From Planctopirus ephydatiae (GTDB lineage: Bacteria; Planctomycetota; Planctomycetia; Planctomycetales; Planctomycetaceae): 64,000 bases of DNA. The stretch is from the NCBI RefSeq assembly GCF_007752345.1, contig NZ_CP036299.1, forward strand, positions 186,001 to 250,000, read 5' to 3'. The notes under the pieces were generated by a model that was given only the letters and a program-made list of their open reading frames with translations, was not told where the DNA came from and made no database searches. The translations under genes and the position numbers were made by a program. Shown here one piece after another: positions 1-64,000 of the stretch (position 1 is the stretch's first letter; every line of letters starts with the position of its first letter).

Positions 1-1448
1 TCATCCACTTCGACCACGAGTGTCCCGGTGGGTGTGAACAAGCGGATCACTGTTTTCGTGACGGCGGTAACACCGGAGGCTTCCGTCATGCCAAAGCCGA
101 GAAGTATGGCGAAGAGGACAAGTGCCGCCAGACCCAAGGGCCTGCTGGCCCAGTTCGAAAAACTCGAACTGAAACTGTGCGAGCCTGCGAGAAAAACTGT
201 CGTGGCAGGCTCCTGTTTCGAAGCTGGCTTTTCTGCCTGGGAACTGCGCGGTTTCGCATCACCATTGCGGAGTTCAGACTCCGAGAGGTGCGGAGCTTTG
301 TCGCGCAGATTCAGCCGAGCAGCGACTTCGGTCGCGGATTCAAAACGTGCTTCGCGATCCTTGGCATGAAGTTTTTCGACAATAGCAATCAGCCAGACAG
401 GGATCTCGGGAACAATGTCGTGCATGTCGCGCGGCGTGTCTTCCACCACGCGCTTAAGGACAGCCATCGTATTGGCAGCACGAAAGGGAGGCCTGCCTGT
501 GCAAAGGACATAAAGCACACTTCCCAGGCTGAACAGATCCGAGCGATAATCGAGTGGCTCGCCGCGTGCCTGCTCAGGAGACATGTACAGCGGCGTACCG
601 GCAATCACGCCGCTTTGTGTGATGCTCGCATCGTCGGCCGTGCGCGCCAGACCGAAATCGGTAATTTTGACGCGGTGAGAACCATCTTCAACCAGTATGT
701 TCCCTGGTTTGATATCGCGATGGATGAGTCCGGTCGCATGGGCAGCTGCCAATCCACTGGCGATCTGCTGACCGACGTCAACGACTTCATCAATGGAGAA
801 CGGGCCCTTCTCTTCGTGCATCTGCTGCAACGTTTTCCCAGCAATGTACTCCATGACAATGAAAGGCAGCGGCTGCTCTTCGACGGCATAAATCTGCACG
901 ACGTGATCATGGCGAATGGCCGCAGCGGCTCGTGCTTCGCGCAGAAACCGCTTTCGGGCTGGCGATGTGACTGCCAGTTCCGGTGCCATCAGCTTGAGAG
1001 CAACGCGGCGGTGTAGCTTTTCATCGAAAGCGCGAAACACCGTCCCGCAACCGCCGCTTCCCAGGACTTCTTCGATCTCGTAATGCAGCAACCGCCCCAG
1101 TGAGCCGGGCTTGGTCGAGGGCGTGAGGATCGATAAATCGAGGCGATCTTCACTGCTGGTCGAATCGACGCTGGTGATTTCTCCTGCAGGAGCCGATGAA
1201 GCATTGGGTTCGGCATCGGTATCGTCGCGTGTGTTCCCTGCGAAATTGGTAAGGCCGGCAATCTTCAGAAACGCGCCCGATTCCTCATGCGCTTTGATCA
1301 ATTTCTCGACACGAAGGCGCAGCGCAGGATCGGAGTGACAAGCCTCGTCGAGATAAACTTTTCGCCGCTGAGGGTCGTCGATGTCAATGGCTGCCAGAAA
1401 GATCGATTCTTCATCGGGCGTGCCAGTTTTTTTGTCGTCCGGATGCAT
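1..1448 (-). CDS. Serine/threonine protein kinase, membrane-anchored (3' end outside window)
   Basis: Hanks-type kinase reading leftward and running off the window edge, so 482 codons are visible and no stop is seen. The ATG at 1446-1448 starts MHPDDKKTGTPDEES, followed by the planctomycete kinase leader (IFLAAIDIDDPQRRKVYLDEAC and LIKAHEESGAFL). The glycine-rich loop (GSGGCGTVF) lies near residue 130, VALKLM near 150, HRDIKPGN near 241, DFG near 266 and the activation-segment GTPLYMSPEQARG near 290, so all catalytic residues look intact. A hydrophobic helix at about 438-456 followed by FTPTGTLVVEVD suggests an envelope-anchored C-terminal domain outside the window. Substrate unknown. Confidence in the family is high; the C-terminal domain cannot be judged. 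Confidence 0.95.
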   Translation of the reverse strand, partial: MHPDDKKTGTPDEESIFLAAIDIDDPQRRKVYLDEACHSDPALRLRVEKLIKAHEESGAFLKIAGLTNFAGNTRDDTDAEPNASSAPAGEITSVDSTSSEDRLDLSILTPSTKPGSLGRLLHYEIEEVLGSGGCGTVFRAFDEKLHRRVALKLMAPELAVTSPARKRFLREARAAAAIRHDHVVQIYAVEEQPLPFIVMEYIAGKTLQQMHEEKGPFSIDEVVDVGQQIASGLAAAHATGLIHRDIKPGNILVEDGSHRVKITDFGLARTADDASITQSGVIAGTPLYMSPEQARGEPLDYRSDLFSLGSVLYVLCTGRPPFRAANTMAVLKRVVEDTPRDMHDIVPEIPVWLIAIVEKLHAKDREARFESATEVAARLNLRDKAPHLSESELRNGDAKPRSSQAEKPASKQEPATTVFLAGSHSFSSSFSNWASRPLGLAALVLFAILLGFGMTEASGVTAVTKTVIRLFTPTGTLVVEVD

Positions 1449-1619
1449 ACCATCAACCTCAAAACTTGCATTCTTCGCAGACCCTCAGAGATCAATGCGA
1501 GAATGGCAAAAGATGATGGCCAGGAAAAATGAATTTTATTCGTAGTTGGTGAATCGAGTCAAAAAACCAGTGCGTGAATGACCTGCCAGGAGTGACACAA
1601 CCTCCTGAAAAATTTGTCA

Positions 1620-2948
1620 TTACGACGAGAGCGACTGGAGCATGCCGACCAGTGCCAGGCGCAAATTGGCCTGAGTCCACAACAGGGGTGTGATGTCATT
1701 GGGTATGTACGATCCTGCTTCGCAGAAGTAGGACTCCGGGCATTTGTAGGGACCAAAGCGGCTTTCTGGCAGCGTGAGCTGTGTGAGAGCCCGCAGCAGG
1801 TGGAACTTCTGCAATGCCAGATCTTCCGGCTGGCCGTGCGTGCGATACCATTCGCCAGCAATGATCGAAATGATTGGATCAAACAGGCACCACTGTGCTT
1901 CGAAACCTTTCTTCAAGAGTTGATCGCGAGCCGACTGATCTTCGCTGTAATCGGTCGATCGTTTTTCGGCACTGACCAGCGTGCGATAATCGGCACACCA
2001 ATAGGAATCTCCCAGGTAGCGGCGAATCCCATAAGGCCCCGCCAGTTGTTCCGTCACGTTGGCCACAATTGTCCGGGCCATGGGTTCAGTCGTCACCTGT
2101 AATGGCCAGATGAGGAAGAGCAGAGCCGCATCGACAGCGCGGACTTTTCTGGAATTCTCCTGGCGGCATTCATAGGGCAAAATTCTGGCCAGCGCGTCTT
2201 CGCCACGATGCACTAATTGGCTGCAGAACTCCGATGTCGCACCCCGGCCAGCTGTGCGGAACTGGGGGTGTTCATCGAGAATGACGGCCCACAGCTTGAG
2301 AGCCGCCACGACGACACCGATGCTCGAAGCCTCGACTTTGCGCTCTTCTTCCCAGTGGCCACTGTCTTCATCGGTCGTGTAATCGATGGCTTGAAAGTAA
2401 TGCGGGAACTCATTGAGCAAGGCGGCTTGTTCGATGGAAAGCTCGAGTTGCCCAGTCGTTGCGAGCTTGGAGGTCAGCCAGAGAAAATAGCCCAGGGCAT
2501 CGTTCTGGGCGTGAGACCATGACTCGCTGTTTTCCGTCAAAGTCCTCCCATTAAAGCGAATATGCGGCCGCTGCTGGATCTGATCGGGAGTGGTTCGCCC
2601 TTCGATCATGTTCGCCAGTCGCTGCTTCTGTGTCGCAAAGAATGCCAGAAGTGCCTGCACATCCTGGACGGCGATGGCCTGTTCACCCCAGAGAAAATGG
2701 CCATGGGCCACATGCACGTTGTCCCGCACCCAGACGTTCTGATAGCCCGTCAGATGAAAGTCATCGGCGACCGATGTCGCTGCTGCAAAGAGACCTGTCT
2801 CCAGCCTGGGGAAGTGGAAAGTTCCCTGCTCGATGAGCAAATCTTCCACAGCTTTGACTTGCCCGTGAGTCCAGGTGTCATTGATCGAGGCGGGCAATAT
2901 CGCAGCAATTTCCGGGAGCAAAGTTTGGGCAGGAGCGGGTGCAGGCAT
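1620..2948 (-). CDS. GH15-like (glucoamylase / phosphorylase-kinase-type) alpha/alpha-barrel protein
   Basis: A 442-residue protein with motifs of the GH15 / phosphorylase kinase alpha-beta barrel: YQNVWVRDNVHVAHGHFLWG near residues 68-87, NGRTLTENSESWSHAQNDALGYFLWL near 132-157, a VEASSIGVVVAALKLW segment, and RRYLGDSYWCADY near the C-terminal third. The family contains glucoamylases, trehalases and non-enzymatic glycogen-kinase subunits; which applies here cannot be told from sequence alone. No signal peptide is visible, so a cytoplasmic role in glycogen or oligosaccharide metabolism is likely. The gene is alone on its strand between the kinase and the VOC gene. A glycogen phosphorylase lies 18 kb away but is not linked. 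Confidence 0.88.
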   Translation of the reverse strand: MPAPAPAQTLLPEIAAILPASINDTWTHGQVKAVEDLLIEQGTFHFPRLETGLFAAATSVADDFHLTGYQNVWVRDNVHVAHGHFLWGEQAIAVQDVQALLAFFATQKQRLANMIEGRTTPDQIQQRPHIRFNGRTLTENSESWSHAQNDALGYFLWLTSKLATTGQLELSIEQAALLNEFPHYFQAIDYTTDEDSGHWEEERKVEASSIGVVVAALKLWAVILDEHPQFRTAGRGATSEFCSQLVHRGEDALARILPYECRQENSRKVRAVDAALLFLIWPLQVTTEPMARTIVANVTEQLAGPYGIRRYLGDSYWCADYRTLVSAEKRSTDYSEDQSARDQLLKKGFEAQWCLFDPIISIIAGEWYRTHGQPEDLALQKFHLLRALTQLTLPESRFGPYKCPESYFCEAGSYIPNDITPLLWTQANLRLALVGMLQSLSS

Positions 2949-3068
2949 TTTGTGCGCGAACTTTCCAGAACGAGGCCAATACGAGTGTTGCCACAGGGCG
3001 GGTTATGACAGCCGATGGGTAAATTCCCATACCACCGGCCTCTCGTCATGTTGAGGGATTCAGCGGGA

Positions 3069-3452
3069 TTAAAACGAGGGGGCTGTATGCAGACCGAAGG
3101 CATTCCCTTCAGTATCGATCCCTGTGGCGATGAAGCCATACATGCCAATCGATGTTTTGGGCATCATCAGCTTGCCACCGGCGGCTTCAATGCGCCCGGC
3201 TTCGACAGCGCAGTCTTCGCAACTGAAGTAGATCATTGTGCTGTTTCCCCCGGCTGACATCCCTTCCATTTTGCATAACGCCCCTGAGGCGCCCGGGCCG
3301 TCCATCGACATGGGGAAGGTCATCATCTGCAGATTGTCGACTGGGCTGGCCAGCTTATCGAGCTTTGTCCCGAGGACTGTCTGATAGAAAGCCGTCGCGC
3401 GGTCGAGATCATCGACATAAATTTCAAACCAGCAACCAGGATTTGGACGCAC
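3069..3452 (-). CDS. VOC family (glyoxalase / bleomycin-resistance fold) protein
   Basis: A 127-residue single-domain VOC protein: CWFEIYVDDLDRATAFYQTVLG at the N-terminus is the classic opening beta-alpha-beta unit, and the second half (MIYFSCEDCAVEAGRIEAAGG ... MYGFIATGIDTEGNAFGLHT) is the matching repeat. The E and H positions typical for metal binding (FEIYV, GNAFGLHT) are partly present. The GTG start at 3452 is supported by an AAGGAGG Shine-Dalgarno sequence a few bases upstream. VOC proteins include glyoxalase I, dioxygenases and antibiotic-binding proteins; substrate is unknown. It is a lone gene with a 530-bp empty region upstream. Confidence 0.92.
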   Translation of the reverse strand: MRPNPGCWFEIYVDDLDRATAFYQTVLGTKLDKLASPVDNLQMMTFPMSMDGPGASGALCKMEGMSAGGNSTMIYFSCEDCAVEAGRIEAAGGKLMMPKTSIGMYGFIATGIDTEGNAFGLHTAPSF

Positions 3453-3983
3453 AGGAGACCTCCTTCATCAACGGGAACATGGGGCGTCGGGAACAGGGAA
3501 TGTTCCGTCACAACGCCCGCGACAATAACTGCGCCACCCGCTCATTGCCAAAGAGTTTTTGTAACCTCATGACAGATTGCGACATCACCGTGATAGGCTC
3601 ACATTGATAAGTCACGACGAATCAAGTCGGTTTCGAGATTGTTAGAAACTTCTGCCCCATCATCGAATGGCATAGGCGGTATCATAATGGAACATAAATT
3701 CCACTGATGAATTAATCCCTACACAATGACCCCCAGCGAACTTTTTCTGAGTTTCGATGTCGGATTCCATATCAGAATCGTGTGAAGGTCGGGAGGATCA
3801 GCCGCCATCGGGCCGAAATCTGTTCAGAATCGCTGTGGGACTGAAAGACTGGCCATCATCAGCCGCTATGATCCGCTAGAAGATTTTCCTTCCAGCCTGT
3901 GGATCGACCAATGCGATGGCCGCCCTGCTGAACAACTGTCTGTATGCTCGGAATGGACGGAGCATTTTTGACTTGAGGATGAT
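3453..3983. other. Intergenic region, divergent promoters expected
   Basis: About 530 bp between the leftward VOC gene and the rightward EamA transporter. It contains the Shine-Dalgarno sequence of the VOC gene at its left end. I see no RNA gene, no family-matching reading frame and no strong repeat here; it presumably carries the two divergent promoters. Confidence 0.5.
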
Positions 3984-5000
3984 GTGCCTTATCTGCTGTT
4001 TCTACTGATCTGTACTGTCTGGGGGGGCAGCTTCATCCTGATGAAGAAGGCCAATCCTGTTCTGGAAGCGATCACGATTGGTGGTTGGCGTGTGGCGGGT
4101 GGTGCCATCGCACTGGGGCTGATTTTCTGGTGGCTCGGCCCTTCTCGAACGCTTCGGAGAAAACATCTGGGGGCACTGGTCATTGTGACCTTTCTCGGAT
4201 TCACCTGGCCTTATGTGGTACAGCCCTGGCTGGTCGAAAGGAATGGCAGTTTTATAGTGGGTGGGAGTGTGAGCCTCAATCCACTGATGACCATCTTTAT
4301 TGCCATACCACTTCTGGGTGTCTGGCCCACCCAGCGGCAATTCTGGGGTGTGCTGGCTGCTCTTTCGTTCCTCATTGTGCTCTTCGCTGGCGAGATTCAT
4401 AAGAACCTGCCACTGCTCGACCTGGCTGTACTGATTTCAGTCCCCTTAGGTTACGCCTTCTCGAATGTCATCATTCGCCGCACGATGAAGGATGCTAACC
4501 CTCTCGAATTGACACTGGTCGCACTCGCCGCCGCTTCATTGATTCTGTTGCCACTCGCCTGGATCACCGAATCGCCAACTCCGGATGCCACCGGGATCGA
4601 CTGGATCACCGCGATTGGTGCTGTCGCCATCCTGGGTGTCGCAGGAACGGGATTGGCCATGTATGGCTTTAACATTCTCATTCGCGATCAAGGCCCACTG
4701 TTTGCCGGGATGGTGACGAACCTCGTACCTCTCTGGGCATTTTATTGGGCCTGGCTTGATGGAGAACCACTCACCCTGCTGCAACTGGTTTGTGTGGTCG
4801 GTGTGCTGGGTTCAGTTCTCGTCGTGCAGTATCGCGCTGCTGGTGCGAAAACACCTGCTCACCCTTCGGTTGCGACCACGGCGATTCCTCCCCTCGAAGT
4901 CACAGACGAAGCAACCGAACTGGTCACAGTCCGCAGCGTACCGACCAGCATGTCGGCCCCCGCGCGGGAGCAGCTTGCGGCTGGCCCCGAAAATGGCTGA
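3984..5000 (+). CDS. EamA/DMT-superfamily transporter, ten-helix type
   Basis: A 338-residue integral membrane protein with two EamA halves. The first helix contains the hallmark LLFLLICTVWGGSFILMKKA, and the second half begins near residue 150 (LAVLISVPLGYAFSNVIIRRTM), ending with VCVVGVLGSVLVVQYR near 278-293. About 45 hydrophilic residues follow as a cytoplasmic or periplasmic tail rich in T, A and V, longer than usual for the family. DMT proteins export amino acids, nucleosides or other small metabolites; the substrate is unknown. The start is a GTG at 3984 preceded by GAGG; two nearby ATGs are out of frame. It is followed after 130 bp by the eboE-like gene, possibly one transcription unit. 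Confidence 0.92.
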   Translation: MPYLLFLLICTVWGGSFILMKKANPVLEAITIGGWRVAGGAIALGLIFWWLGPSRTLRRKHLGALVIVTFLGFTWPYVVQPWLVERNGSFIVGGSVSLNPLMTIFIAIPLLGVWPTQRQFWGVLAALSFLIVLFAGEIHKNLPLLDLAVLISVPLGYAFSNVIIRRTMKDANPLELTLVALAAASLILLPLAWITESPTPDATGIDWITAIGAVAILGVAGTGLAMYGFNILIRDQGPLFAGMVTNLVPLWAFYWAWLDGEPLTLLQLVCVVGVLGSVLVVQYRAAGAKTPAHPSVATTAIPPLEVTDEATELVTVRSVPTSMSAPAREQLAAGPENG

Positions 5001-5130
5001 GTGGGCCATGATCCCATTTTCGACCTGCTTCTTTGCTTCGCAGGAGTGCCTTGGCCTGAAAAAGCTGGCATGATGAGGAGTGCCGAATAGAACCTAGATT
5101 CAGCTTGCGAACCCACAGCCGGAAGAGCTC

Positions 5131-6309
5131 ATGACCTTTCCACTCCTCCCCCTCAGCTATTGCACCAATGTTCATCCGGCTCAAACTCTCGCTGAAGTGA
5201 TTCAAGGTCTCGATACCTTCGCCCTTCCTATTCGCAAAGCCAGTGGTGGCGAACTTGCCGTCGGACTATGGCTGCAAGCCACCATTATCGATGAGTTACT
5301 CGCTACACCGCAGGCTCTCGAAGAACTTCGCGTGGCGCTTTCCTTACGAAATCTCACCTGCTACACGCTCAATGCCTTCCCGTACGGAAACTTTCACTCC
5401 GAGCGAGTCAAAGATCAGGTCTATCTTCCCGACTGGTCTTCTCTTCAGCGGTACGATTACACCTTGAATTGTGCCCGCACTCTTGCGGCACTGCTCCCCG
5501 AAGATCTGCAAGGCAGCCTGTCGACATTGCCACTCGCGTTCAAGCCGCATGAACCCACGGGTGATTTTCAAAGTCTCTGCATACGTCAGTTACTGGATCT
5601 CGCCATGGCCCTCGATGACCTGCACGACTCCACAGGCCGCCTGATCCGGCTGGCAATAGAACCCGAACCCCTCTGTCTTCTGGAAACGACCGACGAAGCG
5701 ATTGCCTTCTTCGAGCAGTTGTTTCGCCAGGCGGAAGAGAAAGGGATGCTCTCACAGGCCAGAACGCATCTGGGGCTGTGCTACGACGTCTGCCATCAGG
5801 CGGTCGAATTCGAACCCGCCGATCAGGCCATTCATGCCATTGAACGAGCCGGTATTCGCATCAACAAGGTTCATCTCAGCTGCGCGATCGATGCGAGACA
5901 ACCCCTCACTCCCGAAGTTCAGGCGGCTCTCAAGAGCTATATCGAGCCGCGCTACCTGCACCAGACGATTGCCCGCTGCATCTCGGGCGACCGGCAGGAA
6001 AGTGGCTTCATTCGCCAGACCGATCTGACGGAAGAATTTCTGGCAGCACCACCACTCGAATTCCAACAGGCTGAGAGCTGGCGCGTGCATTACCATGTGC
6101 CTATCTCGGAGGTTTCGATTGGCCCGCTCTTCACGACGAGGCCGGATCTTGAAGCGGCTCTTAAAGCCGTTGAGGGTCTTCCCTACGCCCCACACCTGGA
6201 AGTGGAAACCTACACATGGAACGTCCTCCCGGGACAACCCCGGACGGAAGCGATCATCGCAGGCCTGGGAAAAGAACTCGAAACCGCACGAGGGTTGATC
6301 GGTATATAA
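5131..6309 (+). CDS. eboE: EboE-like metabolite traffic protein (TIM-barrel sugar isomerase superfamily)
   Basis: A 392-residue protein with the EboE opening (LSYCTNVHPAQTLAEVIQGL), the TLNAFPYGNFHSERVKDQVYLPDW core near residues 78-101 and GLCYDVCHQAVEF near 213-225, typical of xylose-isomerase-like TIM barrels. EboE belongs to the ebo cluster (eboABCDEF), implicated elsewhere in moving a metabolite precursor across the inner membrane into the periplasm. Here no other ebo gene is visible: the upstream neighbour is an EamA transporter, not the UbiA-like EboC. So this is either a solitary eboE or part of a split cluster. The stop codon lies only a few bases before a REPIN-like repeat. Family assignment is good; function is inferred. 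Confidence 0.82.
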   Translation: MTFPLLPLSYCTNVHPAQTLAEVIQGLDTFALPIRKASGGELAVGLWLQATIIDELLATPQALEELRVALSLRNLTCYTLNAFPYGNFHSERVKDQVYLPDWSSLQRYDYTLNCARTLAALLPEDLQGSLSTLPLAFKPHEPTGDFQSLCIRQLLDLAMALDDLHDSTGRLIRLAIEPEPLCLLETTDEAIAFFEQLFRQAEEKGMLSQARTHLGLCYDVCHQAVEFEPADQAIHAIERAGIRINKVHLSCAIDARQPLTPEVQAALKSYIEPRYLHQTIARCISGDRQESGFIRQTDLTEEFLAAPPLEFQQAESWRVHYHVPISEVSIGPLFTTRPDLEAALKAVEGLPYAPHLEVETYTWNVLPGQPRTEAIIAGLGKELETARGLIGI

Positions 6310-6316
6310 AGAACCG

Positions 6317-6416
6317 CGAGCCGGAAGCGTCAGCGACGGGTATTTGTATTGTCTTACATTTCGTTCGCATCGCTTCGAAAAGTAAAGAAACGCCCGTCGC
6401 TGACGCTTCCGGCTCG
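6317..6416. repeat. REPIN-like inverted repeat, left of the RAYT gene
   Basis: A 100-bp element with perfect 24-bp inverted arms at 6317-6340 and 6393-6416; each arm contains GAGCCGGAAGCGTCAGCGAC. The 52-bp spacer is AT-richer and resembles the spacer of the second copy at 6981-7090. It sits between the eboE-like stop codon and the RAYT stop codon. This is the arrangement of a REPIN (two head-to-head REP sequences) next to its RAYT. Confidence 0.93.
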
Positions 6417-6419
6417 TGG

Positions 6420-6866
6420 TTATTGTGGCTTGCTTTGGTCGATTCGTGCGTCGTAGACCGACATCTGCTCGCCTTGTTCGTTGATAACGTAGGCTATGGC
6501 TGACTCCAGCGATTTCATGTCATTGAGGTATCTCGTGCTGCCGTGTTGAGTCCAGCGGTCACGGTCTGCATCCTCTCCAAACGTTTCCCGCAAGCGACGA
6601 CTCGACCACGCTTTCAGATCACTCATCACCTTTTCCGGCGGTGGTAGCGCGGTCAGAAGAATATGCACATGGTTGCTGCGGACGTGGACGGCATGAAGAC
6701 TCCACGAACGATGATCGCATACCTCGCGAACAGTCTTCAGGACGACTTCACGGTGTGCGTGATCGAGCTGATAAGGTGCCTGGCGTAATGACTGGTGGCG
6801 GCGAGCTTCCAATTCCTCATCAGGAGCCACGAACGGCGTGCCGGGAAGATTGTGCTGACGATCCAC
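6420..6866 (-). CDS. REP-associated tyrosine transposase (RAYT, Y1/HUH), N-terminus probably damaged
   Basis: A 148-residue Y1 transposase of the IS200-like RAYT group. The HUH metal-binding motif is HVRSNHVHILL (His66 and His68), and the candidate nucleophile is Tyr126 in ESAIAYVINEQGE. The only in-frame start is GTG at 6864-6866. Upstream of it the same frame still encodes FITFTTYGTWLHGRDPGS at 6867-6920, which is the conserved first beta-strand of this family, but it is preceded by TAA at 6921-6923 and CTG GCA where ATG GCA would be expected. So either a truncated protein starts at the GTG, or the gene has been inactivated at codon 3. The gene is flanked by two REPINs, its likely substrates. 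Confidence 0.8.
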   Translation of the reverse strand: MDRQHNLPGTPFVAPDEELEARRHQSLRQAPYQLDHAHREVVLKTVREVCDHRSWSLHAVHVRSNHVHILLTALPPPEKVMSDLKAWSSRRLRETFGEDADRDRWTQHGSTRYLNDMKSLESAIAYVINEQGEQMSVYDARIDQSKPQ

Positions 6867-6980
6867 CGATCCCGGATCCCGACCATGCAGCCATGTGCCA
6901 TACGTCGTGAACGTGATGAATTATGCCAGCGGCGGATTCAAGGCTGCTCCTCATTTCACATGTAATACGTTTCACACACA

Positions 6981-7090
6981 ACACGAGCCGGAAGCGTCAG
7001 CGACGGGGGCTTTCAAATTTATGATATTTAGTTCGAATCGCTTTTGAAGAGAGAAAAGGAATGCCCGTCGCTCACGCTTCCGGCTCGTGT
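6981..7090. repeat. REPIN-like inverted repeat, right of the RAYT gene
   Basis: A second copy of the element at 6317-6416: left arm 6981-7007, right arm 7064-7090, 27 bp each with one mismatch (TCAGC against CTCAC in the core). The arms again hold GAGCCGGAAGCGTCAGCGAC. The spacer retains the TTCGAATCGCTTTTGAAGAG-type sequence of the other copy. It separates the RAYT start from the stop of the leftward sulfatase gene. Confidence 0.92.
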
Positions 7091-7103
7091 TGATCGCTCG
7101 TGG

Positions 7104-8666
7104 TTAGAGCTCACCTTTGATCTTCTGGAGGAGGGCTTGGAGTTCTTTGACTTTTTCGGGTTGGTCTTCGGCGAGGTCGCGGGTTTCGCCGGGGTCTTCT
7201 TCGAGATTAAACAGGCGAGGTCTGGGGAGCTGGCCGGTTTCGGTGTTGGTCTGCTGAAAGACACGCGGGGCTTTGCCGGGCTCAATCAATTTCCACGAGC
7301 CCGCGCGCAAGCCCAGAACTCCCGAATGCTCCACCAGTTGCTCACGACCTGCCTGTGATTCACCCAATAAAGCGGGAAGGACATCAACACTGTCATACGC
7401 TTCCAGGGGTGGGACAGGTTGACCCACCAGCTTGCCCAGCGAAGCCATGAAATCGATCTGGCACATCAACGCTTTCGATGTTCCCGGTTGAATGCGACCT
7501 GGCCAGCGCACAATGAAGGGGACGCGAGTCCCCCCTTCATAGGCACTATATTTACCACCTCGATAGGGGCCAGCCGGTTGATGATGACTCAGCTTCGTGA
7601 CGGCTTCGTCTTTGTAACCATCGTCGACGACGGGGCCATTATCGCTGGTGAAAATCACCATCGTCTCGTCGTTAATTCCTAAGGCCGCAAGCTTCTCGAG
7701 CACCTGGCCCACACACCAATCCATTTCGACAATCACGTCGCCGCGCGGGCCCATGCTGGTACTGCCGACAAAGCGGGGGTGAGGCAAGCGGGGAACGTGA
7801 ATATCGTGCAGCGAAAAGAACAGAAAGAACGGCTGATCAGCATGGCGAGCCTGATGATCGGTCATGAACTTGAGTGCTTTTGAGGTAAAGACATCGGCCA
7901 TCTCCTGATCGTTCCAGAGAGCGGCCTTGCCACCCGTCATATAGCCAATCCGGCTGACGCCATTGATAATCGTCATGTCGTGACCGTGGCTCGGTTTCAT
8001 GACCGTGAGCAATTCCGGATGCGATTTCCCAGTGGGTAAGGCAGGATCAATGGGTTTTCCGAACTGGACTTTGATCGGGTCATGGGGGTCGAGATTGACC
8101 ACGCGATCCTGCTCCACATAAACACAAGGGACTCGATCTCCGGTAGCGGCCATGATGAATGATTCATCAAAACCGACTTCGAAAGGGCCGGGCTTGATGA
8201 CGCCGTTCCAGTCGAGCTTGTCATCTCCTAATCCCAGATGCCATTTCCCGACGACGCCGGTGCGATATCCCGCCTTTTGAAGTGTCGAAGCGAGAGTGCG
8301 TCGCCCCGGTTCAATAATCAGCTTTGCATCCCCCGGGAGAATACCTGTCCCTTTTTTCCGCCAGGCATATTCGCCGGTGAGCATGGCATAGCGCGAGGGA
8401 GTGCAGGTAGCCGACGGTGAGTGGCCATCGGAAAAGTTGAGTCCTTCGCGAGCCAGTCGATCGACATGCGGTGTTTTGACCAGCGTGGCGCCATTGCAAC
8501 TGATGTCGCCATAACCCAGATCGTCCACATAGATGAGCACGATGTTGGGCCTGGAAACCTGGGGTTTTCCTGTGGTTTCAGCTGCCAGAGCTGACGGATC
8601 TTTCCAGTGGGTTGCCAGGCATAAAGCCAGAGTGCACAGAGTCAACAGTCGTTGTTTGAGATTCAT
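7104..8666 (-). CDS. Secreted sulfatase (formylglycine-dependent, arylsulfatase A family)
   Basis: A 520-residue type I sulfatase. An N-terminal signal peptide (MNLKQRLLTLCTLALCLATHW, cleaved near ALAA) is followed by RPNIVLIYVDDLGYGDISCNG, where the DD pair binds calcium. The active-site consensus CTPSR in SATCTPSRYAMLTGEYAW near residue 87 supplies the cysteine converted to formylglycine. GKWHLG near 142 and FTSDNGP near 340 are further catalytic and metal-site motifs. Planctomycetes carry many such enzymes for sulfated polysaccharides. No sulfatase-modifying enzyme is seen in the window. It lies downstream of the efflux operon on the same strand with a 280-bp gap. Substrate unknown. Confidence 0.95.
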   Translation of the reverse strand: MNLKQRLLTLCTLALCLATHWKDPSALAAETTGKPQVSRPNIVLIYVDDLGYGDISCNGATLVKTPHVDRLAREGLNFSDGHSPSATCTPSRYAMLTGEYAWRKKGTGILPGDAKLIIEPGRRTLASTLQKAGYRTGVVGKWHLGLGDDKLDWNGVIKPGPFEVGFDESFIMAATGDRVPCVYVEQDRVVNLDPHDPIKVQFGKPIDPALPTGKSHPELLTVMKPSHGHDMTIINGVSRIGYMTGGKAALWNDQEMADVFTSKALKFMTDHQARHADQPFFLFFSLHDIHVPRLPHPRFVGSTSMGPRGDVIVEMDWCVGQVLEKLAALGINDETMVIFTSDNGPVVDDGYKDEAVTKLSHHQPAGPYRGGKYSAYEGGTRVPFIVRWPGRIQPGTSKALMCQIDFMASLGKLVGQPVPPLEAYDSVDVLPALLGESQAGREQLVEHSGVLGLRAGSWKLIEPGKAPRVFQQTNTETGQLPRPRLFNLEEDPGETRDLAEDQPEKVKELQALLQKIKGEL

Positions 8667-8872
8667 GAAGTTCCCGTCCTGCAGTCTGAATTCTCACGGA
8701 AGATCTGATCGATCATAGCCATCACCTCGTCCCGTTGCATGAAGCATTCGGGCATGAGGCCGCGCTCGATGGCGAATTCTAATGGGCGGCTATTGAGGGG
8801 TGGTTTGGTTGTGCTGGAAAGCGACGCACGATAACCATCCCAGAAATCGTTGGCGCGTGCAGAGTCATGAAG

Positions 8873-8923
8873 GCATGCTTGCTCAGAGCCGCAAGCATGG
8901 CACAGACCGACAAGCATGGCACA
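8873..8923. repeat. Dispersed palindromic repeat, family A
   Basis: Imperfect palindrome GCATGCTTGCTC AGAGCC GCAAGCATGGCAC at 8873-8903 followed by a partial second unit CAAGCATGGCAC at 8910-8921. Related copies occur at 19337, 26671, 37038 and 56359 in this window, always intergenic. Confidence 0.75.
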
Positions 8924-8946
8924 GAGATCGTAGGCAGGTCACGGCG

Positions 8947-9660
8947 CTATTTGCTGTGAGTATCATCCGAGAAGAGCCCAAAACCGGCGATCTTGCCATC
9001 TTTCATGATGATCTGCTGCTTGGCTTTGCGGGCGACGGAGTTTTCGTGCGTCACCATGATGATCGTGCGGCCCTCGGCATTGAGTTCGCCCAGGAGCTGC
9101 ATGATTTCCTGCTCTGTGGTCGAATCGAGATTTCCGGTCGGTTCGTCAGCGAGGATGATTTCGGGGTCGTTAATGAGTGCGCGCGCAATTGCCACACGCT
9201 GCTGCTGACCACCGGAAAGCTGGAACGGACGGTGATCAAGACGCTCGGCTAATCCCACGCGTCCCGCCAGATCAAGACAACGATTCATATCGGACGAACT
9301 GATTGTCCGCTGGTGGGTGCGGTAGTGCAGAGGTACCTGAATATTTTCCAGCACTGTGTATTGCGGGATCAGATTGTACGACTGAAAGATAAAGCCAATC
9401 AGCTTGTTGCGAATTTCAGAGAGCTGATCGTCATCGAGTTCGCTGACATCGTGACCGGCGAGGATGTAATGTCCATCGGTGGGACGGTCGAGAGCCCCCA
9501 GCAGGTTGAGCATGGTGCTCTTGCCGCTTCCGGAGGATCCCATGATGGCCACGTAATCGCCTTCGGGAAAATCGACAGAGACACCGCGCAAGGCCCGCAC
9601 CAGGTGCTCGCCCAGTTGGTAAGTCTTGTGAATGTCAATTAATCGGGCGGCATACTTCAT
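8947..9660 (-). CDS. ABC transporter ATP-binding protein, MacB/LolD type
   Basis: A 237-residue ABC ATPase. Walker A is GSSGSGKST near residue 42, the Q-loop lies in IGFIFQSYNLIPQYTVLENI, the signature is LSGGQQQRVAIARAL near 143, and Walker B with D-loop is IILADEPTGNLDS; the H-loop is MVTHE. This is the MacB/LolD/FtsE class that pairs with an FtsX-type permease and a MacA-like adaptor. The adaptor gene ends 131 bp upstream on the same strand, with tolC and marR before it, so this is the last gene of an efflux operon. Unusually, no permease follows: the next leftward gene is a sulfatase. The permease must be elsewhere or absent. Confidence 0.95.
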   Translation of the reverse strand: MKYAARLIDIHKTYQLGEHLVRALRGVSVDFPEGDYVAIMGSSGSGKSTMLNLLGALDRPTDGHYILAGHDVSELDDDQLSEIRNKLIGFIFQSYNLIPQYTVLENIQVPLHYRTHQRTISSSDMNRCLDLAGRVGLAERLDHRPFQLSGGQQQRVAIARALINDPEIILADEPTGNLDSTTEQEIMQLLGELNAEGRTIIMVTHENSVARKAKQQIIMKDGKIAGFGLFSDDTHSK

Positions 9661-9791
9661 GCGGAAAGTTTTCGAAATCGATGTCAGGGATGAGATCCAG
9701 CAGCGGGCTGAGATTGTGGTGATGGCTTTGGGAACTCGATGATGAATTGAACCCTCTCCAGCGAATGCAAATCGCTGATCGATGCCGGGCG

Positions 9792-11954
9792 TTATTTCGT
9801 AGCGGCGGGCAAAGGCAGAGCTGGTGCCAAGCGATTTTCTGATGACTTCGCACCTGCTTCCGCAGGTTTTGTCTCGACTGGAAAATCGGCAGGGCCACGC
9901 GTTCCAGCAGTCCCTTCATTCTGGGGACGAGCCCGACCGGCTTCGAACTGGGAAGCATCCGGACGCCCACCTTGTGGTCGGCCAGATTCACCAGCACCGC
10001 GCTGACCAGGAAGACCCGGCCCACCCGGGATCATTGGGCTGGAACCATCGGCACCTTCTGGTCCACCGGGGCCGCGACGTTCGCCTCCCATACCTCGCGG
10101 GCCACCTGGACGGCGTGGGCCACCTTCGGTCGACTGCTCAGCTTCCTTTTTCGCGAGTTCGTTTTCGAGCTGACCCACTTCTTTGGCGAAGAGGGTTCGA
10201 GGATTCATGACCACTTTCTCGCCATCAGCCAGACCTTCTTTAATCTCGATCTGACGTTCATTGGTTCGACCGATTTTCACCGTCCGCCGCTCATATTGAT
10301 CGCCACTTCGTACCCAGGCGTATTGATCGCGACCAATCGTCACGATGGCCTGGACGGGAGCCAGAAGCACATCGCTCAGTTCAGCCACAATGATCTCGAT
10401 GTTGGCAGAGAGGCCTGGCCTCAGCTTGTTCACCTTTTCGACGGCATCGGTCAGTCGCACGCTGGCTTCGTATTCTTTCACGTCGCCACGAGAGAACGAA
10501 CTGTTCGACAGTGGAACTGAAGAAACAGTATCGACCACACCGGCAAAGACTTCGCCAGCATAGGCATCGATGCGTACCCGTACGGGCAGACCTGTCTTGA
10601 TGAGGCTGATACGGCTTTCGTGAATCCGGGCATTGACCTTCATCGCATCGTAATCAGGCAGGTTGATAATCGCCTGTCGTTCACGAACCACAGCCCCTTC
10701 TTCGATCACGGGAGCATCCGAACGCCGGGGATCACGGGCATTGGCCCAGACGACCTGCCCATCCTGCGGCGCACGGATCGTGCAGGCTTCAATCTGCTTC
10801 ACGATGCGTTCGTACTTGTCCTTCTCGACCTTGAATGTCAGTTCGCACTTCGAAAGTTCGGCCTGCTTCTGAGAAAGTGCGGCCACAGACTTTCGCTTCA
10901 CGCGTTGAATTTCCCGCTCGAACTCTTTGGCATTGGCCTGCAACTCTTCGAGCGTGCGTACATAGGTGAAATCTTTGAGCACCTTGAGTTTTTCTTCGGC
11001 CACCTTCAAATCGATCTCGGCTTTTGTCACGGCAATCCGTTCGGCTTCGAGATCGTTCTGACTGCGGTAGCCTTTCTGGGCCATTCGCTTCACGAATGCT
11101 TGCGACTCTTCCGCACGCGAAAGGTTTTCTCGCGCCAGAGTCACTGCTCCGGAGAGTTCATTAACCTGTTGTAGAAACTCGCCTTCTTCGAACTTGCGCA
11201 GATCAAGAAGTGCCAGCGAGAGCTTCAGTTCGGCAGCCGCCACATCGCTCTCATTTTGAGTCTTCTGGATCTCGACATTTTCCTGGGCTTGTGAAAGCAG
11301 CGCTTCAGCCTGCGTGAGACTGATCTTTTGTGTGGTTTCGCGATCCACCAGAGCTGAAGAATCGAGTTCGCAGACGATATCCCCTTCCTTCACGAAGGTG
11401 CCTTCGGGGACAATGCTGATGATTGTTGTCGAGCCTTCCACCTGACAAGTGAGGATGGCATTGCGGGCACTGTCGAGAGTCCCCGTCTCAGTGACGGTTA
11501 CCTGCAGATCGCCTTTGCGAACGGGAGTGGTCATCACCCCGTCTTCGGCTTCATCAGGGGCGGCTTTGATCATCCCGAACTGTGGGAACGCGAGCGCGCC
11601 ACCCACTCCGGCTGCCAGCAGAAGTGTGAGGGCGATCCACTTGCCCCAGCCCCCTTTGCGCTTCTTGGCCAGTTCCCTTTTGGGTGCTTCGACTGTCGAA
11701 GACCGGATGGGTGCTGCCGGCGCTGTGGGAGAGTTCTTCGAAGCCGACTTGCTGGATGGCGTCAGAGTTTCGCTGGTCGAAGCTGCCGTCCGCTGTGGAG
11801 CCGTTTCCGTATCCACTGACCGCGGCGACGACGCCGGGTGCAGGGAGGCTGATTCTCCCAGTTCGAACCCGGGAACTTCGCTCCCGCTGGAGGAGCTCTT
11901 CAGTTCCCAAGGAGACGAGGAGTGCGGCTGTTGGGGGGAGGCTGGCGGTGTCAT
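9792..11954 (-). CDS. Efflux periplasmic adaptor (MacA/HlyD/RND-MFP family)
   Basis: Membrane-fusion protein of about 720 residues. After a Pro/Ser-rich cytoplasmic segment comes a membrane helix (KWIALTLLLAAGVGGALAF), then the barrel-sandwich VTVTETGTLDSARNAILTCQ, a long coiled coil (about 100 residues rich in E, L, A), a second lipoyl half (CTIRAPQDGQVVWA) and a beta-barrel region. The C-terminal 110 residues are Gly/Pro/Arg-rich and low complexity. The chosen ATG at 11952-11954 is the last one before the membrane helix. It lies inside tolC, giving a 401-bp out-of-phase overlap; a GTG near 11820 would shorten but not remove it. It presumably bridges the ABC ATPase/permease and the TolC-like outer membrane protein. 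Confidence 0.88.
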   Translation of the reverse strand: MTPPASPQQPHSSSPWELKSSSSGSEVPGFELGESASLHPASSPRSVDTETAPQRTAASTSETLTPSSKSASKNSPTAPAAPIRSSTVEAPKRELAKKRKGGWGKWIALTLLLAAGVGGALAFPQFGMIKAAPDEAEDGVMTTPVRKGDLQVTVTETGTLDSARNAILTCQVEGSTTIISIVPEGTFVKEGDIVCELDSSALVDRETTQKISLTQAEALLSQAQENVEIQKTQNESDVAAAELKLSLALLDLRKFEEGEFLQQVNELSGAVTLARENLSRAEESQAFVKRMAQKGYRSQNDLEAERIAVTKAEIDLKVAEEKLKVLKDFTYVRTLEELQANAKEFEREIQRVKRKSVAALSQKQAELSKCELTFKVEKDKYERIVKQIEACTIRAPQDGQVVWANARDPRRSDAPVIEEGAVVRERQAIINLPDYDAMKVNARIHESRISLIKTGLPVRVRIDAYAGEVFAGVVDTVSSVPLSNSSFSRGDVKEYEASVRLTDAVEKVNKLRPGLSANIEIIVAELSDVLLAPVQAIVTIGRDQYAWVRSGDQYERRTVKIGRTNERQIEIKEGLADGEKVVMNPRTLFAKEVGQLENELAKKEAEQSTEGGPRRPGGPRGMGGERRGPGGPEGADGSSPMIPGGPGLPGQRGAGESGRPQGGRPDASQFEAGRARPQNEGTAGTRGPADFPVETKPAEAGAKSSENRLAPALPLPAATK

Positions 11955-14900
11955 AGGCGGGCTCGTTGTTACCAGATGCGGCGGGAGATGTCCGGTTCTG
12001 GTAGATTTCGTCAATCCAGATTCCCCGTTCATCCACCTGCATGATATCCATGTCACGGTAAATGTTAATGCGATTCCGTTCGTAATCGACCCAGATTCCA
12101 ATCAAGTCGTTCTGAGCACCCAGAATCGCATTCAAGGCATTCAGCAGGTTCAAACCTGTATTTCCGCCCTGATTGGTGCGACCGGCATTCCCGGCGGCAG
12201 CCGCATTCGTCGGAGCATTATTGTTCTCAATAGCAAGATCGAGCTGCATGGCCGAAAAACGGAGTGTTTGCCGGGCTGTTTCGAAGTTTTGCCTCAAAAC
12301 CGACAGTTGCCGCCACTCGGCACGAACATCTGCCTTCACATCGTCTTCCAGAGCCATATACGCACGACGGGCTCTCTGATAATTAATCTGCGATTCGCGA
12401 TAATTGTTCCGCTCAATAATTTGATCGAGAGGCGCAGTGACCTGAACGCCCGCGCGGTACTGACTATTTGTCCCTCGGAAATCGAACGGTTTATTCCCGC
12501 CAGATGTTCCAATGTCTCCTTCTGCTACCAGATTGACCTGTGCCTGGAGCCGGTTGGCAGCGACTTCCATCTGCCGCCGGCTGTCGACGACAAAGGCCCG
12601 CTGGTTCATGAGATCGAGCCGGTTCTCCATGGCCAGTTCGACCACTTGATCAAAACCGAGATCGAAATCGGCCAGCTTGATCAGCTCCACTCTTAAACCC
12701 AGTTGAACCACTTTCAGACTCTGTGTCACCTGTAATAAATCTTCACGGCAGTTCTTAATTTCAAAAACCGCGTCCCGCCATTGTGCAGGTGTCCACGGAG
12801 TATTGGCTGGTCGGCTGCGGACAATATCAATACGTTCTCGAATACCGGCGAAATCTTTCAGTTGTGAGGCAAAAATCTGAGCGTCGCGCTCCAGGTTCTT
12901 GCGGTATTGTTCCCGTTGATTCGCCGTCGGCAAATGGGCCAGTCGATAAGCCTCGTTGGCTGCCACACGTTCAAAATCGATGCGAACCGTCTCTAAGCTG
13001 TCTTTCTCAATGCGATTCATCATCTCATCGAAGAGGCTGGTGACACGCTCCAGCGTGGCCACATCGACGACGGCATCATCCAGCAGGCTGACATCGTTCA
13101 CGAAAGCGATGACTTCGTTTTCGCGGGCATTCAGCAGTGGATCAATCAACTCGAACTGTTTGAGAATATCGGTCTTGATCGAGATCTGAAAATCGGTCGG
13201 AACACCGAGCTGCAGCTTGAACAGATCGAGATTGTCCTGAAAGGAACGCTCTGCCGAACGGAGTGCGTTCTCCGAGTTCGCCAATCGCGTGACGAGCTGT
13301 GCGATGTCGAGGCTGATCGTTTCGGTCTCGAGCTGACGGTACGCATTGTTAATTGCTTCACGCCAGGCGGCACTGGTGGAGAGTGCCATCAGCCGATCAC
13401 GCATTTCGGCAGTCATCGGGCCACGCCAGCCCACTTCCAGTCGAGCCGGGTTCAACACGAGTTGTGCTGCGAACTCAGCGGGTGGATTGAGATCGACAGG
13501 GAACGGTTCAACGCGTTGCAGGAAGACCTGAGGCTTGGCCGAGTTCAAAGCCCGCAATCGTTCGACCTGCACAATCAAAGCCTGAATGTTGTCCTTCTGG
13601 TTACGCACCTGCTGATACTGACGCAAGAGCCCCAGAAAGCCGCCACCCGGCCCGTTAATGACGGTATCGCTGAAGAAGATCTTCCGATAACGCGCCAGAG
13701 TTCGGACAGAGTAGAGCACCTGACGCTCCTGCTGCGTCAGGTTTTCCATGACCACTTTTCGACCAGCACCCAGAAGCAGAGGCTGCACCAGCGAATAACT
13801 CAACACCGAGACGCTGGCTGTCTGATTAGGCCCCGAGAACAGCCACAACGTATTGTTCGTTAACTCAGCCACCCACTGGCCCCCGGTGGGGAGCAACTGG
13901 CTGACTCCAAATCGCCCGTTCATCGCGAGATTATTGGGCCCACCCGGTATGTTGCGATACTCCAGTCCACCATTCGGTTCACCGCTGAAGCCCAGGTAGC
14001 GCACGCTGAACTGGAACTGCTGAAATGTCAGATCCAGCGCAGCCAGGTAGACATCTTCAATAATCGACTGATACGTGCGGTTATTCAGATTCGCCAGTTC
14101 AATCGCCTGCTCCAGAGTGAGTCGATCAATGGTCGGAACCTGCCGTCCTGTCGTGATGGGATCATCGGAATTCTGAGCGACCTGAGCATCAGCATCTGCT
14201 CCCGGCAACATCGCGGGCATGTTCCCTTCGTTCGCTGCGGGTGCAGCACCAGGAACTTCCGGGAAAGGATCTGAACTGGGAACAGGTGGGACAGGTGGTG
14301 GTGGCAATTCAGCCCCGCCCTGAGCCAATTCCATCACTTCATGGTTCACCAGTTGAATGGCTGAGTTTTGTGCCGGTGCTTTCGATCCTGCACCCAGCGC
14401 TGCGATTTGGCGACTCGCTGGCAAGCCCTGGGCTGATTGACCAGATGTCATGCCACCGGGCGTGTTCATCTGCTGCGGGCCGGGTGTCTCTTCGTCGAGC
14501 ACATCAGCCGCCTGCTTTTCCGTGGCCAGAAACTCATTGCTCTTCCCGGGAATCATCTCCGGTGAGAAGCCAAAGTTCGCCAGCCATTGCGGGTTTTCGA
14601 CGGTGAGCGATTCACCCAGCTTGTGCCAGCTTTTGTAGCCATTCCAACCACTGGCGCGCACCATGTACTGCGCAGCGGCAGGATCATCCGGCGGCAAGGG
14701 TTCATGATCCGGGTCAAACGGATCAAAAAACCGGCTGCGAGGATCCGCTTCAACGGTGACTCGCGGCAGATCCCAGCGCGGATCGCGCGTCTTCTTGAGC
14801 ACTTCGTTGTAAGTGTCGAAATCGGCCTGAGTCCGCCAGTAGTTTCGCGAGCAGCCTGTGCACAGACTTACCAACAGCGCTGAACTGAGCACTGCGACAA

Positions 14901-14973
14901 TTGCAGCGCGTGTCGAAAGCCCTGCTGTTCGCGCGGGACGAGGCCAGTATTTTGCACGCGACTTGCTAGACAT
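11554..14973 (-). CDS. TolC-family outer membrane efflux lipoprotein, unusually long
   Basis: A 1139-residue TolC/OEP-family protein, about twice the usual length of 450-500. The N-terminus is a lipoprotein signal with a lipobox near LCTGC (residue 41). Residues about 50-270 are a Pro/Ala-rich extension without a recognised fold. Periplasmic helical segments include TLEQAIELANLNNRTYQSI near 276 and VVELAMENRLDLMNQRAFVV near 770, each the opening of a TolC repeat. The C-terminal 130 residues (after DEIYQNRTSP) overlap the adaptor gene in another frame and are compositionally odd. The start ATG overlaps the marR stop as TGATG, so the two are translationally coupled. A frameshift near the C-terminus is a possible alternative explanation for the long overlap. 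Confidence 0.88.
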   Translation of the reverse strand: MSSKSRAKYWPRPARTAGLSTRAAIVAVLSSALLVSLCTGCSRNYWRTQADFDTYNEVLKKTRDPRWDLPRVTVEADPRSRFFDPFDPDHEPLPPDDPAAAQYMVRASGWNGYKSWHKLGESLTVENPQWLANFGFSPEMIPGKSNEFLATEKQAADVLDEETPGPQQMNTPGGMTSGQSAQGLPASRQIAALGAGSKAPAQNSAIQLVNHEVMELAQGGAELPPPPVPPVPSSDPFPEVPGAAPAANEGNMPAMLPGADADAQVAQNSDDPITTGRQVPTIDRLTLEQAIELANLNNRTYQSIIEDVYLAALDLTFQQFQFSVRYLGFSGEPNGGLEYRNIPGGPNNLAMNGRFGVSQLLPTGGQWVAELTNNTLWLFSGPNQTASVSVLSYSLVQPLLLGAGRKVVMENLTQQERQVLYSVRTLARYRKIFFSDTVINGPGGGFLGLLRQYQQVRNQKDNIQALIVQVERLRALNSAKPQVFLQRVEPFPVDLNPPAEFAAQLVLNPARLEVGWRGPMTAEMRDRLMALSTSAAWREAINNAYRQLETETISLDIAQLVTRLANSENALRSAERSFQDNLDLFKLQLGVPTDFQISIKTDILKQFELIDPLLNARENEVIAFVNDVSLLDDAVVDVATLERVTSLFDEMMNRIEKDSLETVRIDFERVAANEAYRLAHLPTANQREQYRKNLERDAQIFASQLKDFAGIRERIDIVRSRPANTPWTPAQWRDAVFEIKNCREDLLQVTQSLKVVQLGLRVELIKLADFDLGFDQVVELAMENRLDLMNQRAFVVDSRRQMEVAANRLQAQVNLVAEGDIGTSGGNKPFDFRGTNSQYRAGVQVTAPLDQIIERNNYRESQINYQRARRAYMALEDDVKADVRAEWRQLSVLRQNFETARQTLRFSAMQLDLAIENNNAPTNAAAAGNAGRTNQGGNTGLNLLNALNAILGAQNDLIGIWVDYERNRINIYRDMDIMQVDERGIWIDEIYQNRTSPAASGNNEPAYDTASLPPTAALLVSLGTEELLQRERSSRVRTGRISLPAPGVVAAVSGYGNGSTADGSFDQRNSDAIQQVGFEELSHSAGSTHPVFDSRSTQKGTGQEAQRGLGQVDRPHTSAGSRSGWRARVPTVRDDQSRP

Positions 14974-15452
14974 CAGGAAGCCTCCCGTCGCCAGAATCTG
15001 GCTGCTGGAAGTGCAGGAACTTCTTCAGGACGCACTTCCCTCAGAATCGATTTCAGCCAGATGCCCAGTTGGATTTTTCGCTCTTCCCCCAGGCTGCGGA
15101 AGCACGATTCAGCCCAGCGCTGACGGACGTGCTCGACCACGTTCCATAATTCCAGGCCAGCCGGTGTCAGACAGAGCAATCGCTTGCGGCGATCACCCTT
15201 GGGGGTAATGCGTTCGAGAATGCCGTCGGCCTGCAATCGATCGACCAGCATCGAGATGTTCGATTCCGACTGCATGAGCAGCCGGGCCAGTTCTGTTTGC
15301 AGGAGTCCATCGGGATGGCGATCGACCAGCAGCTTCATCAGCCCATGGCGGGCCTCAGTCATGTTCCATTCGCCGAGTTGAGAATCCAGCTCCATTTTCA
15401 ACACATGTGACGTGCGGAAGAGCAGCTCCAGCACTTGATCTGCCGAGAGCAT
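14973..15452 (-). CDS. MarR-family transcriptional regulator of the efflux operon
   Basis: Winged-helix regulator of about 159 residues: an N-terminal dimerisation helix (ADQVLELLFRTSHVLKMELD), the recognition region LLQTELARLLMQSESNISML, and the wing ITPKGDRRKRLLCLTPAGLEL with the conserved D-x-R-x(3)-L pattern. MarR proteins usually repress adjacent efflux genes and release DNA on binding small phenolic or other ligands. I used the ATG at 15450-15452; the frame stays open to a TTG at 15545, which would add a Cys-containing leader unlike the family, and a GTG near 15474 is also possible. Its stop overlaps the tolC start by one base, giving the operon order marR-tolC-adaptor-ATPase. Confidence 0.9.
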   Translation of the reverse strand: MLSADQVLELLFRTSHVLKMELDSQLGEWNMTEARHGLMKLLVDRHPDGLLQTELARLLMQSESNISMLVDRLQADGILERITPKGDRRKRLLCLTPAGLELWNVVEHVRQRWAESCFRSLGEERKIQLGIWLKSILREVRPEEVPALPAARFWRREAS

Positions 15453-15768
15453 GGGAGTGATCGGGAGATGTTCCACGGGACAATTTCCATTTGCAGAGCA
15501 GGCAAATTGACCACCTCGGCAGTTTTTGCCGTACGCTGCGATCAATGCTCTTCAGCCCTTAACATTTCGGCCCCCAACCCTTCGTAACTGAAGGAAAATC
15601 GAGCGCAATCGATACTCTCGACCAGCCGTGCTTGATTCGATCTGCCAATTCGGCCACAACAACAGCTTCAACAGCACCGTTTTTTGTGTGTTGCCGATTC
15701 AGAAAATTCAGCTGGTTCGGTGTACGATATTTTTGCAGTACACCCATGCCCGTTCGGAAAGCTTTACT

Positions 15769-17466
15769 ATGTCGACGGATCCGACAACTCCTCCCGCCGC
15801 CCCTACCAACTTCATCCACGAGATCATCGATGGCCATAACGCCTCGGGGCGCTTCGGCGGAAAAGTGCACACCCGCTTTCCACCAGAACCCAATGGCTAC
15901 CTGCACATTGGCCACGCCAAGTCGATCTGCCTGAACTTCGGGATCGCCAAAAAGTACGGCGGCAAATGCAATCTCCGCTTCGACGACACCAACCCCACCA
16001 AAGAAGACATCGAGTACGTCAACTCGATTCAGGAAGACGTGCGCTGGCTGGGCTTTGAATGGGACGGCCTCTATTACGCCAGCGATTACTTCGAGCAGAT
16101 CTACCAGTGGGCCGAGCTTCTCATTGAAAAGGGCAAGGCGTATGTCGACAGCTCGACACTTGACGAGATTCGCGAACAGCGCGGGACAGTGACTCAGCCC
16201 GGTATCGAGAACCAGTATCGCAGTCGATCCGTGGAGGAAAACCTGGATCTCTTCCGCCGCATGCGGGCCGGTGAATTCCCGGATGGTGCGCATGTGCTGC
16301 GGGCCAAGATCGATATGGCCCATACCAACATGCTGCTCCGCGACCCGGTCATCTATCGCATCCGGCACGCCCACCATCACCGCACAGGGGATGCCTGGTG
16401 CCTCTACCCGATGTACGACTTCGCTCATGGTTACAGCGATTCGATTGAAGGAATCACCCATTCGATCTGCACGCTCGAATTTGAAATCCACCGGCCACTG
16501 TACGACTGGCTGATTGAAGCCGTCGGGATCTATCACCCGCAGCAGATCGAATTCGCCCGGCTGAATCTCACTTACACCGTGATGAGCAAGCGCAAATTGC
16601 TCGAACTGGTCGAGGCGAAGATTGTCAGCGGCTGGGACGACCCCCGCATGCCCACCATCGCCGGTATCCGCCGGCGCGGCTACACACCGGCTGCGATGCG
16701 CGACTTCTGCGAAACGATTGGCGTCACCCGCTTTAACGGGATGACCGATCTCGTGGTGCTGGAGAACGCCGTCCGGAATGATTTGAACAAGTCAGCCCCG
16801 CGCGTGATGGGTGTGCTCAAGCCTTTGAAAGTCGTGCTGACGAACTACCCCGAAGGTCAGACCGAAGAGTTCGACTGCATTAACAACCCGGAAGATCCCG
16901 CCGCCGGTAGCCGCAAGGTGCCATTCAGCCGGGAGTTGTATATTGAGCGGGATGACTTCATGGAAGATCCTCCCAAGCAGTTCTTTCGCCTGGCCCCCGG
17001 CCGGGAAGTGCGGCTGCGCTGGGCCTATGTCATCAAGTGCGAAGAGGCGGTCAAAGATCCCGCGACAGGCGAGATCGTCGAGCTGCGCTGCACTTATGAT
17101 CCCGAGACCAAGGGAGGGAACACACCCGACGGAAGGAAGATCAAATCAACGATCCACTGGGTATCGGCTCCGCACGCATTAAGTACTGAAGTACGGCTCT
17201 ACAGCCCGCTGTTCACCGTGGAAGATGTGTCGTCGATCCCGGAAGGTGAAGACTGGAAGAACTACTTGAGCCCGACGTCGCTGGTGGTGATCCCCGATGC
17301 GAAGCTGGAGCCTTCGGTGAAGACGCAAGCCACCGGCTACCGCTGCCAGTTCGAACGCCTGGGCTACTTCTGCCTCGACCCCGACACCACGAGTGAAAAA
17401 CTGGTCTTCAACCGCACTGTCACCTTGAAGGATGAATGGGCCAAGATCCAGAAGAAGGGCGGCTGA
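15769..17466 (+). CDS. glnS: Glutaminyl-tRNA synthetase
   Basis: A 565-residue class Ic synthetase that charges tRNA(Gln) with glutamine in the cytoplasm. The HIGH signature is HIGH at residues 46-49 in [15 protein letters not shown], the [10 protein letters not shown] motif is at about 66-75, and the KMSKS-type loop is [10 protein letters not shown] near 278. The C-terminal anticodon-binding beta barrels ([36 protein letters not shown]) are complete, and the length matches E. coli GlnRS (554). The ATG at 15769 gives the family N-terminus; the frame is open 47 codons further upstream but that part has no similarity. Presence of GlnRS means this organism need not rely on the GatCAB route for Gln-tRNA. 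It is a single gene. Confidence 0.97.
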
Positions 17467-17487
17467 TCCGTTTGTGAGGTGCCTCCT

Positions 17488-17690
17488 GTAGGGCAGGCTC
17501 CAGCCTGCCGATTGGTTCCAGCGGCCATCATGAACCGTGAATCACATCAAACCGGCAGGCATGAGCCTGCCCTACATGACTGCGGCAATAATTCGGCCTC
17601 ATCAATAAAGGTGATTTCTACGAAGACATGCCAGCAAACCTTGTATTGCGTAGTCGTGTAGCCGAACCGGCAAGTGGGAGCCTGCCCGAC
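17488..17690. repeat. Dispersed repeat family B cluster
   Basis: GTAGGGCAGGCTCCAGCCTG at 17488-17507 and its inverted partner GGCATGAGCCTGCCCTAC ending at 17575 form a long inverted pair, and a third, decayed copy (CCGGCAAGTGGGAGCCTGCC) sits at 17667-17690. Each unit is itself a palindrome (GCAGGCT-AGCCTGC). Another copy is at 18599-18621. All lie between glnS and the lipoprotein gene. Confidence 0.8.
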
Positions 17691-17719
17691 GAAGTTGCGG
17701 CACTCAACAAGGAGTGAGA

Positions 17720-18370
17720 ATGTATACGCCGTCGTACTTTGAGGAATCGCGGGTCGAGGTTCTGCACGATTTGATCGATCGGCACTCGCTGGGCGTGCTC
17801 GTCACGCATGGCGGCGGCGGGCTGGATGCGAATCATCTGCCATTCGATTTGCAGCGGGACGGTGGGCCGCTGGGTGTGCTGCATTGCCATGTCGCGAGGG
17901 TCAATCCGGTCTGGCGGGACCTATCTGACGGTGACGAGGTGCTAGTCGTCTTCCGGGCGGGCGAAGCCTATATCTCGCCTAACTGGTATCCCAGCAAGCA
18001 CGAACGCCACAAGCAGGTTCCCACCTGGAACTACATCGTCGCGCACGCCCATGGGAAGGTGACCATCCGCGACAACGCAGAGTACGTCCGGGGAGTCGTC
18101 GAGCGGTTGACCCGCCGGCATGAAGCATCGCAGACCATCCCGTGGAGCATGAGCGACAGCTCCGAGAGCTTCATCAACACGCTCCTCCAAGGAATCGTCG
18201 GCATCGAGATCCAAGTCACCCGCCTGATCGGCAAATCGAAGCTAAGCCAGAACAAGGAGGTGCGGGACATCCTCGGTGCGGGGGAGGCGCTCCGGGCGCT
18301 GGGGGAAGGTGATATCAGCGCGGCGATGCTGGATCATGCTCGCACAATGGGGGAACCGGGAACAACGTGA
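17720..18370 (+). CDS. FMN-binding, PaiB-type regulator-like protein
   Basis: A 216-residue PaiB-family protein (FMN-binding split barrel). Diagnostic pieces are YTPSYFEESRVEVLHDLIDR at the N-terminus, HLPFDLQRDGGPLGVLHCHVARVNP near 44-68, EAYISPNWYPSKHERHKQVPTWNY near 90-113, and GIEIQVTRLIGKSKLSQNK near 172-190. In Bacillus, PaiB acts with PaiA in control of sporulation and degradative enzymes, but most homologues are probable flavin-binding or pyridoxamine-phosphate-oxidase-like proteins of unknown role. AAGGAG precedes the ATG at 17720 with good spacing. The gene sits alone among family B repeats, which flank it on both sides. Confidence 0.92.
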   Translation: MYTPSYFEESRVEVLHDLIDRHSLGVLVTHGGGGLDANHLPFDLQRDGGPLGVLHCHVARVNPVWRDLSDGDEVLVVFRAGEAYISPNWYPSKHERHKQVPTWNYIVAHAHGKVTIRDNAEYVRGVVERLTRRHEASQTIPWSMSDSSESFINTLLQGIVGIEIQVTRLIGKSKLSQNKEVRDILGAGEALRALGEGDISAAMLDHARTMGEPGTT

Positions 18371-18598
18371 GCGCGGAATCTGCCCCTACGATAGCTGGGT
18401 GAGTTCCATTCTGTTTGGAATCATCGCAATTGGCAGCTTGCGGTTGATTGTCAAACGCCTTGGTACGAATGATGGCGCAACCACTCGTGATCACTCAATA
18501 TGAAAGTGAAGACCACGCCCTTGCGCAAGGCCTTCAGGGCGTGCCACACGAGGGGTTAACGGCTTCTCGTCGCGTTTGTAGTAAATGGGGTATTCCAT

Positions 18599-18621
18599 CG
18601 GCAGGTGGGAGCCTGTCCTAC
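18599..18621. repeat. Dispersed repeat family B, single copy
   Basis: CGGCAGGTGGGAGCCTGTCC followed by TAC, the same family as 17488-17690. The 280-bp gap 18371-18652 that contains it shows no convincing coding frame. Confidence 0.7.
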
Positions 18622-18652
18622 ATTGCTGCCCTACTTGCTACATTACTGGCCA

Positions 18653-19117
18653 TCAATCGGCCTTTAATTCGAGCTTGATGTCTGTGTTCCCTTTTTCGTC
18701 GATGGTGACGGTCAATGGGGTTTTCTTGGCATCGGTGTATTTCGCTGGCACGAGTGAGACTGGCTTGGCCACGGGGATCGCCGGTGTATCGTGGCTGGCG
18801 GGTGTCGAGGGGGCTTCCGGCATGGGTGCATTCTTCGTGACAGTCACTTTGTATGTGCCTGGGACTGCACCGGGATCAGGTGGGAAGGCCTTCGCATCAA
18901 ATTGACCAGCAGCGTTAGTCGCACTCGAGGCGGCTGTACCCCCGGTCGGTGGTACAAAAATCACGATGGCACCGGCCAGCGGCTCGCCGTTGTAAGTCAC
19001 GACACCCTGGGCAGGAACCGTTTTGGGTCTTTTGTCTTTGAACTTATCGCTGCCACCACCGCAACCCAGGTTCAGAATGATGACCAGACTGCAGACAACG
19101 ACCGAGAGACTTCGCAT
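18653..19117 (-). CDS. Secreted lipoprotein with carboxypeptidase-regulatory-like (transthyretin-like) fold
   Basis: A 154-residue lipoprotein: signal MRSLSVVVCSLVIILNLGCG with a lipobox ending in Cys19, then GGGSDKFKDKRPKTVPAQGVVTYNGEPLAGAIVIFVPP, the characteristic opening of carboxypeptidase-regulatory-like Ig folds in planctomycete lipoproteins, and GQFDAKAFPPDPGAVPGTYKVTVTK. The C-terminal half is Pro/Ala-rich and ends in a DIKLELKAD strand. Such genes are commonly paired with DUF1559 genes in planctomycetes, and indeed a DUF1559 gene lies just upstream on the same strand, although a hairpin terminator (19170-19230) stands between them. No enzymatic residues are visible; a structural or binding role on the cell surface is inferred. 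Confidence 0.9.
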   Translation of the reverse strand: MRSLSVVVCSLVIILNLGCGGGSDKFKDKRPKTVPAQGVVTYNGEPLAGAIVIFVPPTGGTAASSATNAAGQFDAKAFPPDPGAVPGTYKVTVTKNAPMPEAPSTPASHDTPAIPVAKPVSLVPAKYTDAKKTPLTVTIDEKGNTDIKLELKAD

Positions 19118-19169
19118 GGTATGATCCCTAAATCCAAGCCGTTCTTATGTTTTCCGGTTGGATCAAAGC

Positions 19170-19230
19170 AAAAGTAAAAAAGTCGTTAAGGCACAGACTC
19201 CCAGGGCGCACTGGAAATCGTGCCTTAGCG
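19170..19230 (-). terminator. Rho-independent terminator after the DUF1559 gene
   Basis: An 11-bp stem (19184-19194 pairs with 19220-19230, one G-T pair) with an inner small hairpin in the loop, followed in the leftward direction by ACTTTTTTACTTTTG. It closes the DUF1559 transcript before the lipoprotein gene. Confidence 0.75.
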
Positions 19231-19336
19231 ATCAAGGTGAGATGGGTCTTGAAGCTGATGCCTATCAATCGGGCGTGTCGTTAAGCCCTGAGATCACCAC
19301 GGGTTGATACGCATCGTGTTTGGCAAACCGGTGATT

Positions 19337-19366
19337 CATGCTTGCCCAGAGCTGCAAGCATGGCAC
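19337..19366. repeat. Dispersed palindromic repeat, family A
   Basis: CATGCTTGCCCAGAGCTGCA followed by AGCATGGCAC; arms CATGCTTGC and GCAAGCATG. Same family as 8873-8923 and 26671-26703. Confidence 0.75.
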
Positions 19367-19404
19367 ACTGGCTGGAACAACGGCACATCGAATCATCAGA
19401 GCCT

Positions 19405-20469
19405 TTAGAATTCACCAGTGGTTTCGCCACCAGCACGTGTTCCCAGTGCTCCCCAGACACCATAAGGTGAAGGGCCACCAGCGGTCGCACCCATCCAGGC
19501 GGCTGACTGATCACCCGTGTTGATGTTTTCGCTCACAAACCTGACGGCACCATCGGTCATCAGCACGTGGGCGCCGCCTGTATGACGACTGCCGACTGTG
19601 TTCACTGTGCTATTCCAGTGGCTGTGCCCAGCGTTTTCTGTACAAGATGGCCCGTTGGGAGGAATAGCTGTGGTGAAGCCATTAAAGAAGCCGCCGCCAT
19701 CGCCCCAGCGATAACCCCACGAAGTATCTCCTGTCCAACCGCCACCTGGGAATGTTCCTGTATTGCGATTAAAAAGTGCCGTGCAGGCTGCGGGATTCGC
19801 AATACCTGCCGTGTTCGAGACCATACCGCGAGTATTTGTACCCGTGGGGCGAACACCTTCGGCCATGGCAATCGTGTTGCTGGTGCCATCGAGGGCATCA
19901 CGAACACCATAACAAATGTGTGCACCGAACATGCCTCGGGATGCAACGAGGATAGGTGTGGCTGAACCACCGTTATTGCCTGATGAGGAAACGCTGTCAC
20001 CACTGGAGAAAGTGTAATTGTATCGACCAACGAGGCCACCAGCCGGCGGAGCCGAAAGCGTATCAGAAGGGCACATGATGGCTGGAAGGTCGCGCACCCA
20101 GTATCCGCCTGTGGTCCAAGGAACGGCAGTTCCGGTTTGAATTTGCTGGTAAAGTGGTGTCTGATCGAGATATGGGAGCAGACTCACAATGCCACTAAGG
20201 CGGGAACGCAGATGTGAGTAAGGTTGACCGCCTTGAGGCGTTCCCGGGCCCGCCTGTCTCGCATTAAACATTCCATAGGTGTCGTGATAGTTGTGGAGGG
20301 CCAGACCCAACTGCTTGAGGTTGTTACGGCACTGCGTACGGCGAGCCGCTTCACGAGCCTGCTGAACAGCAGGTAGAAGCAGAGCAATCAGGATCGCAAT
20401 AATCGCGATCACAACGAGGAGTTCAATCAGTGTGAACCCTCTGCGGCTAAGATGGGGGGAATGGGGCAT
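19405..20469 (-). CDS. DUF1559 protein with prepilin-type N-terminal methylation motif
   Basis: A 354-residue planctomycete DUF1559 (SBP_bac_10) protein. The N-terminus [20 protein letters not shown] carries the type IV prepilin / pseudopilin cleavage site (G|FTLIE) and hydrophobic helix, followed by [20 protein letters not shown], the invariant DUF1559 helix. The C-terminus has the typical [17 protein letters not shown] motif. Such proteins are exported and presumably processed by a prepilin peptidase (not in this window); their role is unknown but hundreds occur per planctomycete genome. Upstream is a long divergent region shared with the glycogen phosphorylase gene; downstream are a terminator and the TTR-like lipoprotein. 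Confidence 0.94.
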
Positions 20470-21066
20470 GACAAACTCCTAAGAAAAGTAGGGAGAGAAG
20501 ACATTTCCGAATGGAAGATGGTGGAATCACCAATGTAACATCCTTACATCGTATCCATAGTGATCTATAGGTCAATTTGTTGGCAGCCATATCTCGTGTT
20601 TTTTTGTAAAAAAACTTTGAATCCGGGATTTTGCGCGGAACTTTCAGGAAAATTTGTGATTTTCAGTCTCAGACATTGAGTTTCCCCGCGGGGCACCTCG
20701 GGGAATCGAAGCTGCACCTCATCTCCGCACATATGCCCATGTTTTGTGCGAGGAGCTCCACCCCTGCGGTTCGAATCATTCTTTCCCATCAAAAGATTTG
20801 GCTAAAATCTTGTCTGTAAGGGCTCATTGTGACCTTCCAGAACGCAGACTGCTGGACGAATAGGCATTCCGTTTGCGACTCCTGATTTTTCACGCCGATT
20901 TACCAATCTTCCGGGAGAAATCCTGTTCTCCTGCCGCTAGACTGCCGCTGGAGAATCGACTGTAGATATTCGACCTGGCAGTCTCCCGGAGATCCTGTGA
21001 TCAGCATTTGGCTCCGCAAGAGAGACCTGGAAACAAGACACCCCTGCAAAAGAGGACGAGCTGTAC
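20470..21066. other. Divergent intergenic region upstream of DUF1559 and glgP
   Basis: About 600 bp between the leftward DUF1559 gene and the rightward phosphorylase gene. I inspected it for tRNA-like elements (there is a GGTTCGAATC string near 20768) but no acceptor or anticodon stem pairs. No family-matching reading frame is seen. Likely holds two promoters. Confidence 0.5.
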
Positions 21067-23208
21067 ATGGCCAAGTCATTTCGGGATAAGCTTTTTGCTC
21101 TGGCACACAACTACTGGTGGTGCTGGCAGCCAGATGTGACCTCGATCTTTCGTGATCTCGACGCTGCCAAGTGGCGCGAACTGGATCATAACCCGGTCTT
21201 GCTACTGGAAAGTCTGACAGAAGATCTCCTCGAACAGCGAGCTCGCGAGTCTGTTCTGCACTCACGCGTGAACTATGCGTATCGCCGCTGCGAAGAGTAC
21301 CTGCACGACAAGAACACGTGGGGTGCCTTGAATGCCGGTATTCTTGGTCAGAAGCCTGTGGCCTACTTCTCGGCTGAGTTCGGGATTCACGAATCGTTGC
21401 CGAACTACTCGGGTGGTCTCGGTGTGCTGGCTGGGGATCATCTCAAGAGTGCATCCGACCTGGGTGTCCCCCTGGTGGCGGTAGGTCTACTTTATAATGA
21501 GGGCTATTTCTCGCAGCAGATCGATGAAGATGGCTGGCAGCGCGAAATTTATGATCCTGTCAGTAATCACCGGCTCCCCATCCAGAAAGCCAAAGGTCTG
21601 GATGGCAAAGATGTCATCGTCAAAGTCGATACCCGTACGGGTTCAATCCATGCTCAGGCCTGGCAGGTCAATGTGGGCCGCGTGCGCCTGTTCCTGCTGG
21701 ATACGAATATCGAGCAGAACACACCTGAAGATCGCCGCCTGACAGCCCGTCTTTACGGCGGTGACGTGCGGATTCGAATTCGCCAGGAAGTGATCCTCGG
21801 GATTGGTGGCGTGCGTGCTTTGGCACAGATGGGGATTGTTCCTAATGTCGTCCACATGAACGAAGGCCACTCGGCTTTCGCCACACTCGAACTCATTCGC
21901 CAGCGGATGAACGATGATGGCATGTCCTTTCCAGATGCCATGCGTGAAACGACGGAAATGTGTGTCTTCACCACACATACACCCGTGCCCGCAGGTCATG
22001 ACCGTTTCGGTTACGACATGATTGACGAGCACCTGGGGCCTACGGCTGATCAACTGGGTATTGGCACGGTGGGGCTGATTGGTTTGGGCCGCGTGAATGT
22101 GGCTGATCCGAATGAGCCATTCACCATGACAGTTCTGGCATTCAAGTGCAGTCGCCGGGCGAATGGGGTTTCGGCATTGCATGGCATGGTGAGTCGTCGC
22201 ATGTGGACGGGCTTGTGGCCTAATAAAGCCGAGCACGAAATCCCGATTGGTCATATTACGAACGGTGTGCACCTGGGAACTTGGCTTGCGCCGCAGCTGG
22301 CCGAAGTCTACAACCGCGTGCTGCCACCGGACTGGAAGCAGCGCAGTGGTGAAGCCGATACCTGGAAGAACTTTGAGAGCATTTCGAGCGGGGAATTCTG
22401 GGAAGCTCACGAAGCACTTAAACAGCGCCTGATTGGGATGGTTCGCCGCCGGATGATCACTCGTGCTCAAAGGCTCAACCACGACAAGAAAGAGCTGATC
22501 GAGCTGGAATCACTGCTGAATCCGGAAGCATTAACGATTGGTTTTGCCCGCCGGTTTGCTCCCTACAAGCGAGCCGATCTGGTGCTGAAAGACGTCGCTC
22601 AGCTGGCGGGGATCGTGGCTGATTCCGAGCGTCCTGTGCAACTGATTTTCGCTGGCAAGAGCCATCCGGCCGACGATTTCGGCAAGGGGATCTTGCAGCG
22701 GATCTTCAAGATGTCGCAAGACCCGGCGTTCAAGGGGAAAGTGGTTCTCGTCGAGAACTACGATATGAACCTGGCCCGGCACCTTGTTCAAGGTGTGGAC
22801 GTGTGGCTCAACAACCCACGGCGTCCTCTGGAAGCTTCGGGGACGAGTGGTCAGAAGGTGGTCCTCAATGGCGGCCTCAACTGCTCGATTCTCGATGGCT
22901 GGTGGGCGGAGGCTTACGATGGTCTCAATGGTTTCGCGATTGGGAATGGTCGTATTCACTCCAACCAGGAAATTCAGGATGAGCGCGACGCGAAGGCGCT
23001 GATGAAGGTTCTTCAGGAAGAAGTGATTCCACTCTTCTACGACCGCGACGAGCATGGCCAGCCACACAACTGGATCAAGCACATGAAGCGGTCAGTCCGT
23101 ACTCTCGGCTGGCGATTCAACAGTGATCGTCAGGTGATGGATTACGTGATGAAGGGCTACATTCCCGCAGCAGGTGGCGAGTACTGCGAAATGGATCGCT
23201 TCCATTAG
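21067..23208 (+). CDS. glgP: Alpha-glucan phosphorylase (GT35, DUF3417-containing type)
   Basis: A 713-residue glycogen/maltodextrin phosphorylase that releases glucose-1-phosphate from alpha-1,4-glucans using pyridoxal phosphate. The N-terminal DUF3417 segment ([20 protein letters not shown]) marks the bacterial-archaeal branch. [30 protein letters not shown] near 97-127 is the strongly conserved glucan-site region, and [16 protein letters not shown] near 262 follows. Near residue 596 the [20 protein letters not shown] motif carries the PLP lysine. Length is shorter than the 815-850 of classical enzymes but complete for this branch. A clear terminator follows at 23278-23313. It is a single gene with its own promoter region. 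Confidence 0.95.
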
Positions 23209-23277
23209 GCCCGACCGTCGTGGTCAACTCGCAAGAAGTTGGCTGCGGGCTGTGGTTGGCAAATAACCGTCTCCACG

Positions 23278-23313
23278 ACAGCCTGGATCTCGCAAGAGAC
23301 CCAGGCTGTTTTC
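23278..23313 (+). terminator. Rho-independent terminator of glgP
   Basis: ACAGCCTGG (23278-23286) pairs perfectly with CCAGGCTGT (23301-23309), 14-base loop, followed by TTTTC. Located 70 bp after the phosphorylase stop. Confidence 0.85.
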
Positions 23314-23356
23314 AGTTGAGTGGGGGTATCCTCTTCACTACGTCTCGCGGAAGTTT

Positions 23357-23695
23357 CTAATAGCGAGGGAGTGTCGGATCGATGGTCGTCGCCCAGTGAT
23401 CGATGCCACCGGCCATACTCACAGCCTTCGGAAAACCCTGCTGCCTGAGCCACTGCGCCACCCGCAGGCTCCGGCCACCATGGTGGCAATGCACCACAAT
23501 GTCGTTCTCTTTCTGGCCTGCAAGTTCGCTCACTCGTTCCTGTAACTGGCTCATCGGCAGGAGTAATGCGGCTTCGAGATGCACAATCAGATGTTCATCC
23601 GGTTCGCGGCAATCGATCAGTAAAAATGGCTTTCCTTCGTCAAGCCACTGCTTAACGAGGGAACAGTTCGTTTCGAGTGGGAGTTCTTCAGTCAT
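23357..23695 (-). CDS. Rhodanese-domain protein
   Basis: A 112-residue single rhodanese domain: LIDCREPDEHLIVHLEAALL near 30-49 (the CREPxE motif) and the catalytic loop HCHHGGRS near 90, where Cys is the persulfide-carrying residue. Rhodaneses transfer sulfane sulfur to thiophilic acceptors; single-domain forms often supply sulfur to biosynthetic enzymes or act in thiosulfate/cyanide metabolism. I used the ATG at 23693-23695 (MTEELPLETN); an in-frame GTG four codons upstream is equally open. It lies on the same strand as the DHDPS-like and Nudix genes, separated by 164 bp. Confidence 0.92.
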   Translation of the reverse strand: MTEELPLETNCSLVKQWLDEGKPFLLIDCREPDEHLIVHLEAALLLPMSQLQERVSELAGQKENDIVVHCHHGGRSLRVAQWLRQQGFPKAVSMAGGIDHWATTIDPTLPRY

Positions 23696-23859
23696 CGCGG
23701 GGCTCACAATTCCAGGGTTCGTGCAGCCAGCTCACTGGTTCTCAGCAGGGAGGCTCGCTTGAACATGACATTCATTGTATCGATTCAAGACCGATTGGAA
23801 GCAAAAAGCGTCGATTCTCCGGTCATTTGTCAGGCCCATGGGTTCGGGCAGACAAAGAT

Positions 23860-24858
23860 TCATGCCCATCCACCGGCCGGTGCTGAATGAGCAGGCGTGA
23901 GGATTTCAAGCCCCATCGATTTCGCGATTTCCTCGAGCACAGGCAGATCGGTCGCGGGTCGTGTCGGGCTGCCTGGATAGGTAAAATCTGTTTTGGCCCA
24001 GCCACGCAGTTTCAGGAATTGCGCTGCCGTATGCTTGTAAGCGGCCCCCGGGTGACGAAAGGCAAACGCTCCCAGGTACTGAAGCTGATCGTTGAGTTCA
24101 AAGAACCGGGCGTCACTCTCGGCCCAGTAACGATCGCGCAAAGCGAACAGATCGGGGGCAAATGTGCTCAGGCCCAGGAGATAATCACTGCCATACATCA
24201 CCATGTCGATGGCGAGGTCGTTCCCGGTATAGAGGATGAAATCGGGTCGCTCGCGATTACGAATCACGAGTCGTTCGAACTCAGGCAGCCTGTGAAACGA
24301 TGAATGCTTGGCACCGACGCATTGCCGGATCTTCAGCAGGCCACGGAATGTGTCCAGATCGTAAACTTTGCCAAAGCGGGCTAAGTCGGTCGTCAATTCA
24401 AACCCGAGAAAGCGGTCACAACCACGGGCCAGTTGCTCATAGCGACTCAGGATTTCATCGCTGGTCCCTGTGGTGAGTCCGAACGATTGAAACACAATTG
24501 GCAACCCACCGGCTCGGGCAATCGCCTCCATGCGTGATGCATAATGAGCACCATGAAATGCCGCACCCGGCTCATCACGCACAAACGCACCCGCAATGAA
24601 TGGCTTCCCGCCCAGAATCGATTGCGTTCGCTGCAGGATCTCGTCTTCGAGTGGAACTCCCAACAGGTTGATGTACCCCGTATCCATATTCACTGCAGGA
24701 GTGAGACCAGCTTCAACCGTACGGATCAAATGCTCTTCCCACGCGTCCCAGTCGATGGTGGTCTGGTCGCTCATGGGCAGCAGGATGGCCGACGCTCCAC
24801 GAGTGGTTCTACCCGGCTGGAGCATCGACAGCGGATCAATCTTCGGAGGAGATGACAT
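23860..24858 (-). CDS. Dihydrodipicolinate synthase (DapA/NAL) family protein
   Basis: A 332-residue class I aldolase-type TIM barrel. GASAILLPMSDQTTIDWDAW near the N-terminus matches the DHDPS family entry strand, and IRQCVGAKHSSFHRLPEFER carries the Schiff-base lysine (VGAKHSS) near residue 180. The usual upstream Tyr region is less clear and the protein is longer than DapA (about 290), with a C-terminal extension. So a non-DapA aldolase or lyase acting on a keto acid or sugar acid is more likely than lysine biosynthesis. The ATG at 24858 is chosen; the frame is open 16 codons further. The Nudix gene ends 66 bp upstream. Confidence 0.82.
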   Translation of the reverse strand: MSSPPKIDPLSMLQPGRTTRGASAILLPMSDQTTIDWDAWEEHLIRTVEAGLTPAVNMDTGYINLLGVPLEDEILQRTQSILGGKPFIAGAFVRDEPGAAFHGAHYASRMEAIARAGGLPIVFQSFGLTTGTSDEILSRYEQLARGCDRFLGFELTTDLARFGKVYDLDTFRGLLKIRQCVGAKHSSFHRLPEFERLVIRNRERPDFILYTGNDLAIDMVMYGSDYLLGLSTFAPDLFALRDRYWAESDARFFELNDQLQYLGAFAFRHPGAAYKHTAAQFLKLRGWAKTDFTYPGSPTRPATDLPVLEEIAKSMGLEILTPAHSAPAGGWA

Positions 24859-24924
24859 GATCACTTTTCCAGAGTTCGATCGATCACCGTCGATCATCAA
24901 GGACATCAGGCCACCGATGACAAT

Positions 24925-25383
24925 TCACGAGGCTGCAGGCGGATCGACACGCAGCACTTCCGGATTGGAGGTAAAATGTTCTTCAATTTTTGCCAGGAGC
25001 GGATTGATCGTGTACCGCTGAATGTGATGAGGCGGCGTCCAGAGTCGCCACTCGTAACCGACATGCTCCGTGAGCTTCAGTGGCCGATCGCGATTCAGCC
25101 AGCCCAGATAAATCATCAGGGTTTTTTCGACAGGCTCGGGACCAAAGCGCGCTTCGACGGGATGATAGGTCTCGGAGTAACTGAAGGTGGGGTCAAGCAC
25201 GACATCTGTCCGCGGAATCCCGGTTTCTTCTTCCATCTCGCGCAGGGCACATTCGAGATCGTTCTCACCCTCTTCCAGATGCCCCTTGGGAAGATCAAAA
25301 CGATGCCGATGCTTCAGCAGAAGATAGGTCAGATGTGGAGTTTTACGAAACAGGATGACTCCGCACGCCCTGACTTGTCGCAT
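24925..25383 (-). CDS. Nudix hydrolase, Ap4A-hydrolase-like
   Basis: A 152-residue Nudix protein. The Nudix box GHLEEGENDLECALREMEEE followed by TGI (near residues 40-62) fits GX5EX7REUXEEXGU exactly, so the magnesium-binding glutamates are intact. The N-terminus MRQVRACGVILFRKTPHLTYLLLKH and the later WLNRDRPLKLTEHVGYEWR resemble bis(5'-nucleosyl)-tetraphosphatases, which hydrolyse Ap4A. The ATG at 25383 is preferred; the frame extends 53 codons upstream without similarity. It is the first gene of a leftward group with the DHDPS-like gene. Confidence 0.93.
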   Translation of the reverse strand: MRQVRACGVILFRKTPHLTYLLLKHRHRFDLPKGHLEEGENDLECALREMEEETGIPRTDVVLDPTFSYSETYHPVEARFGPEPVEKTLMIYLGWLNRDRPLKLTEHVGYEWRLWTPPHHIQRYTINPLLAKIEEHFTSNPEVLRVDPPAAS

Positions 25384-26011
25384 GCTTGATTGTCTCCTGA
25401 TGAAAAATTCACGATGAAAGTAATGGTAACTGCAGTGACATCGACAGACAGGTGGATGGCCAATCTCTGGCCCGCAGCCAGAATTTCTCTCAGGCTGACG
25501 GACGATCGACGCACCGTCAACCTTCCGGAAACTGGCTGACACATTGAATATATCGCCAGTTACCTGCGCTGGCGAACGATCAGACCGTTTCGGGCAAGTT
25601 TCATCCTCTCTGTCGCCTGGGGTACCTCGCGTGAAAATCTCCTTTCACCGCTCTTCTGGCGAGGGTTGCAACAGCTGTCAATCTGCTGAAAAGGGCTTTT
25701 TCATGCCAGCGAGACTCGGCAGAACTTGGAGAGCTTTATGAGATATGCCTCTTGAGAGTGTTGTTCACAAGGTGGGATTCCCTAGAATAGAAGGCAAGTC
25801 GCGAGTGTGGCGAAAAGGGCATCTGTCGCGTGATATTGCCTTTGGAACCATCGCTGAACGACCAGACATTTGCCTGACAAACGCCCACAGGTTTCCTGAA
25901 GGGGTGAGGGTTTATGGCAGATTCCCGCCAGTTATGAACCAGAAGGTGGCCTGCCGTCTGAAGAGATGCATCTGCTTGAGCCATCGAAACGAAATTGAAG
26001 GAGAATCGATT
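25384..26011. other. Divergent intergenic region between nudix and sodA
   Basis: About 630 bp. The right half is open in the sodA frame from 25745 but that segment has no family features and lacks a good ribosome-binding site, so I treat it as leader. The sodA Shine-Dalgarno sequence GAAGGAG is at 25997-26003. No RNA gene recognised. Confidence 0.5.
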
Positions 26012-26629
26012 ATGCCTTTCACATTGCCTGCTTTGCCCTATGCACCCACAGCTCTAGAGCCGCACATTGATGCCCAGACGATGGAAATCCACCACGGCAA
26101 GCATCATCAGGCCTACATCAACAATGCCAACAAGGCTTTGGAAGGTCATCCCGAACTGGCAGCGCTCACTGCGGAGCAGCTTATTTCCGATCTTTCCAAG
26201 GTTCCCGAAGGGATTCGCACAGTCATCCGCAACAATGCGGGTGGTCATGCCAACCATTCGCTCTTCTGGACAGTCCTGGCGCCGAATGCTGGTGGTACAC
26301 CGACCGGGGCACTCGAAGCGGCAATTAACCACACGTTTGGGACATTCGACGCCTTCAAGGAAAAGTTCAACGCTGCCGCCACCACCCGTTTTGGCAGTGG
26401 CTGGGCCTGGTTGAGTGTTGATTCCAAGGGTGGTCTGGTGGTGGAGAGCACACCCAATCAGGACAGCCCCCTGATGGAAGGCCGCACACCGATCCTGGGG
26501 CTCGATGTGTGGGAACATGCTTATTATCTCAAGTATCAGAACCGTCGCCCGGATTATATTGCTTCGTTCTGGAACATTGTGAACTGGCCCGAAGTCTCCA
26601 AGCGATTTGCTGCCGCTGGTGGCAAGTAA
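26012..26629 (+). CDS. sodA: Superoxide dismutase, manganese type
   Basis: A 205-residue Mn/Fe superoxide dismutase dismutating superoxide to peroxide and oxygen, probably cytoplasmic as no signal peptide is seen. Metal ligands by position are His27 (EIHHGKHH), His82 ([10 protein letters not shown]), Asp165 and His169 ([12 protein letters not shown]). The Gly at AGGHANH and the Gln in TPNQDSPL are those typical of Mn rather than Fe enzymes. The start ATG at 26012 has GAAGGAG upstream. A terminator hairpin follows at 26746-26777, beyond a family A repeat. Confidence 0.96.
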
Positions 26630-26670
26630 CACGAGTCGTCATTTAACGATGGTGTGTTGAAGAGCACGGA

Positions 26671-26703
26671 AGCATGCTTGCCCAGAGCTGCAAGCATGGC
26701 ACA
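26671..26703. repeat. Dispersed palindromic repeat, family A
   Basis: AGCATGCTTGCCCAGAGCTG followed by CAAGCATGGCACA; nearly identical to the copy at 19337-19366. Lies between sodA and its terminator. Confidence 0.75.
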
Positions 26704-26745
26704 AAGCCATCTCACGTAGATGCTCAATTCTTATGCCAGCTCATA

Positions 26746-26777
26746 ACTCCCGGGACTCTTTCGAGTCTCGGGAGTTT
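26746..26777 (+). terminator. Rho-independent terminator downstream of sodA
   Basis: ACTCCCGGGACT (26746-26757), six-base loop, AGTCTCGGGAGT (26764-26775) with one G-T pair, followed by TTT. Confidence 0.75.
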
Positions 26778-26856
26778 GCATTGAGCTATGAAACATCGTC
26801 ATCATCACTTGAGCGAACTTGGAAAAACGTCCTGATGCAGCGAAAGAGTTTCTCAC

Positions 26857-28248
26857 ATGAGTACCAATCAGGCTGTGCCGGCATCGGGTCAAAGTCCAGC
26901 AAACAGCAGCCTGCCAGCCGGTTTGCAGACTCAATTGCAGGCCTCGATTCCGCAGAAGCGATTTCTCGACTGCGTGCATTGCGGGCTGTGTCTTTCGGCC
27001 TGCCCGACGTATCTCGAAACCGGCGATGAAAACGACAGCCCGCGAGGGCGCATTTATCTCATGCGAGCTGTGGCCGAAGGACGGACCGGCCTGACCAATG
27101 AAATCGCCTCCCATCTCGAAGCCTGCCTCGATTGCCGGGCCTGTGAAACGGCCTGTCCTTCGGGAGTCCAGTACGGGCGGCTCATCGAGCCCTTCCGCGT
27201 GGCGATGGAAACCACACGAACTGAGGTGCAACCGGGGTTGGCCAATCAGGCCAGCCAATGGCTGACAAGTACCTTACTGACGAAACTCTTTCCTTCTGCA
27301 GGGCTCACACAATGGGCGTTGTGGCCTGCCCGCTGGATGCAGGCACTGGGTGTTGATGGATTGGCGAAGAGCTGGCCAGCACGAGCATTGACGCCGCAAA
27401 TTCTGCAGCGGATGCATCGCCTGTTGCCGAAGTTGTCGCCCCCTGCAGGTGCGCTGCCGGATCGTTTCGCCCCGGTGGGCCCGCGGCGGGCAACAGTCGC
27501 CTTGCTGACAGGTTGTGTCGCTGAAGCCATGTTCTCGCAAACCAACCGAGCGACCATCCGCGTCCTGCAGCACAACGGTTGTGAAGTGCTCATTCCGAAG
27601 ACACAGGCCTGCTGTGGTGCGATTCACTATCACAATGGTGATCGAACGAAGGCCATGCGTCTGGCACGTCAGAACCTGGGGGCATTTCCGTGGCGAAATA
27701 TTGATGCCGTGATTGCCAACGTCGCTGGCTGCGGTGCGATGCTCAAAGACTATGGCCACATTGGGGAAGAAGATCCGCAGATTGATCCTGTGTTACTGGA
27801 AGAACTGACTTCATTCGCCCATAAGATCAAGGATGTCTCTGAGTTTCTTGTCGATTTGGGGCCTGTTGAACCGCAGCATCCGGTGCACCTGAAAGCCGTC
27901 TATCACGATGCCTGCCATCTCTGCCATGCCCAAAAGGTCAAGCAGCAGCCCCGACAACTCTTGAGCCTGATTCCCGGATTAACGATCGCCCCGATCGAAG
28001 AGGCCGAAATCTGCTGCGGCGCAGCAGGAAGTTATAATCTGACTCAGCCGGAAATGGCCGATCGACTCGGACAGCGGAAAGTGCGGCATATCCTGGAAGT
28101 TCAGGGCGTGCAGGCTGTCCTGACAGGGAATGCCGGTTGTGCGCTGCAAATGGCAGCCTGCCTCTCGGAAGCCAATTCCAGCATACCGGTCATGCATGTC
28201 ATGGACATTCTCGACCAGAGCTACGGGCCACTGCCACAAAACAGGTAA
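26857..28248 (+). CDS. glcF: Glycolate oxidase iron-sulfur subunit-like protein (GlcF family)
   Basis: A 463-residue electron-transfer protein with two 4Fe-4S motifs (CVHCGLCLSACPTYLETGDE near 48-67 and CLDCRACETACPSG near 92-105) and two CCG domains: a first CCG in TQACCGAIHYHNGDRTKAMR near 250, and the second domain with YHDACHLCHAQKVKQQPRQL near 351 and EICCGAAGSYNL near 386. This is the GlcF arrangement, in which the subunit passes electrons from a flavoprotein (GlcD/E) to the quinone pool. No GlcD or GlcE gene lies in the window, so the partner is elsewhere, or the protein serves another FAD oxidoreductase such as lactate or D-2-hydroxyacid dehydrogenase. The N-terminal 30 residues are a Ser/Gln-rich leader. 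Confidence 0.92.
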   Translation: MSTNQAVPASGQSPANSSLPAGLQTQLQASIPQKRFLDCVHCGLCLSACPTYLETGDENDSPRGRIYLMRAVAEGRTGLTNEIASHLEACLDCRACETACPSGVQYGRLIEPFRVAMETTRTEVQPGLANQASQWLTSTLLTKLFPSAGLTQWALWPARWMQALGVDGLAKSWPARALTPQILQRMHRLLPKLSPPAGALPDRFAPVGPRRATVALLTGCVAEAMFSQTNRATIRVLQHNGCEVLIPKTQACCGAIHYHNGDRTKAMRLARQNLGAFPWRNIDAVIANVAGCGAMLKDYGHIGEEDPQIDPVLLEELTSFAHKIKDVSEFLVDLGPVEPQHPVHLKAVYHDACHLCHAQKVKQQPRQLLSLIPGLTIAPIEEAEICCGAAGSYNLTQPEMADRLGQRKVRHILEVQGVQAVLTGNAGCALQMAACLSEANSSIPVMHVMDILDQSYGPLPQNR

Positions 28249-28276
28249 CTTTCGGGCAGCCCGCTGCACACGAAGA

Positions 28277-28909
28277 TCAGGTTCCCGGGAGGCTGAGTCC
28301 GTCTTCTCCCAGAACATTTCTCAATTTGCGCAGGGCTCTCAAATGGCGCATGCCGGCGGCTGGTGGTGTGAGCCCCAGAATCTCGGCCACTTCGTTATTC
28401 CCCAATTGTTCAAAGTGACGCATCAGGATCATCTCGCGATCATCCGCCTCAAGTTGTTCGAGTGCCAGCAGAAATCGTTCCTCGAACTCGCGGCGAATGT
28501 TCTCAGCCGCCGGTGTCAGTTCATCGTCTTTGAACTGATCCATCAGTTGATCGCCGGAATTCTCCTGGCTGACGGGTAAAGCCTGTTCTCGATCCATGCT
28601 CCGCCGGAGTGCACCGCGATGCCGACGATGCAGATCGATCATGCGGTCCCGCGCCAGATGTCTCAGCCAGACATGAAAAGGGAGACGGGGATTTTCGAGA
28701 TATTCCCGCAGTCGCCCGGAGGCTTCCATAAAGACATCCTGGACCACGTCACTGGCATCGACCCGGCGGGCCATCTGCCGATCCAGCCGCAATTCAATCA
28801 TCCGGCGCAGGGGTGTACGGTGTCTCTCCAGAAGTTCATTGACAGCTTTGTCATTCCCTTCCCGGAGGTTCTGCAGCAGTGCATCAGTCTGGATCGTATT
28901 TTCTTGCAT
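28277..28909 (-). CDS. ECF-type RNA polymerase sigma factor
   Basis: A 210-residue sigma-70-family factor. Region 2 is at about 20-95 (MARRVDASDVVQDVFMEASGRL, the DVVQD segment is the -10 recognition part) and region 4 is at about 140-200 (LLALEQLEADDREMILMRHFEQLGNNEVAEILGL then an HTH ending MRHLRALRKLRN). The linker is longer than in classical ECFs, as in planctomycete-specific groups. The gene converges on glcF. No anti-sigma factor is adjacent, suggesting control by another route such as the Ser/Thr kinases common in these organisms (inference). Promoter targets unknown. Confidence 0.93.
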   Translation of the reverse strand: MQENTIQTDALLQNLREGNDKAVNELLERHRTPLRRMIELRLDRQMARRVDASDVVQDVFMEASGRLREYLENPRLPFHVWLRHLARDRMIDLHRRHRGALRRSMDREQALPVSQENSGDQLMDQFKDDELTPAAENIRREFEERFLLALEQLEADDREMILMRHFEQLGNNEVAEILGLTPPAAGMRHLRALRKLRNVLGEDGLSLPGT

Positions 28910-29037
28910 GCCTCAATTATGACTGAAAAAACAACCGCACTGCACGTCAGAATTGGGAGCAACGTCACGTTTCCAACTCATGAGAACGATTTTGCTGGTA
29001 ATCCCTCGGGCCAGGGATCTCAATTCTCACAAACCGG

Positions 29038-29988
29038 TCAGCGTCGATCACGACGCTGCAGATTCCAGCAAATTCCCTCAAGAACTGTCGCAAAGTGAAT
29101 CTCGACAATATCTTCCACTCGAGGCGAATACCCTCCCGCCATGCTGATGGCCACGGGCAGGTCATACTGCTCACAAAATCGGTACACCAGCCTGTCGCGA
29201 GCCCGTAACCCGGCTTTCGTTAACGCCAGCCGTCCCATTTTGTCTCCCTCGAAGGGATCAGCACCCGCCAGAAACAACACCAGATCGGGTTGCGGAAAGC
29301 GCCTGGCACATGCGGCTAATCCCTCATCGAGAGCCGCCAGATAGGCGTCATCGCCGGTTTCATCGGGCAGACCACAATCCAGATCACTGGTCTCTTTCAC
29401 AAACGGATAGTTGCGTTCGCTGTGAATCGAGAAGGTGAAAATCGAGGGATCCTGCCGGGTGATGGCGGCTGTCCCATTCCCCTGATGGACATCGCCATCG
29501 ACAATCAACACTCGCTGAACCAGTTGTTCCTTCTGCAGCACTCGGGCGGCAATCACGCTGTCGTTAAAGATGCAAAAACCTTCGGCCCGGTCGGCATAGG
29601 CATGATGAGTTCCTCCTGCCAGATTCGCTCCAAACCCATGCACCAGCGCCGAACGGGCGGCTTCGATGGTGGCACCCGAAGACCGCCGTGATCGCTCAAT
29701 CAACTCGGGCGACCAGGGAAACCCCAGCCGCTTGATGTCGTCGCGAGTCATCTCACCTGCCGACACCTTGTATAAGTAGTCGGCATTGTGCGCCAGTAGA
29801 ATCTGCGCATCGGTGGCAGCGGGTGGTTCCAAAAGCTCGATGGTACAAGGATCAATTTCACCACTTCGCAGGGCCAGATCGATCCGTTCTCTCAATGCTG
29901 AATATTTGCTCATCGGGAAGCGATGGCCAGGTGGCAAGGGGAGGACAAATCGCTCGGTCGTGTAGATATGCATGCAAAAATCACTCAT
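29038..29988 (-). CDS. Histone-deacetylase-superfamily (AcuC-like) amidohydrolase
   Basis: A 316-residue class I deacetylase-like enzyme. Catalytic His pair GGTHHAYADRAEGFCIFND near 128-146, zinc-binding DGDVHQGNG near 170, and LAGADPFEGD near 246 with the third metal Asp are present, and a GGYS loop (MAGGYSP) is near 286. Bacterial members deacetylate acetoin-related enzymes, polyamines or other amides; the N-terminal FVLPLPPGHRFPMSKYSALR matches the small-metabolite/polyamine branch. It is likely cytoplasmic. The start at 29988 gives MSDFC; an ATG five codons in (MHIYTTERF) is just as good. The gene is divergent from the downstream sulfatase. Confidence 0.93.
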   Translation of the reverse strand: MSDFCMHIYTTERFVLPLPPGHRFPMSKYSALRERIDLALRSGEIDPCTIELLEPPAATDAQILLAHNADYLYKVSAGEMTRDDIKRLGFPWSPELIERSRRSSGATIEAARSALVHGFGANLAGGTHHAYADRAEGFCIFNDSVIAARVLQKEQLVQRVLIVDGDVHQGNGTAAITRQDPSIFTFSIHSERNYPFVKETSDLDCGLPDETGDDAYLAALDEGLAACARRFPQPDLVLFLAGADPFEGDKMGRLALTKAGLRARDRLVYRFCEQYDLPVAISMAGGYSPRVEDIVEIHFATVLEGICWNLQRRDRR

Positions 29989-30145
29989 GATGGCGAGGAA
30001 GTCTCAACCACTCAGGAGATCCGATAAGTACCGGAAACTTGAGTGGCTGCCAGAGGGATGTTGTGAACGAGGGCAATTTCATCGACTTATATGCGTTGAA
30101 TTTCGAAAACTTGCACTTCTGCAGATTTTAGACCTGGAGACTTCC

Positions 30146-31666
30146 ATGCGTCATGAATTTATGACCAGCCAGCCTGTCAATCGTCGGGATCATCGAGCTG
30201 CGCATCCCACCTCCTCGTTCCTGTGTCAGTTGGCGATCAGCCTGTCACTGTGTCTCTGGCAGGCAGGCTCGATCACAAAAGTGATTGCAGCCGAGACTCG
30301 GCCTGAAAAACCGAATGTGATCATCATCAATTGCGATGACCTGGGCTATGCCGATGTGGGCGCGTTTGGTGCTACGATCTGCAAGACGCCTCAGATTGAC
30401 AGGATGGCCAGAGAAGGGGTGAAAGCCACTTCATTTTATGTCGCTCAAGCCGTTTGCTCGGCTTCTCGCACAGCCCTGCTCACAGGCTGCCTGCCGAATC
30501 GTATCGGAATTCTCGGGGCACTCAGTCATGTTTCGAAGAACGGCATCGCTGACAGCGAAGTGACTCTGGGCGAACTCTTTCAGTCACAAGGGTATTCCAC
30601 CGCCATGTATGGCAAATGGCACCTGGGCTGTCAGGCTCAGTTCCTGCCTGGTCGTCATGGGTTTGACGAAGCCTTTGGGATTCCTTACTCGAACGATATG
30701 TGGTCCAAAAACCCCAATGGCAAGTTCCCTCCCTTGCCTCTTTTCCGGCAGAAAGGGGATTCACCCGCTGAGATCATTGGCCATGACACCGATCAATCCC
30801 GCTTCACGACAGACTTCACGATGGCAGCGGTTTCGTTTATCGACCGGCACGCCGACAAACCCTTCTTCATCTATCTCGCTCACCCCATGCCCCACACGCC
30901 GATTTTTGTCAGCGAAGAGCGCAACAGCGGTGACAGAGCCCAGCTTTACCGAGATGTCATCGGCGAGATTGACTGGTCGGTTGGAACCATTCGACAGACA
31001 CTCGAAAAGCATCAACTCACTCGCAAAACACTGGTGATTTTTACTTCTGATAATGGCCCGTGGCTGGTTTTTGGAAATCATGCCGGCAGCACAGGGCCGC
31101 TCCGCGAAGGGAAAGGAACCATGTGGGATGGTGGTGCCCGCGTTCCGTTTGTGGCCTGCTGGCCCGGTGTCATACCGCCCGATACGACGGTCGATCTTCC
31201 CATGGCCACCTACGACCTCTTTCCCACCTTTGCCAAAATGCTCGGTGCTAAACTTCCTGATCATCCGATCGATGGCGTGGATATCTGGCCCCAATTGACT
31301 GGTACCTCGAAAGTACAACCCCACAAATCGCTCTGGTTCTACTATGGCCGCGATTTGATTGCTGTGCGTTCCGGCCCATGGAAGCTCGTCTTCCCGCACA
31401 CTTATGTCCATCCCGTGGAGCGGGGAAATGATGGCCAGCGCGGAAAGCTTGTCAACCAGAAGTTCAACGAGTTAGCACTTTACAATCTGGAATCTGATAT
31501 TGGTGAAACGACGAATCTGGCCAGCCAGCATCCCGAAATCGTCGCGCAATTGGAGGCCTATGCTGAAGTCGCCCGTAACGAACTGGGTGACGCTTTGACC
31601 AATCGCAAAGGGAGCGGAGTCCGCCCTCCCGGCACAGTCAACGATTCCCCATCACTTGGAAACTGA
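30146..31666 (+). CDS. Secreted sulfatase, second type
   Basis: A 506-residue sulfatase with an N-terminal signal region (FLCQLAISLSLCLWQAG) then KPNVIIINCDDLGYADVGAF, the metal-binding start. The catalytic motif is CSASR in QAVCSASRTALLTGCLPNR near residue 98, a C-x-A-S-R variant rather than the CxPSR of the other sulfatase in this window; alanine at this position is tolerated in family members. GKWHLG near 150 and IFTSDNGP near 298 are present. The ATG at 30146 follows CTGGAGA by six bases; the frame is open further upstream (29972) but overlaps the divergent deacetylase start. Substrate probably a sulfated carbohydrate. Confidence 0.92.
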   Translation: MRHEFMTSQPVNRRDHRAAHPTSSFLCQLAISLSLCLWQAGSITKVIAAETRPEKPNVIIINCDDLGYADVGAFGATICKTPQIDRMAREGVKATSFYVAQAVCSASRTALLTGCLPNRIGILGALSHVSKNGIADSEVTLGELFQSQGYSTAMYGKWHLGCQAQFLPGRHGFDEAFGIPYSNDMWSKNPNGKFPPLPLFRQKGDSPAEIIGHDTDQSRFTTDFTMAAVSFIDRHADKPFFIYLAHPMPHTPIFVSEERNSGDRAQLYRDVIGEIDWSVGTIRQTLEKHQLTRKTLVIFTSDNGPWLVFGNHAGSTGPLREGKGTMWDGGARVPFVACWPGVIPPDTTVDLPMATYDLFPTFAKMLGAKLPDHPIDGVDIWPQLTGTSKVQPHKSLWFYYGRDLIAVRSGPWKLVFPHTYVHPVERGNDGQRGKLVNQKFNELALYNLESDIGETTNLASQHPEIVAQLEAYAEVARNELGDALTNRKGSGVRPPGTVNDSPSLGN

Positions 31667-31771
31667 CAGGAGTATTGAACGCCATGGCCTCAACCCGCGT
31701 GTCGCTCTGATTTCATCGATCGCGCCACGTTGATCACAAGGCCAACTCAACGCTTACTCCATTCAGGCGTA

Positions 31772-32428
31772 TCACTCATTCAAATCTGCCTGTGGGTGGA
31801 ACTGGGCTGCGGCTGGCAAAGGCAAAGTTGCCTTGTCAGCATGAACCCCGGACAAGGGGCCTGATGACATGACCGGAGCCACCAGAAAATCCTCCATCGA
31901 GAAGCGAACCTCCCGATAGGCAGCCGCGGGGGCCCATAACGTCTCCCAGCGGGACGAGCGCACTTTCACCTGCCGCTCGTAATCTTCCATCCAGACACCA
32001 TGAAAAATGTAGTCACGACCTTGATGCGTAAAGCAGGGTTCAGTGGCCAGATTCGGCTCCTCAACCGCTTCGTGCGAAGGAGTGTTGGCCAGTCGCTGGA
32101 GTGCAGGAGGTGTTCTTTCCGTCACATCGTAGGCGAAGACCATCACGGCCCGAAAACTCTTCCCAAAGACTTCTTCCCACCGCCTCAGGCTGATCAGATC
32201 GTCGGCAGTCACCCAGTTCTCAGACAGCTGGCTGGTGCGCGCTTTGCGACCTTTGACTTCGACCAGCAGGTTCTGGCCCCGCGCACCATACACAATGTAA
32301 TCCATCGATTTAAGACTGGCCTGCGCCAGCAGTGCCCGGCGGGTTTCATCGACAGCAATGTACGGAATCCCTCTGTCTCGTAAATACATCTCGAACGACA
32401 GATCGTAATGATTCCAGCGACGAGCCAT
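31772..32428 (-). CDS. HYExAFE-family protein, PD-(D/E)XK nuclease-like
   Basis: A 218-residue planctomycete-type protein opening with RWNHYDLSFEMYLRDRGIPY, a variant of the HYExAFE signature (here HYDLSFE), followed by AVDETRRAL. The segment SLKSMDYIVYGARGQNLLVE then VKGRK (residues 39-61) fits a PD-(D/E)XK nuclease core, with Asp43, Glu57 and Lys59 as candidate catalytic residues. The C-terminal half (WETLWAPAAAYREVRFS) has no assigned role. The family has no established function; a nuclease or DNA-repair role is inference from the motif. It sits in a leftward group with sixA and a YkgJ-type gene. Confidence 0.82.
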   Translation of the reverse strand: MARRWNHYDLSFEMYLRDRGIPYIAVDETRRALLAQASLKSMDYIVYGARGQNLLVEVKGRKARTSQLSENWVTADDLISLRRWEEVFGKSFRAVMVFAYDVTERTPPALQRLANTPSHEAVEEPNLATEPCFTHQGRDYIFHGVWMEDYERQVKVRSSRWETLWAPAAAYREVRFSMEDFLVAPVMSSGPLSGVHADKATLPLPAAAQFHPQADLNE

Positions 32429-32499
32429 AACAAATCCACTTGCCTGGAAAAATCGACAGCCGAGACCTTATTGGTAACCCGTTCGAGGGGCCCGCATCA

Positions 32500-32994
32500 C
32501 TATGGATCAAGATCCTCGGGTGTCACCAGTTGCACCAGTTTCCCGCGGACAGCCAGTGTCATTTCCGGCCAGTCCGAAATCGGAAGTTCTACAACAGCCA
32601 GCGTACAGGTAGGGACCGCCCGGCCGGTTCCCGTCAGACGCGTGAGGTACTCCTGCAACCCTTCATTATGCCCCACAACCAGCAGCAGTTCGCAATCGGA
32701 GGGTGCTTCCTGCAGGAGTGGTGGATAATCGGTTTCGTGACACATGTAGAGCCGACGACGGATCATCACTAAAGGAGAATGTCCAAAGGCACTCCCCACC
32801 AGCCGCAATGTATCCACGGTGCGGCGTGAACTGCTCGACATGATGAAGTGCGGGATCAGTTCCTGACGGACAATCCAGTCTCCCAACCGGTTCGCGTCTT
32901 CGCAGCCACGCGGTGCCAGGGCACGTTCATGGTCGAGTCCGCTGGCATCTTCAGCGACGGCTTTTGCATGTCGTAACAGGAGCAGTCTTTTCAT
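32500..32994 (-). CDS. sixA: SixA-like phosphohistidine phosphatase
   Basis: A 164-residue histidine phosphatase with the RHAKA form of the RHG motif (LLLLRHAKAVAE, His8 as nucleophile), the second catalytic-site region SSSSRRTVDTLRLVG and the C-terminal His in LLLVVGHNEGLQEYL near 108. Short members of this branch are SixA enzymes, which dephosphorylate histidine phosphotransfer domains or the PTS phosphocarrier NPr in E. coli. The ORF is complete. 71 bp separate it from the HYExAFE gene downstream. Confidence 0.93.
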   Translation of the reverse strand: MKRLLLLRHAKAVAEDASGLDHERALAPRGCEDANRLGDWIVRQELIPHFIMSSSSRRTVDTLRLVGSAFGHSPLVMIRRRLYMCHETDYPPLLQEAPSDCELLLVVGHNEGLQEYLTRLTGTGRAVPTCTLAVVELPISDWPEMTLAVRGKLVQLVTPEDLDP

Positions 32995-33182
32995 GGTCTC
33001 CTCCTTAGCCGAATGGCAGCCGCGAATGGGTTCGAGTGGATTGAGTCGTTACATTATCGACTGCAAAACATCTTGCCGCATTTCCAGATCGTGCACCAGC
33101 AGATTCTTCGAATGCAGCGAAGAACTTGCCCCGCAAGGATCGCCAGGATTCTTCAGGTTCTAGAATCCTTACTCTTAAGTGT

Positions 33183-34499
33183 TCACGATTCACGGGTGAT
33201 GTCCCAGATCAGGCTGGTGAGTTGATCTCGACGGACAAAACTGCGCAGCCGCGATTTGACACTGCGCATCCCTAAAGCCGGTGAATAGCCATGATTATGA
33301 TCAACGCGTGCCAGAGCCGCTTCCAGATCGACGGCTTGAATCACGCAGGGTTCCGAGGTGCTGCCCGGCCCGGCACGGTATCGTCTGGCGAGAGCATGCC
33401 AGCGGGCCAGCCAGATCGTCACAGGAATTGTCAGCAAGAGGCTCCAGAACCCTTCAATAACTGGTTCGTGATAATAAGCCGGCCCGAAGAAGGCCCGGCT
33501 CTGCAGCTTGGTGACCAGATATCTTGTCAGCAGTTCGGCGGCGGCGGGAGTATTCCAGGGTAATGCCTGTTCGACATCACGAATAGGAATTCCCTTCCAG
33601 TCAGTGGCCAGATCAGGTAGGCGACCTTTGCGAAAGGTAAAGACCAGAATATCCTGCAACAGCTTCCAGCGACCGGCCCAGCCCTTCGACTGGTCCACAA
33701 TGGTATCTTCGCGCGTGTAGTAGGCCACCAGTTGCGTAAAGCCCACCAGCGTCAGACGATCGGCCGGAGGGACCATGACCGTCTGCTCGTCCGGCAGCAA
33801 TTGAGCCACTGTTTCGCGAACCACGCGGATCGTTTCCCGCAATTGAGCGACAGTCAGATCTGTCAGATTGGTCGTTGAAATCAGCTCGGTCCATGCCGCC
33901 ATACGAACCAGGCGCAAACGCAGAGGGACGTCGCGTTGCTGCAGTTCGTCCAGCAGCGCAGCGATCAGCACATCGACCAATGGCCACGCTCCCGGTGAGC
34001 GATCGGAAAGCCTCGGTGCAGGGATCTCCTCAGGCCAGTCGGCAATCGTCTCCTGTGCCAGTTGCTTGAGTTCTGCCTGTTGAGACCCGAGATCACGACC
34101 GGCATTGCGAATGACAGAAGGACAACTGTAGCGCAAGCCGACAACCAACCCTTTACCTGTGGGATGAAACACATACGGATAGAGCCGGCAGGGTAAAGGC
34201 TTGGCGGGTTCTCCAAACCTGGCATGGATCTGGCAGAGACCTTCGTCCGTCAAAAACACACACGCTCCATCGGCTCGCTGCGATAATCGGTAACGTCCTT
34301 CGGAAGTTCGGCCCAAAGGAACATAAGGAGGCAAGCCTTCCGGAAGTTCGGCTGCATTCCAGCCCTGGCTGTCAATGCGTTGGCGCTCAGCTTCCGTGAT
34401 TTCAATGAGATGTTTTTTGCAGCACCCGCCGCAATTGTGGCAGCTCCAGTTCTGCAGAAGAGGCAGTTCCAGAAGTCGAGCATTCGGTCGCTTGGCCAT
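33183..34499 (-). CDS. YkgJ-type cysteine-cluster protein
   Basis: A 438-residue protein with a Cys-rich N-terminus: WSCHNCGGCCKKHLIEI near residues 18-34 and, after a linker, ACVFLTDEGLCQIHARFGEPAKPLPCRLYPYVFHP near 79-113. This is the YkgJ/CxxCxxCC metal-binding domain (PF03692), binding Zn or Fe-S in members studied; bound metal is unknown here. The C-terminal 300 residues contain several hydrophobic helices near 330-370 (FWSLLLTIPVTIWLARW), with no assigned function. Long C-terminal extensions are known among planctomycete members, but this one is not characterised. It starts at the ATG at 34499. Confidence 0.87.
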   Translation of the reverse strand: MAKRPNARLLELPLLQNWSCHNCGGCCKKHLIEITEAERQRIDSQGWNAAELPEGLPPYVPLGRTSEGRYRLSQRADGACVFLTDEGLCQIHARFGEPAKPLPCRLYPYVFHPTGKGLVVGLRYSCPSVIRNAGRDLGSQQAELKQLAQETIADWPEEIPAPRLSDRSPGAWPLVDVLIAALLDELQQRDVPLRLRLVRMAAWTELISTTNLTDLTVAQLRETIRVVRETVAQLLPDEQTVMVPPADRLTLVGFTQLVAYYTREDTIVDQSKGWAGRWKLLQDILVFTFRKGRLPDLATDWKGIPIRDVEQALPWNTPAAAELLTRYLVTKLQSRAFFGPAYYHEPVIEGFWSLLLTIPVTIWLARWHALARRYRAGPGSTSEPCVIQAVDLEAALARVDHNHGYSPALGMRSVKSRLRSFVRRDQLTSLIWDITRES

Positions 34500-34700
34500 C
34501 AGAGAAAACCATTCCAGTGGCGTCAGATCATGCCGCCGATTATTCTGCGCAAGGATTTATTGATATGTTCTCACGAACAGCGTTTTACAGCATACCGACT
34601 GGCCCAATCTCCGGGATAATCGAACTGCAGAAAGCCATCCATACTTTATCCAGTCCACGGTCTGAAGCTGTGGCTGCTGTCGGATTCAAGGATTTTCTCC

Positions 34701-36005
34701 ATGCTACGTCCATTGATTGATCTGCGGTTTTCGGAAGCTGGACTGTTTTTGAGCCGCGGGGTGCTGGCCATGTGGGTGCTGACCTTTGGTCTGTGGTCCG
34801 CCAGCCACGCACAGCACAACTGGCCCCAATTTCTGGGGCCGGAAGGAAATGCTCATGCTCAGAGTACGAAACTTCCCGTCACGATCGGCGAGGAGAACAT
34901 CTTCTGGCAAACCGCCATTCACGGGAAAGGCTGGTCTTCTCCCGTCATCTGGGACAATGACCTGTGGATGACTACGGCGACTCCCGATGGGCACAAGCTC
35001 TCGGTGATCTGCGTCGATAAACCCTCGGGCAAGATCGTGCTCGACAAGCTGCTGTTCGAAGTCGAGAAGCCCAGCGAAATCCATGATTTCAACAGCTATG
35101 CGTCGCCGACACCTGTCTTGGAGAATGGGAAGGCCTGGATCAGTTTTGGCAGCTATGGCACAGCCTGCCTGGCGGGCCGCTCGGGTGAAGTGCTCTGGCA
35201 AAGGCGCGATCTTCCATGTGAGCATTTTCGTGGCCCCGGAAGTTCACCCATCCTTTTCGAGAATTTGTTGATTCTGCACATGGACGGCTTTGATTTTCAG
35301 TATGTGGTAGCTCTCGACAAGGAAACAGGCCAGACCGTCTGGAAAGTCGATCGTCAGGTCGAATATGGCTCTGAAAATGGCGACTTCAAGAAAGCCTTCT
35401 GTACCCCCACCATCATTCAGGTCAATGGCCAACCACAACTGATCAGCCCCACATCCAAGGCAAGTCTGGCCCTGGATCCGCGCACGGGGAAAGAGATCTG
35501 GCGGATTCGCTTTAAGGAATTCTCAGCCACTGTGAGGCCGGTGTATGGGAATGGTCTGGTCTTTATCAACACCGGCTTCGGCAAGGCAGCGCTGCATGCG
35601 GTCGATCCGACAGGAACAGGCGATGTGACCGAAACCCACGTTCGCTGGAGTGCTGCCAAAGGCATCCCTTCCAAGCCCACTCATGTGCTCGTCGATGACC
35701 TGCTCTTTATGGTACACGATGGGGGTGCCGCCACCTGCTTTGAAGCCATCACTGGCAAACAACTCTGGCAGGAGCGGCTCGGTGGCAACTATACCGCCAC
35801 ACCACTGTATGCAGATGGAAAACTCTGGTTCTTCAGCCAGGAGGGAAAGATCAAGGTGCTCAAGGCGTCACGCGAGTTTGAAGAACTGGGAGAAAGCCAG
35901 CTTGGCGACGGCTTCATGGCCTCACCAGCAGTGAGTGATGACCTGATGTATCTCCGCTCGCGAACAAACCTCTATCAGGTCGGTAGGAAACCTTCGGCCA
36001 ACTGA
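34701..36005 (+). CDS. Secreted PQQ-binding-like beta-propeller protein
   Basis: A 434-residue secreted protein: signal peptide about 1-37 (FLSRGVLAMWVLTFGLWSAS), then WPQFLGPEGNAHAQSTKLPV, the opening typical of planctomycete PQQ-like propellers. Blades carry repeated W/GxxxW-type strands: GKGWSSPVIWDNDLWMTTA, KETGQTVWKVDR, DPRTGKEIWRI and ITGKQLWQERLGG. These repeats resemble quinoprotein propellers, but no PQQ-binding residues can be confirmed. It may act as an envelope scaffold. It is convergent with yceI, with the 36091-36130 hairpin terminator between them. Confidence 0.9.
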   Translation: MLRPLIDLRFSEAGLFLSRGVLAMWVLTFGLWSASHAQHNWPQFLGPEGNAHAQSTKLPVTIGEENIFWQTAIHGKGWSSPVIWDNDLWMTTATPDGHKLSVICVDKPSGKIVLDKLLFEVEKPSEIHDFNSYASPTPVLENGKAWISFGSYGTACLAGRSGEVLWQRRDLPCEHFRGPGSSPILFENLLILHMDGFDFQYVVALDKETGQTVWKVDRQVEYGSENGDFKKAFCTPTIIQVNGQPQLISPTSKASLALDPRTGKEIWRIRFKEFSATVRPVYGNGLVFINTGFGKAALHAVDPTGTGDVTETHVRWSAAKGIPSKPTHVLVDDLLFMVHDGGAATCFEAITGKQLWQERLGGNYTATPLYADGKLWFFSQEGKIKVLKASREFEELGESQLGDGFMASPAVSDDLMYLRSRTNLYQVGRKPSAN

Positions 36006-36090
36006 ACCCTGCGCGTTTTAGCGAATGAGTTGATGGAAAAATGGGGGAACTTAAAAAAGGTAAGAAGGCAGGAGAGCGGATCAGACTCAC

Positions 36091-36130
36091 GAACGGAGCC
36101 CGGCTGCAGAGTTGCAGCCGGGCTCCGTTC
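36091..36130. terminator. Bidirectional terminator hairpin
   Basis: A perfect 18-bp stem: 36091-36108 pairs with 36113-36130 around a four-base loop (GAGT). It lies between the convergent propeller and YceI genes. No long T-run follows on either side, so efficiency is uncertain; the position suggests termination in both directions. Confidence 0.8.
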
Positions 36131-36170
36131 TGCTGTTTCAACTTGGAGCATTCGTCATCCAGGCTGTTGG

Positions 36171-36743
36171 TTACTTGGCTTTGACAGCCAGGCTCATCTG
36201 GACGTTTTCGTCGATCTTGCCAGCACCGTAGGTAATGCCCCACTGGCTGCGAGGCAGATTGAATTTGCTGGTCAATTCTACGCCACTCCCGGTCGATTTG
36301 ATCTGAGCAGGGAAGGTGATGCTGTTGGTCTTGCCATGGAGCGTCAGGTCGCCTGTCACGGTGTAACCTTCGGCTGTTTTGGCAATAGCGGTCGAGACAA
36401 ACTTGGCTTCGGGGTAGCGCTTGACTTCAAAGAAGTCCGGGGCCTTGAGATGACCAGTCAGCTTTTCATCATCCGACCAGACCGAGTCCATCACAATTGT
36501 GACAGTGATCTTGCCTTTGGTCAGGTCGTCCGGAGCTGAGAATGTCCCCGAAACCTGCTTGAAACCACCGGCATGAGACCCCTCCTTTTTGGTGCCGACA
36601 AAGCCGATGGTGGTGTTCTCACCTGTGAGCTTGTAATCGGCAGCCAGAATCTCGGAACCGGGAGACATGACCAGGGCAGTCATGACGAGAGTGGCTGCAA
36701 TCGTGGCAGCCGACGACTTGATGGCATTGAGAAGCGAAATCAT
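36171..36743 (-). CDS. YceI-family periplasmic lipid-binding protein
   Basis: A 190-residue YceI-like protein: signal peptide (SSAATIAATLVMTALVMSPG, cleaved near ILAA), then DYKLTGENTTIGFVGTKKEG and VSGTFSAPDDLTKGKITVTI, typical of the lipocalin-like YceI barrel. The family binds isoprenoid-like ligands; specific ligand unknown. The final DENVQMSLAVKAK is the last strand. It is a single gene converging on the propeller gene. Confidence 0.94.
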   Translation of the reverse strand: MISLLNAIKSSAATIAATLVMTALVMSPGSEILAADYKLTGENTTIGFVGTKKEGSHAGGFKQVSGTFSAPDDLTKGKITVTIVMDSVWSDDEKLTGHLKAPDFFEVKRYPEAKFVSTAIAKTAEGYTVTGDLTLHGKTNSITFPAQIKSTGSGVELTSKFNLPRSQWGITYGAGKIDENVQMSLAVKAK

Positions 36744-37132
36744 GCGTTCAATCTCCTGAGGAACTGGTCAAACATCCCTGACGTGGATCTCCCGATATTC
36801 GACGGTGATCCGGGCCTTCAAGGCAATCTGAACAAAAGTAACCCATCAGAATGCTATATCAAGCATCCAGGTTACACCGGGGAGTACCTCTGGCTGGCGC
36901 GAACCTTACAACAGGAACGGATTTTTATGATCACGGCTCGTTCGATCGACCGTACTGGTCACGTTCACCGTTGACTTGCGAGGATCGATCTTTAGAAAGT
37001 CCAATACGGATTCCAGGAATTAACTGCCATTTGAGTGCCATGCTTGCGGCTCGGAGCCAGCATGGCTAGTAGACTCTCCACGCACCATGGATTTCAGGGG
37101 TGGGTCTAAGGCATGCAACGAATAGTCCGTCC
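36744..37132. other. Intergenic region with family A repeat variant
   Basis: About 390 bp upstream of yceI. It contains a diverged family A palindrome at 37038-37066 (CCATGCTTGCGGCTCGGAGC then CAGCATGGC). No coding frame with family features recognised. Confidence 0.55.
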
Positions 37133-37480
37133 ATGCGGGAAACAGCAGAGAATCCATACTCAGTTGACGAAACAATTGTCAGTCCAAATGTGATGCGAGG
37201 TTCGGAGAGCGCAATGTCGATTGGCGAAGGCTGGCGAAACCTGTTTGAGAACTGGCCGGAAACCATTCCCCGCAATGGAATTCTGGTGACCAACTACAAC
37301 GAAACCGTCCCCTTCAAGGCCTTTATGATTTCGGGCAGCATTCTGCTTGTCGAGCGGGAAACGCCCGATAGCCAGGGGGCTCGTAAAGTCCTGATCGCTT
37401 ACGACTGCATTTCCGCCGTCAAGCTGACGACTCCACTCGATCTGCCGCGATTTCTCGTCATGGGCTTTCAGGCCCCGTGA
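37133..37480 (+). CDS. Small conserved-looking hypothetical protein
   Basis: A protein of up to 115 residues with no recognised domain. The compact core runs from GWRNLFENWPETIPRNGILV through FKAFMISGSILLVERETPD to ARKVLIAYDCISAVKLTTPL, with the hydrophobic pattern of an alpha/beta or beta-barrel domain and no membrane helix. The start is uncertain: ATG at 37133 is used, but the ATG at 37214 (MSIGEGWRN) is preceded by GGAGAG and leaves an 88-residue core. It ends 48 bp before the stop of the convergent regulator gene. Function unknown. Confidence 0.7.
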   Translation: MRETAENPYSVDETIVSPNVMRGSESAMSIGEGWRNLFENWPETIPRNGILVTNYNETVPFKAFMISGSILLVERETPDSQGARKVLIAYDCISAVKLTTPLDLPRFLVMGFQAP

Positions 37481-37527
37481 ACGACTTTGTCTGCAGTTTC
37501 CAGTAAAAGTTGGGTCGCACGGGCTGC

Positions 37528-38916
37528 TTAACTTTCCGATTCTCCCAGTCCCAGTTGCTCCATGCGCCGGTATAATCTGGGCCTGGGGATGTCGAGGAGA
37601 TCGGCTGCTTTCGAGCGATTGCCGCGAGCCGCTTCGAGGGCCTGTTTGATCTGTTCCTTTTCAAAGGCTTCGAGTGCTGCATCGAGAGGCATGATCTGCA
37701 CCGGACGGGGTGGTGACACGCTTTGAGCATCGCGACCAACTTGCCAGAAGTGAGGCAGATCGTGGACCTGAATGATCGAGCCCTGGGCGCGCTCACGCGA
37801 TTCGGTGACAAACCGTTTGAGTTCGGCGATGTTGCCGGGCCAATTGTATTCACCGATCAATCGCTGCACTTCCGGCGACCAGCCTGCCAGTTGTCGAGGG
37901 GCCAGGCGGTTTTGCTCTTCCAGCAGATGTTGAGCGATCAGCAAGGCATCTCGACCTCGTTCACGCAGGGGTGGTAATTCGATTTCCATGGTCGAAACAC
38001 CACTCAGAGCCTGTGCATCACAAACGCCTCGCTCCAGTAGCTGCCGGGAATTGAGCTGGGATGTGGCCATCCAGCGGATGGGGATCTCAGTACGGTGAAT
38101 CGATGCATTCCGGAACTGTTCGAGCTGTTGCCAGAATGACCTTGGAGCCGCATCGATCGATTTGAGGAGGATGGTGCCCGGCCCGAGTGTGGCGGTTCCT
38201 GTGGTTGATGGTACGGATTCGAGGGCATGCTGAATCACTTCGTGGAGCATCGCTTCTGTCAGAATCTGACAATCCAGTGGCACGAAGGCATTTCGTTGCA
38301 CCGAGCTGCGCTGGTGAATGCTTCTGGCGAAATGTTCCTTACCGGTACCGTTTTCACCGACAATCAGAATGGGAGCCAGATTCCCTGTGGCCAGCTTGGC
38401 CTGATGAATGGCTTTGCGGAAAAGTGGTGCATAACCAACCAGTGAGTCATCCGTCGTTTCGTGTCGCCATTTGAGCCGGGCGGCCGCCAGCTCGGCATGG
38501 AGTGTCTGCGCCAGCCCCGGCTTGATCACTGGTGGTTGAGGAATTCGTCCGACCACTCCCAGAATCACAGGGTTAGCTTCTGGCTGGTTGCCGAGATTCC
38601 AGAAGGTGATGCGTGTTGCCAGAGGAGGCATGCCGACGCGAGGGAGATAGACTGCCGAAACGACCGTTTCGCCCGGGGCGGGAAGATCGGGTGGTGGTGC
38701 CAGCGCAGCGAGAAGCGCTGCTGGTGAGCTGGTCTCGCCCGTGCTGACATAATCGAGCGATTCCCCCAGGAGTTGTTCTTTCGCAAAACCAGCCAGATTG
38801 AGCAGAGCCTGATTGAGATAGATCAGCCGACGGTCGGAACTGACCATGAAGACAGGCTCGTGAGCTTCATTGAGCAGAGCATCTGCCGACAGAGGCTTTG
38901 AAGATCGGCGGGCCAT
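37528..38916 (-). CDS. PAS-AAA+-Fis-type regulator, degenerate sigma54-activator-like
   Basis: A 462-residue protein with the NtrC-family layout: PAS-like domain (about 11-125, EPVFMVSSDRRLIYLNQALL), AAA+ domain (about 155-390) and a C-terminal Fis-type HTH (ALEAARGNRSKAADLLDIPR near 425-444). Walker A is intact (GENGTGKE, 187-194). The Walker B position reads GTILLKSID near 247-255 instead of a GTLFLDEI-like motif, and no GAFTGA loop, needed to contact sigma54, is visible. So it is probably not a normal sigma54 activator; it may bind DNA as a repressor or act with sigma70. No sigma54 promoter was found nearby. The ORF is complete. Confidence 0.9.
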   Translation of the reverse strand: MARRSSKPLSADALLNEAHEPVFMVSSDRRLIYLNQALLNLAGFAKEQLLGESLDYVSTGETSSPAALLAALAPPPDLPAPGETVVSAVYLPRVGMPPLATRITFWNLGNQPEANPVILGVVGRIPQPPVIKPGLAQTLHAELAAARLKWRHETTDDSLVGYAPLFRKAIHQAKLATGNLAPILIVGENGTGKEHFARSIHQRSSVQRNAFVPLDCQILTEAMLHEVIQHALESVPSTTGTATLGPGTILLKSIDAAPRSFWQQLEQFRNASIHRTEIPIRWMATSQLNSRQLLERGVCDAQALSGVSTMEIELPPLRERGRDALLIAQHLLEEQNRLAPRQLAGWSPEVQRLIGEYNWPGNIAELKRFVTESRERAQGSIIQVHDLPHFWQVGRDAQSVSPPRPVQIMPLDAALEAFEKEQIKQALEAARGNRSKAADLLDIPRPRLYRRMEQLGLGESES

Positions 38917-39024
38917 GAACTCTTTCTCTCAATGGGAATGGCAGATCACCGCGAAGCTTCCCGCTCGAAATCAGCGGCTGATCGGAACAAATCTCTTCGG
39001 AATCAGCGGCTGAAAAGTCGAGGC

Positions 39025-39495
39025 TCAGGCTTGGTCGTCACCGGGATCGAGGCTCAGCAGATCGAGTAACTCCCCAATCTTGTGATGCTTCTCGAGGGGA
39101 TGCCTCAACTGCAGATTGGCATTGACGGTGTACCGGTTGCAGCGGCCCTGCTTGGTGATCATGAGATAGTTGGCCTCGACGAGTTCTGCCACCACACGCT
39201 GCACCATGCGCTCGGTAATTCCGACTGCCACCGCGACATCGCGGAGCCTTTGATCGGGTTGTCGATAGAGCGACAGCAGGACGTGGGTGTGATTGGTCAT
39301 GAACGTCCAGTTCGCCGAAGCAACCGTTCTGGATTCTTCGCCCGCAACTTTGGCTGTTGAAGGTTTGGCTCCAGCCAGTTTGGTCATGCTCATCTTTTCT
39401 TGACCTGGATTTCTGGCAGAGCTTGCAGCCCGGACTTTTCGCCCCGATGCCGAGGGAGAGGGCGAAGGGGTGGAAGCAGATTGTTTGGGTGCCAT
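39025..39495 (-). CDS. Winged-helix transcriptional regulator, divergent from sbtA
   Basis: A 156-residue regulator. The first 65 residues are a Ser/Ala/Pro/Lys-rich low-complexity tail; the winged helix is at about 66-135: WTFMTNHTHVLLSLYRQPDQ then RLRDVAVAVGITERMVQRVVAELVEANYL, with wing ITKQGRCNRYTVN. This type resembles small MarR/ArsR-like wHTH repressors. It is transcribed leftward and divergently from sbtA, and a palindrome suitable as operator lies between them (39581-39600). Regulation of the bicarbonate island is therefore inferred. The ATG at 39493-39495 is the preferred start; an earlier in-frame ATG exists at 39510. Confidence 0.85.
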   Translation of the reverse strand: MAPKQSASTPSPSPSASGRKVRAASSARNPGQEKMSMTKLAGAKPSTAKVAGEESRTVASANWTFMTNHTHVLLSLYRQPDQRLRDVAVAVGITERMVQRVVAELVEANYLMITKQGRCNRYTVNANLQLRHPLEKHHKIGELLDLLSLDPGDDQA

Positions 39496-39580
39496 AAGCC
39501 GGCCCATCAAAAGGTGGTGGTAAAAAAATCGAGAAAATTTGCACGAGATCTTGCAAGAACTTAAATACGCGACTAAAAAT

Positions 39581-39600
39581 ACACGAAACTTATTTCGTGT
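39581..39600. promoter_or_regulatory. Candidate operator palindrome upstream of sbtA
   Basis: ACACGAAA CTTA TTTCGTGT, two 8-bp arms with perfect complementarity and a four-base spacer. It lies between the divergent winged-helix gene and sbtA, about 45 bp before the sbtA start. A dimeric winged-helix protein could bind it, so it may control both promoters. Inference only. Confidence 0.55.
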
Positions 39601-39644
39601 TTATATCCCTCTTCCTGACTCTTCTCGAAAGGAATGGCAGTTTC

Positions 39645-40646
39645 ATGCTGGAAGTGTTGAGAATCAACCTGTGTTCTCCGATCTCGCTGGCCTTCGTGCT
39701 GGGTTTATTTGCTCGTATTATCCGCAGTGAACTGTCGTTGCCCCGCGAATTATACGCCTCGCTTTCGATTTATCTGCTGCTCGCACTGGGATTAAAAGGG
39801 GGCGTCGAACTTTCTCATGCGTCGATGGCCGAACTCGCCTGGCCGGCAGTCGTCACACTTGTACTTGGGGTGATCACTCCCTGCACAGCGTACCTCGTAC
39901 TCCGTCGGATCGGCAGGTTCAGTATTGCTGATTCTGCCGGGATTGCTGCGCACTACGGTTCGGTCTCTGCCGTTACGTTTATTGCCGCCCAGCAGTTCGT
40001 CCAAACGCTTGGTTTTCCGGCGGAAGGCTTCATGCCCACGTTGCTGACGTTGCTTGAAAGCCCCGGGATTCATGTCGCTTTAGGGATTGGAGCGGTGCAG
40101 ACAGCACGCATGGCCAGCCAGCCCCGGGCCGATGGTTCCCATCCGGTCGAACGCCGACCACTCAAGGAAGTGTTGCATGAAGTGCTGACGGCCCGCTCGA
40201 TGATTCTGCTGGTCGGAGGGCTCGCTTGTGGCTTCGTGATGGGCGAAAAAGGCTACGAACCTGTCAAACCGTTCTTTGAAGGGATGTTCAAAGGCGCCCT
40301 CACGCTCTTCCTGCTCGAAATGGGATTGGCAGCCGGTGCCAGGCTTGGTGATCTCAAATCGACAGGTTTGTTCCTGCTGGCCTTTGGCATGATCATGCCC
40401 ATACTGCATGGAAGCCTGGGTGTCTTTCTCGGACATTGGGCGGGCCTGTCGATTGGTGGTGCCACAGTGCTTGGTGCGATGGCGGCCAGTGCCTCGTACA
40501 TTGCCGCCCCCCCGGCTGTCCGTATGACACTTCCCGAGGCGAACCCCACGTTGTATCTCACGGCTGCTCTGGCCATCACGTTCCCCTTTAACATCGTGCT
40601 GGGGATCCCGATTTACTTCCAACTGGCGCGGATGCTGGCAGGTTGA
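39645..40646 (+). CDS. sbtA: SbtA-type sodium-dependent bicarbonate permease
   Basis: A 333-residue membrane protein of the SbtA family (PF05982), which couples sodium to bicarbonate import in cyanobacteria. Signatures are LGLKGGVELSHASMAEL near 45-61 and the HYGSVSAVTFIAAQQF segment near 105-120 that holds the bicarbonate-binding loop in SbtA structures. About ten hydrophobic helices are visible. The ATG at 39645 gives the family N-terminus (MLEVLRINLCSPIS). It is followed after 182 bp by sbtB, the PII-like partner, and by a carbonic anhydrase. This is a bicarbonate uptake module in a presumably heterotrophic bacterium, most likely supplying carboxylases. Confidence 0.95.
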   Translation: MLEVLRINLCSPISLAFVLGLFARIIRSELSLPRELYASLSIYLLLALGLKGGVELSHASMAELAWPAVVTLVLGVITPCTAYLVLRRIGRFSIADSAGIAAHYGSVSAVTFIAAQQFVQTLGFPAEGFMPTLLTLLESPGIHVALGIGAVQTARMASQPRADGSHPVERRPLKEVLHEVLTARSMILLVGGLACGFVMGEKGYEPVKPFFEGMFKGALTLFLLEMGLAAGARLGDLKSTGLFLLAFGMIMPILHGSLGVFLGHWAGLSIGGATVLGAMAASASYIAAPPAVRMTLPEANPTLYLTAALAITFPFNIVLGIPIYFQLARMLAG

Positions 40647-40828
40647 CGTTGAAGAAACATCTTTGTGACACAGGCTGCCAGGAAGATCTGTGCCAGAGGC
40701 TGAAGTCTATGGAAAAGAAAGATTGTCGGTTCGATCCAGAAAGCTGAGCATCAGCAAAGCCTGATCAGCGCCTCTCGATCAGGCTGATGCTCTTCCGTCT
40801 TCAGGCACGACAAACCAGGAGTTTCATT

Positions 40829-41131
40829 GTGCATACTGTCCCTCTGACTTTGCTGACAATTATTGGTGAAGGATTGCTCCGCGAGCGTTTGATTACCGAG
40901 ATCGAACGGGCTGGTGCGAAAGGTTACACCATCACGGAGTGCTCGGGCTCGGGTTCACGTCACCGGCGTGTGGGTGAGCTGCTGGGTGAAAACATGAAGC
41001 TCGAATGCGTAGTCTCGCCCGAAGTGGCCGACAAGCTGCTCGGCATCCTTTCTGACGAATACTTCCCGCACTTTGCGGTCATTGCGTATCTCAGTCCCGT
41101 CTCTGTGATCCGAGGAGATAAATATGTCTGA
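40829..41131 (+). CDS. sbtB: SbtB-like PII signalling protein
   Basis: A 100-residue PII-superfamily protein matched to SbtB by position and sequence: PLTLLTIIGEGLLRERLITE at the N-terminus, then GAKGYTITECSGSGSRHRRVGE, the PII T-loop region, and a long beta/alpha half ending VSVIRGDKYV. Cyanobacterial SbtB binds AMP, ADP, ATP or cAMP and controls SbtA in response to carbon status. The C-terminal cysteine-containing R-loop of cyanobacterial SbtB is missing here, so redox control is not expected. The GTG at 40829 is chosen for its AGGAG seven bases upstream. Its end overlaps the start of the carbonic anhydrase gene by eight bases. Confidence 0.9.
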   Translation: MHTVPLTLLTIIGEGLLRERLITEIERAGAKGYTITECSGSGSRHRRVGELLGENMKLECVVSPEVADKLLGILSDEYFPHFAVIAYLSPVSVIRGDKYV

Positions 41132-41879
41132 AAAGTTCTCTCGGCAGTCTTCCCATGATGCGTCTTTGGCAGGTACTCAAACACCTTCCCGGCGCATGTG
41201 GCTTAAGCAAATGACAGCCACGGCCTGCGGCTGTGGTATGGTAGGATCTGGTCTGTTGAATGCGAATTACCTATCGGGAGAAGAGCCAATGCAAGTCCCC
41301 ATGCCCGCCACGCCACAGGAAGCGATCGAGTTGCTGTATCGCGGCAACGAACGTTTCAGTCGCGGGCAATCGATGGCCACCCATCGAGATCTCGATCGAG
41401 TGAAAGAAGTTGCCCGCAAGCAGACTCCCTTTGCCGCTTTTCTGGGATGTGCTGACTCGCGAGTGCCTGTTGAGATTGTGTTTGATCAAGGCTTCGGCGA
41501 TTTGTTCGTGACTCGAATTGCCGGGAATATTGCTTCGAGTGAGAACATCGGCAGTCTGGAGTTCGGGGCGCAGATTCTGGGCTCGAAAGTGATCTACGTG
41601 CTGGGGCATTCAGCCTGCGGTGCCGTGACGGCAACGATGGAGGGTCGGGAAGTTCCCGGGCAGATCAGCGGTTTGTTCCAGTACATTCGGCCAGCCGTCA
41701 AAGCGGCAAAGGGAGATGTTGAAATGGCTGTTCGGGAGAACGTGAAAAATCAGGCCATGCTAATTGCGGAATCGTCCCCGGTCATTTCGCGATTGGTGCA
41801 GAAGAAAGAACTGATTGTCGCTGGCGGCGTTTACGACCTGCAATCGGGCGTCGTCACACCGGTGGAGATGAGTTTCTGA
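41124..41879 (+). CDS. Beta-class carbonic anhydrase with Tat signal
   Basis: A 251-residue beta carbonic anhydrase that interconverts CO2 and bicarbonate. Zinc ligands Cys109, His162 and Cys165 (FLGCADSRVP, GHSACGAV) and the Asp111-Arg113 dyad are intact. Residues about 20-50 hold a twin-arginine-type signal (SRRMWLKQM followed by a Cys/Gly-containing hydrophobic stretch), so export to the periplasm in folded, zinc-loaded form is likely. Placed directly after sbtB with an eight-base overlap, it could convert CO2 to bicarbonate outside the membrane for SbtA, or recapture leaking CO2. Its metal-site geometry suggests type I beta-CA. Confidence 0.95.
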   Translation: MSEKFSRQSSHDASLAGTQTPSRRMWLKQMTATACGCGMVGSGLLNANYLSGEEPMQVPMPATPQEAIELLYRGNERFSRGQSMATHRDLDRVKEVARKQTPFAAFLGCADSRVPVEIVFDQGFGDLFVTRIAGNIASSENIGSLEFGAQILGSKVIYVLGHSACGAVTATMEGREVPGQISGLFQYIRPAVKAAKGDVEMAVRENVKNQAMLIAESSPVISRLVQKKELIVAGGVYDLQSGVVTPVEMSF

Positions 41880-42266
41880 GAGTGTGGGTTGTAGGTTGGA
41901 AGTTGAAGATGGTGCAATCCGTCGGAACTCCTTGCACCCTACTGCACTGGAAATCCCTCTGAGTAAAAACACCCTAGTAATCCACCTCGGTTGGTTTGGT
42001 ACTTATTGTTGAAACGCTCTCAAATTGGCTGACGTTCACAGAGACACAGGCCAGACTTTCGTGGGTTGCTCACAGAAACACGGGGATGAGGCAATAGGGA
42101 AAGGTGTTCCTAGAGTCAATCGGAGATCTTAATTGGTAATCAACGTCTTGAATCTCTGTGTCCCCGTGCCACTGTGTGATCCCACTCTGGCAAACCCGTA
42201 TCCACATGGCAGCACGCCAGATGAACGGCGACTCGCGAATAGACAAAAATCAGTCTAGGCAATCAA
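41880..42266. other. Intergenic region with inverted short repeats
   Basis: About 390 bp between convergent carbonic anhydrase and rluD genes. It contains related motifs CACAGAGACACAGG (near 42038), TCACAGAAACACGGGGATGA (near 42069) and the inverted form CTGTGTCCCCGTGCC near 42154, a common dispersed-repeat pattern. No coding frame recognised. Confidence 0.55.
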
Positions 42267-43304
42267 CTAGCGAAGCTTCGACGAGGGTGATTTTTGGGGC
42301 TTGATCGCGTGGGTTTTGAGTGTGTCGAGCGTCTTCTGGAAGTCGGCTGGTAAAGGGGCTTCGAAGACCATTCGCTTTTTGGTCACCGGATGATTGAAGG
42401 CCAGGCGGCGGGCATGCAGGGCTTGTCGGTCGATCAAGGTTTCATCGGCTTCTTCAGGAGTTTCCGGAAGAAGATCCGACAGCTTGACGCACGTTTTTCC
42501 CTCATACAGACGGTCGGCGATAATCGGATGACCCAGGTGGTGCATGTGGACGCGCAACTGATGCGTGCGGCCTGTTTGCGGCTGTAGTTTCACATAGGTA
42601 AAGCCGCGAAATCGCTGCTGCACTTCGTAAAATGTGGCCGCTTGCCGGGCATTATCCCCAGGTGGGCAGACCATCATCCGCTCGCGATTGCGGAAGCTCA
42701 CCCGCACATACGTTTCGACGTAATCGGCGTCGAACTGCATCTCACCCCAGACAATGGCGTGATACTCTTTCTCGACCGAACGCTCTTCAAACTGGCGACT
42801 GAGATGCTGGTGCACCGTGTTATCTTTGGCGACGACAAGCACACCACTCGTATCGCGGTCGAGTCGATGGACAATCCCCGCACGGTACTGGCCCGCGACA
42901 TCGCTCAAGCTGTCAAAGTGAAACTGCAAAGCACCGGCCAACGTGCCGCGATAGTTCCCGCGGCCCGGATGAACAATCATGTTGGCGGTTTTGTTGATCA
43001 CACACAGATATTCGTCGTCGTAAAGAATGTCGAGCGGAATATCTTCGGGCTGCACCCGCTGATCGGGTTCAGCGGGGAGTGAGAACTCAATCACGTCGTT
43101 GACGCGCAGGCGGCGTGAAATCTTGACGGGTAAGCCATTGACGAGGACTTTGCCCTCTTCGATGGTGCGCTGAAAGGCCACCCGGCTGAAGTTGGGATAC
43201 AGGCGGCTGAGATAATGGTCAATTCGCCAGCCGTGGGCACGAGCTTCGACGGTGAGCACCAGTGCGGGATTGTCATCGAGACCGAAAATCGAAGGCTCGT
43301 TCAT
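42267..43304 (-). CDS. rluD: RluA-family ribosomal RNA pseudouridine synthase
   Basis: A 345-residue pseudouridine synthase. An S4 RNA-binding domain is at about 23-85 (RIDHYLSRLYPNFSRVAFQR ... KVLVNGLPVKISRRL), and the catalytic domain carries IVHRLDRDTSGVLVVAKD near 145-162 with the catalytic Asp in HRLDRDTSG. LQPQTGRTHQLRVHMHHLGHPI near 242-263 is the second motif. RluD-type enzymes modify positions 1911, 1915 and 1917 of 23S rRNA; assignment to D rather than A/C is by S4 domain and length. Preceded by a terminator of the upstream TPR gene. Confidence 0.93.
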   Translation of the reverse strand: MNEPSIFGLDDNPALVLTVEARAHGWRIDHYLSRLYPNFSRVAFQRTIEEGKVLVNGLPVKISRRLRVNDVIEFSLPAEPDQRVQPEDIPLDILYDDEYLCVINKTANMIVHPGRGNYRGTLAGALQFHFDSLSDVAGQYRAGIVHRLDRDTSGVLVVAKDNTVHQHLSRQFEERSVEKEYHAIVWGEMQFDADYVETYVRVSFRNRERMMVCPPGDNARQAATFYEVQQRFRGFTYVKLQPQTGRTHQLRVHMHHLGHPIIADRLYEGKTCVKLSDLLPETPEEADETLIDRQALHARRLAFNHPVTKKRMVFEAPLPADFQKTLDTLKTHAIKPQKSPSSKLR

Positions 43305-43345
43305 GGCAATCTCGTTGGTGGCCGGCGGGCCAGAAAAGAACGATC

Positions 43346-43378
43346 AATAAAACACAACAGGCCCGTCAGCCGGGCCTG
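43346..43378 (-). terminator. Rho-independent terminator of the TPR membrane protein gene
   Basis: CAGGCCCG (43358-43365) pairs with CGGGCCTG (43371-43378) around a five-base loop; read leftward it continues TTGTGTTTTATTG. Positioned 120 bp after the stop of the gene at 43498. Confidence 0.85.
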
Positions 43379-43497
43379 AGATCACACACCAGAATACCAC
43401 ATGCTGAGACCAGGGTGTAGCACCTGAAGATCAGCAGCCCGGTCTTGAACCAGAGACCATCAATCAACCAGCCTGGCAATATGCCGCAACTGGAAAA

Positions 43498-44484
43498 TTA
43501 TGGCTGTGGCGGAATCGCGGGGCTGTCTGCTGGCTTGGTGGAAGCCTCGGGAGTGGCGGGCTTTTCAGCCGCTGGAGTTTCGGGCTTGGCTGGTGCCGCT
43601 TCGGGCTTCGCTGGTGCGGGAGGAAGTGCAGGATCTGGAGTACCGGCATCCTTGGGAGTCGCGGACTCTTTGGGGGTATCGGTCGTTGCCGGTGCAGCGG
43701 CAGGAGGAATCTCACCTTCTGACGACTTCACGGGTGAATCTGTCGATTTGACAGGCGATGAATTGCTGCCCGATGGGGAAGCAGGAGGAGTCATGCCGGG
43801 CAGGTCGAGGCCGGGAAGACCGAGTGCTCCGCCCAAGCCATCACGAGGACGGGCGGGTGATTCGGGCTTGGGGTTCTGCTGGCTATACCATTCGTAGAAG
43901 CTCTTGGTTTCGGGACTGGCCAGAGCCTTGATCCGTTCATCGGCAATCGGCTTAAAGATCGATTGTGGAAACTCACTGACCAGTTCTTCGTACTTGGAAA
44001 TGGCAGGCTTGGTGTCGGCATTGGAAGTGGCTTCGAGCACGCGGGCCAGACCAAAAAGAGCGCGTTCACGCAGGATATTTGCCGATTTGTTTTCTGCCAG
44101 CACCTTCTCGAACCCCACCTGAGACTCCTTGAACTCGCTGTTCGCGGCAGCGCGATTGCGGTTCACCTGCAGCATCCCTTCGTCAAAGCGAAGTTCAGCG
44201 GCGCGCAAGCGGGCCCATTCACCAGGCGATGTGCCGGCATAACGCTCGGCCAATGCTTCCATATCGGCAGGAAGTGTCGTCCCTTCAACATCAGACCAGG
44301 CGGCAGCGAGCCGGGCGGTTTGATTGGTCGAATAGACAATGTAGCCAATCGAACCGATCACGATGGCAACCAGAACAGCCACGAGTGTCAGGCCAAAGCG
44401 TTCGAAAAAGCCGCTCGACTTGAGAATGAGCTTTCCGAGTTCACGTTCCTGCAGTTGAGATTCAATCGATGGTTCAGAATTCAT
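43498..44484 (-). CDS. Membrane-anchored TPR-like protein with Pro/Ala-rich tail
   Basis: A 328-residue protein. One membrane helix lies near residues 29-52 (GLTLVAVLVAIVIGSIGYIV), preceded by a short charged N-terminus. The periplasmic part (about 55-205) consists of helices of TPR type, with LRAAELRFDEGMLQVNRNRA, LRERALFGLARVLEATSN and ISKYEELVSEFPQSIFKPIA. The last 110 residues are low-complexity Pro/Ala/Lys-rich repeats (PAKPE and KPATPEA type). It resembles YfgM-like envelope TPR proteins but without clear identity. Single gene with a terminator behind it. Confidence 0.8.
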   Translation of the reverse strand: MNSEPSIESQLQERELGKLILKSSGFFERFGLTLVAVLVAIVIGSIGYIVYSTNQTARLAAAWSDVEGTTLPADMEALAERYAGTSPGEWARLRAAELRFDEGMLQVNRNRAAANSEFKESQVGFEKVLAENKSANILRERALFGLARVLEATSNADTKPAISKYEELVSEFPQSIFKPIADERIKALASPETKSFYEWYSQQNPKPESPARPRDGLGGALGLPGLDLPGMTPPASPSGSNSSPVKSTDSPVKSSEGEIPPAAAPATTDTPKESATPKDAGTPDPALPPAPAKPEAAPAKPETPAAEKPATPEASTKPADSPAIPPQP

Positions 44485-44743
44485 GGAGCTTAATTCATCG
44501 CTGAAGAGAATGCTGTCTCAATACGACAGCGCACTCGTGGCGCACATGCCCACAAGATCGGTAAAAGCATAAAACTCTGATAGGGCAAGCGTCAAGCCAA
44601 GCGAGCGGGCCATTTCGCCGCAACTCCAAGTGAAATCGGGAGTTGCCAGCAGAAACAGCCAGGCTCACTTTCGCCGATCGCCACTATTTCAGGCCTTCAT
44701 TTTCCCTGCGAGTGAAAAACTTTAGTTCCAGTGCTATCGACAG

Positions 44744-45790
44744 TTACGTCAACGACTTCCCAAAATCTCCCCGCACATCCCGCCACATCGAATGAATGTG
44801 GTTAGCACCATCCTGGGTGTTGTTGTATTCGATGATGAACGTCGGCCCCTGAACGCGATAATGGTGCGGCTGATACTGCTTGATCCCGCCCCACCAGGCA
44901 AAGTGAACCTGATCCCAGCCCGAACGCTCAATCTCGGCGAGTCGTCGCTGTGCCACTTCTTCCGGCATGTTCGCCAGATACTCGCCCACGAGAGCCCGCA
45001 CTTTTTCGACGGATGCCATCCCCAGTTCGGGCAGAAGCACTCCGATCGGAGCTTCGACCACAGGTTGAGCGGCTCCCGGCCCGGCAACATCTTTGGGTGG
45101 TTCCTGCGAAATCGTGGCTTTCGCACGTCCGGATTCACTGGCCAGAGTGATCGCCTGACGGGCAAAGTCTTCTTCGTTGCCCAGCACCCTCAGGACACGG
45201 CCCGGAACAGATTCCATGGTGGCCGGGTTACAGCCATAGAACTCGGGTGTGGTCGCAACAATCCGGTCGCCATCGAGTGTGTAGTTGAGCGAGAGATGAT
45301 GACCTTCGATGCGATAACCCCAGGCTCCCATGCCGGGGGTACCGAAGATGCTGAAGTGGTATAGTTCGGGATCGCGACGTTCGCGGCGTTTTTCGCGATC
45401 ACCAGCCTCGTACAAAAAGAGAACCTCTTCGAGACTCATAATCTTGATGGCCTGATCATAGCCCGTCTCGGTGAGGCCACTTTTGAGCAACGCAAAGGCT
45501 GCCTTGCGGGCAGGCCCTGTCAATGCTCGCAGCTTGATCCCTTTGCGAGGCTTGGGAATGAAGTGCCAGTTAAGACGCTCCGGGTCGTCGTAGGCAAATT
45601 GTACGAGAGCCCGTTGTTCGTCAGTGAGCGACTGCAGAAACTTGCTGGCAGCAGTCACCATCCGAGAGCCCGCCACCGAGGGTTGTCCTGCAGCGGTTTC
45701 GTTCGCCTGTGTCGTACTCAAAGAAACCGTACGCAGCGCACCATAGCCGGCTGCCAGTGCTCCCAGAAACAATCGTCGGTTCAATTCCAT
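44744..45790 (-). CDS. DUF3500 secreted protein
   Basis: A 348-residue DUF3500 protein. A Tat-like signal (LNRRLFLGALAAGYGALRTVSL) is at the N-terminus. The body has the family pieces LTDEQRALVQFAYDDPERLN, WHFIPKPRKGIKLRALTGPA, and near the C-terminus VHFAWWGGIKQYQPHHYRVQ then GPTFIIEYNNTQDGANHIHS. The DUF3500 family has no known biochemical role; the repeated His and Trp/Gly motifs (HIHSMWRD, NTQDGANH) could bind metal. It is divergent from the sugar-isomerase-like gene, across 338 bp. Confidence 0.88.
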   Translation of the reverse strand: MELNRRLFLGALAAGYGALRTVSLSTTQANETAAGQPSVAGSRMVTAASKFLQSLTDEQRALVQFAYDDPERLNWHFIPKPRKGIKLRALTGPARKAAFALLKSGLTETGYDQAIKIMSLEEVLFLYEAGDREKRRERRDPELYHFSIFGTPGMGAWGYRIEGHHLSLNYTLDGDRIVATTPEFYGCNPATMESVPGRVLRVLGNEEDFARQAITLASESGRAKATISQEPPKDVAGPGAAQPVVEAPIGVLLPELGMASVEKVRALVGEYLANMPEEVAQRRLAEIERSGWDQVHFAWWGGIKQYQPHHYRVQGPTFIIEYNNTQDGANHIHSMWRDVRGDFGKSLT

Positions 45791-46128
45791 GGTGCAATTC
45801 CTCGGTGTTTACGAAATGGAGCGATGTTAACGGGAGAGTTTCGTCGGGATGATGATGTGTGGAGTTCGTTGGCGATTCAGCCCGTGGCCCGATTCTCAAT
45901 AACAGATAGCCGGCAACAGACTCAGCGGGGACAAAATCGGCAGGAAGTAGATGCGACCGGTTTTCAGAGGTGAAAATCGGTCGATGAAGCTATATCGTTT
46001 GAATCAATGATTTTCGATGCGTCATGACGTTACTCCATCGAGCAGGTCATGACAACCACTTCCTGGCCAACTCCCTCAGGGCAGGCAAAGATTGCCCGGC
46101 GGAATTTCTGATTGCAGACGATTTAACC
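45791..46128. other. Divergent intergenic region
   Basis: About 340 bp between the leftward DUF3500 gene and the rightward sugar-isomerase-like gene. No coding frame or recognisable RNA. Likely divergent promoters. Confidence 0.5.
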
Positions 46129-47070
46129 ATGCTCAAACGACGTGAATTCATTGCGACTACAACGCTGGCTGCCGGACTATCGGCCGCAACCGCACTCTCC
46201 TGCCAGCCTGCCAAGGCGGCCATCGAGCAGGGGCGACCGTTTCGCTATTGCCTCAATACGAGCACGATACGCGGGCAGAAGCTGCCAATCGTCGAAGAGA
46301 TCAAGCTGGTTGGCGATGCAGGATACGATGGGATCGAGCCGTGGATTAACGAAATCGATGCTTACCAGCAGCAGGGTGGCTCACTCCCTGATCTTTCGAA
46401 GCGCATTGCAGATGCAGGCCTGACGGTCGAGAGTGCGATTGGGTTTGCCGCCTTTTTAGTCGACGACCCGGCTCAGCGGCAGAAGGGGCTGGATGAAGCC
46501 CGCCGGTGTATGAAACTGGTGAAGGCGTTGGGGGGATCGAGAATTGCCGCCCCTCCTGTGGGTGTGACCGATCGAACCGATATGAATCTGGATGTGCTGG
46601 CGGAGCGGTTTGCCGCCCTGGTGCAGGTGGGGCGCGAAGAGGGCGTGTGGCCACAGCTCGAACTTTGGGGCTTCTCGAAAACTTTGCATAAGCTCGGCGA
46701 AGTCGCTTATCTGCTGGCCCAGTGCGGCGACGTGAATGCATTGGCTCTCTTGGATGCGTACCACATTTACAAAGGTGGTTCTGAGTTCGGTGGCCTGGGA
46801 GCGTTTGCAGGGAACCGTATGCAGTGCTTCCACATCAATGATTATCCTGCCGAACCACCACGCTCGGAAATCAAGGATGAACACCGCGTTTATCCTGGAG
46901 ATGGCATCTGCCCGCTGACAGAAGTCCTGACGATTCTCAAAAACAGCGGGTTTCGGGGTGCGATATCGCTCGAACTTTTCAATCGCAGCTATTGGCAGTT
47001 GCCAGCCGATCAGGTAGTGAAGACTGGTCTCGAGAAGATCAAGGCCGTCGTGGCCAAAGCCGGTTTGTAG
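46129..47070 (+). CDS. Sugar phosphate isomerase/epimerase (TIM barrel, AP-endonuclease-2 family), Tat-exported
   Basis: A 313-residue xylose-isomerase-like TIM barrel. The N-terminus LKRREFIATTTLAAGLSAAT is a Tat signal (RRE, then hydrophobic stretch). The barrel includes FRYCLNTSTIRGQKLPIVEE near 35-54, GYDGIEPWINEI near 65, LDAYHIYKGGSEFGGL near 209 and RMQCFHINDYPAEPPRSEIK near 232-251; Asp, His and Glu in DAYH, HINDYP and SLELFN are the likely metal ligands. Planctomycetes have many secreted relatives of unknown substrate. The ATG at 46129 is chosen; the frame continues 35 codons further upstream but that part has no similarity. Confidence 0.9.
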   Translation: MLKRREFIATTTLAAGLSAATALSCQPAKAAIEQGRPFRYCLNTSTIRGQKLPIVEEIKLVGDAGYDGIEPWINEIDAYQQQGGSLPDLSKRIADAGLTVESAIGFAAFLVDDPAQRQKGLDEARRCMKLVKALGGSRIAAPPVGVTDRTDMNLDVLAERFAALVQVGREEGVWPQLELWGFSKTLHKLGEVAYLLAQCGDVNALALLDAYHIYKGGSEFGGLGAFAGNRMQCFHINDYPAEPPRSEIKDEHRVYPGDGICPLTEVLTILKNSGFRGAISLELFNRSYWQLPADQVVKTGLEKIKAVVAKAGL

Positions 47071-47310
47071 AAGCTTCTTCCCTTCAGCCGGCTGCTGCTG
47101 CTGATACGAAGCGGCGGACTCGTGATGTGTGGCTGTTGCCCGTCGTGCTGCCGGAATGATGAATTGTCGTTGAAGGTTCGACGTCTTCCTATCGACCGCA
47201 TGGCCGGCTTGGCATATCGTTTCCAGATCAAGTGCCAGACACGCCTGCTGCTGTGGCCTGCAGGCAGATCGACCACGATCACCGCGATCATCAACTCGGG
47301 AATTTTTACT

Positions 47311-48222
47311 ATGCAACGGGTTGTTCTTCTGGAACACAATCTGGCAGAAGCCAGCCGCATGGCCCGATTGCTGGCCGAGCAGGGCTTCGAAGTCGAGATC
47401 ACGAAAACACCTGCCGAAGCGATTCAGGCCTGTCAGAAGTCACCACCTGATCTCGTGGTGACTGATATGCCCGAAAAGCGCACTGATGCCGACGATATGT
47501 CATTTATCAAATGGCTGCATCAACATCAGCGGCAGGTCCCGATTGTCCTCTCGCTTTCACGCAATGAAGAAATCTGTGCCCTGCAGGCTTTAGAGACCGG
47601 GGCTGTCAGTTACATCCGCAAGCGATTGCTCGAACAGGATCTGCCACAGACGCTCAAGAATACTTATGGCTTATTGCAGCGGATGACGGGGCAGAAGCGA
47701 ATTCGCAAAGCTCTGGTGAGGGCTCACTTTCAATATCAACTGGAGAATGATCCCACGCTGACGCCAGCAGTTCTGGCTGGGGTGGAAGACGAACTCAAGC
47801 TGACGAGTCTGTTCGAACTGGCCGACATTACCCGCATGATCATCGGCCTGCATGAAGCGATTGATAATGCGATCTTTCATGGCAATCTCGAAGTGAGTTC
47901 GGCTCTGCGCGATGTCGGTGCCACGAAGAGCTATTTTGAACTGGCCGAAAGCCGCCGGCATCTATCGCCGTATCGCGAACGGCATGTCGATTTTGAGATG
48001 CAGTTATCCCGCGAAGGGGCGGAGTTTCTGATTCAAGATGAAGGGCCGGGCTTCAATCCACAGGCCCTGCCCGATCCGACAGCGGCTGCCAATTTAGAGC
48101 GTCCTTCAGGCCGGGGCTTATTGCTGATCCGCAGCTTTTTCGATGAAGTCGAATACAGCCCGACGGGAAACGAACTCCGCCTCAAGAAAAAAGCCACCCG
48201 CAGTGGGGGCGAGGGGAAGTGA
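47311..48222 (+). CDS. Receiver-HATPase fusion: phosphorylatable anti-sigma-kinase-like regulator
   Basis: A 303-residue two-domain protein. Residues about 1-120 are a CheY-like receiver with phosphoacceptor Asp52 (DLVVTDMPE), Ser81 (VLSLSRN) and Lys104 (GAVSYIRKRL). Residues about 150-300 are an RsbW/SpoIIAB-type histidine-kinase-like ATPase: N box LHEAIDNAIFHGNLE, G1 box IQDEGPGFNP, and GRGLLLIRSFFDEVEYSPTG. Such anti-sigma-type kinases control partner proteins by phosphorylation or sequestration. A receiver fused to RsbW-like ATPase suggests a two-component input to the stress-response partner switch. No partner gene is adjacent. The ATG at 47311 is preferred; 63 in-frame codons further upstream look unlike coding sequence. 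Confidence 0.88.
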   Translation: MQRVVLLEHNLAEASRMARLLAEQGFEVEITKTPAEAIQACQKSPPDLVVTDMPEKRTDADDMSFIKWLHQHQRQVPIVLSLSRNEEICALQALETGAVSYIRKRLLEQDLPQTLKNTYGLLQRMTGQKRIRKALVRAHFQYQLENDPTLTPAVLAGVEDELKLTSLFELADITRMIIGLHEAIDNAIFHGNLEVSSALRDVGATKSYFELAESRRHLSPYRERHVDFEMQLSREGAEFLIQDEGPGFNPQALPDPTAAANLERPSGRGLLLIRSFFDEVEYSPTGNELRLKKKATRSGGEGK

Positions 48223-48315
48223 TGAGCCGCCCAGAATCCCTGTTTTGTAACTGCCCATAAATCAGTTCACTAAGATTTTTGTTGACATATGATGGACTTC
48301 TGGCCAAGTTAGTAA

Positions 48316-48870
48316 GTGCGCTCTCGACTGCTCGTATTCTTCGGCAGCGGGAAACTCTCATGCTTGCGTCCTCTATTCCAGACTCCAGACTCCAGACTCC
48401 AGACCGGCACCAGGCACCGCTCCCTTTGGACGTGGTCCATCTGGGTGTGGGTGGTGCCACCAGCCATCATCCTGTCGTTGGCCATCGTCACTGCCTGGCG
48501 GACAGGTGGCGTGACGGTTGCCCGCATGTGGCTGCAGGGTCAGGCAGTGCAACTGGAACCGACAGTTCTCGTGGTGCCGGTGGAGATACTTGCCCCCGAC
48601 CAGATAGGCCCGAAGAACGAGGTCGATTATCCCGCTCCCTTCGTGACGTTGCGAAATCTGCAAGGGAAGCCTTTGCAGGTGCTGGGGGCCAAGGAGTCAT
48701 GTGCGTGTGCGACCGCCACATCGCTACCAGCAACGATTGAGCCCTTCGGCACACTGCACATCCCGTTGCGGCTGAGTGAAACGGCGCGCGGAACACAGAC
48801 ACTGACATTCTTCACCGATGCCCCTGCCACGCCGCGCTTGACGTGCCGGGTCGAGTTTCGGGGCGAGTGA
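48316..48870 (+). CDS. DUF1573-like membrane-anchored protein 1
   Basis: A 184-residue protein with one membrane helix near residues 42-62 (WSIWVWVVPPAIILSLAIVT) and a C-terminal DUF1573-like Ig fold: EVDYPAPFVTLRNLQGKPLQVLGAKESC near 102-129, with ACATATSLPATIEPFGTLHIPL after it. DUF1573 proteins occur in many envelope complexes but have no established biochemical role. The GTG at 48316 is the earliest start; the first 40 residues overlap a tandem DNA repeat (CCAGACT three times at 48380-48405), so a later start is possible. First gene of a cluster up to 53.5 kb; a paralogous DUF1573-like gene closes it at 53030. Confidence 0.8.
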   Translation: MRSRLLVFFGSGKLSCLRPLFQTPDSRLQTGTRHRSLWTWSIWVWVVPPAIILSLAIVTAWRTGGVTVARMWLQGQAVQLEPTVLVVPVEILAPDQIGPKNEVDYPAPFVTLRNLQGKPLQVLGAKESCACATATSLPATIEPFGTLHIPLRLSETARGTQTLTFFTDAPATPRLTCRVEFRGE

Positions 48871-48954
48871 GACAGACCTTTCCCAATCCTCGATGCGAGG
48901 TCGGAGTGGTGTGTCTCCACTCCGTGACGGTTTCCCTGGTTCAAGGAGTTCGCA

Positions 48955-49239
48955 ATGAATCTTTGTTTGCGTTTTGTGACAAGTACAATGATGGGCCTTG
49001 ATCTGGCAGTTCTGATGACGGCCGCACTTTTGTGCCTGCCGGTCGCCAGTGCTGATGAAGGCGAAGGGGGTGGAGGAACAAGCACTACGGTGGAATGTAC
49101 AAGGGATTGCGACTGCGATCTATTACCTCTCACTAGAGAGGGAGAGGCCTGCAACTCATTCGGACCAGCATTTTGTTTAGACAAGGGCCAATGCTTTTGC
49201 ATCAGAAACGGTGGCGGTCTCATGTGCATCAATCAATAA
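48955..49239 (+). CDS. Small secreted cysteine-rich protein
   Basis: A 94-residue protein with a signal peptide (about 1-33, GLDLAVLMTAALLCLPVASA) and a 60-residue mature part with eight cysteines (CTRDCDCD ... EGEACNSFGPAFCLDKGQCFCIRN ... LMC), consistent with four disulfides. A Gly/Thr-rich linker precedes the cysteines. No known domain is recognised with confidence; the pattern resembles small cysteine knots. It has a strong AAGGAG ribosome site at 48942-48947. It sits between DUF1573-like gene 1 and the paralog pair, in the same direction. Confidence 0.8.
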   Translation: MNLCLRFVTSTMMGLDLAVLMTAALLCLPVASADEGEGGGGTSTTVECTRDCDCDLLPLTREGEACNSFGPAFCLDKGQCFCIRNGGGLMCINQ

Positions 49240-49337
49240 GCCCACGTTTCGAACAGTAACGACTCACCGTAACTTTGCGCACATTCACACTTGTGAAATA
49301 GCAGGTGCGACATGATTGATTGCGCTCGCATTTTCGA

Positions 49338-49365
49338 CGCACACATATACGTTTATATGTGTGCG
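49338..49365. promoter_or_regulatory. Perfect 12-bp-arm palindrome upstream of paralog A
   Basis: CGCACACATATA (49338-49349), four-base loop CGTT, TATATGTGTGCG (49354-49365). It lies in the AT-rich gap between the Cys-rich gene and paralog A. Either a transcription factor operator, or a hairpin at the end of the Cys-rich transcript (no T-run follows). Confidence 0.55.
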
Positions 49366-49485
49366 ATTTATAAAGTAAAGAATCAACCACATGAGCGTCA
49401 CTCGATTCTCATAAGAACTATCGTCTCCCATGAGCCTTGATAACTTCAGTATATATTTTGCCCATGTGATTGAAGGAATCCCTCT

Positions 49486-50658
49486 ATGAGTTGCAAGCTA
49501 TCGGCGAGTATTTTTACATCGTGGATGATTATTGCCATAGTTACGGCCAGATCAGCCTGCTTGTGCTCAGCCAGCGAATTACCAAAACACGATGAAAAAA
49601 AATACATTGAGAAGATACTGACGGGCCACGCGAAGATCGCCTCGATGCGGCGGAATGCGCAATTCTGGGTAAAGGAAACCTATTCTTCGTCAAAACACTC
49701 AGTATGTAATTTCTTGAAGATCTGGTGTATGGACAACCATTTCAAAGTACATGAGATCAAAACTTCAAATTCTCATCTCGATTGCAGTGTGGATGACGCA
49801 CAACTCATGAGCGATCCAAGTCTGATACGAGTCGTCACGGAACAATGTGAATTCTCACTTCAAAAGAAGTTACAACTTGTCGATGGAAAGCAGCGTATTG
49901 GACCTCTGAAAATGGCGACCAATTCAATTAATTATGATGACCTAAAGCATTGGCATGAACGTATGCTATTACTTATGTCTAATCATGCCACTGCGGCAAC
50001 GAACATCGATATGCGGGAGTCACAATTATTTTTCACGAAACCGGAAGAGTTTGCGTTGAGTGGATTTGATCAACTTCGATTGTTTCGAATGGCACCAATG
50101 ATTTTCCGGGAACTTCCTTCGGGTGTTCTGCGTATGGAGTATTCGCGTTATTCCGAGCGAATCGATCATCGGGGTGTTCAGATGAAGATCGATGAGAAAC
50201 AATGTTATGTAGACTTCGATCCAAGAAATAATTACCGAGTCATATCATCAGAAAGTATCGTTCATATTCAAAAATCTCCTGCCAACAAACCTGTGCATTC
50301 AACCTGGGGCCGACTGTCAAGCATTTATGAGTATGATGATACGTTTGGACGTGGTGTGGTACCCAAAAGGGTATTTAGAAAGTCATGGACAAATCTTCCA
50401 AATCGCGATGATATCGAGAAGGACTCAGACGACAAGCGTGTCACAGAAGAATTCCTCATCGACAAGGTGGAGTTTGGCACTGTCACACCGGCCGACTTTC
50501 GCGGGGAACCGTACGGAGTGCCCGCTTCGCTTATTGAGCAATATCACTTACCTCCACCGGCCGCCTGGTGGTGGCCCTGGCTCTGTGGGCTGTTGGGTGT
50601 CAATGCATTACTCGGCTTAGTTTGGTGGTTCAAACGTCAGCGGGAGTCGATGGCGTAG
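49486..50658 (+). CDS. Envelope protein of unknown family, tandem paralog A
   Basis: A 390-residue protein paralogous to the next gene (shared blocks FxEITKIWHxDGSFKxHxFE, VRIVTxQFEFGL, FExLSSGLxRM, EFLIDKVEFGTVTPADFRGE and PYG). A short signal-like N-terminus is present (SIFTSWMIIAIVTARSACLC). It ends with LPPPAAWWWPWLCGLLGVNA then LLGLVWWFKRQRESMA: a proline-rich motif, WW, a transmembrane helix and a basic tail. That tail recalls PEP-CTERM/exosortase sorting signals but without a PEP motif. The gene is visibly more AT-rich than its paralog and the flanking genes. AAGGAA precedes the start. Function unknown; a cell-surface role is inferred. Confidence 0.78.
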   Translation: MSCKLSASIFTSWMIIAIVTARSACLCSASELPKHDEKKYIEKILTGHAKIASMRRNAQFWVKETYSSSKHSVCNFLKIWCMDNHFKVHEIKTSNSHLDCSVDDAQLMSDPSLIRVVTEQCEFSLQKKLQLVDGKQRIGPLKMATNSINYDDLKHWHERMLLLMSNHATAATNIDMRESQLFFTKPEEFALSGFDQLRLFRMAPMIFRELPSGVLRMEYSRYSERIDHRGVQMKIDEKQCYVDFDPRNNYRVISSESIVHIQKSPANKPVHSTWGRLSSIYEYDDTFGRGVVPKRVFRKSWTNLPNRDDIEKDSDDKRVTEEFLIDKVEFGTVTPADFRGEPYGVPASLIEQYHLPPPAAWWWPWLCGLLGVNALLGLVWWFKRQRESMA

Positions 50659-50716
50659 ATATTCGCTGCGTGGCGCGTTAGGGAACGACGAGGTCTCTGC
50701 TAGGGAAAATGCCTTT

Positions 50717-51886
50717 ATGCTATTGAGTCGATGCGACCATCAATGCCTGTCTCGACGACTTGTACTTTTTCTGGTGGCTATGATCTTCATGGCCGCAGGG
50801 GAAGAGTCGCAATCGCTCTTTGCAAAAGAAGGAATCGATTGGCAGGCCCAGGTTGTCGCAGGGCATGAACGCATTCGCCGGCAGCGGGCCAACAGCATTC
50901 TCTGGTTAAGGCAGGCGCGGCCGGGGTGGACGCCACCGTTCACCGAGATCACGAAGATCTGGCACCTCGATGGGAGCTTCAAGTTTCACACGTTTGAGGT
51001 GCCCGAACTGACGACAACGGCCGATGTGGTCGACGACGTCAAACTGATGAAAGATCCGTTCTCCGTACGGATCGTGACACCACAATTTGAGTTCGGTCTC
51101 CGCCGGCTCTACAAAGAAGTCGATGGAGTGAGGGTACTGGATCGCCTGCGTCGCACCACGCTGTCGATCGATGGCGAGAAGCTGGAGATGTGGCAACGGC
51201 GCATGAGCTGGACGATGTCCGAACATGCCTGGTCTTCGACGACGATGTGCCACCTCGAATCGAGCGGCCTGTTCGCCCAACCTCCCAGGAACACCAATGC
51301 CTTCGGCTGGACAGTTGATAAGTTCACCGTCGGCCCGGTTGCGTTCGAGAAGCTTTCTTCGGGATTAGTGCGTATGTCATTTGCAACACACAGCGAAATG
51401 ACAGATGTGCGAAAGAAACAGATCGTGTCGGATGTGGTCGAGGCCACGGCTGATCTTGACCCCGCCCACAACTATCGCGTCGTCGAATCAGATTACATAG
51501 CGACAGGTAGCCAAAAGGTTCCCGGAAAAGAGGCGGCCCCTGCCTGGCATCGAGTAAGGATCGTTAACGAATACCGGGCGGGTTTTGGTCGTGATGTGTT
51601 CCCCACCCATGTTGTCACCCAGAATTGGAGCAGCAAGGAGCGTGATAAGCTTTATGGGGAACCAAACTATAGCTACGAATACTTTATCGACAGGGTGGAG
51701 TTCGGCGAGGTGCGGGAATCCGACTTCAGGCCAGAACCTTACGGGATCCGCCCCGAAACCCTGGAGATCGACCCTTTGCCACCGCCGATATCGTGGTGGG
51801 TCTATGGAGTCTATGGCGGTGTCATCACCTGTGTGTTGATTGGGCTGGCATGGTGGTTCAAACGTCGGCGGGAGAGACTGGTATGA
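50717..51886 (+). CDS. Envelope protein of unknown family, tandem paralog B
   Basis: A 389-residue paralog of the previous gene: signal peptide ([20 protein letters not shown]), then [20 protein letters not shown] near 75-95, [20 protein letters not shown] near 109-128, [13 protein letters not shown] near 212-224, and [20 protein letters not shown] near 322-341, ending [20 protein letters not shown] then [17 protein letters not shown]. Its stop overlaps the start of the DUF1559 gene (ATGA), so the two are translationally coupled. GC content is normal for the region, unlike paralog A, pointing to different histories of the two copies. The protein shows no enzyme motif; an envelope or surface structural role is inferred. 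Confidence 0.8.
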
Positions 51887-52860
51887 AGACCCTGAAAACG
51901 TGGAGCCGAAGGCGAGGATGCTCAGCGCGAGCCGGTTTCACGCTCATCGAACTGCTGGTCGTCATCTTCATCATTGCGTTACTGATAGCGCTGTTGATTC
52001 CTGCTGTGCAGATGGCGCGGGAAGCGGCCCGGCGAACGGCATGCCGGTCGAATCTGAAGCAGTTGGCACTGGCTTTACATACCTATCAAGAGCGGCATCA
52101 GGTGCTGCCGCCGGGAACGCAGATTGATGATGTCAGGCCGCCGCGGGATGTTCCCGGCCGGGGAGCGATCCGCTTCACGAAGCACTTCCCATGGCTCGTG
52201 ATGATCCTGCCGGATATCGATCAGGGGGTGATGTACGCACAATTCAATTTCGATCTCGATTGCCAGTACGACCATCGCCCGCTCACCAGCCAGCAACTGA
52301 AGATCCTGCAGTGTGCTTCCGATCCTGCTGCGGGGCAGCCTGTCTATTGGGATCGACCTTATTATGAAGGGCCGTGGGGTAGCAACAACTACCTGGGAGT
52401 TTCCGGCACCAATATGGCGACTTCGAAAAGTTATGCCTGGCAATGTGCCGAGTATGATCGAGAGGCGGGGAAGGCGCCGATTCAAAGCGGATTGCTCTAT
52501 GAGAACAGCAGTTGTCGTTTACGGGATGTGACCGACGGCACCAGCCAGACTCTTCTTTTGGGCGAACGAGGTATTGTGCAGCAATGGGGAAAATGGGGTG
52601 GAGCCGGTGTCGAGCAAAGGTGCCCGTTTGGTATTGGCGATACCGTGCTGCCGGGAACAATCGACGATCAGTTATATCCCGGCGGGTTGCGTGAGCGGCA
52701 GGAGACGATCTCAGATCGATTGTTCTGGTGGAGCTGGCATGGTGGAGTCGTCCACATGGCTTTTGCGGATGGATCGGTGCGTGGAGTTTCTGTTTCGACA
52801 GATCGTGGTGTGCTGACGGCATGGAGTACGCGCGCCGGTGGTGAAGTGGGGATCGAGTGA
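51883..52860 (+). CDS. DUF1559 prepilin-like protein coupled to paralog B
   Basis: A 325-residue DUF1559 protein: the N-terminus carries the pseudopilin motif [20 protein letters not shown], then [20 protein letters not shown], the DUF1559 helix, and near the C-terminus [20 protein letters not shown]. It matches the other DUF1559 protein of the window (19405-20469) in all these blocks. Its start ATG overlaps the stop of paralog B as ATGA, so translation is coupled. Mature protein would be exported and processed by a prepilin peptidase. The partner paralogs and DUF1573-like proteins around it suggest one surface assembly; that is inference. Confidence 0.92.
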
Positions 52861-53029
52861 GTGGTGTAAAGTTCGTCGTGTCGTTCCGTGTCGGGGTAGC
52901 ACGTCCCGGAAGGCCCAAAGATAAGAACACTGCGGACGGGCGTGATTCTGGATTCTCGGATCAATTCCACGCCCCGCGGAAGACCCTGGGGACGTGCCAC
53001 CCGGCAGTTCGTGATACAGAGGGAAGACG

Positions 53030-53500
53030 ATGTTTTTGCTATCCAAGATGAAGTTCGGGACTCTCCTGTTGTGTCTGGCGGGGATCGACACTGCTGTGGC
53101 GATCTGTCTGTTCTGGCCGACAACGCCACCTGTCGTGATTCAGTCAGTGCTGGACCTGGGAGAAGTTGTCGAAGGGACGGAGGTGCAGCCGGTCTTGACG
53201 ATCAGAAACACCACTTCACAGCCCATCCGCTGCGTGGGAGCCGACGAGGCGTGCGGCCTGGGTTGCTTCCATGCGGAGGATCTACCGGCTGTGATCCCGC
53301 CTTATGGAGAGCTCAAGGTGACGTTATGGTTTGGTGCCCCTTCGCTGAACTCGTTGCGAGAGCGGAAAGCGATTGGTGACCGGGCCGAGAATGAAATGAC
53401 GTTCTATTTCGATGCCAAAGGCCACGCCCGTAAACCCGTCAAGCTGACTTGTAAGGTGATCCCCAAAAGTGAGCCGGGCATGATCGACAAGAATTCGTGA
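53030..53500 (+). CDS. DUF1573-like membrane-anchored protein 2
   Basis: A 156-residue protein paralogous to the DUF1573-like gene at 48316. An N-terminal membrane helix or signal (about 9-31, FGTLLLCLAGIDTAVAICLF) is followed by the Ig-like domain: QSVLDLGEVVEGTEVQPVLT near 38-57, TTSQPIRCVGADEACGLGCF near 62-81, and LPAVIPPYGELKVTLWFGAP near 85-104. Cysteines near 69, 76 and 80 could form a disulfide in the periplasm. AGGGAAG precedes the ATG at 53030. A 170-bp gap to the DUF1559 gene holds an inverted pair CACGTCCC / GGGACGTG. Last gene of the cluster; a GGTCCGC-GCGGACC hairpin follows it. Confidence 0.82.
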   Translation: MFLLSKMKFGTLLLCLAGIDTAVAICLFWPTTPPVVIQSVLDLGEVVEGTEVQPVLTIRNTTSQPIRCVGADEACGLGCFHAEDLPAVIPPYGELKVTLWFGAPSLNSLRERKAIGDRAENEMTFYFDAKGHARKPVKLTCKVIPKSEPGMIDKNS

Positions 53501-53509
53501 GCACCGTAG

Positions 53510-53526
53510 GGTCCGCTATGCGGACC
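53510..53526. repeat. Short palindromic hairpin after the DUF1573-like gene
   Basis: GGTCCGC TAT GCGGACC, two perfect 7-bp arms, ten bases after the stop of the gene at 53030. Preceded by GTA, it resembles the family B type of dispersed repeat core rather than a T-tailed terminator. Confidence 0.6.
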
Positions 53527-53570
53527 ATCTTCCGATTACTACCGGCAATATGTTCGTATGTAAAATTCGT

Positions 53571-53645
53571 TGGGTGCATTCCAATGCACCAGTAGTGACC
53601 ATTAATTATATAGCTGGTGCATTCCGAAGACTCCATGCACCCTAC
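53571..53645. repeat. Palindromic repeat pair, family C (REPIN-like), copy 1
   Basis: Two short palindromes in opposite orientation: GGGTGCATTCCAATGCACC at 53572-53590 and GGTGCATTCCGAAGACTCCA then TGCACCCTA at 53616-53644, separated by an AT-rich spacer. The outer ends pair as well (GGGTGCAT with ATGCACCC). Same architecture as 56135-56221. Confidence 0.8.
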
Positions 53646-53726
53646 TTACTGTGGCTTGCCACGCCAGTAGAAATCATAATTTCGGCGAGGGCTACCCTGC
53701 CGCAGGAGAAGAACCTGGTTAGCGTT

Positions 53727-54200
53727 TCAAATGCGTTGAAACTCAGACCACACCCAGCCCAATTCAGGAAATCCTTCTGGCGGCAGGCAGACCATATCGA
53801 TCTTGAGTTGCGCGCCATTAAATTGAAATGTAATCCGCCATCCCCAATCCAAACCTGGTTCAACAGGAAATGTGCCATTCACGACCAACATGCACTTCCC
53901 CTGGCCCGTATTCTCGAATGCACCCACCAGCGGCATGACTCGTACGCCATTATGCCAACTGTCAATCCAATGCACGGTTGCTTGTTTCGACTGTCGGGAA
54001 TAGCCAATGAGAAACGATCCCGACTGCGGTTGTCCTTCCCAACTCCATTCTTGATCAATACGCAGGAACGTTCTGTTCAAAATGGGCGTCACAGCCAACC
54101 GGGAGATCGATTCCTGAATCGTGTCCGTGGGAGTTGTTTGAATTCGATTGGATCCCGTCCAGTTTCCTTCACACTCCAACAAGGCTTGAAATTCATCCAT
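53727..54200 (-). CDS. DUF1579-family protein
   Basis: A 157-residue beta-rich protein: EFQALLECEGNWTGSNRI at the N-terminus, RIDQEWSWEGQPQSGSFLIG near 46-65, ATVHWIDSWHNGVRVMPLVG near 73-92 and WGWRITFQFNGAQLKIDMVC near 119-138. The WEG...SG and WIDSWHNG blocks fit DUF1579, a lipocalin-like fold of unknown function. AAAGGGG precedes the ATG at 54200. Flanked by family C repeats on both sides. Confidence 0.8.
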   Translation of the reverse strand: MDEFQALLECEGNWTGSNRIQTTPTDTIQESISRLAVTPILNRTFLRIDQEWSWEGQPQSGSFLIGYSRQSKQATVHWIDSWHNGVRVMPLVGAFENTGQGKCMLVVNGTFPVEPGLDWGWRITFQFNGAQLKIDMVCLPPEGFPELGWVWSEFQRI

Positions 54201-54260
54201 CAAAACCCCTTTACGATCACCCAAAAAAACAAGCCATCCAGATCATTTCCAAAGCAGAGT

Positions 54261-54330
54261 GCATGTCAATGCACCAGTCAAGACTAACGACTATATAACA
54301 GGTGCATTCCGAAGGCTCCATGTGACCTAC
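54261..54330. repeat. Family C repeat, copy 2
   Basis: GCATGTCAATGCACC at 54261-54275 and GGTGCATTCCGAAGGCTCCA then TGTGACCTAC at 54301-54330, same arrangement as copy 1 with some decay. Confidence 0.7.
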
Positions 54331-54384
54331 CTGCTCAAGGCTGAATCGTTGTCGAAGTGATATCGGGGCCGTTGGGAATTTGAA

Positions 54385-54588
54385 TTACTTGGTCTCACCC
54401 AGTTCCTCTTCAATCGTCCTATAATGTCCCCAACCTTTTCGGTCATATAACAATTGCATCGCTTCATTGTATGAAGCCGCCTCAACTGTCCATACATGCT
54501 GTGCATTATGTTCGACCAACTCAGATAGTCGACGCTGATGCACCTCGTGCATCTGGATGGCGTTCCAAGAAGGTGTGTCCGTTCTCAT
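54385..54588 (-). CDS. Small conserved-looking hypothetical protein
   Basis: A 67-residue protein (MRTDTPSWNAIQMHEVHQRR start) ending EAMQLLYDRKGWGHYRTIEE. The YNEAMQLLYDRKGWGHY motif is protein-like and the start region is helical, but I recognise no family. The start ATG at 54588 is preferred over in-frame ATG/TTG codons up to 54633. It lies between two family C repeats. Confidence 0.55.
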   Translation of the reverse strand: MRTDTPSWNAIQMHEVHQRRLSELVEHNAQHVWTVEAASYNEAMQLLYDRKGWGHYRTIEEELGETK

Positions 54589-54687
54589 ACTCCCAGAGTT
54601 CAAAGACCATCGAACAACCTCTCCCATAGACAATTCAGCGACGCTATGTGCCTACCCATGTACCGGCATTGCTTGATACATTGACTT

Positions 54688-54717
54688 GGTGCATTCCGCA
54701 GACTCCATGCACCCTAC
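54688..54717. repeat. Family C repeat, copy 3 (half element)
   Basis: GGTGCATTCCGCAGACTCCA then TGCACCCTAC at 54688-54717; only one palindrome is complete, with a weak partner (CCGGCATTG) 25 bp upstream. Confidence 0.65.
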
Positions 54718-54737
54718 ATAAAACTAAATGCCGTTTG

Positions 54738-56093
54738 TTAACCCCACGGATTCCTCACCTCCCGTACCAGCATCCGGTTCGCGTCGTCGTTGTCGATGAA
54801 TTTTTCGTTCTGGGCGTCCCACTTGGCCACCACGGGGCCGGTTTCCGGGAAGAGGCGGATCATGGCGTTGGCGATGTGGCAGAGGACGGCCGACGAGTTC
54901 CCCACCTCCACGGGTGCCCGCGGCTCCTTCCTCGTCTTCACGCACTCCACAAAGTTCGCCAGATGAGCCGAGTGCGGATCGCTGGTTCCTTTGGCGGCGG
55001 GCGGGCAATCTTTCAAAAGCGCGGGATCGGAGGCGGTTGTCCCCTTGTAGCCGGTCTGCAGCCAGCCGGTGGTTCCTTCGAAGCGAGTCTGTACCATTTC
55101 GGGGCCGCTTTCACAGATGAGTTCCACACCGTTGGCGTACTTGCAACGGAAGCGGGTCTCGGTAGCCGTATTGAAGAGGCTTCCTGCGGGGAGGAACTTG
55201 GCATCGAGGCATTCGATCTCTGTCGGCCCGCCGACATCCAGGCCCATCCCCCAGTGAGCCATATCGTTGCAATGGGCCCCGAAGTTCGTGATCTGCCCGC
55301 CCGAGTAGTCGTAGTGGAACCGGAAGCGATAGAGGCAGCGGTCAACGTGGTACGCGGCCTCCGGTGCGGGCCCCAGCCAGGCGCGATAGTCGAATGTCGC
55401 CGGGACGGGCATGGGTTGCCAGCCCGGCCCTGGCCCCACCTTGTTGTTGTACCCCACCTTGGTGACGATCTTCTGCAGCGTGCCGATCTTTCCGCTTTTG
55501 GCCGCTTCGCACACGAACTGGCTCACCGGGTTCGAGCGCTCATGGCTCCCCGTCTGAAAAACCTTCTTGTGCTTGCGGACGGCGTCGATCAGAGGCCGAC
55601 CGTCCGCCACCGAGAACGTCAGCGGCTTCTCGCAATAGACGTCCTTCCCCGCTTCGAGAGCCAGCACGCTGATGATCCGATGCCAATGATCTGGCACCAC
55701 GATCACCACCGCGTCGATATCCTGCCGATCAAGCAGCTTGCGGAAGTCGGCGTAAGCCTCGCAGGTTGGCACGACGCCACTCTTGATCCGCTTCTTCGCA
55801 TCGGCTTCAACCAACTGCTTCGCGGGGAGGCGGCCGTAGAAATGATCCAGCTCCTTGTAGCCGAAGCTCCCTTCGTTGACATCGCAGACCGCGACGACTT
55901 CCCCCAGCTCGGCGGCTAGAAACCGCTTCAGCAGCCCCATCCCCTGATTGCCTGTGCCGATGAAACCGACCCGCACTCGCTCACTCGGCGCCTGGGCACC
56001 GAACAACCGCGCGGGCAGCACCAGCGGCGCACCCGCCACCAGCGAACCACCAGCGACAATCGAACTCTGGAAAAACGTGCGACGGGTAAGCAT
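54738..56093 (-). CDS. Gfo/Idh/MocA-family oxidoreductase, Tat-exported
   Basis: A 451-residue NAD(P)-dependent oxidoreductase-type protein. The N-terminus [20 protein letters not shown] is a Tat signal. [20 protein letters not shown] near 40-59 is the Rossmann fingerprint, [15 protein letters not shown] the second NAD segment, and [30 protein letters not shown] near 127-156 contains the EKP motif with the conserved Lys. The [20 protein letters not shown] segment near 279-298 holds the usual D/H pair. The family oxidises or reduces sugars, sugar phosphates or inositols; substrate unknown. It is single and bounded by repeats; a glycoside hydrolase gene follows divergently. Confidence 0.92.
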   Translation of the reverse strand: [451 protein letters not shown]

Positions 56094-56134
56094 GGCGGCC
56101 TCATTGGTAGAAGATCAACGTTGTTGCAGTCTGG

Positions 56135-56221
56135 TAGGGTGCATGCGAATGCACCAACTCTGTTTTCACGCAGGATGGGAAAGTAAGCACTGGTGCATTC
56201 CGAGGACTTCATGCACCCTAC
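56135..56221. repeat. Family C repeat, copy 4 (full REPIN-like element)
   Basis: TAGGGTGCATGCGAATGCAC then C at 56135-56155 and GGTGCATTCCGAGGACTTCA then TGCACCCTAC at 56192-56221. The two palindromes are 36 bp apart and the ends GTAGGGTGCAT and ATGCACCCTAC are perfectly complementary. Confidence 0.8.
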
Positions 56222-56358
56222 GCAACTTCGATGTGTTGTTCCCATCCATTTGTAGAGCGGAAGCTGTCGCAAAGAAATGATGAAATCTTGCTCACTGATC
56301 ACTTTTGGACTTTGTGATGGGCATCCCAGAAATCACAGCCGCATGGAGGATCTGTGAA

Positions 56359-56415
56359 GCATGCCTGCTCCGAGCCGCAAGCATGGCACTTTTTTGCGAG
56401 TTGCAAGCGTGGCAC
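56359..56415. repeat. Family A repeat, doubled
   Basis: GCATGCCTGCTCCGAGCCGC then AAGCATGGCAC at 56359-56389, plus partial copy GTTGCAAGCGTGGCAC at 56400-56415. The whole gap 56094-56535 has no convincing gene besides the repeats. Confidence 0.7.
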
Positions 56416-56535
56416 AAGAATGCGAGCGATCTCCAAAACTTCGAATTCCTCGAAACGAGCTTGCGTGTGGCTCGACCGTGCGGCACTTTCTCCATGATTG
56501 ACTCTTCAAAGATTCTCCGTCCGGACACCACAACA

Positions 56536-58128
56536 ATGATCTCTCAGGCCCTGCGACTTGCGACGTTTTCGATCATGATCTTGCAATGCGTGATGGTCCT
56601 GGGCGAGGAATCGTTGATCATTGAATCGGCTGTGCCGGGGCTGGCACCTTCGTCGCATTATGTGGTGCGTGTGCGACCTGCCGGGACAGATCTTCCCTGG
56701 CAGGAGGCCTACGTCTGGGAAACTGTCTGCAAACAGGTGGACCGTAAGACCGATGCCTACTTCGATACGCTGGCGGGCTGGTCGCATAGCTATGTCAACT
56801 TTGAAACGAGTATCGCAGTTGAAGTTGAAATCTCGCGGGTCGATGGACAGCCCATTCGGACGGCCGCTGTTCATCCGCAGCGAAAGGCGTCTGCGTGCGT
56901 GATTGTCGATGGGAAGGCCATCGTCACTTTGGAAAAACCTTGTCTGGTGGCTGTCGATATCAATGGCCAGATGGATGAACAGGACACAGGTAAAGGCTAC
57001 AAAGGCCCACCCATTCATACGATCTCGATCTTTGCGAATCCGCCATTGCTCAATAAACCGCACGCGGATGAGGCGGGCGTTTATTGTGTCCAGCCGGGGC
57101 AGCAGCCTCCGACGGGCGGAGACTGGAAGACGCTCTACTTTCTGCCCGGTGTTCATGATATCGGCCCAGGCTATCAACTCCATGCGCATTGCCAATACTA
57201 TATACCGGGAAACGCGATTGTTTACGGTACGTTTTCTAATCAAACCTGGGGGGCCGGGCACCATATACGAATTTTTGGGATGGGGACTTTATCCGGAGCG
57301 AGACTCAAGCATCCTGAATACGTCTCACCAGAGCTATCTCAGGCTCAGCAGAAACAGTATCGACCGATTGAAATCGTAGGGACGACGGATACTCAGGTCG
57401 AAGGGATTACAATTGCTGATTCGGCGACACACTCTTTGATGCTGATCCATCCGTATAAGAAGGATCACCCGAATGCAGTTCGCTGGACGAAGATTTTTAC
57501 GTGGCGGGCGAATGGAGATGGGATTAATCCGTTTGGAAACACTTTGATTGAAGATTGTTTTATCAGGACACAGGACGACTCACTCTATGTGAGCGGGCTG
57601 GGTATACGCCGCACTGTGCTCTGGAACGATGCCAATGGCTCGTCTTTTGTGCTGAGCAGTTTGCCGGAGTTAACAGATCGGCAATTGATCGTGGAAGATT
57701 GCGATGTCATCTATAGTCGGGCGAAATGGCATCATTGGAGTGGCGGGCGAGTCTTTAATATGCGCGGTGAAGGTGGCGGAGCTGCGGGTCGCGGTGTGAT
57801 CTTTCGGAATATCAATATCGAAGATCCCCGGCCGACGTTACAGCAATTCTTCGTGTGTATGACGATGCCCGAGCCCTATTCGCGGCACGGAGAAAGCCGC
57901 TCGGCGGGTGATCTTGCGGGAGTATTGTTTCAGAACATCTCGATTGCCGCCCCCAGCGTTCTGGGTGAACCTCAACTGTTATGGGGCGCACCCAACGCCA
58001 GGATTCGGAACCTGCGATTTGAAAACCTCACCGTCTCAGGCCAACCAATCCTCGATGCTTCGTTCTTTAAGATCAACGCTGATGTCGATGGATTAACTTT
58101 TGAAAAGACCACACCACTCGTTCCTTGA
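56536..58128 (+). CDS. Right-handed beta-helix glycoside hydrolase (GH28/GH49-like)
   Basis: A 530-residue secreted beta-helix protein. Signal peptide LATFSIMILQCVMVLGEESL at the N-terminus; a beta-sandwich-like N-terminal domain (about 25-200) precedes the helix. Helix blocks carry the GH28/GH49-type catalytic pattern: WRANGDGINPFGNTLIEDCF near 324-343, then RTQDDSLYVSG, with paired Asp residues (DGI and QDD). The N-terminal domain plus WTKIFTWRANGDG is more like dextranase (GH49) than polygalacturonase, but substrate cannot be decided. The ATG at 56536 leaves a clear signal peptide; the upstream ATG at 56494 is also in frame. Confidence 0.88.
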   Translation: MISQALRLATFSIMILQCVMVLGEESLIIESAVPGLAPSSHYVVRVRPAGTDLPWQEAYVWETVCKQVDRKTDAYFDTLAGWSHSYVNFETSIAVEVEISRVDGQPIRTAAVHPQRKASACVIVDGKAIVTLEKPCLVAVDINGQMDEQDTGKGYKGPPIHTISIFANPPLLNKPHADEAGVYCVQPGQQPPTGGDWKTLYFLPGVHDIGPGYQLHAHCQYYIPGNAIVYGTFSNQTWGAGHHIRIFGMGTLSGARLKHPEYVSPELSQAQQKQYRPIEIVGTTDTQVEGITIADSATHSLMLIHPYKKDHPNAVRWTKIFTWRANGDGINPFGNTLIEDCFIRTQDDSLYVSGLGIRRTVLWNDANGSSFVLSSLPELTDRQLIVEDCDVIYSRAKWHHWSGGRVFNMRGEGGGAAGRGVIFRNINIEDPRPTLQQFFVCMTMPEPYSRHGESRSAGDLAGVLFQNISIAAPSVLGEPQLLWGAPNARIRNLRFENLTVSGQPILDASFFKINADVDGLTFEKTTPLVP

Positions 58129-58327
58129 ACCCTGTGGAACAATGGCGACCCTCAGGAAGGCTGCACCAACTTCTCATTCGAGTTCCCAGGGATGACACAA
58201 AACCGAACAGTTAATCTTTTCGCCACATCCCGGAAGACGCTTCGTTTGAAAATCTCCCTTGAACTGGAGATGACAACCTCCTCTCTCCACGCGCGACGAC
58301 CAGTATCAGCAGGGATGACTCATCACC

Positions 58328-58870
58328 ATGAAATGTTCGGTCTTCATCGCCACCAGTCTGGATGGCTACATTGCCCGGGAGGATGGCCGGATCGATTGGC
58401 TGGAAGAGGCGCACAGGTCGGCACCGCCGGGAGATGACTTTGGCTATCAGGAGTTCTTCGATGCGGTTGATGTGCTCATTCTGGGAAGGAAGACATTCGA
58501 GACAGTCCGGGGTTTCCCGGAGTGGCCTTATGGTGAAAAGCGAGTCGTGGTTCTCAGCCAGACGCTGCACCAGCTTCCTGCGGGTTGTCCACCTTTCGTC
58601 CGACTAGCTTCACAAGCACCCGCGGAGATTGTGAAGTCGCTGGAACGTGAATCATTCCGGCGGGCTTATGTGGATGGCGGTTCGACAATCCAGAGTTTCC
58701 TGGCAGCAGGTCTCGTCAGCGACCTGACGATCACCACAATTCCCATCCTCCTGGGAAGCGGCCAACACCTCTTCGGCCCGCTAACAGAGGATCTTCCCCT
58801 GCTCCATGAGAAGACACGGGCATTCTCGAATGGATTCGTGCAGACGAAGTATCGGGTCGTACGGAAATGA
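58328..58870 (+). CDS. Dihydrofolate-reductase-like / RibD C-terminal domain protein
   Basis: A 180-residue RibD-C/DHFR-fold protein: SVFIATSLDGYIAREDGRID at the N-terminus, VDVLILGRKTFETVRGFPEW near 47-66 and AYVDGGSTIQSFLAAGLVSD near 117-136, followed by the family's LTITTIPILLGSGQHLF. Proteins of this type are mostly uncharacterised reductases; classical folA function is unlikely since the domain is the RibD variety. Start ATG at 58328; a single gene. Confidence 0.93.
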   Translation: MKCSVFIATSLDGYIAREDGRIDWLEEAHRSAPPGDDFGYQEFFDAVDVLILGRKTFETVRGFPEWPYGEKRVVVLSQTLHQLPAGCPPFVRLASQAPAEIVKSLERESFRRAYVDGGSTIQSFLAAGLVSDLTITTIPILLGSGQHLFGPLTEDLPLLHEKTRAFSNGFVQTKYRVVRK

Positions 58871-59037
58871 AGGGGGCGGTACCTGATGATTGCATGTAGC
58901 AGATGTATGCTGTTGAATAGTGCAAGCTGCCGCGGATGACGATTTCCAGCAAGTTTAGCCGTAGCGTTAGAAGTGACTCGGCTTGCACCAGTCCCAGTTG
59001 GTGAGTTGAGTAGCACCTCGACCCACCCTTTTTGGCT

Positions 59038-61749
59038 CTACGTTTCTTCGGCGACATCTTCGGAAGCTTCCGATAAGGCGTCGAGTTCCCTGCGCGCATC
59101 TGCACGCAAATCGGCTGGAGCGTCCGGCATGTCGATGACGGCGGAATAGTCGGCAATCGCACGTTCGAGGTCACCCCGCTCTCCATAGGTCATGCCACGA
59201 AACATTCGAGCCTTAGCACGCTGCTCGGTTGGTGCGTCGGGCATTTTGATGACGGAGGTGTAGTCAGCGATTTCACGTTCGACATCTCCTTTCTCTCCGC
59301 GTTGTCCATATGCTACACCACGATTGACGTGAGCTCCTGCGCGTTGCTTGGCTGGTACGTCGGGCATGTCGATGACGGTGGTGTACTCGGCGATCGCCAG
59401 CTCGAAATCCCCCGTCTCTCCCCGCTTTCCATATCTTATGCCACGATTGACGTGTGCCTTCGCAACCTGCTCGGTTGGTGCGCCGCGCATGTCGATGACG
59501 GCAGTGTAGTCGGCGATCGCCCGCTCGACGTCGCCTGTCTCTCCGCGTTGTCCATACGTTACACCACGATTGACGTGAGCTATTGCTCGCTGCTCGGTTG
59601 CTGCGTCGGGCGTGTCGATGGCGGCGGTATAGTCGGCGATCGCCAGCTCAACATCCTCTTCCTCTCCTCGCTTTCCATATGTTACACCACGATTGAAGTG
59701 GGCCTCTGCGCGCAGCTCGGTTGGTGCGTTCGGCATGTTGATGACAGCGGTAAAGTCGGCGATCGCCAGCTCGAAATCCCCCGTCTCTCCCCGCTTTCCA
59801 TATGTTATGCCACGATTGACGTGTGCCTTCGCAACCTGCTCGGTTGGTGCGCCGCGCATGTCGATGACGGCAGTGTAGTCGGCGATCGCCCGCTCGACGT
59901 CGCCTGTCTCTCCGCGTTGTCCATACGTTACACCACGATTGAAGTGGGCCTCTGCGTGCTGCTCGGTTGGTGCGTCGTGCATGTCGATGACGGCGGTATA
60001 GTCGGAGATTTCACGCTCGACATCCCCTGTTTCTCCGCGTTGTCCATACGTTACACCACGATTAAAGTGGGCATTGGCGCGCTGCTCGGCTGGTGCGTCG
60101 TGCATGTCGATGACGGCGGTGTAGTCGGCGATTTCACGCTCGACGTCCCCTGTTTCTCCGCGTTGTCCATACGCTACACCTCGATTGACGTGGGCCTTTG
60201 CGTGCTGCTCGGCTGGTGCGTCCGGCATATTGATGACGGCGGTGTAGTCGGCAATTTCACGCTCGATATCCCCTGTTTCTCCGCGTTGTCCGTAGATCCA
60301 CGCGCGACAGAAATAGGCGGAAGCACACTCTGCTGGCTCTAGGAGTTGCGCATTGTTTAAAACGAAATCTAAGTGCGGTAAGGCTTCGTTAAATCTATCA
60401 CTCAGGTAGTCATCCGAAGCAATGGACAATCGCTGTCGAACTGTGGCGGCGAGCATGGCTGTGGTGTCAGGTGATATTCGTCCCGTAAACACACTTTGGG
60501 CATCATCCAGGCGTTTTCGGACGGATTGAATCTGGTTGCCGAGGTCGACTTCTTCGCTGCTTTCTGCCGTGCCCCCCGATTTGCCATCACTGCCTGTCGA
60601 AGGAGAAAGCACGACTGTGGGCGACAATCGATAACCTGTAAGTTCGCATGACTCAAGCTGATCACGGGCTACCAGAATCGGATCCCGGAAGACACGCGGT
60701 AGTGTGTGCCCAGAAAGATGTCGATGCAGTTGAATCATCAGATCATCCGCACCACTGACGGAGACAAAGAAAGCGTTTTGGTGTTTTTTTAAGATTTCCT
60801 TGGCCGTCTGGGTCAGACCGCTGTTATCCGGGTCGGAACCTCGATCGCACCAATAGAGTGATTTTGCAAAACTCCCGACATTGCGGAGCGCACTTGTAAT
60901 CGCATCATCCCAACCGCTGAAACCGACAATCAGCACAGCGTGCTTTCGAAAATATTCCTGTAGTTTAGCCTGATTCTCTTTCGCATAACGATCGATTTCT
61001 TCCGGGCTATTGACGAGCAAATATCGATAAATACTTCCATGAGCATGAATCAGGTGAACTGCGTCCACCACATCGTCGTCATCTGGGTATTGCAAAGATT
61101 CAGGACGGTCGGAGACGAAATAGGGTGCATTCACCAATTGCAGAGATCGTTGTAAAAGGGGGTCGAAATTGGTCGTGAAAATTGTGCCGAACAGGCGAGG
61201 TCTCTCAGCAATCAGCGACGCAAGAAATAAATGTGCGGGGTTGAGACGGCGATCGGCCCGGCGAATCATGTCTCCAAAGTATCGGCGAACATGGTCAGGT
61301 TCGTACAAGCCTGGGAGACAATGGGACGAAAGAGCGAACCGGTACGCTTCGCCGACCGAGTTGTCATCTGGAACACCGTCAGCATTGAGGAATATAGCTC
61401 TCTTAGCGGATTCAGTCTTCAGGTTGTAACAGTCGAGGACATTCTTCCAAAATTCCTTCGCATTCTTTTTGACATTGGTCTGAAAGGCAGGATCGTTTTC
61501 TTTCCGATCAATGAAATCCTGGGGAGTTGGACCGGACGGTTCGCGTTTCTGGCACCACTTCCACCATGACAGATCCTGCTGAACAATCTGGGATGTCGTG
61601 GGGATGATCCCATAACTGAAGCCTGAGCCTAGAATCAGTGTAAAGGGTGGATGCCGCGGATGCTCAATTGAATCGGTCTGTATGCGATGCTCTATTCGCT
61701 GGAATAGTTCGACTTGAGAGAGGATTTTGTAGGTCACCTGCTCATCCAA
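59038..61749 (-). CDS. SIR2-like NADase-domain protein with ten TPR repeats (candidate antiphage defence)
   Basis: A 903-residue protein. SIR2-like domain about 33-330: glycine loop LILGSGFSYG at 38-47, TTNFD at 192-196, HAHGS at 235-239 and LIVGFSGWDD at 273-282, the residues that make NAD-binding and NADase function possible. About 140 residues without a clear fold follow, then ten tandem TPR-like units (41 residues each, AHxNRGxxYGxRGETGDxExxIADYTAVI), residues 477-883, and a short tail. SIR2-effector/repeat-sensor proteins are known defence architectures (Thoeris ThsA and DSR types), but this one lacks an identified sensor partner. No other defence genes are next to it; the neighbours are DHFR-like and E1-like genes. 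Confidence 0.88.
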   Translation of the reverse strand: MDEQVTYKILSQVELFQRIEHRIQTDSIEHPRHPPFTLILGSGFSYGIIPTTSQIVQQDLSWWKWCQKREPSGPTPQDFIDRKENDPAFQTNVKKNAKEFWKNVLDCYNLKTESAKRAIFLNADGVPDDNSVGEAYRFALSSHCLPGLYEPDHVRRYFGDMIRRADRRLNPAHLFLASLIAERPRLFGTIFTTNFDPLLQRSLQLVNAPYFVSDRPESLQYPDDDDVVDAVHLIHAHGSIYRYLLVNSPEEIDRYAKENQAKLQEYFRKHAVLIVGFSGWDDAITSALRNVGSFAKSLYWCDRGSDPDNSGLTQTAKEILKKHQNAFFVSVSGADDLMIQLHRHLSGHTLPRVFRDPILVARDQLESCELTGYRLSPTVVLSPSTGSDGKSGGTAESSEEVDLGNQIQSVRKRLDDAQSVFTGRISPDTTAMLAATVRQRLSIASDDYLSDRFNEALPHLDFVLNNAQLLEPAECASAYFCRAWIYGQRGETGDIEREIADYTAVINMPDAPAEQHAKAHVNRGVAYGQRGETGDVEREIADYTAVIDMHDAPAEQRANAHFNRGVTYGQRGETGDVEREISDYTAVIDMHDAPTEQHAEAHFNRGVTYGQRGETGDVERAIADYTAVIDMRGAPTEQVAKAHVNRGITYGKRGETGDFELAIADFTAVINMPNAPTELRAEAHFNRGVTYGKRGEEEDVELAIADYTAAIDTPDAATEQRAIAHVNRGVTYGQRGETGDVERAIADYTAVIDMRGAPTEQVAKAHVNRGIRYGKRGETGDFELAIAEYTTVIDMPDVPAKQRAGAHVNRGVAYGQRGEKGDVEREIADYTSVIKMPDAPTEQRAKARMFRGMTYGERGDLERAIADYSAVIDMPDAPADLRADARRELDALSEASEDVAEET
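59101..60321. repeat. Ten in-frame 123-bp tandem repeats in the SIR2-TPR gene
   Basis: Nine units of 123 bp plus a final one of 114 bp, encoding TPRs. Two segments, 59387-59573 and 59756-59942, are identical over 187 bp except at one base, exactly 369 bp (three units) apart, evidence of recent internal duplication or gene conversion. Confidence 0.9.
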
Positions 61750-62043
61750 CGTCTAAGGGTTATAATGTGCACTTGGTTGTTTTGGCAGGCTAACTCTTTG
61801 CACTTGGATTTTCAACACGTTTCTGGGTGTATGCTTTATCGAAACTCAGCTGCCAAGGTCGTTCGCGTTGGAGTTGTGATAGCGATATGCAGATGAGAGT
61901 CATCACCCTCTTCACAATGCCATTAGGGTGATATCACGCACAGGAAAGGAACAAGACACCCGTCATAACAATCTATGAAATCTTGGGTTCACATCCACTG
62001 TTCTCTACAAAAGTGAGTGGTTGGATTTCATTTCATAGCACTG

Positions 62044-63108
62044 CTAATCCCCCAGAAACTGGGTGTAGAGTGTGCGGGCGAGGGTGGGGTCTTCGGTGCC
62101 TTCGATATAGGCGCGGCGGTCTCTAAAGATGGTGAGTTCGCAGTTGTGGCCGGTGGGTTTGAAGCGGAGTAAATAGGGGTTTGGTCGCACATCGCCCAGG
62201 GGAGCCAGTTGATTGGCCAGCAGGTTGAGATCGAGCGGGCGGGGATGGGCTGGGCTGATTTGTACGGCATTGCGGCCGCAAAGCACCGTTGTTTGTGACG
62301 TCTGCTGGCCACTGAGCCACAGCCGCTCGCCTTGCTGGCAGGCCCGGCAATCGTTCGTTTCGCGTAAACGTGATAGATCCATCGCGCGGATCTGCCCGCT
62401 CCAGGCATCGACGAGTTTTAGTTGTGAGCCGAGAACTTCTCTCTCGCCCAGAAGGATCTGTATTGCCATCATGGCCTGGAGGGAAGCGACGAGATGGACA
62501 GCTGGCCCTGCGACACCGACGGCATCGCATGTGGCGGGGGTGGTGGCTGACGAGGACGTTTGCCCGGAAGCGTCGTCATCGACCGGGTTGACGAGGCAGC
62601 GAAAGCAGGGTGTGTGAGTCGGATGAAAGGCCATGGCCTGGCCACTGGTGCCGACACAGCCTCCATGCACCCAGGGGAGGTTTCGTTCGAGAGCGGCATC
62701 ATTGAGGAGGAGGCGGAGTTCGAAGTTGTCGGCTCCATCGATGACCAGATCGACGCCTGCCAGTAGTTCGAGAATGTTCTCCGGGCGGATGTCGGCCACG
62801 ATGGGTTCGAGTGTGATTTCGTGATTGATTTCGCCCAGGCGGCGGGCCGCTGCGATCACTTTGGGAATCCGCTCGCGGGCGTCGGCTTCGTCGTAGAGAG
62901 ATTGCCGCTGGAGGTTCGTGAGATCGACAAAATCGCGATCCACCAGGCGTAACGTTCCCACGCCAGCGCGTGCCAGGAGTTCGGCAGCACAGCTCCCTAA
63001 GGCCCCCATACCCAGTATGGCGACCACCGCGCTGGAAATGCGTTCCTGGCCAGACAATCCAAACTGCGGCAGCAGCGTCTGACGGTGATAGCGGCTGAGA
63101 TTCTGCAT
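62044..63108 (-). CDS. moeB: ThiF/MoeB/HesA-family E1-like adenylyltransferase
   Basis: A 354-residue E1-like enzyme that adenylates the C-terminus of a ubiquitin-like sulfur carrier. The Rossmann fingerprint GMGALGSCAAELLARAGVGT is near 33-52, RQSLYDEADARERIPKV near 70-86, the D-x-x-D-N segment (VIDGADNFELRLLLNDA) near 122-138. Zinc Cys pairs are CFRC near 168 and CRAC near 256. CDAVGVAGPAVHLVASLQAM near 189-208 matches the family. The C-terminal 100 residues (TVLCGRNAVQISPAHPR ... LTIFRDRRAYIEGTEDPTLA) are a carboxy domain typical of planctomycete/Thermus versions rather than a rhodanese. MoeB versus ThiF role is not resolved. Confidence 0.9.
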   Translation of the reverse strand: MQNLSRYHRQTLLPQFGLSGQERISSAVVAILGMGALGSCAAELLARAGVGTLRLVDRDFVDLTNLQRQSLYDEADARERIPKVIAAARRLGEINHEITLEPIVADIRPENILELLAGVDLVIDGADNFELRLLLNDAALERNLPWVHGGCVGTSGQAMAFHPTHTPCFRCLVNPVDDDASGQTSSSATTPATCDAVGVAGPAVHLVASLQAMMAIQILLGEREVLGSQLKLVDAWSGQIRAMDLSRLRETNDCRACQQGERLWLSGQQTSQTTVLCGRNAVQISPAHPRPLDLNLLANQLAPLGDVRPNPYLLRFKPTGHNCELTIFRDRRAYIEGTEDPTLARTLYTQFLGD

Positions 63109-63393
63109 GCCGCTATTGTGCCAGTTTCGGACAGCCCGTTGTACGCGTCATGAGAAGATTTTTCATGAGCAGAGTATCCGGGGTCTTTGCCCCCATGAAT
63201 TCAACAGACAGCAATGACACTCTTCGATCAAAAGCCTGAACAGGCGTGAACAAAAAGAGATCATTTTCGATGGAGAAGCGCCCACTGGATGACTATACTG
63301 AACACATGAACATTTTGGCTTGCGCACCAGAACTGGATTGGGTGGAGGGGCTGCGTGTCCACTTCTTCGTTCAGTATGGTTTCAGAAGGGTCG

Positions 63394-63840
63394 ATGAAGA
63401 TGTCTGCAGTGAATGTGTCGGGGGAGAAGGTGGAGTTGCCGCGAGATTCAACCACGTCGTTCTGGCAGGAGGTCGAAAGGCACTATGCCGCAGATGATCA
63501 CATGAGGTGGAAACTCTTGGCATTACTGGCGTTACGGGAGAACTGCGGTTGGACAGTTGAGCAACTGGGGCGGGCGACGGGCCACCCGCGAGGTCATGTT
63601 TCCCGCTGCCTGAGCAAGGTCAAGAAGGAGTTGCAGCAGCGGTTCCAGGCGGATGCCCAGATGTCGAAACGATTTGCAGTTGATGAATGTGACATCAAGT
63701 TGAGTGAACAGGAGCAAGCCGCCATTGAGAATGAGCGTTTGGAAATGGAGAGTCAGGCGATCAGCAGGGACACTCCCCGGAGACAAAGAGCTGTTTTGCG
63801 TCCCCAGGCGGTCATGAACAGAAAACATCGCAACCTGTAG
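63394..63840 (+). CDS. Helix-turn-helix (sigma region 4-like) protein
   Basis: A 148-residue protein whose central part (about 28-85) is a helix-turn-helix: WQEVERHYAADDHMRWKLLA then LLALRENCGWTVEQLGRATG and HPRGHVSRCLSKVKKELQQR. The C-terminal 60 residues are charged and coiled (LSEQEQAAIENERLEME). It looks like a small regulator or a recombination/terminase-accessory HTH common near phage-type modules. AGAAGGG precedes the ATG at 63394; GTG at 63355 and ATG at 63376 are alternatives. The next gene begins with a ParB-like peptide. Confidence 0.7.
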   Translation: MKMSAVNVSGEKVELPRDSTTSFWQEVERHYAADDHMRWKLLALLALRENCGWTVEQLGRATGHPRGHVSRCLSKVKKELQQRFQADAQMSKRFAVDECDIKLSEQEQAAIENERLEMESQAISRDTPRRQRAVLRPQAVMNRKHRNL

Positions 63841-63949
63841 TGAGCCTGGTGTGACGATGGTACTCAACAGGTGGCGAGCTGCTGAGTAATACGGCTCATC
63901 TGTGGGATCAATTCTTCATTTCAAGGGTGTATAGCTTCAGGAGTCTGGG

Positions 63950-64000
63950 ATGCAGATTGAAGAACTTCCCATCGGGCGGTTAAAGCCAGCACCCTACAAC
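63950..64000 (+). CDS. ParB-like N-terminal domain protein (5' end only)
   Basis: Only the first 17 codons are in the window: MQIEELPIGRLKPAPYN. The pattern (ELPIxxLKPxPYN) is the standard opening of ParB/Srx-type nuclease-like domains, including phage-related modification proteins. CAGGAG lies seven bases before the ATG at 63950. The gene continues beyond the right edge. Together with the HTH gene just upstream it may mark the left end of a phage-derived or mobile module; inference. Confidence 0.75.
   Translation, partial: MQIEELPIGRLKPAPYN

Follow-up and report, generated by a model that had tools for sequence, protein, structure and literature searches.

Introduction

Does a bacterium without ordinary RuBisCO maintain a dedicated, regulated system for taking up inorganic carbon? 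This question is raised by a cluster of four genes in Planctopirus ephydatiae, located within a window of 64,000 nucleotides (the whole stretch of DNA that was analysed). An earlier note had described the cluster as encoding an SbtA permease, an SbtB-like PII protein and an exported carbonic anhydrase (CA), with a divergent regulatory gene, and had read it as a CO2-scavenging system of a probable heterotroph. A literature search, with subscription papers and preprints outside its scope, found no report on this regulator or on planctomycete sbtA-CA operons.

Ordinary RuBisCO was sought in the genome by means of PF00016, and none was found, only a RuBisCO-like protein (588 aa, 74 bits) whose site reads KDDHN instead of the KDDE of RuBisCO. 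The reading that the organism is not a classical CO2-fixer therefore stands, as judged on RuBisCO (PF00016) alone, and the cyanobacterial type of CO2 concentration, in which the transporter serves RuBisCO, is not what this genome presents. The RuBisCO-like protein (C1:2543944-2545710; L096 945-2711) also carries a cupin-like C-terminal part, as read from its sequence.

Organization of the locus

All four genes and the palindrome lie where the earlier note had placed them, with only small corrections of start sites (Table 1). The palindrome between the divergent winged-helix gene and sbtA has exact arms, and the overlap of sbtB with the CA gene has precisely the eight bases that had been claimed.

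Table 1. Coordinates, within the window, of the genes and sequence elements of the sbtA locus
Feature	Position	Strand	Remarks
Winged-helix regulator gene (156 aa)	39025..39495	-	Divergent from sbtA; relatives adjoin sbtA/dabA in other phyla
Perfect palindrome ACACGAAA-N4-TTTCGTGT, probable operator	39581..39600		Extended consensus AATACACGAAAYATATTTCGTGTATT
sbtA, PF05982 transporter (333 aa)	39645..40646	+	ATG start
sbtB-like PII gene (100 aa)	40829..41131	+	GTG start
Beta-CA gene, twin-arginine leader (251 aa)	41124..41879	+	
8-bp start/stop overlap, sbtB/CA gene	41124..41131	+	
CA leader segment	41187..41264	+	SRRMWLK, then uncharged hydrophobic stretch

The GGAG ahead of the CA start is located inside the last codons of sbtB, and the 8-bp overlap, with an identical ATGTCT start, recurs in all six genomes that have sbtB beside the CA gene. 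Since 182 bp separate sbtA from sbtB, direct coupling would apply only to sbtB and the CA gene. An upstream GTG at 39597 was considered as the start of sbtA, and the ATG at 39645 was preferred. A nested hairpin at 40746-40792 (arms 40746-40755 and 40783-40792), in the gap that separates sbtA from sbtB, was considered as a terminator or attenuator and rejected, as the folding of this region is no better than that of shuffled sequences (z -0.61). Sigma-70 promoters were looked for and none was found. The gene immediately downstream of the regulator, in the same orientation, encodes a sigma-54 activator with a PAS domain (37528-38916, minus strand), and this neighbour is kept in the genus, including the sbtA-less genome G464.

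Conservation of the linkage between sbtA and the CA gene

A family search with the CA as query covered 170 genomes, 153 of which encode some beta-CA. The orthologue group consists of 16 proteins at 59-100% identity and a broken copy in G497 (72% over 92 residues), while the next matches have at most 48% identity. The survey of gene order confirmed that the linkage is kept in relatives, as 13 of these 17 orthologues adjoin sbtA. Two others belong to genomes with no sbtA anywhere (G464, G369), and the remaining two (G476, G448) stand near contig ends, where the readable upstream sequence contains no sbtA; each contig stops soon after the CA gene, and sbtA is found on other contigs.

Gene order varies among the 13 linked cases. 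The order sbtA-sbtB-CA occurs in six genomes (G000, G315, G465, G522, G502, G494), sbtA-CA with no sbtB between them in six (G488, G496, G495, G487, G447, G497), and CA-sbtA-sbtB in one (G477), which has a distant SbtB on the opposite side. In G315, SbtA and SbtB are 99-100% identical to those of P. ephydatiae; Planctopirus limnophila is a relative amenable to genetics. The earlier proposal that the CA is tied to sbtB is not borne out in that form: the CA goes with sbtA instead, and six of the 13 loci have sbtB in between. SbtB is optional and dispensable to the sbtA-CA linkage.

In a sample of 392 genomes from the whole phylum, PF05982 was found above its cut-off in 66, of which 48 also encode a beta-CA (E <=0.001); a CA lies within a few kb of sbtA in only seven of the 66 (G000, G315, G333, G389, G151, G226 and G257, the last with a weak match of 27.7 bits). 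Taken together, the phylum and family counts indicate that sbtA is common, that its pairing with a CA is uncommon and that the exported type is a feature of this family. A gene interpreted as isocitrate dehydrogenase (7032-8528) separates sbtA from the weak CA-like gene in G257 (L068).

The carbonic anhydrase and its leader

The CA of P. ephydatiae matches PF00484 with 116 bits (cut-off 25.7). The metal site of beta-CAs is formed by the motifs Cys-x-Asp-x-Arg and His-x-x-Cys, and both are intact here, as CADSR from residue 109 and GHSAC from residue 161. Its N-terminus carries a putative twin-arginine leader, which would direct the enzyme to Tat export, and TatC is present in the genome. Conservation of this leader was assessed by a strict rule devised here, namely RR followed by 14 uncharged residues with a mean hydropathy of at least 0.9, in the 16 of 17 orthologues with a readable N-terminus (the G497 copy being broken).

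The twin-arginine signal claimed for the CA is kept among the orthologues and goes with sbtA. The rule was satisfied by 13 of the 14 readable CAs from sbtA-bearing genomes and by neither of the two from sbtA-less genomes, which have neither RR nor a comparable hydrophobic stretch. The single exception, the G447 leader SRREWLLAAAAAGALGAEA, fails by one residue. The G495 protein (L144) passes, and its gene offers no in-frame ATG, GTG or TTG before the leader, which may reflect an unusual start, an assembly error or decay. Outside the family, no twin-arginine leader was seen in any of four sbtA-linked CAs (G333, G389, G151, G226), so CA export is no general rule. The P. ephydatiae genome also encodes two further beta-CAs with no evident export leader.

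The transporter and the PII-like protein

SbtA covers positions 1-307 of the 308 in the PF05982 profile and scores 384 bits against a cut-off of 27. Its match to the only solved SbtA has 105 bits. Four residues of the Synechocystis protein (Slr1512), S114, Y140, S324 and S327, have been proposed to contact HCO3-, and alanine changes at such sites of cyanobacterial SbtA lower transport to 10-40% (PMC8352866). Two of the four, S114 and S324, are kept in P. ephydatiae; Y140 is replaced by L and S327 by A. Among 65 planctomycete SbtAs, S114 and S324 are invariant, and Y140, S327 and D325 are each replaced in 64. Bicarbonate thus appears to be the best guess for the substrate on account of the gene company, not of the substrate site.

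The SbtB-like protein matches PF00543 (63 bits, cut-off 25), and a PII gene occurs at most 400 bp downstream of sbtA in 46 of 65 planctomycete sbtA loci. Its closest solved relative is TTHA0516 of Thermus (2cz4, 104 bits), which the PDB describes only as a hypothetical protein; cyanobacterial SbtB gives 40 bits. The CGPxGC loop, found in some SbtBs only, is absent from the C-terminus, which ends in VIRGDKYV.

The locus resembles the cyanobacterial pair SbtA-SbtB (Slr1512-Slr1513) in that a PF05982 transporter is followed by a PII-like gene and Ser114 and Ser324 are kept. In contrast to that pair, Y140, D325 and S327 are replaced, the stretch between the domains of SbtA is shorter, the C-terminal CGPxGC of cyanobacterial SbtB is missing, and the planctomycete operon includes a CA. 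The identification as SbtA and SbtB consequently holds at the level of families, and the supposed closeness to the cyanobacterial proteins does not, with two of four HCO3- residues different and a PII protein nearer to that of Thermus. Contact between SbtA and the SbtB-like protein is predicted.

The palindrome as a candidate operator

An inverted repeat, TACACGAAA-N4-TTTCGTGTA, occurs in the intergenic region that the regulator shares with sbtA or, in the absence of sbtA, with the CA gene. At the matching position, arms that are exact over six or more bases were found in eight of the nine genomes with a divergent regulator (P. ephydatiae included), and the ninth, G447, has an imperfect inverted repeat. 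Similar imperfect sequences precede sbtA in four of five further genomes; none was seen in G477. The repeat is kept ahead of leaderless CA genes too.

The operator pattern was scanned in 17 genomes with up to three mismatches. The palindrome at the module is the only site with at most two mismatches in the 5.2-Mb genome of P. ephydatiae; at three mismatches, across the 17 genomes, sites are no more numerous than for a control pattern. Its conserved position and the single good genomic site bear out the earlier view of a regulatory element, and the palindrome is more than a chance occurrence and likely to behave as an operator.

The regulator and its relatives

The regulator is difficult to assign to a named family. 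Compared with Pfam, it reached no family cut-off (MarR 19.3 bits against 24.6), and generic MarR and ArsR models gave weak matches and no listed family name. PF01047 was matched by 30 of 30 relatives at E <=0.01, irrespective of the Pfam cut-off, which makes distant kinship with MarR likely. The predicted structure has the fold of a single winged helix with a confident core (residues 61-148), and its comparison with known folds gave no E below 0.001, only weak and mixed winged-helix matches (SmtB, AspA, PcaV). Residues W63, N68, H69, H71, R118, N120 and H132 are among the invariant ones and might, speculatively, be candidates for sensing.

The regulator alignment was used to scan 84,980 species genomes, which yielded at least 581 relatives; the best 80 loci were analysed. 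Among these 80, sbtA was found within about 5 kb in 25, dabA in 15 (6 of them confirmed by Pfam) and a CA-like gene in 8 (some weak); 46 loci have sbtA, dabA, dabB or a CA, and 34 have none. In most of the 46, the nearest inorganic-carbon gene is divergent from the regulator. Planctomycetota, Actinomycetota, Alphaproteobacteria, Acidobacteriota and Verrucomicrobiota are among the groups represented in the best 80, and the regulator is the most widely conserved part of the system.

A motif built from nine family sites was tested outside its training clade, within 400 bp upstream of the regulator gene, with significance set at p <=0.01 against 200 dinucleotide shuffles. Among non-redundant loci drawn from the same best 80 of at least 581, it was detected in 18 of 21 with sbtA, 7 of 9 with dabA, 3 of 4 with a CA and 13 of 33 with no known inorganic-carbon gene; before removal of duplicates, the counts were 19 of 22 for sbtA (motif-less: L155, L157, L159) and 11 of 15 for dabA (motif-less: L161, L164, L169, L191). 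The best site of the whole locus falls inside the regulator-upstream segment, 4.5% of the locus, in 18/21, 7/9, 3/4 and 14/33 loci, respectively. With 200 column-permuted motifs, the means were 3.8, 2.1, 0.8 and 5.0, and the observed counts were reached in 1, 2, 4 and 1 of the 200 trials.

The presence of the motif in 13 of 33 other loci indicates that the regulator may serve other genes as well. In the phylum sample, the regulator was found in 41 genomes and sbtA in 66, with both in 25 against 6.9 expected (hypergeometric 8e-12, a value that ignores descent); the two lie within 2 kb of each other in 10 of the 25 and apart in 15, so that the regulator is not tied to sbtA everywhere. A Pfam search of ten neighbours of regulator genes with no known inorganic-carbon gene gave nothing coherent. 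In one Actinomycetota MAG (L180, 3784-4974 and 4992-5306), a regulator relative is divergent from purK, with a motif-like site ahead; the purK enzyme uses bicarbonate. Isocitrate dehydrogenase genes adjoin regulator relatives in L179, L181 (Pfam) and L197 (like layout).

A possible exchange of sbtA for dabA

Five genomes were tested for dabA and for the fusion of SulP with CA; both are present in the sbtA-less G464 and G369 and absent from G000, G315 and G465. In G464, which belongs to the same genus, synteny is kept (sigma-54 regulator, winged-helix gene, CA, RluD, TPR, DUF3500 and TIM-barrel protein), and only sbtA-sbtB is missing between the regulator and the CA gene. Both sbtA-less genomes combine dabA with a leaderless CA, which suggests an external CA where bicarbonate is the imported form and an internal one where CO2 is pumped; the pattern comes from two genomes, one of them 88% complete. 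In the CA tree, rooted by one very long outgroup branch, the two leaderless proteins group with the genus of P. ephydatiae and G522, with support of 91/91, below the level that the tool stars. SulP-CA fusion proteins (~760-840 aa) occur often in the family (for example, L139 6836-9256, minus strand), and in G369 one adjoins the leaderless CA.

Proposed mechanism and alternative explanations

The locus is probably a dedicated operon for scavenging inorganic carbon under the control of a regulator-operator pair. The CA would be exported by the Tat pathway and hydrate CO2 outside the cytoplasmic membrane, and SbtA, a member of a sodium-symporter family, would import the bicarbonate for carboxylases of a cell without ordinary RuBisCO. 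The SbtB-like PII protein, where present, may tune SbtA to the adenyl-nucleotide state. With the CA kept outside, imported bicarbonate would not be turned back into leaking CO2. The winged-helix protein would bind the palindrome between its own gene and sbtA and adjust the operon to inorganic-carbon supply, by sensing some signal and acting in repression or activation. What can be read from the letters is the gene order, the overlap, an apparent leader, the metal-site motifs and a putative operator that is conserved and recurs beside other inorganic-carbon genes. CO2 scavenging tied to bicarbonate import, as proposed in the earlier note, is supported in its linkage, leader and operator, and it loses the coupling to sbtB and the closeness to cyanobacterial SbtA/SbtB. 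The two other beta-CAs with no evident leader count against this explanation, as they could undo bicarbonate accumulation. The two altered HCO3- residues, the dispensability of SbtB and the leaderless sbtA-linked CAs outside the family also weigh against it.

Other readings deserve consideration. SbtA of this branch may carry another anion or serve chiefly pH or ion balance, with the CA supplying or removing protons outside; the substrate-site changes common to nearly all planctomycete SbtAs and the low score against the one solved SbtA speak for it, but the linkage to the CA and the regulator-operator pair that dabA and CA loci share make it unlikely. Somewhat less probable still is a non-functional leader, with a cytoplasmic CA supplying CO2 or bicarbonate inside. 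Its hydrophobic stretch is indeed modest, and sbtA-linked CAs in other planctomycete families have no leader; yet the twin arginine and the uncharged stretch are kept in 13 of 14 cases despite a fast-changing N-terminus, and they are absent together with sbtA. Shared descent might alone account for the neighbourhood of the genes, which would then lack a joint function; this reading draws on some relatedness among the compared genomes and is very improbable, given that adjacency is kept while the order varies (sbtA-sbtB-CA, sbtA-CA, CA-sbtA-sbtB) and that the operator is conserved across phyla.

Relation to known systems and implications

Exported CAs have been proposed to help transporters of dissolved inorganic carbon (DIC) in autotrophs (PMC10880623, PMC9865033), and the former paper explains the conflict between an internal CA and importers. 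The planctomycete enzyme resembles the extracellular CAs EcaA and EcaB, which stand beside transporters in autotrophs and are proposed to aid DIC transport; it differs in belonging to a conserved sbtA operon that has its own regulator and operator, in a cell that lacks ordinary RuBisCO. Pumps of the DAB/DAC type (DabAB, MpsAB) share with the locus a regulator of the same family and its motif; several Actinomycetota and Planctomycetota have this regulator divergent from dabB-dabA. They differ as CO2-using vectorial anhydrases, absent from P. ephydatiae (G000) and found in both tested relatives that have no sbtA. While SbtA-SbtB and external CAs are already known, the best of the new elements is the regulator with its operator.

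A wider proposal, put forward tentatively and with chances slightly short of even, is that the winged-helix protein is the first to be recognised in a family of inorganic-carbon-sensing regulators that spans several phyla. One palindrome would control SbtA with an exported CA, a DAB pump or a CA alone, and the planctomycete CA would be placed outside or inside according to the pump that is present.

Most work on SbtA, DAB pumps and external CAs has concerned autotrophs. The locus points to a regulator and an operator as candidates open to direct testing. The pairing of CA location with the pump, exported with SbtA and not with DAB, would offer a simple rule for the cooperation of CAs with transporters. 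Judging by this locus, regulated uptake of inorganic carbon built from the same parts would also operate in bacteria that have no ordinary RuBisCO.
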